Part shown: piece by piece, positions 1 through 64,000 of the stretch | Numbering within the stretch: position 1 is the stretch's first letter | Layout of the letters: each line of letters starts with the position of its first letter | Origin: Pyruvatibacter mobilis | GTDB lineage: Bacteria > Pseudomonadota > Alphaproteobacteria > CGMCC-115125 | Assembly: GCF_012848855.1 (NCBI RefSeq) | Contig: NZ_CP051630.1 | Span: 3,141,501 to 3,205,500, forward strand | DNA length: 64,000 nucleotides | Direction of reading: 5' to 3' | Notes under the pieces: model-generated | Databases searched by the model: none | The model's input: only the letters and a program-made list of their open reading frames with translations | Told to the model about the DNA's origin: nothing | Translations under genes and position numbers: made by a program

Positions 1-90
1 TATTACCTGCGCGGCCGCCGCGGCAAGTCCGCCCGTATCGCCGAGCGCGTGGACCACAAGGCCGGTGCCAAGGGCAAGAAGAAGGCGTAA
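1..90 (+). CDS. rplS: 50S ribosomal protein L19, C-terminal fragment
   Basis: The window opens inside this gene. Reading from base 1 gives 29 residues starting YYLRGRRGKSARIAER and ending in a lysine-rich tail before TAA. The YYLRGR-GK-ARI signature is the conserved end of L19, which sits at the 30S-50S interface. rplS directly upstream of leuC is the usual alphaproteobacterial order (rpsP-rimM-trmD-rplS-leuCD). The N-terminus lies outside the window. Confidence 0.93.
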   Translation, partial: YYLRGRRGKSARIAERVDHKAGAKGKKKA

Positions 91-109
91 GCCCGTCCTT
101 CTCCCTGAT

Positions 110-181
110 GGCGGCAGGGTGTTTGTGCCTGCCGCCGGTGCCTATATGACCAGACACCGGACAGCCCGCGTGCGAGCGGGC
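110..181 (+). promoter_or_regulatory. Hairpin-rich rplS-leuC spacer
   Basis: Three inverted repeats follow one another: GGCGGCAG/CTGCCGCC (110-117 with 129-136), CCGGTG/CACCGG (135-140 with 155-160) and GCCCGC/GCGGGC (164-169 with 176-181). The first could end rplS transcription but has no T-run. The first and second share bases, so they cannot both form in full. No leucine-rich leader peptide was found. Confidence 0.45.
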
Positions 182-225
182 GCCGGTGCCCCATGACTGG
201 ATCCGATTGAAAAGGAAGCGAGCTG

Positions 226-1632
226 ATGTCCGGCCCCCGCACAATGTATGACAAAATCTGGGACGACCATGTTGTCGAGACCCGTGAAGACGGGACCAGC
301 CTGCTCTACATTGACCGGCATCTCGTGCACGAAGTGACGAGCCCGCAGGCCTTTGAAGGTCTGCGCATGGCCGGCCGCCAGGTGCGCCGTCCGGAAAAGA
401 CGCTGGCCGTGGCCGATCACAACGTGCCCACGTCCGACCGCGCCGGCGGTATCGCTGACGAGGAAAGCCGCATTCAGGTCGAGACGCTCGAAGCCAACAC
501 CAAGGAGTTTGGCGTCGAGTATCTGCCGATGATGGATATCCGTCAGGGCATCGTGCACATCGTCGGGCCGGAGCAGGGTTTCACCCTGCCGGGCACCACC
601 ATCGTCTGCGGTGACAGCCACACCTCCACCCATGGCGCGTTCGGCGCCCTGGCGCACGGCATCGGCACGTCCGAAGTTGAGCATGTGCTGGCGACGCAGA
701 CGCTGATCCAGAAGAAGGCGAAGAACTTCCGCGTCAATGTGGAAGGCACGCTGCCGGAAGGGCTCACCGCCAAGGACATCGTGCTGGCGATCATCGGCGA
801 GATCGGTACGGCCGGCGGTACGGGCTATGTCATCGAATATGCCGGTGAAGCCATTCGCGCGCTCTCCATGGAAGGCCGTATGACCGTCTGTAACATGACG
901 ATCGAAGGCGGTGCCCGCGCTGGGCTGATCGCGCCGGACGATGTGACCTACGATTATCTCAAGGGCCGCCCGCGCGCGCCCAAGGGTGGGGCGTGGGAAG
1001 CAGCGGAAGCCTATTGGCGCACGCTGCCGTCCGATGAGGGCGCCAAGTTCGATCGCGAGATCACCATCGACGTCAACAACATGACGCCGATCGTCACCTG
1101 GGGCACCAGCCCGCAGGATGTTGTGGCCGTCACCGGCATGACGCCGGACCCGGCCAAGATCGACGATCCGGACAAGGCCCGCGCCGTGCAGCGCGCGCTC
1201 GACTATATGGGTCTTGATGCCAACACCAAGATGACCGACGTCGCCGTCGACACGGTCTTCATCGGCTCCTGCACCAATGGCCGCATCGAGGATCTGCGCG
1301 CCGTCGCCGACGTGGCCAAGGGCCGCAAGGTGAAGGAAGGCATCCGCACGCTCGTCGTGCCGGGCTCAGGCCTCGTCAAGGAGCAGGCGGAGGCCGAAGG
1401 CATCGACAAGGTGCTGATCGAAGCGGGCTTTGACTGGCGTGAGCCGGGCTGTTCCATGTGCCTTGCCATGAACGCCGACAAGCTGGCCCCGGGTGAGCGC
1501 TGCGCCTCCACCTCCAACCGCAACTTCGAAGGCCGCCAGGGCCGCGGCGGCCGCACACACCTCGTGTCCCCCGCCATGGCCGCCGCCGCGGCCATCGCCG
1601 GGCATTTCGTTGACGTGCGCGACCTCGACTAA
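226..1632 (+). CDS. leuC: 3-isopropylmalate dehydratase large subunit
   Basis: LeuC with LeuD isomerises 2-isopropylmalate to 3-isopropylmalate in leucine biosynthesis. The 468-residue length is normal. Aconitase-family motifs are present: [19 protein letters not shown] near residue 130, and the three [4Fe-4S] cysteines at C349 (GSCTNG), C409 and C412 (PGCSMC), followed by [19 protein letters not shown] near the end. The ATG start has AAAAGGAAG upstream. leuD follows after 12 bases, so the two are co-transcribed. The upstream spacer contains hairpins but no clear leader peptide. Confidence 0.98.
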
Positions 1633-1644
1633 GGGAACAGCAAG

Positions 1645-2250
1645 ATGGATAAATTCGACAAGCTGACGGGTGTTGCGGCGCCGATGCCGATCCTCAACAT
1701 CGACACCGACATGATCATCCCCAAGCAGTTCCTCAAGACGATCAAGCGGACGGGGCTGGGTGTGCATCTGTTCGACGAGATGCGCTACAAGGATGACGGG
1801 TCCGAGGTCGAGGACTTCGTGCTGAACCAGCCGGCCTATCGCGATGCCAAGATCATCGTGGCGGGCGACAATTTCGGCTGCGGCTCCTCGCGCGAGCATG
1901 CGCCCTGGGCGCTGCTTGATTTCGGCATCCGCTGCGTGATCTCCACCTCGTTTGCCGACATCTTCTACAACAACTGCTTCCAGAACGGCATTCTGCCCAT
2001 CGTGCTGCCGAAGGAAGACGTGGACAAGCTGATGGACGACGCCCAGCGCGGCGCCAATGCGGTTGTGTCCGTTGATCTCGAAGCCCAGGAAATCACCGGG
2101 CCGGACGGCGGCAAGATCACGTTCGAGATCGACCCGTTCCGCAAGCACTGCCTGCTCAATGGCCTCGATGCCATCGGCCTCACCATGCAGCAGGTGGACG
2201 CGATCGACGCGTTCGAAGCCAAGGACAAAGGCGCCCGCGCCTGGGCGTAA
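1645..2250 (+). CDS. leuD: 3-isopropylmalate dehydratase small subunit
   Basis: This is the swivel-domain partner of LeuC. The 201-residue protein carries [14 protein letters not shown] near the N-terminus and [14 protein letters not shown] around residue 78, the conserved LeuD signatures. The ATG follows AGGGAACAGCAAG. A strong intrinsic terminator lies just downstream, so leuCD form a closed unit and leuB, about 1.8 kb further on, is transcribed separately. Confidence 0.98.
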
Positions 2251-2279
2251 GGCCGTCACTGCAAGCGCGGTTTTATCAG

Positions 2280-2314
2280 AAGGCGGAGCAGCTGCGGTTG
2301 CTCCGCCTTTTTTT
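2280..2314 (+). terminator. Intrinsic terminator of leuCD
   Basis: An 11-bp stem AAGGCGGAGCA/TGCTCCGCCTT (2280-2290 with 2299-2309), an 8-base loop and seven T residues form a textbook Rho-independent terminator 30 bases after the leuD stop. Confidence 0.93.
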
Positions 2315-2420
2315 ATTGCCCAGGGTGACAGGACACGCCTTGCGCGCTGCCGGTTGCGTGTGACAGGCTGGCGGCAAGTAAAGAAACGGAAAAGGCAGCG
2401 CGCGCCAGGGCGTAAGGCGA

Positions 2421-3446
2421 TTGCAGAACACAAACAACATTGCTGCGGAGATTCTCAGCTACCAGAAAGTAGCCAGCACTACGACGATGAGATTCTCCGG
2501 CGGGCTGATCGGCCGTTATGAAGAGCAAGAAGAGCTATTGCTAATTGAGCCCCGCCCCTCCGGTCATGGCGCAGCGCTCTTTACCCAGGTCAAACCTGCG
2601 GATTTCCTGAGTTTTCTTGACACGCTCGGCCTTAGACTGCTGGGCTTAGAGGAAATTGTTGAACTGCCTCCTGTTCCAGCAGTGGTATGGAGTCCCGCAA
2701 CATTCTTACTCGACAAATTTGACGGGTGGGACGCTGAACAGACATGGCATCGCACTGCGGCTGCATTGAGAGCCCAGTCTGAGTACCCCACTGCGGATAC
2801 GGCCATACACATAGCCTTTCATTTGAGGTGCGCTGTAAATTGTCTGCGCAAGGCGTCTATAGGTTATGAGCGGCATTTGAGAAGGGCGTTGTTTTCCGGC
2901 CAGCAACTTGGGATTCGTAGTACGCATATAGATGACTATGAAGTGTTTGAAAGTATTCATGGCTTCTTCGTCGAAGCCTCAATGGTTCGAGATCATCTTT
3001 CGAAGTTTGCAAGCCGTGTGATTTTTCAGAAGCCGGATTTTGAAACCTATGTGTCTTTGCTGAAATGGTTGAGAGATGTTGAAGCACCAACTCAACTGGG
3101 AGAGGAACTTATCTCTGCCGGCACGCAGGATAGTTCGGGGTGGCTCGCTTGTCTTTCACGCTACCGGAATAACATTATTCATGGGTCACCTCTTGTTGGT
3201 GCGACAACGGCTAATCGTTTTGTTCTTTTGTCTACCGGACCTGTAAAATTTAACCTTGCAAAGGTTGTGCTTGAGGTGCCTGAAAATCCGTTTGCTTCAG
3301 AAGAAGGTGATTTGGTCGATGCCTTGGATCTGTGTGTGAAGTACACCAGAAAATTAGCTCGTTTGGCTTTGCAGGTGGTCAATGAAAGTGGCGTCAAACC
3401 GGTGGACATCACAATCAAGCCAAAAAATAGCTTTAGTGGACCGTAG
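2421..3446 (+). CDS. Unknown protein with HEPN-like Rx4H motif, AT-rich
   Basis: I do not recognise a named family. The 341-residue protein has no signal peptide or membrane segment. Its C-terminal half contains SRYRNNIIHGS, in which R249-x4-H254 matches the Rx4-6H catalytic motif of HEPN-type RNases; helical segments such as NCLRKASIGYERHLRRAL and MVRDHLSKFASRVIF would suit a helical bundle. Base composition is visibly AT-richer than both neighbours, which suggests horizontal acquisition. The start is uncertain: TTG at 2421 has a weak AAGG upstream, and the first in-frame ATG is at 2487 with no clear ribosome binding site. It may be a solitary defence or toxin-like gene, but that is inference; no partner antitoxin is adjacent. 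Confidence 0.6.
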   Translation: MQNTNNIAAEILSYQKVASTTTMRFSGGLIGRYEEQEELLLIEPRPSGHGAALFTQVKPADFLSFLDTLGLRLLGLEEIVELPPVPAVVWSPATFLLDKFDGWDAEQTWHRTAAALRAQSEYPTADTAIHIAFHLRCAVNCLRKASIGYERHLRRALFSGQQLGIRSTHIDDYEVFESIHGFFVEASMVRDHLSKFASRVIFQKPDFETYVSLLKWLRDVEAPTQLGEELISAGTQDSSGWLACLSRYRNNIIHGSPLVGATTANRFVLLSTGPVKFNLAKVVLEVPENPFASEEGDLVDALDLCVKYTRKLARLALQVVNESGVKPVDITIKPKNSFSGP

Positions 3447-3538
3447 TTCAGTAAATGAATCTGAGGCTAGGTCTTGCAAAGAGCCAAATGTATTTCATTC
3501 CATGAAATGGCGATGGTCATGACGGAGCGGACACTCGC

Positions 3539-3925
3539 ATGAGCCACACTGACCCCAAGACAGTCACCCACGCCATCTGCGGGGCTTATCTGCTGGTTGC
3601 CTTTTCCGATGGCGAGTTCGCGTCCATTGAGGAAGGCCGGCTTATGGCGGAGCTTGCCGCGGATGACGCCTTCCGCGCGTTCGATCTCTCGGCGCTCAAT
3701 GCAGAGATGGACGAATTGATCCAGGCCTTCACCGCGGACTATGAGGCAACGGCGCTCGACGTGCTGATCTCCATTGCCTCGGTGAAGGAGGGCGAGATGG
3801 CGGTGCGCGCCGTCAAGCACGCCGCCCGCGTCGCCATTATCGCCGATCAGGCGATCTCCCCGCAGGAAGAGCACGCGCTGGAGCGTGTTGCCCTGGCGCT
3901 GGGGCTGGACAAGGCCGCGCTTTAG
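3539..3925 (+). CDS. TerB-like tellurite-resistance family protein
   Basis: A 128-residue soluble, mostly helical acidic protein. The pattern AYLLVAFSDGEFASIEEGRL in the first helical pair and IIADQAISPQEEHALERVALALGL in the last matches TerB/DjlA-type domains, which have two repeated D-G-x-(I/F)-x-x-x-E segments and bind metal in known members. The ATG has GGAG ten bases upstream. It stands alone between the HEPN-like gene and leuB, without other ter genes, so a role in tellurite resistance should not be assumed. Confidence 0.75.
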   Translation: MSHTDPKTVTHAICGAYLLVAFSDGEFASIEEGRLMAELAADDAFRAFDLSALNAEMDELIQAFTADYEATALDVLISIASVKEGEMAVRAVKHAARVAIIADQAISPQEEHALERVALALGLDKAAL

Positions 3926-4067
3926 GCGGGCGTCTCCAGATGTGATGCGACGGGATGTCCGGGCTTTCGAGGTGCGGCCTGCTGCAGCTTGCCACTGGCC
4001 TTGATCCCGCGTCCCTGCTAGGAACCCGGCCAACTGATCGATAGTTCGTTTCCGGAGACCTGATCCC

Positions 4068-5171
4068 ATGACCACGCACAAGCTTCTTCTCCTGCCGGGC
4101 GACGGCATCGGCCCCGAGGTGATGGGGGAGGTGCGCCGCGCCATCGACTGGATGAACGCGCAGGGGCTGACCTCGTTCGAGGTTGAGGAAGGGCTTGTGG
4201 GCGGTGCGGCCTATGACGCCCATGGCCAGTCGATCTCCGAGGATGACATGGCCCGCGCCATGGCGGCGGATGCGGTGCTGTTCGGTGCTGTCGGCGGTCC
4301 CAAATGGGATGACGTGCCCTATGATGTGCGGCCCGAGGCCGGCCTCTTGCGCCTGCGCAAGGACATGGAGCTGTTCGCCAATCTCCGTCCCGCCATCTGC
4401 TTCGGTGCGCTGGCGGAAGCCTCGTCGCTGAAGAAGGAGCTGGTCGACGGGCTTGATATCCTGATCGTCCGTGAGCTGACGGGCGGTGTCTATTTCGGTG
4501 AGCCGAAAGAGATCACCGACCTTCCGAACGGCCAGAAGCGCGCGGTGGATACGCAGGTTTATGAAACCTACGAGATCGAGCGCATCGCAGCGGTGGCCTT
4601 CGACCTCGCCCGCACGCGTGACAACCGCGTCTGCTCGATGGAAAAGCGCAATGTGATGAAGTCCGGCGTTCTGTGGAACGAGGTCGTGACCGAGGTGCAC
4701 AAGCGCGATTACCAGGACGTGGAGCTTTCCCACATGCTGGCGGATGCAGGCGGCATGCAGCTGGTGCGCGCGCCCAAGCAGTTTGACGTGATCGTCACTG
4801 ACAATCTGTTCGGCGACATGCTGTCGGACGTGGCTGCCATGCTGACCGGCTCGCTGGGCATGCTGCCGTCGGCGTCGCTGGGCGCGCCGGACGGCAATGG
4901 CAAGCGCCGTTCGCTCTATGAGCCGGTGCACGGCTCTGCGCCCGACATTGCGGGCCAGGGCATCGCCAACCCGATTGCCATGCTGTCGAGCCTCGCCATG
5001 TGCCTGCGCTACTCGTTCACCATGGGTGACGTGGCAGACCGGCTCGAGCGCGCCATCACCACGGTGCTGGACCAGGGCCTGCGCACCGGCGACATCATGC
5101 AGGACGGTATGACCAAGGTCTCGACCGAGCAGATGGGTGACGCCGTCGTGAAGGCGATGGGCGAAGGCTGA
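4068..5171 (+). CDS. leuB: 3-isopropylmalate dehydrogenase
   Basis: LeuB oxidatively decarboxylates 3-isopropylmalate with NAD+ in the third step of leucine biosynthesis. The 367 residues start [14 protein letters not shown] and include [20 protein letters not shown], the substrate-binding [11 protein letters not shown] region, [20 protein letters not shown], and [16 protein letters not shown] for NAD+ binding. The start follows CCGGAGACC. It has its own upstream region and ends in front of palindromic repeats, so it looks monocistronic. Confidence 0.98.
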
Positions 5172-5197
5172 GGCGGGGCGTAGAGAAAACCCGCTAT

Positions 5198-5284
5198 CCC
5201 TCCGGCTTGACCGGAGGGTCTCCCTCAATTGCGCTCGGCTTCAGAAGCCCCTCATTCTGAGATCCTCCGGTCAAGCCGGAGGAT
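5198..5284. repeat. Two CCTCCGG-CCGGAGG palindromic elements
   Basis: Two near-identical palindromes, CCCTCCGGCTTGACCGGAGGG (5198-5218, two halves of 20 or fewer bases around CTTGA) and ATCCTCCGG-TCAAG-CCGGAGGAT (5262-5284), lie in opposite orientation between convergent leuB and a lipoprotein gene. They resemble dispersed intergenic REP-type repeats and may also end transcription from both sides. A run of ten G (5289-5298) follows. Confidence 0.7.
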
Positions 5285-5305
5285 GAGCGGGGGGGGGGAG
5301 GACTA

Positions 5306-5614
5306 TTACCAGCCGTAAGGATGGCGCCGCCAGCGGTCGTAATAGAACGGCCAGTTGGGGCCCCAGAAAGCCTGTGCCGCGGCCTGGCGGCGGGCCTGGG
5401 TATCGGCTTCCAGCGCCCGGATCTCACGCAGCTTCAGCAGGCAATTGCCGAACGGTTCGGTGGTCTCGGTAAAGCCGAGTTCCGTGCATTCGGCCTTGTC
5501 GGCGGCAAGCTGTGCCTGGGCGCGGGCAGCGCGTTCCTCCGGGCTGGTGCAGGCGGTGAGTGCTGCCAGCAGAATGGCGGGGGCGATTGTCCTTGCGAGG
5601 CGGGCGGGCGTCAT
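5306..5614 (-). CDS. Small lipoprotein, tandem paralogue A
   Basis: A 102-residue protein with an N-terminal hydrophobic segment and lipobox LTAC, so the mature protein should be lipidated at Cys21 or thereabouts. The core AADKAECTELGFTETTEPFG continues into NCLLKLREIRALE and has two cysteines. The C-terminus is aromatic (FWGPNWPFYYDRW). Start ATG has GGGAG upstream. The upstream neighbour encodes a second copy of the same core, separated by 12 bases, so they form one operon. I know of no assigned function. Confidence 0.85.
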   Translation of the reverse strand: MTPARLARTIAPAILLAALTACTSPEERAARAQAQLAADKAECTELGFTETTEPFGNCLLKLREIRALEADTQARRQAAAQAFWGPNWPFYYDRWRRHPYGW

Positions 5615-5626
5615 GGTGCTGCTCCC

Positions 5627-5875
5627 TTAAAGGCCGATGCCGATCCCGATGCCGACACCCACATTGCCGCTGGAGCGAGAGTTCTGCTCCATGGCGCGGA
5701 TCTCGCGCAGCTTCAGGCGGCAGTTTCCATAGTCCTCGGTGCCCTCGGTGAAGCCGAGATCGAGGCAGGCCTGATGGTCGGCGGCGTTCTGCCGGGCAAT
5801 TTGCTCGGAGCGGTCTCCGGCGCAGGCGGCAAGCAGGCCCGCAAGGGCAATGCTTGTGAGGATGCGGGTCGTCAT
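5627..5875 (-). CDS. Small lipoprotein, tandem paralogue B
   Basis: An 82-residue lipoprotein with lipobox LLAAC and the core AADHQACLDLGFTEGTEDYG followed by NCRLKLREIRAME, closely matching the next gene. The C-terminus is glycine-rich (GNVGVGIGIGIGL). I chose the internal ATG at 5875 rather than a longer open frame because it is preceded by AAGGGGAG and places the signal peptide correctly. The conserved Cys pair could form a disulfide in the periplasm; that is inference. Confidence 0.85.
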   Translation of the reverse strand: MTTRILTSIALAGLLAACAGDRSEQIARQNAADHQACLDLGFTEGTEDYGNCRLKLREIRAMEQNSRSSGNVGVGIGIGIGL

Positions 5876-6149
5876 GTGCGGTCTCCCCTTGATCATCGCG
5901 CAGTGTACCGGGCGGAAAGCGGCGACAAGGTGGCGCGGCCCCTCACATCCGGGTGAGCCGCCCCTGTGCCCGGCTGGCCGGAAAAATGGCGCCCCCGCCG
6001 GATAAACTCGCTGTTTGGCGGGAACTTTTCTGCCGGTTGCGGGTTGCCAGACCGGTGGTCTCATGTGGAGACCGGCGGGCGGGTCTCATTGACGTTGCCT
6101 GTGGGCAATGACATATACAGCGCGCGATTAAGAGCTGAAGACGGACCTG

Positions 6150-6311
6150 ATGGCCGATCGACTGACCTTCCCGGAGCCTGACGCCCCGTGCGCGCCCTGT
6201 GCGCCGCATGGCCGTGACGCCATGGCTGCCGCCGGGTCCACCTTCACCCCTACAACCATCCTCACCAAGACCGGTTCCACCACCAAAACCACTGGCGGAA
6301 CCACCGTCTGA
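6150..6311 (+). CDS. Threonine-rich leader ORF upstream of asd (candidate attenuator peptide)
   Basis: A 53-codon ORF (ATG 6150), with an alternative internal ATG at 6222 giving 29 residues, ends in TGA. The last 29 residues contain 12 threonines, including TPTTILTKTGSTTKTTGGTT; ten of the 12 Thr codons are ACC. This is the kind of composition seen in threonine leader peptides such as E. coli thrL. The stop lies 142 bases before the asd start, and asd supplies the precursor of threonine. The ribosome binding site is weak at both ATGs. That it is translated and regulatory is inference. Confidence 0.55.
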   Translation: MADRLTFPEPDAPCAPCAPHGRDAMAAAGSTFTPTTILTKTGSTTKTTGGTTV

Positions 6312-6317
6312 TCCTGC

Positions 6318-6421
6318 CTCTTGCGCCGCTCACACTCTCTTCTGCCGGCCGCAGGGGAGGCGCAGGCGCAGCGGGGCCGCACCGGCACACCTCAAGGCGG
6401 GGATCGGGCGCGGCGCAGGAG
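6318..6421 (+). promoter_or_regulatory. asd: Long-range pairing between leader ORF and asd
   Basis: CTCTTGCGCCGC (6318-6329), starting six bases after the leader stop, can pair with GCGGCGCAGGAG (6410-6421) over 12 positions with one T-G wobble. Inner segments can form competing stems, for example TGCCGG with CCGGCA and TGCGCC with either of two GGCGCA copies. There is no T-run, so if it works as an attenuator it would be through Rho or translation initiation rather than intrinsic termination. Confidence 0.4.
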
Positions 6422-6453
6422 AGGAACTCACGGACAAAACGGAGCACATCATC

Positions 6454-7476
6454 ATGGGTTTGAAAGTCGCCGTCATCGGCGCCACGGGCAATGTCGGGCA
6501 CGAGATGCTCAACATTCTCGACGAACGTCAGTTTCCGGCCACCGAAGTTGTGGCCATTGCCTCGCGCCGCAGCCAGGGCAAGGACGTGTCCTTCGGCGAC
6601 AAGACGCTGAAGTGCCAGGCGCTTGAGAATTACGATTTCACCGGCACCGACATTGCCATCATGTCGGCGGGCGGCAGCGTGTCGAAGGAATGGTCGCCGA
6701 AGATCGCCGCCAAGGGCGCGGTGGTGATCGACAATTCGTCGGTTTGGCGCACGGACCCGGATGTGCCGCTGATCGTGCCGGAAGTGAATGCCGACGCGCT
6801 GGCCGGCTACACCAAGAAGAACATCATCGCGAACCCCAACTGCTCCACGGCGCAGCTGCTGGTGGCACTCAAGCCCCTGCATGACCTTGCGCAGATCGAG
6901 CGCGTCATCGTGTCGACCTATCAGTCGGTGTCGGGCACGGGCAAGGACGCGATGGACGAGCTGTTCAACCAGACGCGTGCCGTCTATGTGAACGATCCCA
7001 TTGAGCGGAACATCTATCCCAAGCAGATCGCATTTAACGTGATCCCGCATGGGGGCGACTTCATGGAAGACGGCTACACCACCGAAGAGTGGAAGATGAC
7101 CGTCGAGACCAAGAAGATCCTCGACCCGAAGATCAAGCTGACGGCGACGTCGGTGCGTGTGCCGGTGTTTGTCGGCCATGGTGAGGCGGTGAATATCGAG
7201 TTCGCCAAGCCGATCACCGACGATGAGGCGCGCGACGCGCTGCGCGAGGCGCCGGGGATTCTGGTGGTCGATAAGCGCGAGGACGGCGGCTATGTGACGC
7301 CGGTCGAATGCGTGGGCGACTACGCCACCTTCGTCAGCCGCATCCGCGTTGACCCGACGGTGGAAAACGGGCTGGCCCTGTGGGTCGTGTCCGACAATCT
7401 GCGCAAGGGTGCTGCCCTCAACGCTGTGCAGATCGCCGAACTGCTCAACACCAAATATCTGTCGAAGGCTGCCTGA
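6454..7476 (+). CDS. asd: Aspartate-semialdehyde dehydrogenase
   Basis: Asd reduces aspartyl-phosphate to aspartate semialdehyde with NADPH, the branch precursor of threonine, methionine, lysine and diaminopimelate. The 340 residues begin with the Rossmann motif KVAVIGATGNVGHEML and include NPNCSTAQL with the catalytic cysteine, and a later HGEAVNIEF containing the active-site histidine. The open frame extends upstream to 6199, but the ATG at 6454 has CGGAG at good spacing and matches the family start. The leader region suggests control by threonine supply. Confidence 0.97.
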   Translation: MGLKVAVIGATGNVGHEMLNILDERQFPATEVVAIASRRSQGKDVSFGDKTLKCQALENYDFTGTDIAIMSAGGSVSKEWSPKIAAKGAVVIDNSSVWRTDPDVPLIVPEVNADALAGYTKKNIIANPNCSTAQLLVALKPLHDLAQIERVIVSTYQSVSGTGKDAMDELFNQTRAVYVNDPIERNIYPKQIAFNVIPHGGDFMEDGYTTEEWKMTVETKKILDPKIKLTATSVRVPVFVGHGEAVNIEFAKPITDDEARDALREAPGILVVDKREDGGYVTPVECVGDYATFVSRIRVDPTVENGLALWVVSDNLRKGAALNAVQIAELLNTKYLSKAA

Positions 7477-7507
7477 CGGGCGGACCACCTTCGGCCACGA
7501 CCACATC

Positions 7508-7537
7508 AGGCGCCGGCGGGCAATCCCGCCGGCGCCT
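7508..7537 (+). terminator. Intrinsic terminator of asd
   Basis: A perfect 13-bp stem AGGCGCCGGCGGG/CCCGCCGGCGCCT (7508-7520 with 7525-7537) with a CAAT loop is followed by TCTGTTT, 31 bases after the asd stop. Confidence 0.9.
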
Positions 7538-7628
7538 TCTGTTTGGGGGTCACGCGGCCTGGGACGACGGGCTCTGACAAGGGGGGGGCAGGCAAGGGGC
7601 CCAGACAGGGGGCATGCTCAGGCAGGGC

Positions 7629-7664
7629 TTGCGCCGACCGGCTCTTTTTATATAATCACCATTA
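7629..7664 (+). promoter_or_regulatory. Promoter of the tetR-phyH pair, probably leaderless
   Basis: A perfect TATAAT (7651-7656) lies 16 bases after TTGCGC (7629-7634). A start site seven bases after the -10 box would fall at the A of the tetR ATG, and no Shine-Dalgarno sequence precedes that ATG, so the transcript may be leaderless. Confidence 0.6.
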
Positions 7665-8242
7665 TGCCAAAACGAGTCGACCATATGGAGCGCCGCTCCC
7701 AGCTTGCCGCCGCCGCCGTCCGGGCCATTGATGACCGGGGGCTTGAGGCGGTGCGGCTGGTGGATGTGGCGAAGGCCGCAAATCTCACCACCGGGGCGGT
7801 AGTCCATTATCTCAGCAGCAAGGACGATGTGCTGATGGCCGCCTTCGAGCAGGTGGGCCTGCGCAATGTCGAGCGCATGGTCGAGACGCGCGGGCAGGGC
7901 ATTGTGGACCGGGCGATGGCCTATCTGCCCCGGGACGAGGAGACCGCGCGCGAGTGGCGGGTCTTTCTTCAGTTCTGGGGCCGCGGTGTCAGCGACCCTG
8001 CGTTCCGCGCCAGGCACCGCGAAGGGTATGAGGCGATTTCCGCAGCGCTAGCCGCCGAACTGGCCACCGAAGAGGTGCGCCAGCCGGAGGTGGTAGCGGA
8101 TGCGACCATTGCCATTGTCGACGGGATTGCGGTGCGCGTGGCGATGGAGCCGGATGCCTGGCCGCAGGAGCGCATGCGCCGAACACTTGCCGCGGCGCTG
8201 GTGCCGCTGTTCACGGCCCATGGTCAAGACGGGAGGAATTGA
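7664..8242 (+). CDS. TetR/AcrR-family transcriptional regulator
   Basis: A 192-residue repressor-type protein. The N-terminal helix-turn-helix region (MERRSQLAAAAVRAIDDRGL, then VRLVDVAKAANLTTGAVVHYLSSKDDVL) is typical of TetR, close to the BetI-like subgroup. The rest is the helical ligand-binding and dimerisation domain, whose ligand cannot be predicted. It overlaps or abuts the phyH gene (the TGA is two bases before its ATG), so it probably regulates that gene and itself. The long open frame upstream to 7349 is an artefact overlapping asd. Confidence 0.9.
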   Translation: MPKRVDHMERRSQLAAAAVRAIDDRGLEAVRLVDVAKAANLTTGAVVHYLSSKDDVLMAAFEQVGLRNVERMVETRGQGIVDRAMAYLPRDEETAREWRVFLQFWGRGVSDPAFRARHREGYEAISAALAAELATEEVRQPEVVADATIAIVDGIAVRVAMEPDAWPQERMRRTLAAALVPLFTAHGQDGRN

Positions 8243-8244
8243 CG

Positions 8245-9165
8245 ATGCCACAGCTTGTAAGCCTGCCTGCGGATGCCCCGCAGGACGAGATTGCCGACAT
8301 CATCGCCCGCGACGGGGCGCTGATCCTCACCGGCGCCCTGGATGATGCGTTGCTGTCGCAGGTGCGGGCAGAGACACAGCCTTTGATGGACCGGTCCGCG
8401 AAGGGGCTTGATGATTTCACGGGCCGCAACACCACGCGCACCGGCGCGCTTGTTGCCCGCTCTCCGGCCTGCCGGGAGGTGGTGATGAATGACTCGGTGC
8501 TGACGGCGGCCAACCGTTTCCTTGCGCCCTATTGCGACCGTATCCAGCTGCATCTCACCCAGCTCATTCGCCTGCTGCCGGGGCAGGGCAAACAGTTGCT
8601 GCATCGCGACAAGCTGGCCTGGGGCGGCTACCTGCCGGATATCGAACCCCAGTTCAACACGATCTGGGCCCTGACGGATTTCACCGAGGAAAATGGGGCG
8701 ACCCAGGTCGTGCCCGGCAGCCAGCATTGGGAAGAAGGCCGCGAGGCTGATCCGTCCGAGGTCTGCCAGGCCGTGATGCCGGCAGGCTCCGTTCTTCTTT
8801 ATTCGGGCTCGGTCATTCACGGGGGCGGGCAGAACCGCTCCGATGCGCCGCGCGTGGGCATGAACCTGACCTATTGCCTGGGCTGGCTGCGGACGGAAGA
8901 AAACCAGTATCTGTCCTGCCCGCCGGAGGTCGCAAAGACACTGGATCCTGCATTGCAGGAGCTGCTGGGCTACACCATGGGGTCTTATGCGCTGGGCTAT
9001 TTCAGCCCGCCGGAACCCAGTCCGGACATTCCCGATACCGCGCCGCCGGAACTGGCCCTGGGCCGTCTGCCACGCGAAGCCCCCACCGCCAAGAAGATCG
9101 CAGAGACGGCGGGCGATACGGTTGGCTCCTTCGTGGCAACCGAGGGCACTTCACCATCCGCCTGA
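8245..9165 (+). CDS. Phytanoyl-CoA dioxygenase (PhyH) family protein
   Basis: A 306-residue member of the non-haem Fe(II)/2-oxoglutarate oxygenases. The metal-binding facial triad is visible as LLHRDKLAW (His-x-Asp) and the distal histidine in SGSVIHGGGQNRS, followed by APRVGMNLTY, which supplies the 2-oxoglutarate-binding arginine. Start ATG has GGGAGGAA eight bases upstream; a TTG two codons earlier is less likely. It is translated with the preceding tetR. The substrate is unknown; hydroxylation of an aliphatic acid or CoA ester is the family norm but not shown here. Confidence 0.88.
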   Translation: MPQLVSLPADAPQDEIADIIARDGALILTGALDDALLSQVRAETQPLMDRSAKGLDDFTGRNTTRTGALVARSPACREVVMNDSVLTAANRFLAPYCDRIQLHLTQLIRLLPGQGKQLLHRDKLAWGGYLPDIEPQFNTIWALTDFTEENGATQVVPGSQHWEEGREADPSEVCQAVMPAGSVLLYSGSVIHGGGQNRSDAPRVGMNLTYCLGWLRTEENQYLSCPPEVAKTLDPALQELLGYTMGSYALGYFSPPEPSPDIPDTAPPELALGRLPREAPTAKKIAETAGDTVGSFVATEGTSPSA

Positions 9166-9175
9166 TACCCCACAG

Positions 9176-9210
9176 CACACCCATCCTTCCCCATACGGAG
9201 GATGGGTGTG
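9176..9210 (+). terminator. Intrinsic terminator after phyH
   Basis: A 12-bp stem CACACCCATCCT/AGGATGGGTGTG (9176-9187 with 9199-9210), followed by TTGCGTT, lies ten bases after the phyH stop and separates it from the transporter-kinase gene. Confidence 0.8.
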
Positions 9211-9289
9211 TTGCGTTGCGGCAAAATTAACCTTCTTCCCCCACGCTTCGTCGCTGAATTTCTGTCAGTGCGTGGTGGAAGAGTTGGGT

Positions 9290-11434
<2,145 letters not shown>

Positions 11435-11450
11435 TCGAACAGCCTTGGTG

Positions 11451-12272
11451 TCAGCGCGCGGGCGCGATGATGGCGTAACGGCCCGCCGCAAGAGGCAGGT
11501 CGCGACTGCCCGTCACGCGCGCCTCGGCAATCAGCGACGCCACCATGGTGATCGCCGCCTCCAAGGCCTGCTGCACGGATTGGCCATTGAGCCGGTGACC
11601 GAGATAGGACGCCGCCGCCACGTCGCCCACACCGTTGGGCGCGTTCTCCACATGCAGGTTTTCCGTCACGTGGCGTCCGTCCGCCGTCACCGCGATCGTG
11701 CCGATATGGCCGGCCTGCGCCGCGGGTGTCGAGGTGACGATGACCTCGGCGGTGCCGAGGCTGCGGGCGGCTGCCTCGATGGCGTCGATGTCGTCGAGCT
11801 GTCGCACATCCTCACGTCCGGTCAGATGTGACAGCTCGAACAGGTTGGGCGTCAGGATCGTTGCCATGGGGGCCAGGTCGCGCGCCACGGCGTGGGCCAC
11901 GTCCTCCGCCACATAGAGGGAGCCCTGGTCCCCCATGATCGGGTCCACGAGGATGGTGATGTCCGGGTGCCGATGCCGGATGCCTGTAAGGATGGAGGCG
12001 GCTGCATCCACCTGGTCCGGGTCGGTGAAGTAGCCGGTGCTCACCGCCGTCAGTCCCGACAGCCAGCCCCCGTCTTCAAGGCTTGCGGCCATGGCCCTGA
12101 GATCCGCTGCCGGGGTTGCCCGGCGCATGGGGGCACCGTGGCCCGGATGGTGCGATAGCAACACCGTGGGCAGGGCCCAGACCTCATGGCCAAGCATCTG
12201 CAGCACCGGCTGGGCGGCCGAGTTGCCCACATGGCCGGCAACAACCTGGGAAGAAATGGCGAGAACGGTCAT
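11451..12272 (-). CDS. pdxY: Pyridoxal/pyridoxamine kinase
   Basis: A 273-residue ribokinase-fold enzyme that phosphorylates B6 vitamers at the 5' position for salvage. Family signatures are SSQVVAGHVGNSAA at the N-terminus, STGYFTDPDQV, ILVDPIMGDQGSLYV, TPNLFELSHLTG and the catalytic aspartate in NGVGDVAAASYLG (normally GTGD). It is transcribed convergently with the Amt-kinase gene and divergently from the lyase gene. PdxK cannot be fully excluded, but the overall pattern is PdxY-like. Confidence 0.88.
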   Translation of the reverse strand: MTVLAISSQVVAGHVGNSAAQPVLQMLGHEVWALPTVLLSHHPGHGAPMRRATPAADLRAMAASLEDGGWLSGLTAVSTGYFTDPDQVDAAASILTGIRHRHPDITILVDPIMGDQGSLYVAEDVAHAVARDLAPMATILTPNLFELSHLTGREDVRQLDDIDAIEAAARSLGTAEVIVTSTPAAQAGHIGTIAVTADGRHVTENLHVENAPNGVGDVAAASYLGHRLNGQSVQQALEAAITMVASLIAEARVTGSRDLPLAAGRYAIIAPAR

Positions 12273-12435
12273 GGGGGCGTTTCCGGAGCGTCGGCGGTTC
12301 TTTTTGCTGGCGATCGTCGGGCGGGACAGGGCCGCAAGCGGGTGGGTCCTGAGATCAGCTGTGTGATTTGTCGGCGGGCGCAGTTGGCCGCGGCCAGCAG
12401 GTGCGCCATAAGACTGGCAAAGCTAAAGCGCAACT

Positions 12436-13335
12436 GTGAAGCGGATGAGACAGATGTTACCCCAGTTCGATGCAGGCCGCCCGCGCCGTTCCGTCCTCTA
12501 CATGCCCGGCGCCAATGCGCGTGCACTGGAAAAGGCCCGCACGCTGGACGCGGACGCGCTCATTCTCGATCTGGAAGATGCGGTCGCGCCGGACGCCAAG
12601 GAGGACGCCCGAGCGCAGGTCGTCGCTGCGGTCAAGCAGGGCGGCTATGGCCCGCGCGAGGTTATCGTGCGGGTCAATGGGCTCGATACGCCCTGGGGCG
12701 CGGAAGACCTTGCTGCCGTCAGCGGCATCGGTGCCGACGGTGTGCTGATCCCCAAGGTCAACGGGCCGGGCGACCTTGATGCGGCGGCACAGCTTCTTAC
12801 CGACGAGCCATTGTGGGCGATGATGGAAACGCCGGCGGCCGTGTTTGCCGCGCAGGAGATCGCGCAGCATCCGCTGCTCTGCGTCATGGTGATGGGCACC
12901 AATGATCTGGTGAAGGAGCTTAAGGCCGCCCGGGTGCCGGGGCGGGCACCGCTCGTCACGGCGCTGCAGATGTCGTTGCTGGCCGCTCGTGGCGCCGGGC
13001 GCATCGCCATTGACGGGGTGTTTAACGGCATCAAGGACGAGGCGGGTTTCCGGGATGAATGTGCGCAGGGCCGTGACTTCGGCTTTGACGGTAAAACGCT
13101 GATCCACCCCTCGCAGATTGCACCCTGCAACGAGATATTCGCCCCGGATGCTGAAGCAGTCGCCGAAGCGCGCGAGATCATTGCCGCGTTCGATGCGCCC
13201 GAGGCCAAGGGCAAGGGTGTCATCACCGTCGGCGGCAAGATGGTGGAGCTTCTGCATGCGGAAGAAGCCCGGCGGCTTGTTGCTGTGGCAGATGCAATTG
13301 CCGCCAAGGATGCATCAAGCGAGGCTGCATCATGA
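12436..13335 (+). CDS. CitE-like CoA ester lyase, probable malyl-CoA lyase/thioesterase
   Basis: A HpcH/HpaI-CitE fold protein of up to 299 residues. RSVLYMPGANARALEKA, LILDLEDAVAPDAKEDAR (metal/CoA region), VNGLDTPWG and MMETPAAVF with the metal-binding glutamate are all present. It overlaps the mesaconyl-CoA hydratase gene by ATGA, so the two are translationally coupled. In the ethylmalonyl-CoA pathway such lyases cleave beta-methylmalyl-CoA to glyoxylate and propionyl-CoA (Mcl1) or hydrolyse malyl-CoA (Mcl2); sequence alone does not decide between them. Start is uncertain: GTG 12436, ATG 12445 or ATG 12454, none with a good ribosome binding site. Confidence 0.85.
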   Translation: MKRMRQMLPQFDAGRPRRSVLYMPGANARALEKARTLDADALILDLEDAVAPDAKEDARAQVVAAVKQGGYGPREVIVRVNGLDTPWGAEDLAAVSGIGADGVLIPKVNGPGDLDAAAQLLTDEPLWAMMETPAAVFAAQEIAQHPLLCVMVMGTNDLVKELKAARVPGRAPLVTALQMSLLAARGAGRIAIDGVFNGIKDEAGFRDECAQGRDFGFDGKTLIHPSQIAPCNEIFAPDAEAVAEAREIIAAFDAPEAKGKGVITVGGKMVELLHAEEARRLVAVADAIAAKDASSEAAS

Positions 13336-14375
13336 GTGGACAGAAATCATCCTCCGGCAATTTCTTGGAAGACTTCGCGCCCGGGCAGGTCCTGACGCAC
13401 GCCACGCCCCGCACGGTGACGCAGGGCGATGTAGCGCTTTACACGGCGCTCTACGGGTCACGCTTTGCGCTGCAATCGTCGGCTGAGTTCGCCCGCCAGT
13501 GCGGGTTGCACGCAGCGCCGGTGGATGACTGGTTGGTCTTCCATCTCGTCTTCGGCAAGACGGTGCCGGACATCTCGCTCAATGCAGTTGCCAATCTCGG
13601 CTATGCGGATGGCCGTTTCGGCGTGCCTGTCTATCCCGGCGACACGCTGCGGGCCGTCTCTGACGTCATCGGCATCAAAGAAAACTCCAACGGCAAGACT
13701 GGCGTTGTGTATGTGCGCACGCGCGGCCTCAACCAGAACGGCCAGGAAGTGCTCTCCTATGTGCGCTGGGTGATGGTCCGCAAGCGCGACGCGGCCTCGG
13801 TGATTGAGGGGCATGTGCCGCCGGAACTGCCGGACCACGTGCCTGCAGACGCGCTGGATGCTGCCGCGGTGCCGAAGATGACCGGCTTCGACTTTGCTGC
13901 CAGCGGCGAGCCGTATCGCTGGGATGAGTATGCCGTGGGCGAGACAATCGACCATATGGACGGCATGACGGTGGAAGAGGCCGAGCACCAGCTGGCAACG
14001 CGGCTTTATCAGAACACCGCGCGCGTCCACTTCAATCAGTATACGGAAGGCGCGGGCCGGTTCGGGCGGCGGCTGATTTATGGCGGTCATGTCATCAGCC
14101 TGGCGCGGGCCCTGTCGTTCAACGGGCTGGCCAATGCCGTGAAGGTCGTCGGTCTCAATGGCGGCCGCCATGTGGCGCCGCTGTTTGCGGGCGACACGGT
14201 CTATGCGTGGAGTGAGGTTCTCGACAAGGCGGCGTTGCCGGGCCGGGACGATGCAGGCCTCCTGCGCCTGAGGATGATCGCGACCAAGGATCTGCCTTGC
14301 GCGGACCATCCTCTGCCGGATGAGGCAGAGGGCGTGATCCTCGACCTCGACATGTGGGTGGCAGTGCCGCGCTAG
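13332..14375 (+). CDS. mch: Mesaconyl-CoA hydratase (2-methylfumaryl-CoA hydratase)
   Basis: A 347-residue double-hotdog MaoC-type protein. The N-terminal half contains DFAPGQVLTHATPRTVTQGD and the C-terminal half FNQYTEGAGRFGRRLIYGGH, the length and arrangement of the double-domain mesaconyl-CoA hydratases that make beta-methylmalyl-CoA in the ethylmalonyl-CoA pathway. Its ATG overlaps the stop of the CoA ester lyase that would act next, which supports this assignment. The other pathway genes (crotonyl-CoA carboxylase/reductase, ethylmalonyl-CoA mutase) are not in the window. Confidence 0.85.
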   Translation: MSGQKSSSGNFLEDFAPGQVLTHATPRTVTQGDVALYTALYGSRFALQSSAEFARQCGLHAAPVDDWLVFHLVFGKTVPDISLNAVANLGYADGRFGVPVYPGDTLRAVSDVIGIKENSNGKTGVVYVRTRGLNQNGQEVLSYVRWVMVRKRDAASVIEGHVPPELPDHVPADALDAAAVPKMTGFDFAASGEPYRWDEYAVGETIDHMDGMTVEEAEHQLATRLYQNTARVHFNQYTEGAGRFGRRLIYGGHVISLARALSFNGLANAVKVVGLNGGRHVAPLFAGDTVYAWSEVLDKAALPGRDDAGLLRLRMIATKDLPCADHPLPDEAEGVILDLDMWVAVPR

Positions 14376-14385
14376 CCGCAGACAT

Positions 14386-14868
14386 TTACGGATAGAGATA
14401 GCTGATCGTCGCCAGTGCCACGGCGACGAGTTTTTCTTCCGTGCCGGTGATGCAGCTCACCCTTGCCTCGGTCACGCTCTGGCTGCGGCCGGCGCGGATG
14501 ATTGTGGCGCGTGAAACGGCCGTGTGGCCGACGGCAGGGCGCAGGATGTTGATTTTGTATTCAGCAGTGACCGCGCCCAGAGCCCCCTCCGGGCGCATGG
14601 TGCCGGCAACAGCGGCGCAGGCATTATCGGCGAGGTAGCCGATGACGCCGCCATGGATGAACCCGTTCTGCTGGCTCAGGTCCTGGCGGTTGTCGATGGC
14701 AAGGGTGAGAGTGCCCGCACTGATCTCGGTGATGCGGGTGCCCAGCAGCCGGGTGAAGGGCTGGCCGAGCACGGCGTCGGCCACCCGGCGCAGTTCACCG
14801 TCCAGTTTTTCGGTATCGATGGGGGCGAGAGGTGACGCGTCATGCGCAGGGGTGGCGGCAGGAGACAT
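14386..14868 (-). CDS. PaaI-type hotdog thioesterase
   Basis: A 160-residue protein with a hotdog thioesterase domain: NRQDLSQQNGFIHGGVIGYL followed by ADNACAAVAG is the PaaI/DUF4442-like active-site helix region (HGG). A strand pattern AEYKINILRPAVG follows. ATG 14868 is chosen over a GTG 15 codons upstream because the extra residues are unlike the family. It converges on mch with a ten-base gap. It probably hydrolyses an acyl-CoA; the substrate is unknown. Confidence 0.82.
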   Translation of the reverse strand: MSPAATPAHDASPLAPIDTEKLDGELRRVADAVLGQPFTRLLGTRITEISAGTLTLAIDNRQDLSQQNGFIHGGVIGYLADNACAAVAGTMRPEGALGAVTAEYKINILRPAVGHTAVSRATIIRAGRSQSVTEARVSCITGTEEKLVAVALATISYLYP

Positions 14869-15012
14869 GGGCTGATCCGTGAAACTGGCGGTGGATGACC
14901 CGGCCAGCCTCACCGCGGCACACCAAGCCGCTCAATCCGCCGCAGGCGCAAAACGGATTGCGGCGCCAACCGGGGATCGGTTGACGCCGCGTCTTGCTGG
15001 TTTTCCCGGGTC

Positions 15013-15030
15013 ACGCAACCCGGGTTGCGT
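15013..15030 (-). terminator. Perfect 18-bp palindrome, possible terminator
   Basis: ACGCAACCCGGGTTGCGT is a perfect inverted repeat 12 bases after the stop of the minus-strand secreted protein gene. It is preceded by a second CCCGGGT. There is no T-run, so it may instead be a protein-binding site. Confidence 0.45.
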
Positions 15031-15041
15031 TTGCGCCTCTG

Positions 15042-15524
15042 CTAGCGGAACAGGCCCAGTTCCGGTCCTGTCAGCGTCCGCATCTGGCCTTCTTCCTCAA
15101 TGGTCACCACGGCGGGTGTCAGCGGGAAGCCGCCTTCGGGGGCTTCTGCGAAGGAGCAGGTGATCTTGCCGGTCAATACGGCGCCGTCCGGCGGCCCGGG
15201 CGGCAGCACGCGTTCGTAGGGCATTGCGATGTCCAGCGTGCTGATGAATTCGTCGCCATAGCGCTTGTCTTCAAAATAGCTCTGCTTGGCGCCGCGGATA
15301 ATCAGCGCTTCATCCGGGTCTGCCCCTTCCGGCACGCCGAACAGGCCTTCGAAGCCCTGCTGGCAGACCTTGACGTGGGGAACCGACAGGGTGGTGAGGC
15401 TCGGGTCGAGCTCGATATTGCGGGCCGGGGTCTGGGCGGCGGCGGGGAGGGCCGCTGCACCGGCGATCACCAGGGCAAGCGCGCCCGGGATCGTGGAGGC
15501 TTTGAGTGTCGCGTGCGTTTTCAC
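15042..15524 (-). CDS. Secreted protein of unknown function
   Basis: With a GTG start at 15524 the protein has 160 residues and a clean Sec signal peptide (TIPGALALVIAGAAALPAAA, cleavage after AAAQ or close by). The longer ATG frame would give an implausible 40-residue N-region. The mature part contains two cysteines (VKVCQQGFEG and GKITCSFAEAP) that may form a disulfide. I do not recognise the family. It is divergent from sdhC. Confidence 0.65.
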   Translation of the reverse strand: MKTHATLKASTIPGALALVIAGAAALPAAAQTPARNIELDPSLTTLSVPHVKVCQQGFEGLFGVPEGADPDEALIIRGAKQSYFEDKRYGDEFISTLDIAMPYERVLPPGPPDGAVLTGKITCSFAEAPEGGFPLTPAVVTIEEEGQMRTLTGPELGLFR

Positions 15525-15831
15525 GGGGAAATCCGTCCTTGAAACTGCGTCGAAACGGGGTGGCACATGCCAGCACGACCGATGCTGGCCGCGCTTCATG
15601 TCGGAATAATGGTGAAGGTGCCGCGACGGTTTCTTGTTCCCGCCGGCACGGCCTTTATTCGACCGGCACGGGGTGCGCCCTGTCCCATTGCCGCCTGCGG
15701 TGATCGCCCTAGCTCGGGGGATGACGGAAAATTGGAAGTCTGCCGTTTGCCACGCGCGGTAACCCGCGATAAGTAAGCGCAGCATTAGGGTTCTCCCTTG
15801 AAAATATACGGTTACTGAGAGGCATTCGCAA
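15525..15831 (+). other. Divergent intergenic region upstream of sdhC
   Basis: About 300 bases without a convincing gene. It should carry the sdh promoter; the A+T-rich stretch TTGAAAATATACGG (15799 on) is the best -10 area, but no good -35 element lies 17 bases before it. CCGGCACGG occurs twice, about 20 bases apart, near 15650-15670. GAGAGG near 15818 serves as the sdhC ribosome binding site. Confidence 0.4.
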
Positions 15832-16245
15832 ATGGCTGATACGCAGGTAGAGGCAGCGCTTCGAGAGCGGCCCATGTCGCCGCATCTGCAGATTTACTCG
15901 CCGCTGATCTCAATGGTGATGTCCATCGTTCACCGCATTACCGGCGCGGCCCTGTTCTTCGGCACTCTTATTCTTGCCTGGTGGCTGGCGGCTGCCGCCA
16001 TCGGCCCGGAGGCCTATGCGCAGTTCATGAGCATTGCCGACAGCCTGATCGGCCGTCTCGTGCTGTTCGGCTATACCTGGGCGCTGATCCACCACATGCT
16101 GGGCGGCCTGCGTCACTTCATTTGGGATGCGGGCAAGGGCTTCAATCTCGGCACCGTTGATCTCATGGCCTGGGGCACGCTGATCCTGTCGGTTAGTGCC
16201 ACGCTTGCCATCTGGTTCGCCACTTTCCGCATGATGGGGGCCTAA
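15832..16245 (+). CDS. sdhC: Succinate dehydrogenase cytochrome b556 subunit
   Basis: A 137-residue membrane anchor of complex II. RPMSPHLQIYSPLISMVMSI with SIVHRITGA is the classic SdhC start (quinone-site Ser/Arg), and three transmembrane helices follow. LIHHMLGGLRHFIWD includes the haem b ligand histidine. It is the first gene of sdhCDAB and is separated from sdhD by three bases. Confidence 0.96.
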   Translation: MADTQVEAALRERPMSPHLQIYSPLISMVMSIVHRITGAALFFGTLILAWWLAAAAIGPEAYAQFMSIADSLIGRLVLFGYTWALIHHMLGGLRHFIWDAGKGFNLGTVDLMAWGTLILSVSATLAIWFATFRMMGA

Positions 16246-16248
16246 GAC

Positions 16249-16644
16249 ATGACCTCTTCCAATACCGATCTGCGTACGCCGCGCGCCAAGGTGCGCGGTC
16301 TGGGCTCCGCCAAGGACGGCACGGGCCATTTCATCGCCCAGCGGGTGACGGCGGTGGCCATGGTGCCGCTCGGCCTTGCCCTGATCGCGGCGATCATTTC
16401 TCAGCTCGGCGCCGGGCATGACAGCTTCAAGGCCTTCATCGGCAATCCGCTGGTTGCCGTCGGCTTCCTGCTGCTCATCTTCACCGGCACCTATCACATG
16501 CGCCTGGGTATGCAGGTCATCATCGAGGACTATGTCCATGGTGAAGGCCGGAAGATGCTGTCGCTGCTGGCGAACACGTTCTTTGCAATTGTCATCGCGG
16601 CCGTTGCGGGCTTCTCGGTTCTGAAGCTGGCGCTCGGCGCCTGA
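16249..16644 (+). CDS. sdhD: Succinate dehydrogenase hydrophobic membrane anchor
   Basis: A 131-residue three-helix membrane protein. AKVRGLGSAKDGTGHFIAQR precedes helix 1, and TYHMRLGMQVIIEDYVHGEG between helices 2 and 3 is the conserved alphaproteobacterial SdhD signature with the quinone/haem-site histidine. It pairs with SdhC to anchor SdhAB and deliver electrons to ubiquinone. Spacing to sdhA is 33 bases, containing AGAGGAAA. Confidence 0.95.
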   Translation: MTSSNTDLRTPRAKVRGLGSAKDGTGHFIAQRVTAVAMVPLGLALIAAIISQLGAGHDSFKAFIGNPLVAVGFLLLIFTGTYHMRLGMQVIIEDYVHGEGRKMLSLLANTFFAIVIAAVAGFSVLKLALGA

Positions 16645-16677
16645 GGCAATCCGGCTGCGTAGAGGAAAATTGAACTC

Positions 16678-18471
16678 ATGACCACGAACGGATCCTACGA
16701 GATCATCGACCACACCTTCGATGTGGTGGTTGTCGGCGCCGGCGGCTCCGGCCTGCGCGCCACGCTGGGCTGCGCGGAAGCCGGCCTGCGGACGGCCTGC
16801 ATCTCCAAGGTGTTTCCCACCCGCTCCCACACGGTGGCAGCGCAGGGCGGCATCTCCGCCTCGCTCGGCAATATGGGCGATGATGACTGGCGCTGGCACA
16901 TGTACGACACCGTCAAGGGGTCGGACTGGCTGGGCGACCAGGACGCGATTGAATATCTGTGCCGCAATGCGCCGGAAGCCGTTTATGAGCTCGAGCATTT
17001 CGGCGTGCCGTTCTCGCGCACCGAGGAAGGCAAGATCTATCAGCGTCCGTTTGGCGGCATGACCACCAATTACGGTGAAGGCATCGCCCAGCGCACCTGC
17101 GCGGCGGCTGACCGTACGGGCCATGCGATCCTGCATACGCTGTACGGCCAGGCCGTGCGCCACAACGCGGAATTCTTCATCGAGTATTTCGTGCTCGACC
17201 TGATCATGGTCGATGGCCGCTGCGCCGGTGTGATGGTCCTCAACATGGATGACGGCACCATTCACCGCTTCCAGGCCAACATGGTGATCCTCGCCACGGG
17301 CGGCTATGGCCGCACCTATTTCTCCTGCACCTCCGCGCATACCTGCACGGGTGACGGTAACGCCATGGTGCTGCGTGCCGGCCTGCCGCTGCAGGACATG
17401 GAGTTCGTGCAGTTCCACCCGACCGGCATTTACGGATCAGGCTGCCTGATTACCGAAGGCTCGCGCGGTGAGGGCGGTTACCTCACCAACTCCGAAGGCG
17501 AGCGCTTCATGGAGCGGTATGCGCCGTCGGCCAAGGACCTTGCCTCGCGCGACGTGGTATCGCGCTCCATGAGCATGGAAATCCGCGAAGGTCGCGGTGT
17601 GGGCGCGGAAGGGGATCACATCTTCCTGCATCTCGACCATCTGGATCCGAAGATCCTGGCCGAGCGCCTGCCAGGCATTTCCGAAAGCGCCCGCATCTTC
17701 GCCGGTGTGGACGTGACCAAGGAGCCGATCCCGGTGCTGCCGACGGTGCACTACAATATGGGCGGCATCCCGACCAATTATCACGGTGAGGTTGTTGCGC
17801 CGAAGGACGGTGACCCGGATGCCGTGGTGCCGGGCCTGATGGCCATTGGCGAAGCGGCCTGCGTGTCGGTGCATGGTGCCAACCGTCTCGGCTCCAACTC
17901 GCTGATCGACCTTGTGGTGTTCGGGCGCGCTTCGGGTCTGCGCTGCGCGGAAATTCTCACCCCGGGTGAGCGCCAGCGTGAGTTGCCGGCGGATGCTGGC
18001 CAGAATGCGCTCGCCCGCCTCGATCACTTCCGCCATGCCTCGGGCGGCACGCCGACCGCCGAGCTGCGTCTCAAGATGCAGAAGAGCATGCAGACCAATT
18101 GTGCGGTGTTCCGTACCGGTGAAACGCTGGACGAAGGCGTGTCACAGATCGCCGACGTCTATTCCGGCCTGCCGGACATCAAGGTCGAGGACCGGTCGAT
18201 GATCTGGAACTCGGACCTGATCGAGACCCTGGAATTCGACAACCTCATTTCCCAGGCTGCCGTCACCATGAACTCTGCTGCCAACCGCAAGGAAAGCCGC
18301 GGCGGTCATGCGCGTGAGGACTTCCCTGACCGCAATGACGACGAGTGGATGAAGCACACGCTGGCCTGGGTGGACGAAAAGGGCAATGTGTCCCTCGATT
18401 ACCGCCCGGTGCACAGCTACACGATGAGCAACGATGTCGAATACATCGCGCCCAAGGCGCGCGTGTATTGA
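16678..18471 (+). CDS. sdhA: Succinate dehydrogenase flavoprotein subunit
   Basis: The 597-residue catalytic subunit that oxidises succinate to fumarate. The FAD-binding [15 protein letters not shown], the flavinylation histidine in [12 protein letters not shown], the [15 protein letters not shown] active-site region, [13 protein letters not shown], and [19 protein letters not shown] are all intact. It lies third in sdhCDAB and the length is standard. A long antisense open frame over its first half is composition-driven and not a gene. Confidence 0.99.
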
Positions 18472-18496
18472 GCGTTAAAGGGACTGGAACAGAAAA

Positions 18497-19279
18497 ATGG
18501 TCGAACTGACGCTGCCGCGTAACTCCAAGATTTCCGGTAAGGGCAAGACGTTCAAGGCACCCAAGGGCGCCAAGAAGGTCAAGACCTTCAAGATCTATCG
18601 CTGGTCGCCGGATGATGATCAGAACCCGCGCGTGGACACCTACCAGGTGGACCTCGACAGCTGCGGGCCGATGGTTCTGGACGCGCTCATCAAGATCAAG
18701 AACGAGGTGGACTCCACGCTCACCTTCCGCCGCTCCTGCCGCGAAGGCATATGCGGGTCCTGCGCGATGAACATCGACGGCACCAACACGCTGGCCTGCA
18801 CCAAGGCCATCGACGACGTGAAGGGCACGGTGGCGATCTACCCGCTGCCGCACATGAAGGTGGTGAAGGACCTGGTGCCGGACCTCACCAATTTCTACGC
18901 CCAGCACGCCTCCATCGAGCCCTATCTCAAGACCGATACGCCGGCCCCTGAAAAGGAATGGAAGCAGAGCCGCGAGGACCGCGAAAAGCTCGACGGTCTT
19001 TACGAGTGCATCCTGTGCGCCTGCTGCTCCACGTCCTGCCCCAGCTACTGGTGGAACCAGGACCGTTATCTTGGCCCCGCCGCGCTGCTGCAGGCCTATC
19101 GCTGGCTGGCTGACAGCCGCGACGAGGCCACGGGCGAACGGCTCGACAATCTGGAAGACCCGTTCCGGCTCTATCGCTGCCACACCATCATGAACTGCGC
19201 CAAGGCCTGCCCGAAGGGCCTGTCGCCTGCCAAGGCGATCGCAGAGATCAAGAAGATGATGGTGGAACGTCAGGTCTGA
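18497..19279 (+). CDS. sdhB: Succinate dehydrogenase iron-sulfur subunit
   Basis: The 260-residue electron-transfer subunit of complex II. It carries three clusters: the [2Fe-2S] ferredoxin-type motif [20 protein letters not shown], the [4Fe-4S] motif [16 protein letters not shown], and the [3Fe-4S] site [17 protein letters not shown]. It is last in the operon and is followed by a strong terminator. Confidence 0.99.
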
Positions 19280-19326
19280 CCCGTCAGCGTCTGACCTGTC
19301 CATCTCTGGACGGCCGACACATCACG

Positions 19327-19363
19327 CCGCTGTCCCCGGTTTCCGGGGGCAGCGGTTTTTTTT
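19327..19363 (+). terminator. Intrinsic terminator of sdhCDAB
   Basis: A 13-bp stem CCGCTGTCCCCGG/CCGGGGGCAGCGG (one T-G wobble) with a TTT loop and eight T residues closes the sdh operon. Confidence 0.96.
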
Positions 19364-19454
19364 GTCGGCAGCATCCCCGCCCGTCGACCCGGTCCGGCGA
19401 CCCTGTGCTGGGCCCATGTGTTATCGTCAGGGCCATCCGATTGGGAGGTGCCCC

Positions 19455-19817
19455 ATGACCATTACTCAGCTTCATCATGTGCAGCTTGCCATGCCCGCCG
19501 GGGGCGAGGAGGCGGCGCGGCTCTTTTACGGGCAGTTGCTCAGCTTGCCCGAGGTGCCGAAACCCCGGGAGCTTGCAAAGCGGGGCGGCTGCTGGTTCGA
19601 GCAGGGCGACATCCGCATCCATATGGGTGTCGAGGCAGAGTTCCGGCCCGCAAGAAAGGCCCACCCGGCCTTTCAGGTCAGTGACATCGACGCCGTTCGC
19701 GCCTGCATGCTTGCAGCCGGAATCGAGGTGAAAGACGATGACGCACTTGAAGGCTTTCGCCGCTTTTTCGTGGCAGATCCGTTCGGCAACCGCATAGAAA
19801 TCCTGCAGCCGCTCTAG
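19455..19817 (+). CDS. Glyoxalase/VOC-family protein
   Basis: A 120-residue single-domain vicinal-oxygen-chelate protein. LHHVQLAMPAGGEEAARLFY supplies the first beta-strand with a candidate metal histidine, HPAFQVSDIDAVRACMLAAG opens the second module, and FFVADPFGNRIEILQPL ends it with a candidate metal glutamate. ATG 19455 has GGGAGGTG upstream; the longer open frame crosses the sdh terminator region. Substrate unknown. Confidence 0.85.
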   Translation: MTITQLHHVQLAMPAGGEEAARLFYGQLLSLPEVPKPRELAKRGGCWFEQGDIRIHMGVEAEFRPARKAHPAFQVSDIDAVRACMLAAGIEVKDDDALEGFRRFFVADPFGNRIEILQPL

Positions 19818-19904
19818 AGCGTGCGGCATCACCGGAACCAGCGCCCGCCTCAGCCGTTATTCCCCGTGGACCCTGACCAATGAGCGGCACGCGGGAGCGG
19901 CATC

Positions 19905-20180
19905 ATGGACTTTGTGGAAATCCTCCGCTGGACGGCCAGCGGCACCGGCACCATCGCAGCCCTCATGGTGGCGGCGCACATCTCCACCCGCATCACGGGC
20001 TATGGCTTTGTGATCTTCACCTTCTCGTCGATGTTGTGGATTACCGCCGCCTTCTTCCAGGACCAGGACCCGCTGGCGATGCAGAACATCATCCTGTTCG
20101 GCATCAACCTCTTCGGCATCTACCGCTATCTCTGGCGCAATCCCGATAAGAAGACCCAGAAGGCCCCCGCCTCCGCCTGA
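19905..20180 (+). CDS. Small integral membrane protein
   Basis: A 91-residue protein with two or three hydrophobic segments (GTGTIAALMVAAHIS, FVIFTFSSMLWITAAFF, NIILFGINLFGIYRYLW) and a positively charged C-terminus (NPDKKTQK). I do not recognise a named family. It follows the VOC gene by 87 bases and ends two bases from the stop of the convergent autotransporter gene. The ATG has GGGAGCGG upstream, which supports translation. Confidence 0.75.
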   Translation: MDFVEILRWTASGTGTIAALMVAAHISTRITGYGFVIFTFSSMLWITAAFFQDQDPLAMQNIILFGINLFGIYRYLWRNPDKKTQKAPASA

Positions 20181-20182
20181 CC

Positions 20183-23056
20183 CTAAAAGGCTGCGCGGAG
20201 CGAGAGTGACAGCTGGGTGCGGCTTGTGTCGGTTCGGCCGATATCGGTGTTGGCGCCGAGATTGATCAGGGCCGTGTCGCCGAAGCGGGCTGTGAGGCCG
20301 ATACCGCCGCGCAGCCAGTCAGTGTCGCGGGCAAGGCCTGTTGTGGTGAAGCGGGCACCGGGGGCGCCTGCGAAACTTGCCGTTACCGTTGGCGCATCCC
20401 CGTTGAACTCATGCACCCATCCGGCGCTCGCATAGGGGGCGAGGTCCCAGTTGCCGGCGGTGATCTCGTGGGCGATCTGCGCGCCCAGGGTCGAGGTTAC
20501 CGAGGTCTGCGCCGCATCGGCGACAGAAAGGTTGAACGCGCCCGCGCCCTGTTCGTTGTATCCATCCGTCCGGGTCCTGACGTAATCCAGTGAGGCCATG
20601 GGGCCGAAACTCGTGGCACCGTGGCGCTGTATATGCCCGGCGCGCAGGCCTGCCGACAGTGTTGTGCCGGTGGTGTCGCTCCGGGCCTCCATCCGGCTCG
20701 CGCCGATGAGGGCCACGCGGGATGTGTCTGCACTCGTTGCGGCGGCGCCCGCATAGGCATCCATGAAGATGTCGCCGCCCAGCACGGGAGCATCCGGTGC
20801 GGAGCGCCAGGAGGCGTAAATGCTGCCGCCATAGGCGCGGGCCTCCGTCGCGCCGCCGAAAGACATGTCAGTGGATGTGGCGCTGAGCGATGCTGCGGCG
20901 CCGACCACCAGATCATCCGTTAGCCGGTAGTCCAGGCCGGCGGTCAGGCCCGAGGTGGTGAAGTCCTGCCGCGCGCCGCCGGGAGCTGCGGTGTCACCGA
21001 AGCTCACATCGCCGGAGAGAAACGCGCCCATGCGGTCGGGCAGTGCGAAGGCGGGGGCGTGGGGCAGGGCGTTCCGTTGTGCGGTCCTGGCGCGGGCGAT
21101 TGCGGTGCGCAGAGCGTGCGGATCACCGCTGGTACCGGCGAGCTGGGCCCCCGCGAGGCGCAGCTGTGCCACCGATATGCCGCGCGCCCCATTGCGCAGA
21201 TCCGCCATGCGGATGCCCAGCTGGCTTGCCAAGGTCGCGGCGTAGGAGAGGCCCGACGCCGTCTGGGAGAAGCCCTGCACGGGGGTCAATTGAGCAAACA
21301 GCGTGTCGCGCTGGGTTGGTGTCAGCACGGCGAGTTGCGACAATACCTGATCCACCTGCGCATCGGTCGTGCCGCGCAGGCTGTCGAGCGCCGAGGCGAT
21401 GCCGCGATTGGCATCGTCGGCTACCGCCTCGGCGAAGGTCGCAGCGCCAATCCGCAGCTGGACCTGCGTTGTGCCGATGGAGACGTTCTCCACCGTCAGC
21501 AGACCGGGCAGGGCATCGGCAATGGTGGCAAAGCCGCCACTAACGCCGCCTGCGGCTTCCAGGATCGTGTAGGTGGTGCTTTCAAGCGGCACGGTGCCGC
21601 CCGGTACGAGGCTCACCTCGAGCGTGCCGTCAAGATCAGCGGAACCGGTCACCAGCAGCTTGTCGGCGCTTGTGCGGTCGATCTCGATGGCAAGTGTCGC
21701 GTCAGCGCGCTGATTGTAGAGGCTGTCGATTGTCAGGGTGCCGATGGAATTGCCCGGCGCGATCCTGCCGGCGGTGTTGATCGCGGCCAGTGTCCTTACG
21801 GTGCCGGATCCGGTGAGCATGCCGCCTGCGAGGTTCAGGGCGGTCGTGGTGAGGTTGCCGTCCACGCGCAGCGTTCCGGCTCTTACCTCGGTGCCGATCT
21901 CGTTCTCCAGTGTCGTGCCGCCGGCGATCATCAGGCCGGCGCTGCCGCCGGTGAGCGTCAACCGGTCGATGGTCCGGTCGCTCGACAGGGTGGTGGTGCC
22001 TGGCTCCGACAAGGTCACATTGAAAAAACGGGACGGGGTCGAGAGTGAAAAGCCCGGCGTGACATTGTCCGGCACCACGCCTTCTGACCAGCGGGCGGCG
22101 TTTTCCCAGGCACCGTTGCCTGCCTCTGCCGAGACGTTGCGCAGGGGCGAGTTATCGGCGATCCACGAGGTCAGCGGCGCCAGCGGGGTGTAAATGATCG
22201 TCTCGCCGTAAAACCCGTCACCATTGCCGGTCAGGATGTTGCCGCTGGCATTGTTGACACCCACCACATAGAACTCGCCGCCAATCTCTACCCACAGGGC
22301 ACCGCCGGAATCGCCGCCGCCGGACGACGCTTCGAGGTCTGTGGCGGTGGCCGACCCGGTCTGGTTCTTGCCCGGGTCCAGCGGGTCGTCGAAATCGAAG
22401 ATCAGGGCGTCTTCACCATCGGTATGAAAGCGTACCGGCCCGACGGTCACGTCGAGCGGGGCGATCTGATCAAGGATATTGGTGCCGATGCGCCGCTTGT
22501 CGTCGTCGCCCACGCTGGCGTTGGAGCCCGTGCCGGAACTGCCATAGCCGACAAGATAGATCTTGCTGCCGGTCTGCGGCAGGGTGGTCAGCAGCTTGCC
22601 GGTCGGCACGGTGGTGATTGCGGTGTCGAGGGCGACAAGGGCCACGTCCTGCATGTCGGCGAGGCCGCTGGGGGAGTGAGTATAGTCCGGGTGCAGCGTG
22701 ATGCTCGCATAGTCGGACTGGTTGCTGGCCGGCACACCGATGGGGGCGAAGGTAATGCCCGCCTGATCGAGATTGGGCGTGATGGTGCCGTTATCCTCGT
22801 AGAAGCAGTGAGCCGCCGTCAGCACCGTGCGGGCGTTGATGAGGGTGCCGGTGCAGAAATTGCCCCCGACATTCACCAGATTGCCGACGGACATGAACTG
22901 GTTGGTGGTGTCGAAGTAATTGCCGATGCCCCCGGCGGCCGCAGCTACGTCATCACGAATATTGACGGCATGCGCCGGCGCGGAATGGCAGACAGCCAGT
23001 GCTGTCACGGCAGCGCACAGGGCGCGGCCATGGCGCTTCGGCGAAGTGGTTGTCAT
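20183..23056 (-). CDS. Autotransporter with trypsin-like serine protease passenger
   Basis: A 957-residue type V secreted protein. A signal peptide (CAAVTALAVCHSAPAHA) is followed by an S1 protease domain (about 30-300) with an intact triad: His in RTVLTAAHCF, Asp in MQDVALVALD, Ser in GGGDSGGALWV. Residues about 340-520 form a beta-helix-type region including GRIAPGNSIGTLTIDS, typical of autotransporter-associated repeats. Residues about 690-957 form the outer-membrane beta-barrel ending in aromatic Phe (LSLSLRAAF). It is probably surface-exposed or released; the target is unknown. Confidence 0.92.
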   Translation of the reverse strand: MTTTSPKRHGRALCAAVTALAVCHSAPAHAVNIRDDVAAAAGGIGNYFDTTNQFMSVGNLVNVGGNFCTGTLINARTVLTAAHCFYEDNGTITPNLDQAGITFAPIGVPASNQSDYASITLHPDYTHSPSGLADMQDVALVALDTAITTVPTGKLLTTLPQTGSKIYLVGYGSSGTGSNASVGDDDKRRIGTNILDQIAPLDVTVGPVRFHTDGEDALIFDFDDPLDPGKNQTGSATATDLEASSGGGDSGGALWVEIGGEFYVVGVNNASGNILTGNGDGFYGETIIYTPLAPLTSWIADNSPLRNVSAEAGNGAWENAARWSEGVVPDNVTPGFSLSTPSRFFNVTLSEPGTTTLSSDRTIDRLTLTGGSAGLMIAGGTTLENEIGTEVRAGTLRVDGNLTTTALNLAGGMLTGSGTVRTLAAINTAGRIAPGNSIGTLTIDSLYNQRADATLAIEIDRTSADKLLVTGSADLDGTLEVSLVPGGTVPLESTTYTILEAAGGVSGGFATIADALPGLLTVENVSIGTTQVQLRIGAATFAEAVADDANRGIASALDSLRGTTDAQVDQVLSQLAVLTPTQRDTLFAQLTPVQGFSQTASGLSYAATLASQLGIRMADLRNGARGISVAQLRLAGAQLAGTSGDPHALRTAIARARTAQRNALPHAPAFALPDRMGAFLSGDVSFGDTAAPGGARQDFTTSGLTAGLDYRLTDDLVVGAAASLSATSTDMSFGGATEARAYGGSIYASWRSAPDAPVLGGDIFMDAYAGAAATSADTSRVALIGASRMEARSDTTGTTLSAGLRAGHIQRHGATSFGPMASLDYVRTRTDGYNEQGAGAFNLSVADAAQTSVTSTLGAQIAHEITAGNWDLAPYASAGWVHEFNGDAPTVTASFAGAPGARFTTTGLARDTDWLRGGIGLTARFGDTALINLGANTDIGRTDTSRTQLSLSLRAAF

Positions 23057-23197
23057 TGACGTGGTGCCCCCCGGCTGCGCCGCCCTCCCGGCGCAATACT
23101 CTTAACGGGGCTTAACTTATCGTCTGGGGCCTGAGGAATTCCAGCGCCGAAGTCGCCTTGGTAAATGCCCTCACGCGGTGGATCTGATGATCGGCCC

Positions 23198-23238
23198 TTG
23201 AATCGCTTTCATATTTCGACCATATTCAAAATATGAAA
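23198..23238 (+). promoter_or_regulatory. arsR: arsR promoter and overlapping inverted-repeat operator
   Basis: TTTCATATTT (23207-23216) and AAATATGAAA (23229-23238) form a perfect 10-bp inverted repeat whose right arm contains the arsR ATG. TTGAAT (23198-23203) and CATATT (23221-23226), 17 bases apart, look like -35 and -10 boxes, placing the start site at about the ATG. Bound ArsR would block the core promoter, which is the usual autoregulation. No Shine-Dalgarno sequence is present. Confidence 0.65.
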
Positions 23239-23577
23239 ACGACAGACGCCACCGAAGCCTTTGCCGCCCTTGCCCAGGACACCCGCCTAGAGGTGTTCCG
23301 GCTCCTGGTGAAAGCTCATGACCCCGACCCCGCCAAGGGCGGACTGCCTGCGGGGGAAATCGCCGCCCGCATGGGGCTCGCGCCGGCCACCTTGTCCTTT
23401 CACCTGAAGGAACTGGCCCGGGCCGGGTTGCTGGCGAGCCGCAAGGACGGCCGCTCCATCATCTACCGCGCGCAATTCGACAAGGTCGCGGCGCTGGCCG
23501 CGTTCCTGCTGGAGGATTGCTGTGAAGGCCGGTGCGGCGTCTGTGTCAGCACACCGGCTGAAACTGAAAAAGCCTGA
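23233..23577 (+). CDS. arsR: ArsR-family arsenic-responsive repressor
   Basis: A 114-residue winged-helix repressor. AQDTRLEVFRLLVKA and MGLAPATLSFHLKELARAGL form the DNA-binding region, and SIIYRAQF is the wing. Near the C-terminus EDCCEGRCGVC provides four closely spaced cysteines (Cys-Cys-x3-Cys-x2-Cys), a plausible As(III) site, as in ArsR types with C-terminal thiols. It is the first gene of arsR-arsI-arsC-acr3 and probably represses the operon until arsenite or methylarsenite binds. Confidence 0.92.
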   Translation: MKTTDATEAFAALAQDTRLEVFRLLVKAHDPDPAKGGLPAGEIAARMGLAPATLSFHLKELARAGLLASRKDGRSIIYRAQFDKVAALAAFLLEDCCEGRCGVCVSTPAETEKA

Positions 23578-23590
23578 GGAGGCTCCCGAC

Positions 23591-24040
23591 ATGACCCGAC
23601 TTCATGTGTCCGTCACCGTCCCCGATATTGCCCAGGCCACGCGTTTTTACGCTGCCATGTTCGGCGCAGAGCCGACGGTTGAGCGTCCCGGATATGCCAA
23701 GTGGATGCTGGATGATCCGCGCGTCAATTTCGTCGCCACGGAAGGCCGGGACGCGGATGCCCAGGGTGTTGCGCATCTGGGTATCCAGGCCGATGACGCT
23801 GACGAGCTTTCCACGCTTTACAGCCGCTTCGACGCGGCGGACGCCGATGTCTACGAGGAAGGCAAGACCGAGTGCTGCTACGCGCGCTCCGAGAAGAGCT
23901 GGGTCAAGGACCCCGCGGGCATGGCCTGGGAAGCCTTCCTCACCAGCGAGGTCATCGATCATTTCGGTGAAGGTCCCGTGACCGCTGCCCCGCCTGCCGA
24001 GGTGGAGGCCTCCGAGCGGCGTCTCCCGGGCTGCTGCTGA
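23591..24040 (+). CDS. arsI: ArsI-type C-As lyase (organoarsenical dioxygenase)
   Basis: A 149-residue VOC-fold protein. ArsI cleaves the C-As bond of trivalent organoarsenicals such as methylarsenite with Fe(II) and O2. The metal ligands H5 (RLHVSV), H62 (VAHLGI) and E114 (AWEAF) and the arsenical-binding vicinal pair C95-C96 (TECCYA) are in the positions expected from characterised ArsI. An extra Cys-Cys ends the protein. GAGGAGG precedes the ATG, and it lies between arsR and arsC. Cadmium-induced CadI proteins are related, but the context favours ArsI. Confidence 0.9.
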   Translation: MTRLHVSVTVPDIAQATRFYAAMFGAEPTVERPGYAKWMLDDPRVNFVATEGRDADAQGVAHLGIQADDADELSTLYSRFDAADADVYEEGKTECCYARSEKSWVKDPAGMAWEAFLTSEVIDHFGEGPVTAAPPAEVEASERRLPGCC

Positions 24041-24102
24041 GCGCCCTTGCGGCCCCCTGTTTTGTCTTTCGCAGATCATCAGACAGCTCAAAGGAGAGCA
24101 TG

Positions 24103-24609
24103 ATGTCCGAACTCTACAATGTGCTTTTCCTGTGCACCGGCAATTCGGCGCGCAGCATCATGGGGGAGTCGATCCTGAACCGGATCGGCAAACCCAAATT
24201 CCGGGGCTACAGTGCCGGCAGCCACCCCAAGGGGCAGGTCAATCCCTACGCCCTCGATCTGCTGCGCAAGCTGAATTATCCGACAGGCGACCTGCGCTCC
24301 AAGGACTGGAACGAGTTTTCCGGCGACAATACGCCCAAGCTCGATTTCGTTTTCACCCTGTGCGACAGCGCCGCCGGCGAATTGTGCCCGGCCTGGCCAG
24401 GTCAGCCGATGACCGCCCATTGGGGCTTCGAGGATCCGGCGGCGGCCGAGGGCTCTGACGCGATCATCGCCCAGAAATTCGCTGAGGTGTACGGGCAGAT
24501 CGAACGCCGTCTCCAGATCTTCACCAGCCTGCCGATTTCCTCGCTCGACAAGCTGACGCTCCAGAAGCGGCTCGATGATATCGGCCGCGACATGTCCGAG
24601 GCTGGCTGA
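24103..24609 (+). CDS. arsC: Arsenate reductase, low-molecular-weight phosphatase type
   Basis: A 168-residue enzyme that reduces arsenate to arsenite. The P-loop CTGNSARS has nucleophile C11 and R17 (Cx5R) of the LMW tyrosine phosphatase fold, and [17 protein letters not shown] holds further cysteines. The start could be ATG 24100 or 24103; the second gives better spacing from AAAGGAGA. Located between arsI and acr3. Confidence 0.93.
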
Positions 24610-24613
24610 GCAC

Positions 24614-25723
24614 ATGAGCGCACAGACTTCTGCACAGCACACGAAGGCCGCCGGACGGCTCGGCTTTCTCGATCGCTATCTGACCTTATGGATATTCGCC
24701 GCCATGGCGGCGGGCACGTTGCTGGGCGTCGTCTTCGACGGTGTCCCGGCGCTGATCAGCACGGCGTCGTGGGGCGAGACAAACCTGCTCATCGCCGCGG
24801 GGCTTATCCTGATGATGTATCCGCCCCTGGCGCGGGTGAAGTACGAGGCGCTGCCGACGGTCTTTGAGGACCGCAAGGTGCTGCTCCTGTCGCTCATCCA
24901 GAACTGGCTCATCGGCCCGGTGCTGATGTTCGCCCTGGCGGTCATCTTCCTGTCCGATGAACCGGCCTACATGACCGGCCTCATCCTCATCGGTCTCGCT
25001 CGCTGCATTGCCATGGTGATCGTCTGGAACCAGCTGGCGCGTGGCAGCAACGAATATGTCGCCGGGCTTGTTGCCTTCAACAGCCTGTTCCAGCTCGTCT
25101 TCTTCAGTGTCTATGCGTGGGTCTTCCTTGCCTGGCTGCCGCCGATGCTGGGCCTTGAAGGGCAGGTCATCAATGTGAGCTTCGGCGTTATCGCCGGTGC
25201 CGTCGTGCTTTACCTCGGTGTGCCGTTTGCGGCCGGCTTCCTGACGCGCCATGTGCTGCGCCGGGCCAAGGGCGAAGACTGGTACGCAAACACTTTCCTG
25301 CCGCGGATCGGGCCGGTCACGCTTATCGCGCTGCTCTTCACCATCTTTGTCATGTTCGCGCTCAAGGGCGAGGCGGTGGTGGAATTGCCGTTCGATGCAG
25401 TGCGGATAGCCATTCCGCTGGCGCTTTACTTCTTCATCATGTTCTTCGTCAGTTTCGCGATGGGCAAGATGCTGGGAGCGGATTACGAGCGGACCACGTC
25501 GCTTTCCTTCACTGCGGCCAGCAACAATTTCGAGCTTGCCATCGCGGTGGCCATTGCGGCTTTCGGTCTCAATTCACAGGTGGCCTTTGCCACAGTGATC
25601 GGTCCGCTCGTCGAGGTGCCGGTGCTGATCCTGTTGGTTGGTGTCGCCCTGCGGTTGGGCGACAGGTGGTTCGGCCTGTCGTCCCGGGCGAGGCCCCAGC
25701 CCGCTGCCAGCTCGGCAGACTGA
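24614..25723 (+). CDS. acr3: Arsenite efflux permease, ACR3 family
   Basis: A 369-residue inner-membrane protein with about ten transmembrane segments that exports As(OH)3. The essential cysteine appears in [14 protein letters not shown] and the conserved glutamate in [18 protein letters not shown]. It starts five bases after the arsC stop, making it the last gene of the operon. It removes the arsenite made by ArsC or released by ArsI. Two inverted repeats lie downstream. Confidence 0.95.
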
Positions 25724-25744
25724 CGCTATCCTACGACCACTCCG

Positions 25745-25848
25745 TGGCGCCGCTGTGCCTTTGCCAATCGCCTTTGACGCAGCGGCGCCAACGGGTCTAA
25801 CGCGTAGGGGGGCGCCTGCCTGCTGCTCCGGCTTGCGGCCCCCACGCG
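25745..25848 (+). repeat. Two inverted repeats between acr3 and mmsA
   Basis: TGGCGCCGCTG (25745-25755) pairs perfectly with CAGCGGCGCCA (25780-25790). Next, CGCGT-x-GGGGG (25801-25811) pairs with CCCCC-x-CGCG (25839-25848) around a long loop. No T-run follows either. They may end the ars transcript or act in the mmsA leader. Confidence 0.45.
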
Positions 25849-25943
25849 ATAAGCGCTAAGTCACCTCCAAGCCAGACCGAGTGACAGGCTGGCACGGTTT
25901 CACCCGAGGGAGGCGCGCGCTCGTCAAGGCGCGCGTGACGCGC

Positions 25944-27440
25944 ATGGCCAAGGACCTTCATCACTTCATCAATGGCGCCAAGATTGCCGGGACCAGCGGC
26001 AATTTCCTGGATGTGTTCGACCCGAACACGGGCGAGGTGCAGGCCCGCACGCCGCTTGCCACCGAAGACGAGACCCGCGCCGCCATTGACGCCGCAGAAG
26101 CCGCTTTCCCGGGCTGGTCGCAGGTCAACCCGCAGCGCCGCGCGCGGGTGATGTTCGAGTTCAAGCGCCTGGTCGAAGCCAATATGGACGAGCTGGCGCA
26201 TATGCTCTCTAGCGAGCACGGCAAGGTGATTGCCGACGCCAAGGGCGACATCCAGCGCGGTATCGAAGTGATCGAGTTTGCCTGCGGCATTCCGCATCTG
26301 CAGAAGGGCGAGTTCACCGAGGGCGCAGGCCCCGGCATCGACATGTATTCCATGCGCCAGCCGCTTGGCGTGTGCGCGGGCATCACGCCGTTCAACTTCC
26401 CGGCGATGATCCCCATGTGGATGTTCGGCGTGGCGATTGCCTGCGGCAACACCTTCGTGTGCAAGCCGTCCGAGAAAGACCCGTCGGTGCCGTTGCGCCT
26501 GGCGGAGCTGATGATGGAAGCAGGCGCGCCCTCAGGCGTGCTCAATGTGGTCAACGGGTCCAAGCCCGCCGTGGACACGCTGCTGACGGACCCGCGCGTC
26601 GAGGCCATCAGCTTTGTCGGTGCGTCCGCCACGGCTGAATACATCTATGCAACGGGTGCCGCCCACGGCAAGCGCGTGCAGGCCATGGGCGGGGCCAAGA
26701 ACCATGCCATCATCCTGCCGGATGCGGATCTCGACGGCGTTGTGAACGATCTGATCGGCGCAGGCTACGGGTCGGCTGGTGAGCGCTGCATGGCGATCTC
26801 CGTGGCCGTGCCGGTGGGCGAGGACACGGCCAACCGGTTGGTGGACAAGCTGATCCCACGCGTCGAAGCGCTCAAGGTGGGCACGTCAACTGATCCGGAT
26901 GCGGATTATGGTCCGGTGGTGACGGCTGAGCACCGCGAGAAGATCAAGAGCTACATCGACATGGGCGTGAAGGAAGGCGCGGAGCTTCTGGTCGATGGCC
27001 GCGACTTCACCCTTCAGGGTTATGAGAACGGCTTCTTCATGGGCGGTTCCCTGTTCGACAAGGTGACGCCGGACATGCAGTCCTACCAGGAAGAGATTTT
27101 TGGTCCGGTTCTGCAGATCGCCCGCGCCAAGACGCCGGAAGAGGCGCTGGCGCTGCCGTCCAACCATCAATACGGCAATGGCGTTGCGATCTTCACCGAG
27201 GATGGCAATGCCGCCCGCAACTTCGCCTCCAAGGTGAATGTGGGCATGGTGGGCATCAACGTGCCGATCCCCGTTCCGCTTGCCTATCACACCTTCGGTG
27301 GCTGGAAGCGGTCCGCCTTCGGCGACACCAACCAGCACGGGCCGGAAGGTGTGAAGTTCTGGACCAAGATCAAGACCGTCACCGCCCGCTGGTCGCGCGG
27401 CAATGAAGGCGCCAGCTTCGTCATCCCGACGATGAAGTGA
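25944..27440 (+). CDS. mmsA: Methylmalonate-semialdehyde dehydrogenase (CoA-acylating)
   Basis: A 498-residue aldehyde dehydrogenase that converts methylmalonate semialdehyde to propionyl-CoA in valine and inositol catabolism. The family-specific KDLHHFINGAKIAGTSG start, GITPFNFPAMIPMWMF, the catalytic cysteine C282 in GSAGERCMAIS, and the C-terminal NVGMVGINVPIPVPLAYHTF, which replaces the usual ALDH ending, are present. I chose the ATG at 25944 by family length; the frame is open 21 codons further upstream. No valine-degradation neighbours adjoin it except a later enoyl-CoA hydratase. Confidence 0.96.
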   Translation: MAKDLHHFINGAKIAGTSGNFLDVFDPNTGEVQARTPLATEDETRAAIDAAEAAFPGWSQVNPQRRARVMFEFKRLVEANMDELAHMLSSEHGKVIADAKGDIQRGIEVIEFACGIPHLQKGEFTEGAGPGIDMYSMRQPLGVCAGITPFNFPAMIPMWMFGVAIACGNTFVCKPSEKDPSVPLRLAELMMEAGAPSGVLNVVNGSKPAVDTLLTDPRVEAISFVGASATAEYIYATGAAHGKRVQAMGGAKNHAIILPDADLDGVVNDLIGAGYGSAGERCMAISVAVPVGEDTANRLVDKLIPRVEALKVGTSTDPDADYGPVVTAEHREKIKSYIDMGVKEGAELLVDGRDFTLQGYENGFFMGGSLFDKVTPDMQSYQEEIFGPVLQIARAKTPEEALALPSNHQYGNGVAIFTEDGNAARNFASKVNVGMVGINVPIPVPLAYHTFGGWKRSAFGDTNQHGPEGVKFWTKIKTVTARWSRGNEGASFVIPTMK

Positions 27441-27473
27441 CAGCCCGGCGGATTGGCTAATCTGGTTTTCGGC

Positions 27474-27508
27474 GAATGGCCCTGTCTGCTGACGGGGCCA
27501 TTCTTTTT
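27474..27508 (+). terminator. Intrinsic terminator of mmsA
   Basis: A 9-bp stem GAATGGCCC/GGGCCATTC (27474-27482 with 27495-27503) is followed directly by TTTTT. It separates mmsA from the N-acetyltransferase gene. Confidence 0.9.
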
Positions 27509-27541
27509 GGTGGCGGCGCACCCAACAGGAGGTTGCCTGCC

Positions 27542-28387
27542 GTGTCCGCTGATTTCGATCTTGATGCCTATCTGGCCCACATCGCCTATGAGGGGCCGCG
27601 TGCTGCCACGCTCGATGTCCTGAAGGCGGTGCATTATGCGCAGGCGCTCCGTATCCCCTTCGAGAACCTCACCGTGCTGGCCGGCACGGCGCCCAGGCTG
27701 GATCTTGAAAGCCTGCAGGAGAAGATCATCAGCCGCGGGCGGGGCGGTTATTGCTTCGAGGTCAATGCCCTCCTGGCGGCGGCGCTGGACGCCCTGGGCT
27801 TCAGTGTTTCGCGGCTGATGGGGCGCGTCCGCTGGAAGACGCCGGACGGCGAGCCGACGGGCCGCACGCACATGCTGCTGATGGTTGATCTTCCCGAAGG
27901 GCCCTACATCGCGGATGCAGGCTTTGGCGGCATCACCCTGACCGGCCCGATCCCCTTTGTGATGAACGAGGAAGCCGCAACGCCGCATGAGCTGCGCCGG
28001 ATCGTGCCCATGGGCGGTGCGGTCGAGACCTTCGAGCTGCAGGCCAAGCTCGGCACCGCGTGGGTGCCTGTCTACCAGTTCTCCCTCGAGCGCCAGTCAC
28101 AGGCCGATTACGAGCTGTCCAACTGGTTCACGGCGACCCACCCCACTTCGATCTTCGTGACCTACCTGATCGCAGCGCGTCCGGAGGCTGATCGCCGCAT
28201 CACCCTGTTCAACACAGAGCTCACAATCCGCGGCCGGGATGGCAAGGCGCAAGTGCGGCAGCTTGCGGATGTCGCGGAGATGGCGGAGGTACTCGACCGC
28301 CATTTCGGGTTGCGGGTGCCGGTGGATGAGCTGTCTCCGCTCGTCACGCCGCATCTCGACGCGTGGCGGGCGCTCGGTGCACACTAG
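27542..28387 (+). CDS. Arylamine N-acetyltransferase
   Basis: A 281-residue NAT enzyme that transfers acetyl from acetyl-CoA to arylamines or hydrazines. The papain-like triad is complete: C71 in RGRGGYCFEVNALL, H110 in GRTHMLLMVD and D125 in IADAGFGG. PFENLTVLAG is another family signature. Translation starts at GTG with AGGAGG upstream, after the mmsA terminator. It is followed four bases later by an enoyl-CoA hydratase gene and may be co-transcribed with it. Confidence 0.95.
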   Translation: MSADFDLDAYLAHIAYEGPRAATLDVLKAVHYAQALRIPFENLTVLAGTAPRLDLESLQEKIISRGRGGYCFEVNALLAAALDALGFSVSRLMGRVRWKTPDGEPTGRTHMLLMVDLPEGPYIADAGFGGITLTGPIPFVMNEEAATPHELRRIVPMGGAVETFELQAKLGTAWVPVYQFSLERQSQADYELSNWFTATHPTSIFVTYLIAARPEADRRITLFNTELTIRGRDGKAQVRQLADVAEMAEVLDRHFGLRVPVDELSPLVTPHLDAWRALGAH

Positions 28388-28391
28388 CACC

Positions 28392-29219
28392 ATGGAACTC
28401 AAGTCAACGCTCTATTCGGTGGCCAACGGCATCGCCACCATCACCCTTGCCCGGCCCGCCCGCATGAATGCGTGGACAGGCCGTATGCATACGGAATATC
28501 GCCATTCCCTCGAACAGGCTGAGGCTGATCCCGCCGTGCGGGTTGTCGTGGTCACCGGCGAGGGGCGGGCCTTTTGTGCGGGCGCCGACATGCAGGCGCT
28601 TGAAGGCCATGCGGCCAAGGGTGGCTATGACAGCGGCACGACCGCTGACATTCCCACTCCCGGCTTCGGCGTGCGGCCGGAGTTCGATCAGAATTTCGCC
28701 TATCATTTCGGGCTCACCAAGCCCGTGATCGCAGCGCTTAACGGCGCGGCGGCCGGGGTCGGTCTCGTGCTGGCGTGTTACGCCGATATCCGCTTTGCGG
28801 TGCCGGGGGCCAAGCTCACAACCGCCCATGGCCGGTTCAACATGCCGGCGGAATACGGCCTGTCCTGGCTGCTGCCGCGCATTGTCGGGCTGGCGCGGGC
28901 CAATGACCTGTTGATGTCGTCCCGCGTCTTCCTAACGGACGAGGCCTATGAGATGGGCCTCATCAACCGGCTGGTGTCGAAGGAAGACCTGATGACCGAG
29001 GTCATGGCCTATGCCCGCCAGCTTGCGGACAGCGTCGCGCCCCACTCCATGGCGGTCACCAAGCGGCAGATCTATGTGGACCAGCATCGCGATGTGGGAT
29101 CATCGGTCGCCGAAGCCGACAGACTGCTGAGCGAAATGGTGGCCGAACCCGACTACAAGGAATCCGTCCGCGCCTGGCTCGACAAGCGCAAGGCCGACTG
29201 GCGCTGGCCGGGGAAGTAG
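28392..29219 (+). CDS. Enoyl-CoA hydratase/isomerase family protein
   Basis: A 275-residue crotonase-fold protein. It has the CoA-binding and first oxyanion-hole segment GRAFCAGADMQALEG and the second oxyanion-hole segment ALNGAAAGVGLVLACYADIR. At the glutamate position used by hydratases, the sequence FNMPAEYGLSWLLPRIVG shows an acidic residue. The substrate is not predictable. The start is only four bases after the NAT stop and lacks a strong ribosome binding site, suggesting translational coupling. Confidence 0.9.
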   Translation: MELKSTLYSVANGIATITLARPARMNAWTGRMHTEYRHSLEQAEADPAVRVVVVTGEGRAFCAGADMQALEGHAAKGGYDSGTTADIPTPGFGVRPEFDQNFAYHFGLTKPVIAALNGAAAGVGLVLACYADIRFAVPGAKLTTAHGRFNMPAEYGLSWLLPRIVGLARANDLLMSSRVFLTDEAYEMGLINRLVSKEDLMTEVMAYARQLADSVAPHSMAVTKRQIYVDQHRDVGSSVAEADRLLSEMVAEPDYKESVRAWLDKRKADWRWPGK

Positions 29220-29298
29220 ACCACGGCCCCGTCGCATCCCGGCTGCTGCCGGGCGGCCTGCTCTTGCCGCCCGCCCGCAAAGCCGCTAATCGGCTGGC

Positions 29299-30432
29299 AT
29301 GGGCAAACCGACCGACACCATTTCCGCCTATCGCGATCTCGTTCACTCCGGCGCCATCGAGCACGATCCGGCGCAGGAGGCGGCGGCGGATCAGCTTCAG
29401 ATGCTGCATGACGCGCTGAAGGGCTATCAGCCGGGGCGCAAGCGCGGGCTGTTCGGGCTTGGCGGCACCGTGCCTGCGCCGCGCGGGCTCTATCTCTTCG
29501 GCGGGGTGGGGCGTGGCAAGTCCATGCTGATGGATCTTTTCTTTGCCCATGCGCCGGTGAAGAAAAAGCAGCGCATCCATTTCCACGACTTCATGCAGGG
29601 CGTGCATGCCGATGTGCATGCGTGGCGGCAGCGGGAGAAGGCCGGCAGGGCGAAAGGCAACGGGTCCAGGAATGGCGATCCCATTCCGTCCGTGGTCGAC
29701 CACATCATGGCGACGACGACGCTGCTGTGTTTCGACGAGTTCCAGGTGACGGACATCACGGACGCGATGATCCTGGGCCGCCTGTTCACGGCGCTGTTCG
29801 ACCGGGGACTGGTCGTGGTGGCCACGTCCAACCGGGAGCCGGGCACGCTTTATGAGGGTGGCCTTAACCGGCAGCTCTTCCTACCCTTCATTGATCTGCT
29901 GCGCGAGAAGATGGATGTGATGGAACTGGTGGCGGCGGCGGATTACCGCCTGCGGCATCTGGCCGGGGCCCCTGTCTATCATGCGCCGCTGGATCAGGCG
30001 GCGGCGCGGGCGATGGACGCTGCCTGGGCGCGGCTGACGCCGGGCGTCAGGCCGGCTCCATGCCATGTGGAGGTGAAGGGCCGCAAGGTGCCGGTGCCGC
30101 GCGCGGCCATGGGCGTGGCGCGTTTTCACTTCGATGATCTGTGCCGCCAGCCGCTCGGGCCTGCAGACTACCTCAAGATCGCGCGTAGCTTTCACACCCT
30201 GCTGGTGGATGGCATTCCCGCCATGGGGCCTGCCTCCCGCAACGAGGCAAAGCGCTTCGTGACGCTGGTGGATGCGATGTACGAGACCAAGACCAAGCTG
30301 GTCTGCTCGGCGGAAACGGACCCCCAGGCGCTGTATCCGGCGGGTGATGGATCGTTCGAATTCGAGCGGACCGTGTCCCGGCTGATCGAGATGCAGAGTG
30401 AGAGTTATATGGCGCTCGGCCACGCGGTGTGA
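29299..30432 (+). CDS. zapE: Cell division ATPase ZapE (AFG1-like)
   Basis: A 377-residue P-loop ATPase of the AFG1/LACE1 family; ZapE acts on the FtsZ ring in E. coli. Walker A is GGVGRGKSMLMDLF, Walker B LLCFDEFQVTDITDAM, with sensor region VATSNREPGTLYEGG following. MGKPTDTISAYRDLV matches the family N-terminus. It is convergent with a lipoprotein gene, from which it is separated by a bidirectional terminator. Confidence 0.95.
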   Translation: MGKPTDTISAYRDLVHSGAIEHDPAQEAAADQLQMLHDALKGYQPGRKRGLFGLGGTVPAPRGLYLFGGVGRGKSMLMDLFFAHAPVKKKQRIHFHDFMQGVHADVHAWRQREKAGRAKGNGSRNGDPIPSVVDHIMATTTLLCFDEFQVTDITDAMILGRLFTALFDRGLVVVATSNREPGTLYEGGLNRQLFLPFIDLLREKMDVMELVAAADYRLRHLAGAPVYHAPLDQAAARAMDAAWARLTPGVRPAPCHVEVKGRKVPVPRAAMGVARFHFDDLCRQPLGPADYLKIARSFHTLLVDGIPAMGPASRNEAKRFVTLVDAMYETKTKLVCSAETDPQALYPAGDGSFEFERTVSRLIEMQSESYMALGHAV

Positions 30433-30455
30433 GGCGCCTGCGTCAGGTCAGCAAA

Positions 30456-30486
30456 AAGCCCGCGCGGCACAGGCCTGCGCGGGCTT
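30456..30486. terminator. Bidirectional terminator between zapE and lipoprotein gene
   Basis: AAGCCCGCGC/GCGCGGGCTT (30456-30465 with 30477-30486) forms a 10-bp stem. An A-run on the left would act as a U-run for the minus strand, and TTCTCT follows on the plus strand. Confidence 0.85.
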
Positions 30487-30538
30487 CTCTGTCTCTTGTG
30501 ATCCCTTAAGCGCGATGACGGCTTGCACGCGCCGCTGA

Positions 30539-31387
30539 TCAATCCGGGATCGGGGCCATCCGGGCACGCTCGATGATCTTTTCGAGGCGCGTTTTTTCCT
30601 GCGGCAGGTCCGGGGTGATCGTCTTGCCGTCGGCGCGCTTGGCTTCAAGCGGCTGCGGCATCACCAGGGTTTCGCCGGTCGCGGAGGCATAGATCACTTT
30701 CGGCGCTTCGGCCGTGGGCTGCGCCGGGGAAATGACACCGGTTTCCGCGTCGGCCGTGGTGCCCTTCAGGAACGGGCGCTTGCCGCGCTGTTCAGCCAGC
30801 AGGTCATCCATGGAGTGGCTGGGGCCATAGGTGGCCGACATCATGCCGAAAGAGACCCTGCGCATGTCGCCGCGGTTGCTGACGGTGATGTCGCGCTCAA
30901 CGGCGTCGATGGAAGCGGTGGTCATGTCGTAATCGGGCACGATGGGTGCAAAGCCGAGCTGGATGGCGGCCTCGTCGAGACCGGCCACCTGCACCTCGGC
31001 GCCGTCTTCATAGGCCGGGGTGCCGTCATCCTTGCGCAGGGCCACGATGATGCCCTGGAAGCTGTCTTCTGCTTCCGGCGAGCCGTAGGGCACGCAGATC
31101 GGGCGGCCGCGCATGATCGCCTCGAGGAAGCGGCAGTCCTCACCGACGATTGCCGAAACAACGTGCTCGGTCAGGTCGCGGCCGGACATGATGGAAGAGG
31201 CGATGCCTGCGGCGGTGGAAAGCTGGCTCACGGTGATCGCGCCGATCACCGGTGCCGCGCAGCCGCCGAGGCTGAGTGTGCCGGCGATGATGGCCAGCGG
31301 CGCGGCGAGCCTGCGCAGGCGGCTCTTCGGCTTGCGGCTGGTCCCGGTCTCACCGGACATGAAATTCTGTTCTGTAAACGCCGTCAT
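30539..31387 (-). CDS. Predicted lipoprotein of unknown function
   Basis: A 282-residue protein with N-terminal arginines, a hydrophobic segment and lipobox LSLGGCAA. A segment SIMSGRDLTEHVVSAIVGED, followed by CRFLEA, looks conserved in alphaproteobacterial lipoproteins, but I know of no assigned function. The C-terminal third is proline-rich and charged (PQEKTRLEKIIERARM). A second ATG at codon 10 is possible. A large intergenic region lies upstream. Confidence 0.75.
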   Translation of the reverse strand: MTAFTEQNFMSGETGTSRKPKSRLRRLAAPLAIIAGTLSLGGCAAPVIGAITVSQLSTAAGIASSIMSGRDLTEHVVSAIVGEDCRFLEAIMRGRPICVPYGSPEAEDSFQGIIVALRKDDGTPAYEDGAEVQVAGLDEAAIQLGFAPIVPDYDMTTASIDAVERDITVSNRGDMRRVSFGMMSATYGPSHSMDDLLAEQRGKRPFLKGTTADAETGVISPAQPTAEAPKVIYASATGETLVMPQPLEAKRADGKTITPDLPQEKTRLEKIIERARMAPIPD

Positions 31388-33244
<1,857 letters not shown>

Positions 33245-33291
33245 GGCGAGTTGGCAGGGCCTTTCCGGGCCTGCCTTCCGGTACACAACAG

Positions 33292-33327
33292 CGGCGCGGT
33301 CCCGAGCGGGGCCGCGCCGTTTTCTTT
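33292..33327 (+). terminator. Intrinsic terminator of mdh
   Basis: An 8-bp stem CGGCGCGG/CCGCGCCG (33292-33299 with 33312-33319) is followed by TTTTCTTT. Confidence 0.9.
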
Positions 33328-33494
33328 GGTGCGCCGCCCGGTTGCCGGGGTGGACACCCTATTTCACACTGAAAAACCGGATTATTGAGGCAGATCATTT
33401 AAGGCTCCCATAACCCCGCGCAGGATGACTGCACGGGGGCGCCTGCAGGCGGCCCCGCAGCCAAGACAATGACCGCGCAACATGGGAGAGCATC

Positions 33495-33911
33495 ATGCGT
33501 AATCTGGTTGTTTCCGCTTTCACCGCCGCCTGTTTCCTGGTCCCTGCGGCCCTGCCTGCTCAGGCAGAGCCGTTCCTGCATGGCCACGAGGTGGCGTCGG
33601 CGCTCATCGGCAACACGATCGAAGGCACCTATCGAAGCTGTGCCTCGCCGCGCAAGGATTTCTACGAGCTCTACAAGGCCGACGGCACCTTCCACGGCAA
33701 GGAGCGCGACTGTGCTCAGGCCGGCAACTGGAGCACCTATGTGGGCAAGTGGAGCGTCGAGGGCGGCAAGTTCTGCGTTTATCCGGGCTCGGATCGCACC
33801 AGCGGCTGCTTCGACTATGAAGGCTCCGGTGAAGGCAAGATGGTGCGGTCGGGATCCGACAGCGACACGGTCGAGTTCGTGATCCTTGAGGGCAATCCCG
33901 AAAACCTCTGA
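33495..33911 (+). CDS. Exported protein of unknown function
   Basis: A 138-residue protein with a clear Sec signal peptide (VVSAFTAACFLVPAALPAQA). The mature part begins EPFLHGHEVASALIGNTIEG and has four cysteines (YRSC, ERDCA, GKFCVY, SGCFDY), probably two disulfides, in a beta-rich pattern (GKWSVEGGKFCVYPGSDRTS). It sits alone between the mdh and sucCD units, with terminators on both sides. I do not recognise the family with confidence. Confidence 0.8.
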   Translation: MRNLVVSAFTAACFLVPAALPAQAEPFLHGHEVASALIGNTIEGTYRSCASPRKDFYELYKADGTFHGKERDCAQAGNWSTYVGKWSVEGGKFCVYPGSDRTSGCFDYEGSGEGKMVRSGSDSDTVEFVILEGNPENL

Positions 33912-33998
33912 GCAATACACTCGGGCAATACCCCGGCAGTGCCCCGGCGGCGGGGTTTTCCCTCCGCTATCCAGATGCCGCCGGCGGGGCAGGCACTC

Positions 33999-34030
33999 AG
34001 GGCGGACCTCGAATGCGGGTCCGCCCTTTT
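33999..34030 (+). terminator. Intrinsic terminator before sucC
   Basis: A 10-bp stem AGGGCGGACC/GGTCCGCCCT (33999-34008 with 34018-34027) is followed by TTTTGCTT. Confidence 0.93.
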
Positions 34031-34126
34031 GCTTGGTATGCGCTGTCCGCGCGGGTGACGCTGCGTCACGATTTTGTGCGTATCCGGCGCATGGGAAGGG
34101 CGCGTGAAACTTGGAGTTCAGCCCTT

Positions 34127-34225
34127 TTGGTCCGGCTTTTCCGGGTGTTATAAGGGCACAGACTCAACGAACGACTTTCCCTCCACCTGGACGGTTGAAG
34201 GGTGTCATCTGACGGGTGTCATCTG
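34127..34225 (+). promoter_or_regulatory. sucCD promoter candidate with tandem direct repeat
   Basis: TTGGTC (34127-34132) and TATAAG (34149-34154), 16 bases apart, are plausible -35 and -10 elements. Downstream, GGGTGTCATCTG occurs twice in tandem (34200-34211 and 34214-34225), a 14-base period in the predicted 5' untranslated region of sucC. Confidence 0.45.
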
Positions 34226-34281
34226 CCTAGGTTCGTCCCATCTCCCGGGGCATGCCTGCCGTCCCTACAGGCCGGAACAAC

Positions 34282-35450
34282 ATGAACATCCACGAGTATC
34301 AGGCCAAAGGCGTGCTCGCAGGCTTCGGTGTGCCCGTCGCCAAAGGCAAGCCCGCTTTTTCCGTCGATGAGGCGGTACAGGTCGCAGAAGACATGGGCGG
34401 ACCCGTCTGGGTCGTCAAAGCGCAGATCCACGCAGGCGGTCGCGGCAAGGGCGGCGGCGTCAAGGTGGTCAAGAGCATCGACGATGTGCGCGCCGAAGCC
34501 GAGCGCATGCTGGGCATGACGCTGGTGACCCATCAGACCGGACCCGAGGGCAAGCTCGTCAAGCGCCTCTATATCGAGGAAGGCTCCGACATCGACCGCG
34601 AGCTTTATCTCTCACTGCTGGTAGACCGCGACACGAGCCGCGTGGCGTTTGTCGCGTCCACGGAAGGCGGCATGAATATCGAGGAAGTGGCCGAGGAAAC
34701 GCCGGAGAAGATCCACACGATCACCGTCGACCCCGCCTGCGGCTTCATGCCGTTCCATGGCCGGGCGCTCGCCAAGGCGCTGAACCTGCAGGGGGCGGAA
34801 GCCAAGGCCGGCCAGAAGCTGTTCAAGGGGCTCTACGATGCCTTCATCGGCACAGATGCCAGCCTGGTCGAGATCAACCCGCTCGTTGTGACCAAGGGCG
34901 GCGACGTACTGTGCCTCGACGCCAAGATGAACTTCGACTCCAACTCGCTCTACCGGCACAAGGACATCGAGGATCTGCATGATCCGGATGAAGAGGATCC
35001 GGCCGAGCTCGAGGCCAAGAAGTTCGACCTTTCCTACGTCAAGCTCGACGGCAATATCGGCTGCATGGTGAACGGCGCCGGCCTTGCCATGGCCACCATG
35101 GACATCATCAAGCTCTATGGGGCGGAGCCCGCCAACTTCCTGGATGTGGGTGGTGGCGCCACCAAGGAGAAAGTGACCGAAGCCTTCAAGATCATCCTGT
35201 CGGACCCGGCGGTGGAAGGCATTCTGGTCAATATCTTCGGCGGCATTATGCGCTGCGACATCATCGCCGAGGGCGTGATCGCGGCCGCCAAGGAAACCAA
35301 GCTGTCCGTTCCCCTGGTGGTGCGCCTTGAGGGCACCAATGTGGAGCTCGGCAAGCAGATCATGGCCGATAGCGGCCTTGCCATCATTCCCGCCGATGAT
35401 CTGGCCGATGCGGCCGACAAGATCGTCAAGGCAGTGAAGGAGGCCAAGTA

Positions 35451-35451
<1 letters not shown>
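34282..35451 (+). CDS. sucC: Succinyl-CoA synthetase beta subunit (ADP-forming)
   Basis: The 389-residue nucleotide-binding subunit that makes ATP from succinyl-CoA. It starts [19 protein letters not shown] and has the ATP-grasp segment [16 protein letters not shown], the VEINPLVVT region and a C-terminal CoA-ligase domain with [12 protein letters not shown]. The ATG follows GCCGGAACAAC; the frame is open ten codons further up. The last base of its stop is the first base of the sucD start. Confidence 0.98.
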
Positions 35452-36326
<875 letters not shown>

Positions 36327-36340
36327 GACAAAATTGACGC

Positions 36341-36429
36341 TGGCCCCTCATGCTCCGACATGCCGTCCCGGCATGCAGTTCCGGGGGGCCAGAGTCCTCA
36401 AAATGTCACCTTTTCCGGGGACGTTTTGA
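36341..36429 (+). promoter_or_regulatory. Two hairpins in the sucD-sucA gap
   Basis: A nested hairpin has outer stem TGGCCCC/GGGGCCA (36341-36347 with 36385-36391) and inner stem CATGCCG/CGGCATG (36359-36365 with 36369-36375). A second imperfect hairpin, TCAAAA-GTC-CC / GG-GAC-TTTTGA (36398-36429), follows. They could end or attenuate sucCD transcripts, or set mRNA levels of sucCD against sucAB. Confidence 0.55.
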
Positions 36430-36544
36430 ATAGCACGTTAACCAAACCCGTGCGAAGCTTGAGCGCAATCGGGGATTGGTAACTGACTAGACGCGCGGGA
36501 CTGCCGGGGCGCGCCCGGCAAAGAGGCCGCGCCGGAGCGAAAAA

Positions 36545-39511
36545 ATGGCAGATGGCTCGGGTCGTCAGCGGACGCCGCAAAACGAAGCCTTTGACGAAAC
36601 GTCATTCCTCTATGGCGGCAACGCCCAGTATCTCGAACAGATGCATCACCGCTACACGCAGAACCCTGCTTCTGTGGATGCGCGGCTGCGGGCCTATTTC
36701 GATGGCCTGAAGGATGATGCGGAAGCGGTGGCGACGGAGGCCAACGGGCCGTCCTGGGCCCGCACCGACTGGCCGCCGGTTGCCGGCGGCGATCTGGTGG
36801 CGGCGCTCGACACCAATTGGGTGGAAGCCGAAGCGCATCTCAACGGCAAGATCCGCGACAAGGCGCAGGCGGTGGGCGCAAGCCTGACCGATGCCCAAGC
36901 GCGCAAGGCCACGTTGGACAGCATTCGCGCGATCATGATGATCCGCGCCTACCGTATTCGCGGCCATCTCATCGCGCAGCTCGACCCGCTCAATATCGAG
37001 CCGCCGAAGGAGCATCCGGAGCTCGACCCCAAGTCCTATGGCTTCACCGAAGAGGACATGGACCGGCCGATCTTCATCGACAACGTGCTGGGTCTTGAGA
37101 CCGCCACCATCCGCGAGATGCTGGAAATCCTGTGGCGCACCTACTGCCACACGATCGGCGTCGAGTTCATGCACATCGCCGACCCGGCCCAGAAGGCCTG
37201 GATCCAGGAGCGCATCGAGGGCCGCGACAAGGAAGTGGCCTTCACCGATATGGGCAAGAAGGCGATCCTGCAGAAACTGATCGAGGCTGAGGGCTTCGAG
37301 AAGTTCCTGCACGTCAAATATACCGGTACCAAGCGCTTCGGCCTGGATGGTGGCGAAAGCCTGATCCCGGCGATGGAACAGATCATCAAGCGCGGCGGCA
37401 ATATGGGCCTGAAGGAGCTGATCCTCGGCATGCCGCATCGTGGCCGCCTCAACGTGCTCGCCAATGTGATGGGCAAGCCCTATCAGGCGATTTTCCACGA
37501 GTTCAAGGGCGGCTCCGTGAACCCGGAAGACATCGCGGGCTCGGGCGACGTGAAATACCATCTGGGTACGTCGTCGGACCGCGAGTTCGATGGCAACAAG
37601 GTGCATCTGTCACTCACCGCCAACCCGTCTCACCTCGAGGCGGTGAACCCGGTGGTGCTGGGCAAGGCCCGCGCCAAGCAGGACATGCTCTATGACCGCG
37701 ACCGGGCCACGGTCATGCCGGTGCTGCTGCACGGGGATGCGGCCTTCGCCGGGCAGGGAATCGTGGCGGAGTGTTTCGGCCTGTCGCAGCTCAAGGGCGC
37801 GCGTATCGGCGGCACGATCCATTTCATCGTCAACAACCAGATCGGCTTCACCACCTCCCCGCGCTTCTCGCGGTCCTCGCCCTATCCGTCGGATGTGGCG
37901 AAGATGGTGCAGGCGCCGATCTTCCACGTGAACGGCGATGACCCGGAAGCGGTGGTGCATGTGGCGAAGGTCGCCACCGAGTTCCGCCAGACCTTCGGGG
38001 CTGACGTCGTCATCGACATGTTCTGTTACCGGCGCTTCGGGCACAACGAGGGCGACGAGCCCATGTTCACCCAGCCCCTGATGTACAAGACCATCAAGGG
38101 CCAGCAGACGACGCTTGAAATCTATGCCCAGCGCCTCATCGAAGAGGGGCTCGTTGAGCAGGCGGAAGTTGATCGCATGCGCGATGATTTCAGCACTCTG
38201 CTGTCGGATGCCTTCGACAATGCGGACAATTTCCGCTCCAACAAGGCTGACTGGCTGGACGGGCGCTGGAGCGGCCTGTCAGTTGCCGAGGGTGAGGCAC
38301 GCCGTGGCGATACGGCTGTGGAAATGTCGACGCTCAAGCAGATCGGCCGCAAGCTCACTGAAATTCCTGAAGGTGTGAAGGCGCACCGCACGGTGCAGCG
38401 TATCTTCAAGGCGCGCGAGGAGGCCATCACCTCCGGCGAGGGGCTCGACTGGGCCACCGGCGAGGCGCTGGCCTTCGGCACGCTGATCAATGAAGGGTAT
38501 CCGGTTCGTCTCGTGGGGCAGGACAGCGTGCGCGGCACGTTCTCCCAGCGCCATTCAGCGATCATCGACCAAGAGACCGAAGAGCGCTACATGCCGCTCA
38601 ACAATCTCAAGGACGGCCAGGTTGAATATGACGTGGTCGATTCCATGCTGTCGGAAGCCGCCGTGCTTGGCTACGAATACGGCTACTCGCTGGCAGAGCC
38701 CAATGCGCTGGTGCTATGGGAAGCGCAGTTCGGCGATTTCGCCAATGGCGCGCAGGTCATCATCGACCAGTTCATTTCATCGGGTGAGCGCAAGTGGCTG
38801 CGCATGTCCGGCCTCGTGATGCTGCTGCCGCATGGCTACGAAGGTCAGGGTCCGGAGCACTCCTCCGCCCGCCTCGAACGCTATCTGCAGCTCTGCGCTG
38901 AAGACAACATGCAGGTGGCCAACTGCACGACGCCGGCCAATTATTTCCATATCCTGCGCCGTCAGCTGCACCGCAAGTTCCGCAAGCCGCTGATCATTAT
39001 GACGCCGAAGTCGCTCCTGCGGCACAAGCGCGCCGTGTCGACGCTGGATGAGATGGGCCCCGGCTCGTCGTTTCACCGTGTTCTGTGGGATGACGCCGAG
39101 TACCGGCCCGGCTCCACCATTGCGCTCAAGGAAGACAAGAAGATCCGCCGTGTCGTGATGTGCTCCGGCAAGGTCTATTACGATCTGCTGGAAGAGCGCG
39201 AAAAGCGCGGCATCGACGATGTCTATCTGATGCGCGTGGAGCAGCTCTATCCGTTCCCGGCCAAGAGCATGATCAAGGAACTCGAGCGCTTCCCGCAGGC
39301 GGACATGGTGTGGTGTCAGGAAGAGCCCAAGAACATGGGGGCCTGGACCTTCATGGAGCCCAATATCGAATGGGTGCTCAAGCATATCGACGCGACGCAC
39401 AGGCGTGCGCGTTATGCAGGCCGTGCGTCCACCGCGTCCACCGCGACGGGCCTGATGAGCAAGCATAAACAAGAGTTGAACATGCTTCTGGATGAAGCGC
39501 TGACCATCTGA
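36545..39511 (+). CDS. sucA: 2-oxoglutarate dehydrogenase E1 component
   Basis: The 988-residue thiamine-diphosphate decarboxylase of the 2-oxoglutarate dehydrogenase complex. The N-terminal helix region [18 protein letters not shown] is typical, as are [20 protein letters not shown], the TPP/Mg region [15 protein letters not shown], the [20 protein letters not shown] segment and [17 protein letters not shown]. The C-terminal transketolase-like part includes [25 protein letters not shown] precedes the ATG. sucB follows after 58 bases. Confidence 0.99.
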
Positions 39512-39569
39512 CTTGATGGGGTGTGGCCGGGTTCCCATGTGCCGCTCCCAACCGAAACGAGGCCGTTAC

Positions 39570-40832
39570 ATGAGCACCGAGATCAGGGTTCCTACCCTTG
39601 GCGAATCCGTCACCGAAGCCACGGTGGCGCAGTGGTTCAAGAAGCCCGGCGACGCCGTCAACGCGGATGAGCCGCTTGTGGAGCTGGAAACCGACAAGGT
39701 GACCGTCGAGGTCCCGGCGCCGGCTGCAGGCGTGCTGGCGGAGATCTCCGCCAATGAGGGCGACACCGTCGAGGTCAATGCGCTTCTTGGCGCCATTGGC
39801 GAAGGCGCCGGTGATGTAAAGGCAGCGCCTGCCAAGAAGCAGGACGCCAAGAAGGATGAGCCGAAGAAGGACGCACCGAAAAAGGCCGAGGCCGCACCGG
39901 CACCCGCCAAGTCGGAACCCGCGCCTGCTGAGGCCTCCGACGACAAGCCGCTTTCGCCGGCCGTGCGTAAGATGGTTGAGGAAAACGATATCGACCCTGC
40001 TGCCATTGAAGGCAGCGGCAAGGATGGCCGCCTGCTGAAGTCGGACGTTCAGGCAGCGCTTGATGCCAAGACTGAGGCGCCCGCACCGGCTCCGGCGTCC
40101 ACGCCGCGTGCGCCTGTGGCCGTCGAGGATGCGCCGCGCGAGGAGCGCGTGCGGATGACGCGCCTGCGCAAGACCATCGCGAAGCGCCTCAAGGACGCGC
40201 AGAACACGGCCGCCATGCTCACCACCTTCAACGAGGTGGACATGGGCGCGGTCATGGATCTGCGCAAGCAGTACAAGGATGTGTTCGAGAAGAAGCATGG
40301 CGTGCGCCTGGGCTTCATGGGCTTCTTCGTGAAGGCATGCTGTCACGCGCTGAAGGAGATCCCGCAGGTGAATGCGGAGATCGACGGTGATGATCTCGTC
40401 TTCAAGAACTTCGTGCATATGGGCGTCGCCGTCGGCACGCCGAATGGCCTCGTCGTGCCGGTGGTGCGTGATGCCGATCAGCTGTCCCTGGCCGACATCG
40501 AAAAGACCATCAACGATTTCGGTGCGCGCGCCCGCGACGGCAAGCTTACCATGGACGAGATGCAGGGCGGTACCTTCACCATTTCCAATGGCGGTGTGTA
40601 TGGCTCCCTGATGTCGACGCCGATCCTCAACGCGCCGCAGTCGGGCATTCTGGGTATGCACAAGATCCAGGAGCGGCCGATGGTGGTGAACGGGGAAATC
40701 CAGGTGCGGCCGATGATGTATCTGGCGCTGTCCTATGATCACCGCATCGTCGACGGCCGTGAGGCCGTTACCTTCCTGGTGCGTGTGAAGGAAAGCCTGG
40801 AAGACCCGCAGCGTCTGCTTCTCGACCTGTGA
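39570..40832 (+). CDS. sucB: 2-oxoglutarate dehydrogenase E2 component (dihydrolipoyl succinyltransferase)
   Basis: A 420-residue E2 protein: one lipoyl domain (lysine in [16 protein letters not shown]), an Ala/Pro/Lys linker of about 45 residues, a peripheral-subunit-binding domain ([20 protein letters not shown]), a second linker and the C-terminal acyltransferase ending with the catalytic [17 protein letters not shown]. It transfers succinyl groups from lipoamide to CoA. Its stop overlaps the GTG of a small exported protein gene that lies between it and lpd. Confidence 0.98.
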
Positions 40833-41203
40833 TCCGTACCCTGACCACACTCGGTGGTGCAGCGGCGCTGGCGGTGGTCCTGCTTCCCGCGGGCCCGTCG
40901 CAGGCGCTGACGGTTGCCGTCGAAAGTGCACTCATCTGTCCGGCGCTTGAAGATTTCAGCGCTGTGGCTCAGGGGCAGGGCGCCCCTGCCTGCACGCGCA
41001 TCGAGCGGCACATGGATCTTTATGGTCCTGTCGGCCGCAATGCGCGGGCACCGGGCGGTCCATTTGTCCGGGTGCGGTACGACAACAAGTTCTACTGGGC
41101 GGAGGAGGATGCCTTTTATCTTCCTTCCGCAGGCCAGGCGCCAGCGGCGTCAGGCAAGGCCGGGCTGACCGGCCGCGACGTTCCCCTGCCGCCCGGCCGC
41201 TAG
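40829..41203 (+). CDS. Small exported protein between sucB and lpd
   Basis: A 124-residue protein starting at GTG within GTGA, overlapping the sucB stop by four bases. The N-terminus is a signal peptide ([21 protein letters not shown]). The mature part has two cysteines ([19 protein letters not shown]) and an aromatic segment [20 protein letters not shown] do not recognise it. Its position inside the operon implies co-expression with 2-oxoglutarate dehydrogenase, but an exported product cannot be part of that cytoplasmic complex. Confidence 0.72.
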
Positions 41204-41276
41204 GTGCGGGCAGCCTGACTTTGCCGCGCGGGGCTCCCTCCCTTCCGCTCCCGCGCCGAACAGGAGAATTGCTCCC

Positions 41277-42683
41277 ATGTCCGATCAGTTCGATCTTGTG
41301 GTGATTGGCGCCGGTCCCGGCGGTTATGTGTGCGCCATTCGTGCAGCACAGCTCGGCCTCAAGGTGGCCTGCGTGGAGAAGCGTACGACCCTCGGCGGCA
41401 CCTGCCTCAATATCGGCTGCATTCCCTCCAAGGCGCTGCTGCATGCTTCGGAGATGTATGCGGAGGCCACCGGCCACATGGCCGATCTCGGCATCACCGC
41501 CAAGGATGTGACCATCGACCTCAAGAAGATGATGTCCTTCAAGGACGAGGGCGTCGACGGCAACACCAAGGGCATTGAGTTCCTGTTCAAGAAGAACAAG
41601 GTCGAGCCCGTCTATGGCACGGCCAAGATTGCTGGTGCGGGCAAGGTAGAGGTCGCGCTCAACGAGGGCGGCACGCGGACGCTTGAGGCCAAGAACATCG
41701 TCATCGCCACCGGTTCGGATGTGATGCCGCTGCCGGGTGTCGAAATCGACGAGAAGCGCATCGTCTCTTCTACCGGTGCCCTGTCGCTGCCGGAGGTGCC
41801 CAAGCATCTGCTGGTTGTCGGCGCGGGTGTGATCGGCCTCGAACTGGGCTCTGTCTGGGCACGCCTCGGTGCCAAGGTGACGGTGGTCGAGTTCCTTGAT
41901 CGTATTATCCCCGGCACCGACGCTGAAGTGGCCAAGCAGTTCCAGCGTGTGCTGAAAAAGCAGGGCTTCGACTTCAAACTCGGCACCAAGGTCACCGGCA
42001 TCGAGAAGACCAAATCCGGTCTCAAGGTCTCGGTCGAGCCGGCCAAGGGCGGGGACGGGGACGTCATCGAGGCGGACTACGCGCTGGTTGCCATCGGCCG
42101 CCGTCCCTATACGGAAGGTCTGGGGCTTGCGGAAGCAGGTGTCGAGATGGATGAGCGCGGCCGCGTTGCGACGGATGCCCATTTCAAGACCAATGTGGAC
42201 GGCATTTATGCCATTGGTGATGCCATTGCTGGGCCGATGCTGGCCCACAAAGCGGAAGATGAAGGCGTGGCGATTGCTGAAATCCTCGCCGGTCAGTCAG
42301 GCCATGTGAATTACGATGTCATCCCGGGTGTCATCTATACGGCTCCGGAAGTCGCCACCGTCGGCAAGACGGAAGAGGAACTCAAGGAGGCGGGCATCGA
42401 CTACACGGTCGGCAAGTTCCCGTTCAGTGCCAATGGCCGTGCCAAGGTCAACAAGCAGGCGGACGGGTTCGTGAAGGTGCTGGCGGATTCCAGGACGGAC
42501 CGGGTGCTCGGCGTGCATATCCTGGGCATGGATGCGGGCAACATGATTGCCGAAGCCGCCGTCGCCATGGAGTTCGGCGCGTCGGCGGAAGACATTGCCC
42601 GGACCTGTCATGCGCATCCCACCCTGTCGGAAGCCGTCAAGGAAGCAGCCCTCGCCGTCGACAAGCGCGCGCTGCACATGTAA
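41277..42683 (+). CDS. lpd: Dihydrolipoyl dehydrogenase (E3)
   Basis: A 468-residue FAD-disulfide oxidoreductase that reoxidises dihydrolipoamide. FAD-binding [20 protein letters not shown], the redox-active disulfide [23 protein letters not shown]-binding [21 protein letters not shown] and the C-terminal active-site histidine [13 protein letters not shown] are intact. CAGGAGAATTG precedes the ATG. It is last in the sucAB-lpd cluster and convergent with xerC. Confidence 0.98.
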
Positions 42684-42706
42684 CGCCCACCGGTTTTTTG
42701 CCGGGG

Positions 42707-43684
42707 CTATTTTCCCTGGCGAGGCGCGCCCGCTGCCCGCGGGTGTGCGCGGTCATAGACGTCCATCAGCTTCTGAGCATCCACTGACGCATAGACCTGC
42801 GTCGTGGAGAGGCTGGCATGGCCCAGTAATTCCTGGATCGTGCGCAGGTCACCACCTGCGCCCAGCAGATGCGTCGCAAATGAATGGCGCAAGGCATGCG
42901 GTGTCGCGGTGTCCGGCAGGCCAAGCGCATGGCGCAGGCGTTCCATGGAGGCCTGAAGGCTACGCGGATTGAGGCGTCCGCCCCGCACGCCGCGAAACAG
43001 CGGCGTTGCGGGTGCAAGCTCGTGGGGGCAAACGGCGCGGTAGTGCTCCACCGCGTCATGCACCAGGTCAATCACCGGCAACACGCGTGTCTTGTTGCCC
43101 TTGCCGGTGACCCTCAGGGCAACGCCGCGGTCGGGCCAGTCCCGCACATCCAGCGACAGGGCCTCGGAGATGCGCAGGCCCGCGCCGTAAAGCAGGATCA
43201 GGGCTGCGAGGTCGCGGGCATCCGTCCAGCTCTTGTCCGGGTCCAGCTCTTCCAGCATCCGCCCCGCGGCATCCACGCTCAATGCCTTGGGCACCGATTG
43301 CGGCAGCTTGGGTGTACGGATGAGCCCTATCTGCGCGTTTTCCACCAGTCCCTCGCGCGCAAGATGGCGATAGAAGGTCCGCAGCGAGGACAGGCCGCGC
43401 GCCAGCGTGCGCGGGCCCACGCCGCCACCCTGCCGCCGGTCGGCCAGCCAGGCGCGGAAGTCCGCGGCCTTCAGTCGACCAAGGGCGGCGAGTGAAACAG
43501 GCTCCCCGGTATGCAGCGCGGCAAAGGCTAAAAAGCCCAGAAGGTCGCGCTGGTAATTGGTGATGGTGTGAGCGCTATAGCGCTTTTCCAGCGCCAGGCT
43601 TGCCAGCCAGGCATCCAGCGCATCCCGCGTTTCAGCTGGCAGGACCTCGCGGGTGGCACCCTGTCCTGGCTGCGTGCGGGGCAT
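42707..43684 (-). CDS. xerC: Site-specific tyrosine recombinase XerC
   Basis: A 325-residue recombinase that, with XerD, resolves chromosome dimers at dif. The SAM-like N-terminal domain contains AHTITNYQRDLLGFLAF. The catalytic residues are visible: Arg in LYGAGLRISEALSL, Lys in VTGKGNKTR, HxxR in PHALRHSFATHLLG, then His and Tyr in LLGHASLSTTQVYASVD. It lies three bases after a DUF484 gene, the conserved partner of xerC in proteobacteria. Confidence 0.95.
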   Translation of the reverse strand: MPRTQPGQGATREVLPAETRDALDAWLASLALEKRYSAHTITNYQRDLLGFLAFAALHTGEPVSLAALGRLKAADFRAWLADRRQGGGVGPRTLARGLSSLRTFYRHLAREGLVENAQIGLIRTPKLPQSVPKALSVDAAGRMLEELDPDKSWTDARDLAALILLYGAGLRISEALSLDVRDWPDRGVALRVTGKGNKTRVLPVIDLVHDAVEHYRAVCPHELAPATPLFRGVRGGRLNPRSLQASMERLRHALGLPDTATPHALRHSFATHLLGAGGDLRTIQELLGHASLSTTQVYASVDAQKLMDVYDRAHPRAAGAPRQGK

Positions 43685-43687
43685 GGC

Positions 43688-44506
43688 TCAGGCAGGCGGC
43701 AAGTCGAGCCACAGGCGGATGCTGCGCTCGATCACGCGGGCGAGAAAGCTCAGATGGTCCACGGCCTGTTCCGGGTAGAACTGGTTGGCGCGGGTGGACC
43801 CCAGCGCAAGAATGCCCGGAGGTGCAGCGCGGGAGAAGGTGAGACGAATCATCGCCTCCGACTGCACCTGAACCGCATGGGGCCCGAAGATTTCCTCCGC
43901 GCCGTCCACGTCGTCACGCAGGGCATGGTCGCGCGGGCTGCCATCGGCCTTGTAGCCCAGCAATGCGTCCACCATGCCGCTCTCCAGCACCATGACGGAC
44001 GGTCCGCCCGGCTCCGACACGGGGGAGCGCATGCCCGCCATGCTGCGGGTCGAATCAGATGCTTCCACGCCGAGCGCTACCAGATCGACTTCGATGTCGG
44101 CTGCGAGTTCGGTGGTGATGTAATGGACCAGGTGCTCGAAATTGCGGGCATCCAGCACCTTCAGCACGGCTGAGAAGATGCGGTCGCGCGACATGGCGTT
44201 TTCTTCCGCCGCGTTGACCATTGCCTGCTGCAATTCGCGCATGTCTTCGATTTCCTGACGCAGGCGCTCGATGGCGAACATCTGGAAATCCACCACGGCC
44301 TCGCCATCCCGATGGGTGGCGGGCGTCAGCCGGGCCAGCAGGTCCGGTTCGTCATGCAGCGTGTCGGGGTGCGCGGTAAGGAATGCCTTCACAGCTTCCG
44401 CGTCGATTTCCGTCTTCGCGGCCGGTGTGGTGAGGGCGGAGCGCATGGCGTCGGCATTGCCGGTTGTGCTCTTGGTGGACCCGGCGGTGTCGGTGGGCGT
44501 GCTCAT
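43688..44506 (-). CDS. DUF484 family protein
   Basis: A 272-residue cytoplasmic protein. VKAFLTAHPDTLHDEPDLLARL is the N-terminal DUF484 signature, a short coiled coil follows (IERLRQEIEDMRELQQAMV), and the rest is GAF-like, including MIRLTFSRAAPPGILALGST. I chose the ATG at 44506; the frame is open a further 51 codons without family similarity. It is operonic with xerC. The function of the family is unknown. Confidence 0.9.
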   Translation of the reverse strand: MSTPTDTAGSTKSTTGNADAMRSALTTPAAKTEIDAEAVKAFLTAHPDTLHDEPDLLARLTPATHRDGEAVVDFQMFAIERLRQEIEDMRELQQAMVNAAEENAMSRDRIFSAVLKVLDARNFEHLVHYITTELAADIEVDLVALGVEASDSTRSMAGMRSPVSEPGGPSVMVLESGMVDALLGYKADGSPRDHALRDDVDGAEEIFGPHAVQVQSEAMIRLTFSRAAPPGILALGSTRANQFYPEQAVDHLSFLARVIERSIRLWLDLPPA

Positions 44507-44675
44507 CTGCGCGTGCTCATCCTGAGGTGGCCGTCCCTTTGCGCGCGGCGCCCCGCATGGTGATCTTTCGGGGGGCGTGGCCGACAGCGGCCAAAGGCAG
44601 CGGCAAAACGAATCTCTTGTGTTCGTTAGACTGTACGGTATGGGATTCGCCCCCGCCAACCCGGCACAGGATCAA

Positions 44676-46919
44676 ATGGCCCAGCAGCCGACCCTTGATA
44701 TGGACCTCGCCCCCGGAGAAACCCCGCGCACCACGCGGGTGCTGCTGCCGCTCGCGCTGCCGGGGGCATACGATTATCTGGTGCCGGATGACCTTGATCT
44801 GCGGCCGGGAGACTTTGTCCGCGTGCCGCTGGGCCCCCGCGAGGTAACGGGGGTGGTGTGGGACCCGTTGCCGGATACGGCCGAGACAAAGCCGATAGAC
44901 CCCGCCCGCCTCAAGGCTGTCGTGAGTCGATTTGACGCGCCGCCCATGCCCGACATGCTGCGCCAGTTCGTGGACTGGGTGGCCGCCTACACCCTGTCTG
45001 CGCCGGGCGCTGTGTTGCGTCTGGCGATGCGGGTGCCACAGGCACTGGAGCCGTCTCCCCGGGTCACCGGCTACCGCCTGAGCGGACACAAGCCGGCGCG
45101 GATGACGCCCAAGCGTGAACGCGTGCTGGAGATGTTGCACGACACCGGTCCCGAGCTGGCCCGGCCCGCCCGCGAAATTGCCGATATGGCCGGCGTTGGT
45201 ACCGGGGTGGTGAAGGGGCTGGTCGACGCCGGGGCGCTTGAAGCCGTCGACATGCCGGGTGAAGCGCCTTTTCCCGAGCCGCTGGCTGCCCCGGATGGCT
45301 CGGCAGCCGGTGCGTCACGCCTGAATGACACGCAGGCGCAGGCCGCCGCTGATCTGGCGCAGCGTATCGGGCAGGGATTTTCGGCCACGTTGCTGGATGG
45401 GGTCACCGGCGCCGGCAAGACGGAGGTCTATTTCGAGGCAATCGCCGAAGCGTTGCGTCAGGGGCGGCAGGTCCTTGTGTTGCTGCCCGAGATCGCGCTG
45501 ACGCCGCAATTGCTCAAGCGCTTTGAGACGCGTTTCGGGGCAGCACCGGCCCCGTGGCATTCGGATCTCGGCCAGAAGGAGCGCCGCCGCATCTGGCGCG
45601 GCGTTGCCGAGGGACGCGCGCGGGTGGTTGTCGGGGCCCGGTCCGCACTGTTTCTTCCGTTCACGGAGCTTGGCCTCATCGTCGTGGACGAAGAGCATGA
45701 AGCTGCCTTCAAGCAGGAGGAAGGCGTGATCTACAATGCCCGTGACATGGCGGTGGCCCGGGCATCGCTGGGCGGGTTTCCGGTGGTGCTGGCCTCCGCA
45801 ACGCCGTCGCTTGAAACCGTCGTCAATGTGCAGCGCGGGCGCTATCAGCGGCTCGTCCTGCCGGAACGTCATGGCGCGGCGCGGCTGCCGGATGTGGAGG
45901 CGGTCGACCTCAGGGCGGATGCGCCGGAGCGCGGCCGTTGGCTGTCGCACCGGCTGGTGATGGCGATCGGCGACACGCTGGCTGCCGGCAATCAGGCGAT
46001 GCTGTTCCTGAACCGCAGGGGCTATGCGCCGCTCACCCTGTGCCGCACCTGCGGGCACCGGTTCGAGTGTCCCAATTGCGATGCGTGGCTGGTGGAGCAC
46101 CGCTTCCGCAAGGAGCTGCAATGCCATCATTGCGGCACGCGCGCGCCAACGCCCCATGCGTGCCCGGAATGCGGCACGGAGAATTCACTGGCCGCCTGTG
46201 GGCCGGGGGTGGAGCGGATCGCAGAGGAGGCGGCGGAGCGGTTTCCCGAGGCACGGCTGGCGGTGTTGTCGAGTGACCTGCTGCATGGGCCTGCTGCCAC
46301 GCAGGAAGCCATGGCGCAGATCACGAGGCAGGAAGTGGATCTCGTCATCGGCACACAGGTCGTCGCCAAGGGGCACAACTTCCCCAACCTCACCCTGGTC
46401 GGCGTCGTTGATTCCGACCTCGGCCTGACGGGGGGGGATCTGCGGGCGGCGGAGCGGACCTACCAGTTGCTGCACCAGGTTGCCGGCCGCGCGGGCCGTG
46501 GCGAAAAGCCGGGGCGCGTGCTGCTGCAGACTTACATGCCGCACCACAAGGTGATGCAGGCGCTGATCGCCGGAGACCGGGACCGGTTTCTGGAGCAGGA
46601 AGCCGATGAACGGCACGCGGCAGGCATGCCGCCTTTTGGCCGTCTAGTCTCGGTCATCCTGTCCGGCCCGGAACAGGGCCAGGTGATGGACGTTGCGCGG
46701 GAGCTTGTGCGGGCCGCGCCGCAGGCGGAGGGGGTGCGCGTGCTCGGTCCGGCGCCTGCGCCGATTGCACTGTTGCGCGGGCGGTATCGCATGCGCTTCC
46801 TGCTGAAGACGGTGCGGGATTTTCCGGTGCAGAAGTATGTGCGGGCGTGGCTGGGGGCGGTGAAGGTGCCCAACGCGGTGCGGCTTGCGGTGGATGTGGA
46901 CCCGCAGAGCTTTCTTTAG
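44676..46919 (+). CDS. priA: Primosomal replication protein N' (PriA helicase)
   Basis: A 747-residue superfamily 2 helicase that restarts stalled replication forks. The 3'-DNA-binding domain is followed by Walker A in [22 protein letters not shown] box in [26 protein letters not shown], and a zinc-binding insertion with [14 protein letters not shown] and CHHCG...[24 protein letters not shown] is motif VI. ATG 44676 has AGGATC upstream; ATG 44640 in the same frame is possible. It is divergent from DUF484-xerC. Confidence 0.96.
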
Positions 46920-46922
46920 CCG

Positions 46923-49448
46923 TTATTGCACCACGGCGATCTTGGCGGCGATCGGCATGTTGACGCCGGACTTGAGCCATTCCTCGAAATCGCCCGCGCG
47001 CAGGGACTTGCTGAACAGCCAGCCCTGCATCTCGTTGCAGCCATTGGCGCGCAGGAAACGGGCATGGTCCAGCGTTTCGACCCCTTCACCCACCGTACGC
47101 AGGTTCAGGGTCTTGGCCAGGGTCATGATCGACTGCACGATGAGGCGTGACTGCGGCTTGTCGAGGCTGTTGACGAAGGAACGGTCGATCTTCAGCACGT
47201 CCACTTCCAGCCGGTGCAGGTAGGACAGGGACGAGTAGCCGGTGCCGAAATCATCCAGCGCGATCCTGATGCCCATCTGACGCAGCTTCTCGATCTGCGA
47301 ATGGGCCGCTTCGAAATCGGCGATCAGCATGCTCTCGGTAATCTCGATATCCAGCCGGTCCGCAGGCACATCGTACTTGCGCAAGGTGCGGGCGATGTTG
47401 TCGGCGAGGTTCGATGACTGAAGCTGCTGCGATGACAGGTTGATGGCGAGCGGAATGTCCGTCACCCCGTCATCCATCCAGCTGCGCAACTGGCGGCAGG
47501 TCTCATCGAGGATCCATTCGGAGATGGCTTCGATGTCGCCAGTTTCTTCCGCTGTCTGAATGAACATGTCCGGGGGCACGAAACCGAGTTCCGGGTGGAT
47601 CCAGCGCAGCAGCACTTCGGCGCCGACCACGGTGCCGCCATTGGCGTCGAGCTTGGGCTGGTATTCGAGGTGGAACTCGCGCCGGTCGAGCGCACCGTCA
47701 AGGGCATCCTCAATGGAGGCACGGCGCACCATGTCGGCTTCCAGTTCCTTGTCGAAGATGCGCACCTGGGCGCGGCCCATGGCCTTGGCGCGGTAAAGCG
47801 CGATATCCGCGTGCGACATTGCGCGGTGCGGGTCTGTGCAATCGGCGTCGATGAAGGCGATGCCGATGCTGCAGGCCGTCTTGATGGGCCGGTTGGTGCA
47901 GGCAAAGGGTGACTGGAACAGGGCGATGATGTCTTCGGCCAGGGCAAGTGCGCGACTGCGCTCCTCGTCTTCCTCCACCAGGATTGCAAACTCGTCCCCG
48001 CCCAGCCGCGCGATGCGCAGGCCCGACGGAAGCTCCGTATGAAGACGATTGCCGACAGCCGCCAGCAGTTCATCGCCCTTCAGGTGGCCAAGAGTGTCGT
48101 TGACCGTCTTGAATCGGTCGAGGTCGAGGATCATCAGGCCATAGCAGGGGCCCTGCGGGGCTTCGCTGTCCTGCCCGCTTTCATCATCGGCTGCGGAGGT
48201 ATCGCTTTCGGCCAGAGCCGGGCTTCCTTCGGCCTCCTCCAGGTGAGCGCGGACATCCTCCAGCCACTCGCCATAGGCGGTGCGGTTGGCAAGCCCGGTC
48301 AGCACATCCTTGGTGACCATGACGCGCAGTTCGTCTTCGATCATGATCTGCCGGCACAGGGAGGCCGACAGCTCCTTGGTGCGGTCATCGAGGTCCTGGG
48401 TAATCTCTTCTGCGATGGCCGCAGCGCGGCGGCGGGTGTTCAGCATCACCGCCACCAGCACGAAGATGAAGATGCTGGCGCCTGCGCTGCCGAGCAGGAA
48501 GAATTCGGTAAGGCCCACATCGCCGTCGCGGGCAAACAGCGACGGTTTGCTGCGCGATACGATTTCCCAGCTGCGGCCATACATTTCCAGCCGGTCTGTG
48601 CCTTCAAGCGTCTGGGACGTCTTCTCGTCGCTGCCGATCTTGTCACTCTGGTAGAGCAGGTTGGCAGCGTCCGCGCGCGTCGTGTCGAAGACTTCGATCT
48701 CGATTTCACGCAGGTCCGAGCCGAGAATGCCTTCCATCAGGTCATCCATGCGGAAGGCACCGTAGACGAATCCGAGATTCTGGGTCCGTCGGTCTTCCAG
48801 AGTTGCCGGAAACTCGGTGGCATAGCGCGGCAGATACATGAGGATGCCGGCCTGAACCTTGGAATCGATTTCCTGTACCAGGCGGACGGGGCCCGAGATG
48901 GTGATCTCGCCGGTATCGCGGGCGCGCGACATGGCCTCCCGTCGGGTTTCCTGGGACCACATGTCGTAGCCGAAGGCCTGGCGGTTCCGCAGGTCCATGG
49001 GCTCGATGTAGATGATGGAAGTGTATTCCGACCGCAGGCCCTGGGGCTTCAGGTGAAATGTGGGGAAGCCTTCAGCCCGCACCCGTGCCTCATAGGCTTC
49101 AAGCTCCGAGGGCTTCACCCACTCAGAATAGCCGAGGGCCTGGATGCCTGGGAAATGGCGGTCCAGCTGCAGGCCGTTATGAAATTCACGCCAGTCGCGG
49201 CGGGTCACTTCATCGCTGGCAAGGAACACTGAATTGCCGCTGCGCAGCACCGACTCATAGGAGCGCATGCGGTTCTCGATCGCCGCGATCATTTCCTCGC
49301 GGGCGAAGCTGAACCGCTGCTCGGTCGACCCCTGCTCGATATTGCGGGCGAAATGCACCGACGCATAGGTGATGAGTACACCGATCAGCGCCGTGCTAAT
49401 CAGGGTCATCAGTGCGGAGGCTGATGACCACGGTTCCTCTTTCATCAT
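46923..49448 (-). CDS. CHASE-GGDEF-EAL cyclic di-GMP signalling protein
   Basis: An 841-residue inner-membrane protein. A first transmembrane helix (about 15-35) and a second (LLGSAGASIFIFVLVAVML) flank a periplasmic CHASE domain (FPGIQALGYSEWV, FGYDMWSQ). The GGDEF domain has an intact RLGGDEFAILVE, but no RxxD inhibitory site before it, and an acidic insertion of about 30 residues after NRTAYGEWLEDV. The EAL domain reads EVL instead of EAL but keeps EITESML, LDDFGTGYSSLSYL and KIDRSFV. It could both make and degrade c-di-GMP in response to a small periplasmic ligand. Start is ATG 49448 or 49445. Confidence 0.93.
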   Translation of the reverse strand: MMKEEPWSSASALMTLISTALIGVLITYASVHFARNIEQGSTEQRFSFAREEMIAAIENRMRSYESVLRSGNSVFLASDEVTRRDWREFHNGLQLDRHFPGIQALGYSEWVKPSELEAYEARVRAEGFPTFHLKPQGLRSEYTSIIYIEPMDLRNRQAFGYDMWSQETRREAMSRARDTGEITISGPVRLVQEIDSKVQAGILMYLPRYATEFPATLEDRRTQNLGFVYGAFRMDDLMEGILGSDLREIEIEVFDTTRADAANLLYQSDKIGSDEKTSQTLEGTDRLEMYGRSWEIVSRSKPSLFARDGDVGLTEFFLLGSAGASIFIFVLVAVMLNTRRRAAAIAEEITQDLDDRTKELSASLCRQIMIEDELRVMVTKDVLTGLANRTAYGEWLEDVRAHLEEAEGSPALAESDTSAADDESGQDSEAPQGPCYGLMILDLDRFKTVNDTLGHLKGDELLAAVGNRLHTELPSGLRIARLGGDEFAILVEEDEERSRALALAEDIIALFQSPFACTNRPIKTACSIGIAFIDADCTDPHRAMSHADIALYRAKAMGRAQVRIFDKELEADMVRRASIEDALDGALDRREFHLEYQPKLDANGGTVVGAEVLLRWIHPELGFVPPDMFIQTAEETGDIEAISEWILDETCRQLRSWMDDGVTDIPLAINLSSQQLQSSNLADNIARTLRKYDVPADRLDIEITESMLIADFEAAHSQIEKLRQMGIRIALDDFGTGYSSLSYLHRLEVDVLKIDRSFVNSLDKPQSRLIVQSIMTLAKTLNLRTVGEGVETLDHARFLRANGCNEMQGWLFSKSLRAGDFEEWLKSGVNMPIAAKIAVVQ

Positions 49449-49957
49449 GCGTCTTCTGACCCTGACCGGCTTGTGCCTGCGGCGTTGGTGGGGGCGCGTT
49501 TCTGGCGCCTGCAAGAGCCCAGTTTCGCGGCAACCGATTAAAATTACGTGCATTTCACACCCTTGCCGGGTGTTCGCGGGCAGGGGCGGCTCCGGGTGGG
49601 CGACTCATTGGTGGCCGCGCAGGGGCCGAATTGGCCTCAATGGCGGAAATCTGCGGCTGATATGGCCCAATCCGGGGCGGACAAGCCCGATTGAGGCGGG
49701 GATAAATGAGGACCAACAGGCGCTGGGGAGCGGAATCCGCCTATGCGGGGCGTAAGTGCGTCAGCACGCCGCGCCCCCTATGTTGCACGGCGGAAACCGG
49801 TGTGATACCTAACGCGCGGTTTTGCCGGGGGCGGGTATTCCGCACATTTGGCTAGCACCGATTTTTCTTCGTTATTTCAATGCCTTGGCATCATTGGGCG
49901 CGCGGCGCTTGGCAAGGTTGCGAAATATCCAACCAGTGAATTCTAGCGGGCAGATAC
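49449..49957. other. Divergent intergenic region before atpH
   Basis: About 500 bases with no convincing gene. ACACCC/GGGTGT (49557-49573) forms a small hairpin near the c-di-GMP gene. GGGGCG-GTGC-loop-GCAC-CGCCCC (49747-49777) is a stronger nested hairpin. The A+T-rich stretch ATTTTTCTTCGTTATTTC (49860-49877) is the best candidate for the atp promoter area, but clear -35/-10 boxes are not evident. Confidence 0.45.
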
Positions 49958-50518
49958 GTGGCAGGCGAAGACGCGAATTTTTCAGGTGTCGCCGGGCGAT
50001 ATGCGAGTGCTCTTTTCGACCTCGCAAAGGAGTCCGGTGCCATCGATGCCGTTGCCGGTGATCTTGGCGCTCTTGAGCGGCTGATGGGCGAAAGCGCAGA
50101 CCTGCGCAATCTCGTTTCCAGCCCGCTTTATGACCGTGCCGAACAGACCGCAGCCATGGGCGCCATTCTCGAGCGTGCCGGCGCGGCTGATCTCACCAAG
50201 AAGTTTGTGGGTCTTGTGGCCACCAACCGGCGCCTGTTCGCGCTGGAAGGCATGATTGGCGCCTACAAGGCCCTCGTCGCGAAGCATCGCGGCGAAGTTT
50301 CGGCGGAAGTCACTTCCGCCCACCCCCTCACCGATGCGCAGGTGCAGAAGCTTACTGAGACGCTCAAAGCCGCTACCGGCAGCGACGTCACGCTCAGCAC
50401 CAAGGTGGACGACAGCCTGCTGGGCGGCCTCGTGGTCAAGCTCGGCAGCCGCATGGTCGACACCTCCCTGCGCACCAAACTCAATCGCATGAAGCTTGCT
50501 ATGAAAGAGGCCGGTTGA
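49958..50518 (+). CDS. atpH: ATP synthase F1 subunit delta
   Basis: A 186-residue subunit linking F1 to the peripheral stalk. [20 protein letters not shown] at the N-terminus and [22 protein letters not shown] at the end are typical delta motifs. Translation starts at GTG. Its stop overlaps the atpA start (TGATG). F0 genes are absent, as usual in alphaproteobacteria, where they lie elsewhere. Confidence 0.96.
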
Positions 50519-52047
50519 TGGACATTCAAGCCGCCGAGATTTCCTCGATCCTTAAAGCGCAGATCCAGAACTTCGGCTCCGATGCCGAGGTTACCGAGAT
50601 CGGCCAGGTGCTTTCCGTCGGTGACGGCATCGCCCGTGTCTATGGCCTCGACAAGGTTCAGGCCGGTGAGATGGTCGAGTTCCCGAACGGCATCCGCGGC
50701 ATGGCGCTGAACCTCGAAGCCGACAATGTCGGCGTCGTGATCTTCGGCTCTGACCAGCAGATCAAGGAAGGCGACACCGTCAAGCGCACCGGCGCCATCG
50801 TGGACGTGCCGGTCGGCAAGGGGCTGCTCGGCCGCGTGGTTGACCCGCTGGGCAACCCGATCGACGGCAAGGGCCCGATCGATGCCGCCGAGCGCCGCGT
50901 TGTGGACGTGAAGGCGCCGGGCATCATCCCGCGCAAGTCCGTGCACGAGCCGATGCAGACCGGCATCAAGGCCATCGATGCTCTGATCCCCATCGGCCGC
51001 GGCCAGCGTGAGCTGGTGATCGGTGACCGTCAGACGGGCAAGACTGCCGTTGCGATCGACGCGATCCTCAATCAGAAGCAGGCCAACCAGGGCGACGACG
51101 AGAGCAAGAAGCTCTACTGCGTCTATGTCGCCGTCGGCCAGAAGCGCTCCACCGTCGCCCAGATCGTGAAGACGCTCGAAGAAAACGGCGCCATGGAATA
51201 CTCCGTGGTTGTGGCCGCTACCGCGTCCGAGCCGGCTCCGCTGCAGTTCCTGGCGCCCTTCGCCGGCTGCGCGATTGCCGAGTACTTCCGTGACAATTCC
51301 ATGCACTCGCTGATCGTTTATGACGATCTTTCCAAGCAGGCCGTGGCCTATCGCCAGATGTCCCTGCTGCTTCGCCGTCCTCCGGGGCGTGAAGCCTATC
51401 CGGGTGACGTGTTCTACCTGCACTCCCGCCTGCTGGAGCGTTCGGCCAAGCTCAATGAAGACAATGGCCTCGGCTCCATGACGGCGCTGCCGGTGATTGA
51501 AACCCAGGCCAACGACGTGTCCGCCTATATTCCGACCAATGTGATCTCGATCACCGACGGTCAGATCTTCCTGGAAACGGACCTGTTCTACCAGGGTATC
51601 CGCCCGGCCGTGAATGTCGGCCTGTCGGTGTCCCGCGTGGGTGGTTCGGCCCAGACCAAGGCCATGAAGAAGGTGGCCGGCGCCATCAAGGGCGAGCTTG
51701 CGCAGTACCGCGAAATGGCGGCCTTCGCGCAGTTCGGTTCCGACCTCGATGCCACCACCCAGCGTCTGCTGAACCGCGGTGAGCGCCTCACCGAGCTTCT
51801 CAAGCAGCCGCAGTTCTCGCCGCTGGCCATGGAAGAGCAGGTTGTCGTGATCTTCGCCGGTACCCAGGGCTTCCTGGACAAGCTGCCGGTGGCAGACATT
51901 GCCCGCTTCGAGGAAGAGCTGCTGCGCACCTTCCACGAGAAGCATGCCGATGTGCTGACCGCGATCCGCGAGACCGGCGCACTGTCCGACGAGACCAACG
52001 CCAAGCTGCGTGAAGGCGTCGAAGCCTTCGCCAAGTCTTTCGCGTAA
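50518..52047 (+). CDS. atpA: ATP synthase F1 subunit alpha
   Basis: The 509-residue non-catalytic nucleotide-binding subunit. Walker A is [18 protein letters not shown], with the RGQRELVIG preceding it, and the segment [20 protein letters not shown] carries the conserved arginine finger region. It begins on the last base of the atpH stop, so translation is coupled. A long antisense open frame here is not a gene. Confidence 0.99.
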
Positions 52048-52078
52048 CCTGAGCCGCTAAGAGGACCGAGAACAGCCA

Positions 52079-52957
52079 ATGGCGAGCCTCAAGGAACTTC
52101 GCAACCGGATCGCGAGCGTCAAGGCGACGCAGAAGATCACCAAGGCCATGCAGATGGTGGCAGCCTCCAAGCTGCGCCGGGCGCAGGAGGCTGCGGAGGC
52201 TGCGCGTCCCTATGCCGAGCGCATGGACGCCGTGCTCGCCAATCTCGGCGGCGCGATGCTGACGTCAGCCGGTGCTTCGCCGCTGCTGGTGGGTACGGGC
52301 AAGGACGATGTGCACCTGCTCATCGTTGCCACGGCTGACCGTGGTCTGTGCGGCGGCTTCAATTCGTCGATCGCACGCCTGGCACGCGAGAAGACGCAGG
52401 AGCTTCTGGCCCAGGGCAAGGAAGTGAAAATCCTGTGCGTGGGCCGCAAGGGGCGTGACATTCTCAAGCGCCAGTTCGCCAATCTCATCGTGGATACGTT
52501 CGAGTTCACCGATGTGCGCCGGATCGGTTACGCCCAGGCTGAAACCGTCTCCAAGCGTGTGCTGGACATGTTCGAGGCCGGCGAGTTCGACGTCGCAACG
52601 CTGTTCTACTCGGCGTTCAAGAATGTCGTCACGCAGGTGCCGACAGGCCAGCAGGTCATCCCCGCCTCCATCCCGGAGCGGGCTGATGATGCCGGTGAGC
52701 CGACGCCTTACGAATACGAGCCGGAAGAAACCGAGATCATGAATGATCTCCTGCCGCGGAACCTCACCACGCAGATCTTCCGCGCCCTTCTGGAAAACGC
52801 CGCGTCCGAACAGGGCGCACGCATGAGTGCCATGGACAATGCCACCCGCAACGCGGGCGACATGATCGACAAGCTGACGCTGACCTATAACCGGTCGCGC
52901 CAGGCGCAGATCACCAAGGAGCTCATCGAGATCATTTCGGGTGCCGAAGCCCTCTAG
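52079..52957 (+). CDS. atpG: ATP synthase F1 subunit gamma
   Basis: The 292-residue central rotor shaft. [20 protein letters not shown] at the N-terminus and [19 protein letters not shown] at the C-terminus form the coiled-coil shaft; [15 protein letters not shown] is the conserved core motif. It lies 31 bases after atpA, but the following gap to atpD is unusually long. Confidence 0.98.
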
Positions 52958-54792
<1,835 letters not shown>

Positions 54793-54812
54793 GGGGCGAC
54801 TGGTAAAAGCTG

Positions 54813-55208
54813 ATGGCTGACAAGCTGCATTTTGAACTCGTAAGCCCGGAGCGGCTGCTGATGTCTGCGGATGCGGACATGGTAACCGTGCCGGGTGCCG
54901 AGGGTGACTTCGGTGTGATGGCGGGACATGCCCCGTTCATGACCACCCTGCGCCCCGGCGTTGTGGACGTTCAGAACGGCCGCGAGGAAACCCGCCTTTT
55001 CGTGCGTGGTGGCTTTGCGGAAGTGAACGCGGAAGGCCTGACGCTTCTGGCTGAGCATTCCGTGCCGCTGGATGAGCTGGATTCGGCTGCGCTGGACCAG
55101 GAAATCCAGAATGCCCAGGAAGATCTGGATGATGCGTCGACGGATGCCGCGCGGATGCGGGCTGAAACGAAGCTCAACCATCTCCGGCAGCTGCGGTCCG
55201 CACTCTAG
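54813..55208 (+). CDS. atpC: ATP synthase F1 subunit epsilon
   Basis: A 131-residue subunit. The beta-sandwich domain has LHFELVSPERLLMSADADMV and VPGAEGDFGVMAGHAPFMTTL, the classic epsilon signature; the C-terminal helices (DELDSAALDQEIQNAQEDL) can inhibit ATP hydrolysis. It is last in atpHAGDC and followed by a terminator. Confidence 0.97.
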   Translation: MADKLHFELVSPERLLMSADADMVTVPGAEGDFGVMAGHAPFMTTLRPGVVDVQNGREETRLFVRGGFAEVNAEGLTLLAEHSVPLDELDSAALDQEIQNAQEDLDDASTDAARMRAETKLNHLRQLRSAL

Positions 55209-55284
55209 ACGGGAGCTCCCGGACAGCCGCAAGATACCGCCAGGTGCTTGATCGGCTTGGGAAATCCCCAGAAAGAATGTCGAT

Positions 55285-55325
55285 AAACCCGTCTGGACAT
55301 CTATGCGTCCAGGCGGGTTTATTAT
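55285..55325 (+). terminator. Intrinsic terminator of the atp operon
   Basis: A 14-bp stem AAACCCGTCTGGAC/GTCCAGGCGGGTTT (one T-G wobble, 55285-55298 with 55307-55320) is followed by an A+T-rich TTTATTATAT tail. Confidence 0.92.
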
Positions 55326-55397
55326 ATCAAGCGGCACGGTTCGAGGGGCTTGGGGGAGCGGGCCGGCGCAACAGAGATCTCAACGGGGTAGAGACAT

Positions 55398-56210
55398 ATG
55401 AGCCAGCACTGGACGCTCGACGATATCGATTGGCAGGCCTTCGACGCCGCCAAGGTCGATGCCGACCTCCTGCGTACGGTGAAGGCCGCCTCGCTGGTGG
55501 AGGCCAATGCGCCTGACTATGTGAGCTATCTCAGCGTCGTTTTCGCCGATGACCCGGCCATGCTCGACGAGCTGGAACGCTGGGGTGCGGAGGAAGAGCA
55601 GCACGGGGCAGCCCTTGCGCGCTGGGCCGAGCTTGCCGATCCCGGTTTCTCCTTCGACAAGGCTCTCAAGGAGTTCCAGGACGGCTATTCCATTCCGCAG
55701 GATGTGGAAGAATCAACGCGCGGCAGCCGCGGCGGTGAGTTGCTCGCGCGCTGCGTGGTTGAGACGGGCACGTCGTCATTTTATTCCGCCATCCGCGATG
55801 CCAGTGATGAGCCGGTGCTGAAGGAAATCGCAGGCCGCCTCGCCCGTGATGAGTTCAATCACTACAAGCTCTTCTACGACCACTTCCAGCGCTACGAAAC
55901 GGATGTGCCGTCCAAGCTGCGCCGGCTGAAGATCGCTCTCGGGCGTGTCAGCGAGGCGGACGATGATGAGCTGTCCTATGCCTATTACTGCGCAAACCGT
56001 CCGAACGCGGATTATGACCGAGAGGGCTGCGCCAAGGCCTACCAGGCCCGCGCGCTTGGCCTGTACCAGCGCCGCCACACTGACAGGCTTGTTGCGATGA
56101 TTGCCAATGCCTGCGGCATCCGTATCGGCCCGCGGGTGGCCAAGCCCCTGACCTCGGTCGTCTGGTGGGGCTTTTCGACCCACGCCAAGCGGTTGGCTGA
56201 CGCAGCCTGA
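55398..56210 (+). CDS. Ferritin-like di-iron protein
   Basis: A 270-residue protein whose first 180 residues look like a four-helix bundle with di-iron ligands: Glu in KAASLVEANAPDYVSYL, ExxH in GAEEEQHGAALARW, Glu in CVVETGTSSFYSAI and ExxH in ARDEFNHYKLFYDHF. This spacing matches rubrerythrin- or acyl-ACP-desaturase-like ferritin superfamily proteins. The C-terminal region is basic and aromatic and unassigned. It has its own start after the atp terminator. Iron storage, an oxidase or a peroxidase role are all possible. Confidence 0.82.
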   Translation: MSQHWTLDDIDWQAFDAAKVDADLLRTVKAASLVEANAPDYVSYLSVVFADDPAMLDELERWGAEEEQHGAALARWAELADPGFSFDKALKEFQDGYSIPQDVEESTRGSRGGELLARCVVETGTSSFYSAIRDASDEPVLKEIAGRLARDEFNHYKLFYDHFQRYETDVPSKLRRLKIALGRVSEADDDELSYAYYCANRPNADYDREGCAKAYQARALGLYQRRHTDRLVAMIANACGIRIGPRVAKPLTSVVWWGFSTHAKRLADAA

Positions 56211-56231
56211 CGGTAACGCGCGGGCGGGGAG

Positions 56232-56720
56232 TTACTTCCCCGTCAGATGGGCGAAAGCCTCTATCACTTGCTCATAGACCGGGCGCTTGAACTCGATGAT
56301 GAGGTCGGGCAGCACCTGGGCATCTTCCCAGCGCCAGGCATCGAACTCGTCGTCCTCGGCCTGTGACAGATCGATCTCGTCATCGCTGCCGAGATAGCGC
56401 ATGGCGAACCATTTCTGCTTCTGGCCGCAATATTTGCCTTTCAGCGCTTTGCCCAGCAGATGCGCCGGCAGGTCGTAACTGAACCATCCATCGCTTTCCC
56501 CGATGACGTCCACCTGGGAAATGCCGGTCTCTTCCTCAAGCTCACGCAAGGCTGCGGGCAGCGGGTCCTCGCCCGCGTCTATACCGCCCTGGGGCATTTG
56601 CCAGGAGCCGGGCTCGTCCTGTTGCACCACCCGGTCCACGGCCCTGCGGCCGATCCAGACCTTTCCGTCCTTGTTGAGCAGCATGATGCCCACGCAGGGG
56701 CGGTAGGGAAGAGACGTCAT
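56232..56720 (-). CDS. rppH: RNA pyrophosphohydrolase
   Basis: A 162-residue Nudix hydrolase that removes pyrophosphate from the 5' end of mRNA and so starts decay. PYRPCVGIMLLNKDGKVWIG is the RppH start and the Nudix box GGIDAGEDPLPAALRELEEE ends with TGI. YCGQKQKWFAMRYLG is also diagnostic. I chose ATG 56720; the longer frame runs into the upstream gene. It follows the deacetylase gene by 37 bases and converges on the ferritin-like gene. Confidence 0.95.
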   Translation of the reverse strand: MTSLPYRPCVGIMLLNKDGKVWIGRRAVDRVVQQDEPGSWQMPQGGIDAGEDPLPAALRELEEETGISQVDVIGESDGWFSYDLPAHLLGKALKGKYCGQKQKWFAMRYLGSDDEIDLSQAEDDEFDAWRWEDAQVLPDLIIEFKRPVYEQVIEAFAHLTGK

Positions 56721-56757
56721 GCAGGAGGCCCCGGGTCGGGTGTACGCGGAAGGGTGC

Positions 56758-57987
56758 TCAGCGGTCTGCCAGCACCGCGGAGACTGGTACCAGATCAATG
56801 CCCTTGGCATCCAGTTTTTCAGCCCACATGGCAACGCGTTCCACGGTAACGGGAAGGGCGGTGCCTATGCCCAGCGCCATGCCGGACTGGCGCGCGCTGT
56901 CCTCCAGCTCCTTCAGGGCCTGGTCAATCTGGCGCGGTGACTTCGTTGCGTCGATTACCTGGCTCCCCCTGGCCCAGTCGAAGCCTGCTTCCGGAACGCT
57001 TTCCACGGTAGCACTGCGGACCGTGCTCCCGGTGTCGATGAAGCCAAGGCCCCGCAGCTTGAGGGCGGTGAGGATGGGCGACAGAGCGTCTGTTTCAGAG
57101 AGGAAGCGGCCACCCTGGCGGTTGACGGTAGCGAAATATCCGGTGCCGCGCGCCAGCAGCCATTCCAGGCGCTTGCGATTGGCGTCTTCCGGCAGGCTCG
57201 TCAGCAGGGTGTAGGGGCCGGGATCATTGTCAGGATAGTTGAACGGCTCCATGGGAAGCTCGAGCACCACTTCATGTCCGTCGACGCGGGCGGCATTGAT
57301 CTGGTTCTGCAGGTCACCGGAATAGGGTGTGAAGCCCAGCGAGATGTCCGCTGGAAGCTGCTCCAGTGCGCGCTCGGCAAAGGTGCGGTTGAGGCCGAAA
57401 CCCGTGATCAGGATCGCCACGCGCGGCCGGGCTTCGACCCCGGTGGCAGGCTTGGTGAAGGGCCGTGCGTAGCTTGCAACAGCACGGGCGCCATCGCCGC
57501 TGATAATCGGCAGAAGGCCGTTGTCAGTTTCTTCGAACAGGCCCGCGATCGGTGCCTCGCGCAGGGGCGCGCCTAGGGGCAGCGGCTCCAGGCTGCCGAT
57601 CTCCTGCAGGCCACCTGGTTCAGCAGATGCGTCAGCCGTGTCTCCGGGTTCTGCCGCGTCCTGCGCAGCCACCACCACTGGCTCATCGGGCGGCGGTGCC
57701 GTGTCAGTCGGCGGCGTGTCCGTGCCATCCAGCACCTGGGGAGGCGGCGGGGCGGTCACCGTATCGCCGCTCAGGATGGTGCGGCCCCCGCCGCCTTCGG
57801 TGTTGAGGGGCACCACGAATTGTCCCGGCTGCGGGCCACCCGTAAAGGACAGCCAGACCAGCAGGCCGCCGATGATCACCGCCAGCGTGAAAACGGCGAT
57901 GGCGAGCGGGTTGAGGCGGCTGCGCGGGGCATCCGTCTCGTCGCTGGCGGTTTCGGCCGGATCGGTGTCGGGGGATAAGGCGGTCAT
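56758..57987 (-). CDS. Divergent polysaccharide deacetylase family protein
   Basis: A 409-residue protein with one N-terminal transmembrane helix (LAIAVFTLAVIIGGLLVWLSF), a Pro/Thr/Asp-rich periplasmic linker (about 70-150), and a C-terminal YibQ/DUF610-type domain: RPRVAILITGFGLNRTFAE, LPADISLGFTPYSGDLQ, VVLELPMEPFNYPDNDPGP and GLGFIDTGSTVRS. The ctpA-deacetylase-rppH order is common in alphaproteobacteria. A cell-envelope glycan role is likely, but the substrate is not known. Confidence 0.9.
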   Translation of the reverse strand: MTALSPDTDPAETASDETDAPRSRLNPLAIAVFTLAVIIGGLLVWLSFTGGPQPGQFVVPLNTEGGGGRTILSGDTVTAPPPPQVLDGTDTPPTDTAPPPDEPVVVAAQDAAEPGDTADASAEPGGLQEIGSLEPLPLGAPLREAPIAGLFEETDNGLLPIISGDGARAVASYARPFTKPATGVEARPRVAILITGFGLNRTFAERALEQLPADISLGFTPYSGDLQNQINAARVDGHEVVLELPMEPFNYPDNDPGPYTLLTSLPEDANRKRLEWLLARGTGYFATVNRQGGRFLSETDALSPILTALKLRGLGFIDTGSTVRSATVESVPEAGFDWARGSQVIDATKSPRQIDQALKELEDSARQSGMALGIGTALPVTVERVAMWAEKLDAKGIDLVPVSAVLADR

Positions 57988-58130
57988 CTGCCTGAAAAGA
58001 AATGGGTGAGCAATCAGGTGGGCTTACGCGGAAACTGACCCTGCCGGGAGAATAACCCGAACACGCGTGCTGGCATAAGGGCTTGTCCCGTCAAGGTCCA
58101 GTCTGCCGGTGGCCGGCGCTGCAAAAGCAA

Positions 58131-58163
58131 CGGCCCCGCGTGACATTTCTGTCAGCGGGGCCG
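58131..58163 (-). terminator. Intrinsic terminator of ctpA
   Basis: CGGCCCCGC-x-TGACA pairs with TGTCA-GCGGGGCCG across a TTTC loop, giving a 14-bp stem with one bulged base. On the minus strand it is followed by TTGCTTTTGC. It lies 40 bases after the ctpA stop. Confidence 0.8.
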
Positions 58164-58202
58164 CGTTTGATGAACGGATTGTCAGGCTGTGAGCCTACCC
58201 TC

Positions 58203-59540
58203 CTAGTTGGGGATCGGCTCCATGGCACCGGACGTGCCTGCCTTGGCCGTCGGCGTTGCCGCCGGGTTGTTGCGGTCGAAGCTGCGCTTGCCGAGCACGA
58301 GGTCACGGCCATAGATCAGCTGTAAATCGTCCTTCGGGTCTTCCGGCACGTAGGCGGAGGATCCACCCTTTTCGTCGTCATCGTCCCCGGCAAGATGGCC
58401 TGCGAGGCCTGCTTCGCCCGTGGTGCGGATGTCCTTGTCCTCTTCGACGTTCTGCTCGACCTTCACGTCCGGCGCGATGCCCTTGGCCTGGATCGACCGG
58501 CCGGCAGGGGTGTAATAGCGCGCCGTGGTGAGGCGGATGGCACCGTCGGAGCCAAGCGGAATGATGGTCTGGACGGACCCCTTGCCGAAGGAACGGGTGC
58601 CGATGACAACGCCGCGCTCGTGATCCTGCAGCGCACCTGCAACGATCTCCGATGCTGAGGCGGAGCCGCCATTGACCAGCACCACAACGGGCTTGCCGTT
58701 GGCGAGGTCGCCGGGCCGTGAATTGTAGCGCTGGGTATCTTCCGGATAGCGGCCGCGGGTGGACACCACTTCGCCCTGCTCTAGGAAGATGTCAGACACT
58801 TCGATGGCCTGATCCAGGAGACCGCCCGGGTTGTTGCGAAGGTCGAGCACGTAGCCCGGCACATCCGCCATGTCCTTCAGGGCCGCGCGCACGCCGTCGG
58901 CGGTCTGCTCGTTGAAGGTGGTGATGCGGATATAGCCCACACCGTTGTCGCGCTTGTAGCGCACCGACTTGATGCGGATGATATCGCGCACGATGGTTAC
59001 GTCGAAGGCCTCGGTCTTGCCCTCGCGCACCACGGTAACTGTAATGGGTGCGTTGACCGGCCCGCGCATCTTCTCGACCGCTTCGGAAAGGGTCAGGCCG
59101 AGCACCGGGTCGCCGTCGAGATGGGTGATCAGGTCATTGGCCTGGAGGCCCGCCTTGTCAGCCGGGGTGTCGTCGATCGGCGCCACCACCTTCACAAAGC
59201 CCTCTTCCATGGTGACCTCGATCCCGAGGCCACCAAACTCGCCGCGGGTCTGCACCTGCATGTCGCGGAAGGTCTTGGGGTTGAGGTAGCTCGAATGCGG
59301 GTCCAGCGAGGTCAGCATGCCGTTGATGGCATTGTCGATCAGTTCGCTGTCGACAGGCTCTTCCACATAGTCAGCGCGGACGCGTTCGAACACGTCCCCG
59401 AAAAGGTCAAGCTGCCGGTAGGTTTCGGAGCTGGCTGCTTCCGCACCGCCGCGGGAGGGACCGGCATCCAACGCAAAAACACCCACAAGAGCGAGGCTCA
59501 CAAGGCCCGCTGCTCCTGCAATCACCGTCCGGTGCATCAT
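58203..59540 (-). CDS. ctpA: Carboxy-terminal processing protease, S41 family
   Basis: A 445-residue periplasmic protease with an N-terminal signal/anchor (TVIAGAAGLVSLALVGVFAL), a PDZ domain (GLGIEVTMEEGFVKVVAPID) and the Ser/Lys catalytic domain: YVLDLRNNPGGLLDQAIEV, serine in LVNGGSASASEIVAGAL, lysine in RSFGKGSVQTIIPL. It lies 97 bases after the EnvC-like gene. Such proteases trim envelope proteins and, with LytM partners, control peptidoglycan hydrolases. Confidence 0.96.
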   Translation of the reverse strand: MMHRTVIAGAAGLVSLALVGVFALDAGPSRGGAEAASSETYRQLDLFGDVFERVRADYVEEPVDSELIDNAINGMLTSLDPHSSYLNPKTFRDMQVQTRGEFGGLGIEVTMEEGFVKVVAPIDDTPADKAGLQANDLITHLDGDPVLGLTLSEAVEKMRGPVNAPITVTVVREGKTEAFDVTIVRDIIRIKSVRYKRDNGVGYIRITTFNEQTADGVRAALKDMADVPGYVLDLRNNPGGLLDQAIEVSDIFLEQGEVVSTRGRYPEDTQRYNSRPGDLANGKPVVVLVNGGSASASEIVAGALQDHERGVVIGTRSFGKGSVQTIIPLGSDGAIRLTTARYYTPAGRSIQAKGIAPDVKVEQNVEEDKDIRTTGEAGLAGHLAGDDDDEKGGSSAYVPEDPKDDLQLIYGRDLVLGKRSFDRNNPAATPTAKAGTSGAMEPIPN

Positions 59541-59637
59541 AAGCTACCCTTTGTCTTCCTGTCCGGCCGGCATGCCGGAATGGCCGCCGCCTCTTGCGCA
59601 TACAGTTCCGCCGAAATGTGGCCACCCGAAGATGGGC

Positions 59638-60912
59638 TCAGGCCGGACGGGACGCAAATCTGATCCACGGTGCCGGATCGATGGGGGCACCGTCTTTTCG
59701 CAGTTCAATATAGAGCAGCGGGCCGCGGCTGGCATCCCCGGCGGTTCCTCTGCCCGTTCTGGGGCCCTGTCCGGTCTTGGCGGCTTGTTCGGGGAGCCGT
59801 CCGACGGGTTCCCCGGCAAGCACCTGCTGGCCCGGTGTCGCATAAATCTCCGCCAGGCCGGCCAGGACGATAAGGTAATTGTCGCCCGGTGTGATTATCA
59901 ACACGTTGCCATAGCTGCGAAACGGGCCCGCAAACACGATTTCGGCATCCGCGGGGCTTACGACCTGGGCACGCGGGCGCCCCTCAAGGCTCAGTCCCTG
60001 TATCTCGTCACCACTCAGATCCTCTGCCCCGAAGGCCCGCACTATGCGCCCGGAGGCCGGGCTGCGCAGATGGCCGCGCAGGCTGGCAAAATCCGGCCGT
60101 ACGGCTTCCTCAGCCAGATCGGGTGTCAGGGCCGCCACGGTCGGCACGTCGCGTTCAAGCCCGCCCAGAAGGTCACGCAGGGACTTGGCGCGCCCGGCGA
60201 GGCTTGCATAGCGTTCAGCTGCGCGTCTGGCGTCCGCCGTCGTCACCAGCTCTTCTTCGCGCTTTGCCACCAGCAATTCGTCAATCCGGCGTTGTTCGGC
60301 CTCCAGGGCTTCTGCATCCCGGGCCAGTTGGCGGCTTTCTGCCTCAATGGTGCGGGTGAGATCGTCGAGGGCGCGGATCTGGGCCGAGATTTCGTCGGCT
60401 ACCGATTTGAGTTCCGGCACCAGCGTACCCAGAAGGATGGCCCCGCGGGCAGCTGAGAGAGCATCCTGCGGGTTCACCAGCAGGGCCGGCGGCGGGTCCA
60501 AGTCGAGGCGCTGCAGGGCGGCGAGGGCTTCCACGAGCTGTTCCCGCCGGGCGGCCAGGATGGCCTCGCTAACGGCGCGGGCAGCGGTCAGGCCATCAAG
60601 ATGTCCGGCCCGGTCGGCAATCGCGCTTTCAAGCGCCTGAGCGCGGTCACCGGCCGCCACCAGTTGCTCCTGCAACTGGCGGACAATGCGGGCGGCGGCG
60701 CGGGCACGTGTCTGTGCCTCATCGCGGGAGATCTCCGCCCCGTCCAGGGCGCGCTCCACTTCCAGCAGTTCTTCAGCCTGGCTGGGATCGACGCGGGTTT
60801 CCTGCGCCGGGGCAGCCAGTGCCAGGAACGGAAGCAGGATGAGTGCCCCCAGCACGCGCAAGGGGGCGGGGTGTCCCGCAATCCGGACCCGTCCCCGTTC
60901 AGGATGCCGCAT
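59638..60912 (-). CDS. EnvC-like murein hydrolase activator with degenerate LytM domain
   Basis: A 424-residue periplasmic protein: signal peptide (VLGALILLPFLALAAPA), a long coiled coil (about 35-260, e.g. AEELLEVERALDGAEIS), and a C-terminal M23/LytM fold (GRIVRAFGAEDLSGDEIQ, YGNVLIITPGDNYLIVLAGL, LLYIELRKDGAPIDPAPW). The zinc-binding histidines of active LytM enzymes are replaced, as in E. coli EnvC, so it should activate amidases instead of cutting peptidoglycan. Its start overlaps the end of the GpmI-like gene by 14 bases, implying coupled translation. Confidence 0.9.
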   Translation of the reverse strand: MRHPERGRVRIAGHPAPLRVLGALILLPFLALAAPAQETRVDPSQAEELLEVERALDGAEISRDEAQTRARAAARIVRQLQEQLVAAGDRAQALESAIADRAGHLDGLTAARAVSEAILAARREQLVEALAALQRLDLDPPPALLVNPQDALSAARGAILLGTLVPELKSVADEISAQIRALDDLTRTIEAESRQLARDAEALEAEQRRIDELLVAKREEELVTTADARRAAERYASLAGRAKSLRDLLGGLERDVPTVAALTPDLAEEAVRPDFASLRGHLRSPASGRIVRAFGAEDLSGDEIQGLSLEGRPRAQVVSPADAEIVFAGPFRSYGNVLIITPGDNYLIVLAGLAEIYATPGQQVLAGEPVGRLPEQAAKTGQGPRTGRGTAGDASRGPLLYIELRKDGAPIDPAPWIRFASRPA

Positions 60913-62449
60913 CCAGCCCCTCCGGCAGCGTCAGTAACGGCGTCGATATGCCGCCAGTGTCCCGGTGCGGCATGACCTCCAGCGGCAGGCCGGCCAGTGC
61001 CAGCAGGGTGGGTGCCACATTGGCAAGGGTGCCGGTTGCAAGGGGCGTCTCCTGCGTCACCGCACCGCCATGGATCAGCAAGGGCAGGGCGCTGGCGGCG
61101 GCAAGGCTCGTGTCGGTGCCCATGGCGACGAGGGTACCGCCGCGGCGTTCGAGAATGGCCGCAAGGCGGCCCAACGCCTTGTCCTGCTGCTCGACAATGC
61201 GGCGGGCTGCCGAGCCCGAAGCCATGGTGCCCAGACTGCGGGCTGAGGCGGGCACGCCGCCCAGCAGGGCAAAGATCACATCGGTTTCACCCTGCTTGAT
61301 CCATTGGACCGCAGCATCCGCCACATCAAGGGCCGTGGGCGCCGGGACAGCGCGGCTGGCGGCGAGGCGGCAGCCCTCCATGCTTTCCGCCCACAGGCCG
61401 TGCTGGGCCTGCGGCACAGCCATGGCGACGGTGAGGCCTGCATCGCGCAGCACGGATGGCAGGCGGGGCTGAAGGGGCTCAAGCGTCAGCAAGGGCTGCA
61501 ACGCCGCAGCGCGGCTTGCAGGCAGGGACGGCGGTGCTGACTGGGTCCAGCCGATCACGCGGCGACAGGCAGACAGGGTCACGGGGCGGCTTGCCGGAAT
61601 GGTAAGGCCGCCTTCCGGCAGCAGGGTGCGCAGGAGCGGCGTCATGCCTTCGGCCTGCGGATGCAGCACCAACAGCGCATCATCACCGCGCATGCCGGGA
61701 TAGGCGATGTCCGCCATCGGGGTGATGTCGCCATCATTGATGCCGCCCCGGTTCTGCGCATCGATGAACTGCCCGAGACCGTCGCGGGTCTGCGGGTCTG
61801 CGTCCACCATTGCGTTGCGCACGAGGGCCAGCGCCTTGTCGTCCGCGGTGCTATCGAGGGCAAAGGCACGGCCGGAGATGGTGGCGAACTGAACGCCCTC
61901 GACGCCGGCCACATCTTCGCGGAACTCGTGCATGGCCTTGAGGGCCGCATCGGGGGCACTGTCTCGTCCGTCCAGGATCGCGTGCACCCAGACGCGGATG
62001 CCTTCATAGGCAAGCGTCGCGGCAATGCGGGCGGCATGGGCCGTAAACCCCTCGATGCCCGAAGGTGTCAGGCAGCAAAGAAGGTGACAATCACCGCCGA
62101 TACGGCTGAGGTCATGGGCGAAGGCGCTGAACCCCCGATCCGCCATCAGCCCGCCATCCGCACGCATCAGCGCGTCGAGGCGGGCGCGGGGGTCCTGAGG
62201 CTCCTGGCCTTCAGCGATGGCGGTGAGGCCGGTTGCCAGGCTTGCGGGCACAGGGGCTGGGGTCAGGGTGGTTGCCGCGGCTCTGCGTGCCAGGCGGTTG
62301 AAGGCCGGTGTGCGGGCACTGAAGGCAGGCAGGCGCGCATCCGCTGCGCCCGCGCCCCATCCCTGGAGCAACGCAATTACGAGCGGACGCGCGGGCCCGT
62401 CCTCTACGGACCCGGAGCCGCCTTGTCTGGATCGGCCGAAAAGTCTCAT
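60899..62449 (-). CDS. Degenerate phosphoglycerate mutase homologue (GpmI-like, probably inactive)
   Basis: An uninterrupted 516-residue protein with the length and landmarks of 2,3-bisphosphoglycerate-independent phosphoglycerate mutase: VWVHAILDGRDSAPDAALKA and FATISGRAFALDS remain. But LDGWG is LLQGWG (Q29 for the metal-binding Asp), the GNSEVGH motif with the phosphorylated serine is absent, GGVHSH reads SGIEGF, NFRxDRAR reads LHPQAEGMTP, AETEKYAH reads VPQAQHGL, and NPDMVGHTG and TADHGN are missing. It is therefore unlikely to be a mutase. The place between rlmH and envC is that of a normal gpmI in relatives. It may be a repurposed envelope-linked pseudoenzyme. Confidence 0.8.
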   Translation of the reverse strand: MRLFGRSRQGGSGSVEDGPARPLVIALLQGWGAGAADARLPAFSARTPAFNRLARRAAATTLTPAPVPASLATGLTAIAEGQEPQDPRARLDALMRADGGLMADRGFSAFAHDLSRIGGDCHLLCCLTPSGIEGFTAHAARIAATLAYEGIRVWVHAILDGRDSAPDAALKAMHEFREDVAGVEGVQFATISGRAFALDSTADDKALALVRNAMVDADPQTRDGLGQFIDAQNRGGINDGDITPMADIAYPGMRGDDALLVLHPQAEGMTPLLRTLLPEGGLTIPASRPVTLSACRRVIGWTQSAPPSLPASRAAALQPLLTLEPLQPRLPSVLRDAGLTVAMAVPQAQHGLWAESMEGCRLAASRAVPAPTALDVADAAVQWIKQGETDVIFALLGGVPASARSLGTMASGSAARRIVEQQDKALGRLAAILERRGGTLVAMGTDTSLAAASALPLLIHGGAVTQETPLATGTLANVAPTLLALAGLPLEVMPHRDTGGISTPLLTLPEGLDAAS

Positions 62450-62506
62450 TGGTTATGGTGATGCGGATGTGCGGCGCTGCCCTGTGCGGCGCCGACTCAC
62501 TTTTCA

Positions 62507-62971
62507 TCAATCGCGATGATAGGGGTGGCGGGAAAGAATGGATATGGCCCTGTATATCTGTTCGAGCAGCATGATCCTTGCCAGCATATGCGGCCATGTC
62601 ATGGCGCTGAGCGACAGTTTTGCCCGGGCCCTGTCCAGTACCGCACGGCCATGCCCGTCCGCCCCGCCTATCAGGAAGGCGATGTCGCGGTTGCCGTCAT
62701 CCTTGAGCGTATCGAGCCAGGCGGCGAAGTCGCGGCTGGATTTCTGGCCGCCATGCTCGTCCATGGCGATGATCACGGCATTGTCCGGCACAGCCGCCAG
62801 AAGCGCTTCGGCCTCCTGGTCGCTGTCTTTCCGGGCCTCCAGTTCGATGACCGAGACATCGGTGATGCCGAGATTGCGGCCCTGCGTGGTGGCGCGGGCC
62901 AGGTACTCATCCGCCAGGGCGCGCTCGTTCTTGTCGCGCATGCGCCCTATGGCGCAAACGGTGATGCGCAT
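62507..62971 (-). CDS. rlmH: 23S rRNA (pseudouridine1915-N3)-methyltransferase
   Basis: A 154-residue SPOUT methyltransferase that modifies pseudouridine 1915 in helix 69 of 23S rRNA. MRITVCAIGRMRD, the SAM-binding FLIGGADGHG and MTWPHMLARIMLLEQIYRAI with HPYHR at the end are diagnostic. ATG 62971 is preferred over a start eight codons upstream. It lies 72 bases after rsfS, its usual partner. Confidence 0.96.
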   Translation of the reverse strand: MRITVCAIGRMRDKNERALADEYLARATTQGRNLGITDVSVIELEARKDSDQEAEALLAAVPDNAVIIAMDEHGGQKSSRDFAAWLDTLKDDGNRDIAFLIGGADGHGRAVLDRARAKLSLSAMTWPHMLARIMLLEQIYRAISILSRHPYHRD

Positions 62972-63043
62972 TGAGGTCGTCTCACAGGCCCGCACGCGGT
63001 CATGCGGGCGCTCATGGCCTGCCGGGCGGGGCCGGCAGGATGG

Positions 63044-63430
63044 TCAGTTGGCCAGCTGGTCTTCCGGCATGTCAGAGGACCAGAGACGCTCGAGATTGTA
63101 AAACTCGCGCACCTCGGGCCTGAACACATGCACCACGATGTCACCGGCGTCGATCAGAACCCAATCGCAATGGGTCATGCCTTCGACGCGCGGAGACTTG
63201 CAGCCTGCCTTCTTGAAAGCCTCGACCAGGTAATCGGCTACCGAGCCCACATGGCGCTGTGACCGGCCGCTCGCGATGACCATGCCATCGGCGAGGGACG
63301 ATTTGCCTGCGAGATCTATGGAGACGATATCCTCGGCCTTGGTGTCTTCGAGACACGCAAGGGCGGCGTCGCGGAGCCGCTCGGACTGGTTTGATGTCAC
63401 GGAAGGTGACGGCGACTGTGTTTGTGGCAT
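63044..63430 (-). CDS. rsfS: Ribosome silencing factor RsfS
   Basis: A 128-residue protein of the Iojap family that binds L14 and blocks subunit joining. AEDIVSIDLAGKSSLADGMV, IASGRSQRHVGSVADYLVEA and WVLIDAGDIVVHVFRPEVRE followed by FYNLERLW are the family core. The usual upstream nadD is missing here; an EgtD-like gene occupies that side. Confidence 0.96.
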   Translation of the reverse strand: MPQTQSPSPSVTSNQSERLRDAALACLEDTKAEDIVSIDLAGKSSLADGMVIASGRSQRHVGSVADYLVEAFKKAGCKSPRVEGMTHCDWVLIDAGDIVVHVFRPEVREFYNLERLWSSDMPEDQLAN

Positions 63431-63653
63431 GGCGTTGTCCGCTGCCTCAACGGCCTCATGGCCGGCAAAGTCGATACTCAGGTGTCAGCTCCTGTCCTGT
63501 GGCCCTTCATACTCCTCCGGGCGAGTGTCGGCGGCCTGAAGGGCCGTGGCGTGAACCGAATCGTCTCTCGATCCGGTCCTCGCGGGCAGCATCGCCCGCT
63601 TGCATGAGGAGAATATGACGATCAGGCCCCGGATCGCAAATAGCTGAACCGGA

Positions 63654-64000
63654 TCAAGCGTTAACGGCTACTTCCAGGAGGTGCAGGCTGAACAGCCCGT
63701 CCGGGTCGGTCCACAGGGCTTTTGGCTCGAAACCGGCCCTCTGCGCCATTTCCGCGAACTCCTCAGGGGCATATTTGTAGGAGCTTTCGGTGTGAATGCG
63801 CTCGCCGTCGGAGAAAGTGAAGTCCTGGCCTTCAAGGCTGATGGTCTGCTCGCCCTTGGCTTCCAGGTGCATTTCCACCCGGCCCTGTTCCCGGTTGTAG
63901 AAGGCCACGTGCTCAAAGCCGTGCTCGTCCAGCTCCGCGCCCAGCTCCGTGCGCATGCGCTTCAGCAGGTTGAGATTGAAGGCCGCGGTCACGCCCTGGC
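63654..64000 (-). CDS. egtD: EgtD-like L-histidine N-methyltransferase, C-terminal part
   Basis: Only the last 115 or so residues lie in the window; the gene continues beyond base 64000. GVTAAFNLNLLKRMRTELGA, FEHVAFYNREQGRVEMHLEA and SSYKYAPEEFAEMAQRAGF match the C-terminus of SAM-dependent histidine trimethylases of ergothioneine biosynthesis. A 223-base gap separates its stop from rsfS. An EgtB gene would be expected just outside the window. Confidence 0.87.
   Translation of the reverse strand, partial: QGVTAAFNLNLLKRMRTELGAELDEHGFEHVAFYNREQGRVEMHLEAKGEQTISLEGQDFTFSDGERIHTESSYKYAPEEFAEMAQRAGFEPKALWTDPDGLFSLHLLEVAVNA

Follow-up and report, generated by a model that had tools for sequence, protein, structure and literature searches.

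Cofactor-independent phosphoglycerate mutases (iPGM, encoded by gpmI) carry two metal sites, one built from Asp, His and His and the other from Asp, Ser, Asp and His; in the C. elegans enzyme these are D426/H430/H485 and D37/S86/D467/H468 (PMC5382265). Their transferase domain is where the substrate docks (PMC8113725). Parvibaculum lavamentivorans is discussed by Foster et al. (2010) among genomes with both dPGM and iPGM, and its S. pombe-like short dPGM was noted in the same work (PMC2964296). A precedent for regulation by a member of the alkaline phosphatase superfamily is PbgA/YejM/LapC, which controls LpxC proteolysis (PMC11025326, PMC7240159), although a metalloenzyme activity has also been claimed for YejM (PMC7576196).

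The DNA analysed here (the window, 64,000 nucleotides) had been described in an earlier note as containing a full-length GpmI homologue of 516 codons that has lost its active site. The frame is indeed uninterrupted (ATG start, TGA stop), and its product passes the Pfam cut-offs for both domains of the family (iPGM_N, 63 bits against 27; Metalloenzyme, 26 bits against 24.3). We refer to this protein and its counterparts in other genomes as dead GpmI. The relevant features of the window are as follows.

60899–62449, minus strand: catalytically dead GpmI orthologue, 516 aa (frame, Pfam, catalytic-site alignment)
61712–62158, minus strand: transferase (iPGM_N) domain, aa 98–246, constraint retained (Pfam match and column entropy)
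60986–61342, minus strand: phosphatase-like (Metalloenzyme) domain, aa 370–488, constraint relaxed, metal ligands gone (Pfam match and column entropy)
62207–62254, minus strand: former nucleophile loop, aa 66–81, shortened, no serine aligned with Ser62 (alignment)
61220–61267, minus strand: former D403/H407 metal motif, aa 395–410, now GGVPASARSLG (alignment)
61082–61132, minus strand: former D444-H445/H462 metal loop, aa 440–456, deleted or replaced (alignment)
61961–61972, minus strand: retained DGRD motif, aa 160–163, equivalent to canonical R153 and D154; D154 invariant in 29/29 dead proteins
61868–61870, minus strand: retained R194, equivalent to canonical R185, invariant in 29/29 dead proteins
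61679–61690, minus strand: new invariant R-x-D-D, aa 254–257; position 256 is Gly in 30/30 active enzymes and position 254 is variable there
61142–61180, minus strand: new conserved K424, A431 and R436, all on one predicted helix
59638–60912, minus strand: EnvC-like gene with export signal, overlapping dead gpmI by 14 bases
58203–59540, minus strand: ctpA, S41 C-terminal processing peptidase
56758–57987, minus strand: yibQ-type divergent polysaccharide deacetylase (Pfam)
56232–56834, minus strand: rppH (Nudix), end of the ancestral cluster (gene-order comparison)
62507–62995, minus strand: rlmH, upstream neighbour of dead gpmI
63044–63430, minus strand: rsfS, upstream neighbour of dead gpmI

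The only solved relatives of the window protein by sequence are cofactor-independent phosphoglycerate mutases. What it shares with GpmI/iPGM (TIGR01307; B. stearothermophilus 1ejj and 1o98) is the gene slot, the two-domain fold, the full length and the residues D154 and R185; what sets it apart is the absence of a nucleophile and metal site, the shortened catalytic loops and a score of 62.6 bits on the NCBIfam equivalog TIGR01307, which misses the cut-off of 330.65 widely. One active homologue scores 645.5. Dead copies from Parvibaculaceae (L058 and L010) reach 308 and 324 bits, only just under the cut-off, so relatives somewhat closer than these may be annotated as active gpmI. Automated annotation is corrected in this respect, as the dead genes clear the Pfam thresholds and resemble gpmI when the distribution of mutases is surveyed.

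Catalytic integrity was scored at 15 positions in B. stearothermophilus numbering. By motif alignment, we take the C. elegans metal ligands to correspond to D403/H407/H462 and D12/S62/D444/H445. The window protein keeps three of the 15 residues (R153, D154 and R185). All seven metal-site residues (D12, S62, D403, H407, D444, H445 and H462) are replaced or deleted; counted without the serine, the two-metal ligands (D403, H407, H462, D12, D444 and H445) score 0/6. A serine beside the lost nucleophile, at the N61 position, was considered as a substitute and ruled out, as no metal ligand is left. Three of the eight substrate residues (H123, R153, D154, R185, R191, R261, R264 and K336) are kept, whereas H123, R191, R261, R264 and K336 are replaced or deleted. 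The assertion that the substrate arginines had been replaced thus holds for R191, R261 and R264 and fails for R153 and R185. Three congeneric genomes carry the same protein at 62–63% identity with identical losses, which excludes chance or sequence error.

Across the 29 dead proteins compared, Ser62 is missing from every one. The serine and D444/H445/H462 loops of the window protein are shorter, by about eight residues or more, than those of dead relatives from the order discussed below as Parvibaculales. Catalytic sites have gone no faster than other canonical-invariant sites in the window protein (3/15 kept against 27/100, p = 0.76); divergence in this order is so high that preferential loss is not detectable. 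Dead Parvibaculales proteins, by comparison, have lost catalytic sites preferentially (0.28 kept versus 0.55 at the other canonical-invariant sites).

The AlphaFold model of the window protein (pLDDT 82, pTM 0.83) superimposes on the crystal iPGMs 1ejj and 1o98 with TM scores of 0.77–0.79; a control model of an active alphaproteobacterial enzyme reached 0.87. As predicted, then, the two-domain iPGM fold is retained though the chemistry is lost. Superposition, like sequence comparison, puts no ligand residue back, and loss of the active site stands. The closed or open arrangement of the domains was considered as a clue (0.79 for closed forms against 0.45 for 2ify; 0.87 against 0.64 for the active control), and it gave no inference because the active control likewise fits closed forms best. 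A viral fold library returned weak superfamily matches only. In fold, the periplasmic domain of YejM resembles the model's phosphatase part, a kinship at the level of the superfamily. YejM is membrane-anchored and periplasmic and has no iPGM transferase domain, whereas dead GpmI lacks both a signal peptide and a membrane segment (hydropathy maximum 1.53 over 19 residues). Judged by its sequence, dead GpmI is most likely a soluble, cytosolic protein.

The order of the window genome (CGMCC-115125) was sampled by four genomes of one genus, the window genome and the three congeners, and all four carry dead GpmI. The closest relative outside this order is dead as well and comes from a sister order, which we take to be Parvibaculales because records with C-terminally identical sequences bear the names Parvibaculum, Parvibaculaceae and Rhodobiaceae (the last from MAGs). 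GpmI matches were found in 32 of 40 Parvibaculales genomes, and Ser62 is absent from every near-complete copy. The copy in P. lavamentivorans DS-1 (L054) keeps three of the 15 catalytic residues. What is seen is therefore not one decayed gene: dead GpmI is order-wide in two sister orders. One Parvibaculaceae genome (G088, L064) has two full-length GpmI-like genes (C22:83113–84663 and C24:303447–304988), representing duplication or contamination (4%).

Outside the two orders, a survey of 386 alphaproteobacterial genomes gave best-scoring proteins that were all 15/15. The GpmIs inspected with complete motifs, alphaproteobacterial and other, were likewise 15/15 with the exception of two from Patescibacteria (L116 and L144), which have 13/15 sites, with R153 changed to K and R264 to S; the substrate site may vary by lineage here. 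Plasmid-borne matches are at most 31% identical and are mostly labelled ordinary gpmI by annotation. Within the terms tried, we found no literature description of an iPGM pseudoenzyme.

A search of the whole 3.33 Mb single-contig genome identified a separate true mutase, a GpmA whose score of 346.9 exceeds the equivalog cut-off of 316, and no iPGM-like gene other than dead gpmI. Short-form GpmA is present in 4/4 genomes of the window's order and in 37/40 Parvibaculales, including all 27 of good quality, and the GpmAs of both orders are 68–89% identical to that of the window genome. GpmA was absent from the sampled alphaproteobacterial families that have active gpmI. Dead GpmI, unlike the active GpmI of those families, coexists with GpmA. 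As the iPGM of P. lavamentivorans keeps only 3/15 catalytic residues, dPGM alone is expected to work there; that its iPGM would not be an enzyme, as its residues lead us to expect, is new relative to Foster et al. (2010) (PMC2964296).

The gene order rsfS-rlmH-gpmI-envC-ctpA-yibQ-rppH is common to alphaproteobacterial genomes with dead and with active gpmI. The window gene is a GpmI orthologue in the ancestral gpmI slot, and this position, with the lack of any other iPGM in the genome, rules out a paralogue or lateral gain. A tree branch with support of 100/99 separates the dead proteins from the rest, and four neighbouring genes independently unite the window's order with Parvibaculales (89/89). 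The cleanest shared derived residue is D256, which is Asp in 29/29 dead and Gly in 30/30 active proteins. Two independent catalytic losses are disfavoured by this branch, by the neighbour-gene tree and by the shared derived residues. The simplest reading is a single catalytic loss in the common ancestor, with the long branches a reason for caution.

The slot has another fate elsewhere. Among gpmA-bearing families without gpmI it is closed, and in four cases (G015, G021, G031 and G052) rlmH runs directly into envC or ctpA. In several gpmA-bearing alphaproteobacterial families (L158, L159, L160 and L163), gpmI has gone from between rlmH and envC without a trace. One Parvibaculaceae genus (G060; L157, 5931–7899) has cleanly deleted the dead gene, so that rlmH is followed directly by envC. 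This clean loss indicates that the function of dead GpmI is dispensable in some settings, and clean gpmI deletions with the operon kept show that the operon can persist without translation of dead gpmI.

Pairwise dN/dS (Nei–Gojobori, NG86) was used to gauge selection. For dead gpmI it is 0.046–0.048 at dS 0.61 in the closest congeners, 0.05 in one Parvibaculales genus and 0.15–0.18 in Parvibaculum pairs. The close-pair values (0.046–0.18 at dS 0.6–1.0) equal those that the same pairs give for envC and rlmH, and lie at or below those of active gpmI in other pairs (0.11–0.21). The most distant pair, the window gene and a congener, gives 0.24 at dS 1.3, with envC at 0.19. Dead gpmI is under strong purifying selection, with all values far from 1, as the earlier note had supposed in suggesting that the protein was kept by selection. 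Its dN relative to ctpA is about 1.5–2 times that of active gpmI; selection, though strong, is thus more relaxed than on the enzyme.

The constraint is unevenly distributed. Mean column entropy in the phosphatase part is 1.61 bits in dead versus 1.17 in active proteins (+0.44), compared with 1.50 versus 1.41 (+0.09) in the transferase domain; constraint has been lost mainly in the former, and the latter is still constrained. Window residues H156, D199, D163 (D154) and R194 (R185) stay invariant among the dead proteins. Sixteen positions are conserved among dead and variable among active proteins, including 140, 144, 147–149, 175, 179, 254, 424, 431 and 436. The newly conserved residues comprise S/H at 147–148, E175, D179, R254 and D256 in the transferase domain and, in the former phosphatase domain, K424, A431 and R436 along a single predicted helix; the window protein deviates from the dead group at 147 and 148, where it has A and Y.

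Loss of catalytic residues in a frame maintained by selection is what marks a pseudoenzyme, and dead gpmI has both, with a binding or regulatory role that is putative. To judge from its residues, dead GpmI would be unable to catalyse the mutase step and very probably has another job. We consider it probable that a gpmI orthologue was freed by GpmA in the common ancestor of the two orders, underwent one loss of catalysis and has persisted as a soluble pseudoenzyme of the cytosol. That ancestor would have relied on the unrelated short-form GpmA, relieving gpmI of glycolytic duty; catalysis would then have been lost a single time, and the dead protein retained for a binding or regulatory role without catalysis. 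Its transferase domain, where the enzyme's substrate docks and where D154 and R185 are invariant, may either continue to bind an anion resembling phosphoglycerate or merely be locked structurally; the residues left might permit such residual binding, although most partner arginines have been lost. A protein partner may be contacted by a surface made of the newly conserved residues, with dead GpmI sensing or scaffolding rather than converting, or these residues could be structural compensation rather than a binding surface. Candidate partners, by way of speculation, are GpmA, other central metabolic enzymes and cytosolic factors of the operon.

The selected role could also be older than the loss. 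Ordinary GpmI might already have had a moonlighting role tied to its conserved neighbourhood, which survived when catalysis passed to GpmA; this would be a sub-case of the pseudoenzyme reading. The conservation of gpmI-envC-ctpA-yibQ across alphaproteobacteria with active enzymes and the keeping of the protein after the handover are in its favour, but other gpmA-bearing families dropped gpmI yet kept envC and/or ctpA, which makes a general accessory role unnecessary, dead GpmI is cytosolic while EnvC is exported, and the active enzymes do not share the newly conserved residues. We regard it as a doubtful, though not negligible, explanation. The neighbours had been read in the earlier note as a pointer to the cell envelope. 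That pointer falls away: the slot is ancestral and active gpmI has identical neighbours, so they are uninformative on the role of the dead protein, which moreover has none of the export features of EnvC. Coordination with glycolysis, also suggested in that note, is a conceivable role.

A more specific version of the pseudoenzyme reading makes dead GpmI a sensor, in which a phosphoglycerate-type metabolite bound in the transferase domain would let the new surface control GpmA or the supply of envelope precursors in gluconeogenic hosts. P. lavamentivorans uses none of the sugars tested (PMC3368416), from which we infer that its mutase step serves mainly gluconeogenesis. Such a role of the step would fit dead GpmI as a regulator of precursor supply; the sensor as a whole seems to us rather unlikely.

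Retained and new residues of the transferase domain might instead form a different active site that works without the metal pair. The invariance of D154 and R185 (window D163 and R194), H156 and D199 and the newly conserved charged residues E175, D179, R254 and D256 are what such a repurposed enzyme would require. No new catalytic motif is recognizable, however, those charged residues that are conserved lie scattered over two domains, and the nucleophile and metals of the known enzyme sit in the phosphatase domain, where constraint is now relaxed. We therefore think a new enzyme improbable.

Overlap with envC raises the question of whether the frame is a relic, kept open only because envC translation is coupled to it at the stop–start overlap or by too little time for decay. 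The 14-base overlap reported earlier is real (60899–60912), and the operon position is also compatible with coupling. Coupling would put no constraint on amino acids, but two separate close pairs give dN/dS values near 0.05, and the distant congeneric pair gives no more than 0.24. The dead clade, with its one loss, extends over two orders, and the gene has been cleanly deleted with the operon intact in G060 and several other gpmA-bearing families. The relic reading is already largely refuted by dN/dS, and we hold it very unlikely. Persistence of mutase activity by an unusual route, for which the retained fold and two substrate arginines might speak, can practically be dismissed given that there is no nucleophile or metal ligand, loops are deleted, K336 and R261/R264 are gone and the genome has a true GpmA.

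When a gene is displaced by a non-orthologous one, the textbook expectation is that it is deleted. This is the course taken in several gpmA-bearing alphaproteobacterial families; here the displaced enzyme has been kept, dead, across two orders. On the pseudoenzyme reading this is a clear natural example of an enzyme turned binding protein, in which the catalytic loss maps to a single event, the replacement enzyme is identified and a neighbouring lineage has since dropped the gene. What use a former glycolytic enzyme may have thereby becomes testable in cultured P. lavamentivorans DS-1. Elsewhere in the window, positions 55398–56210 (plus strand) encode a protein of 270 aa beside atpC, with weak rubrerythrin- or desaturase-like Pfam matches (E ∼0.005).
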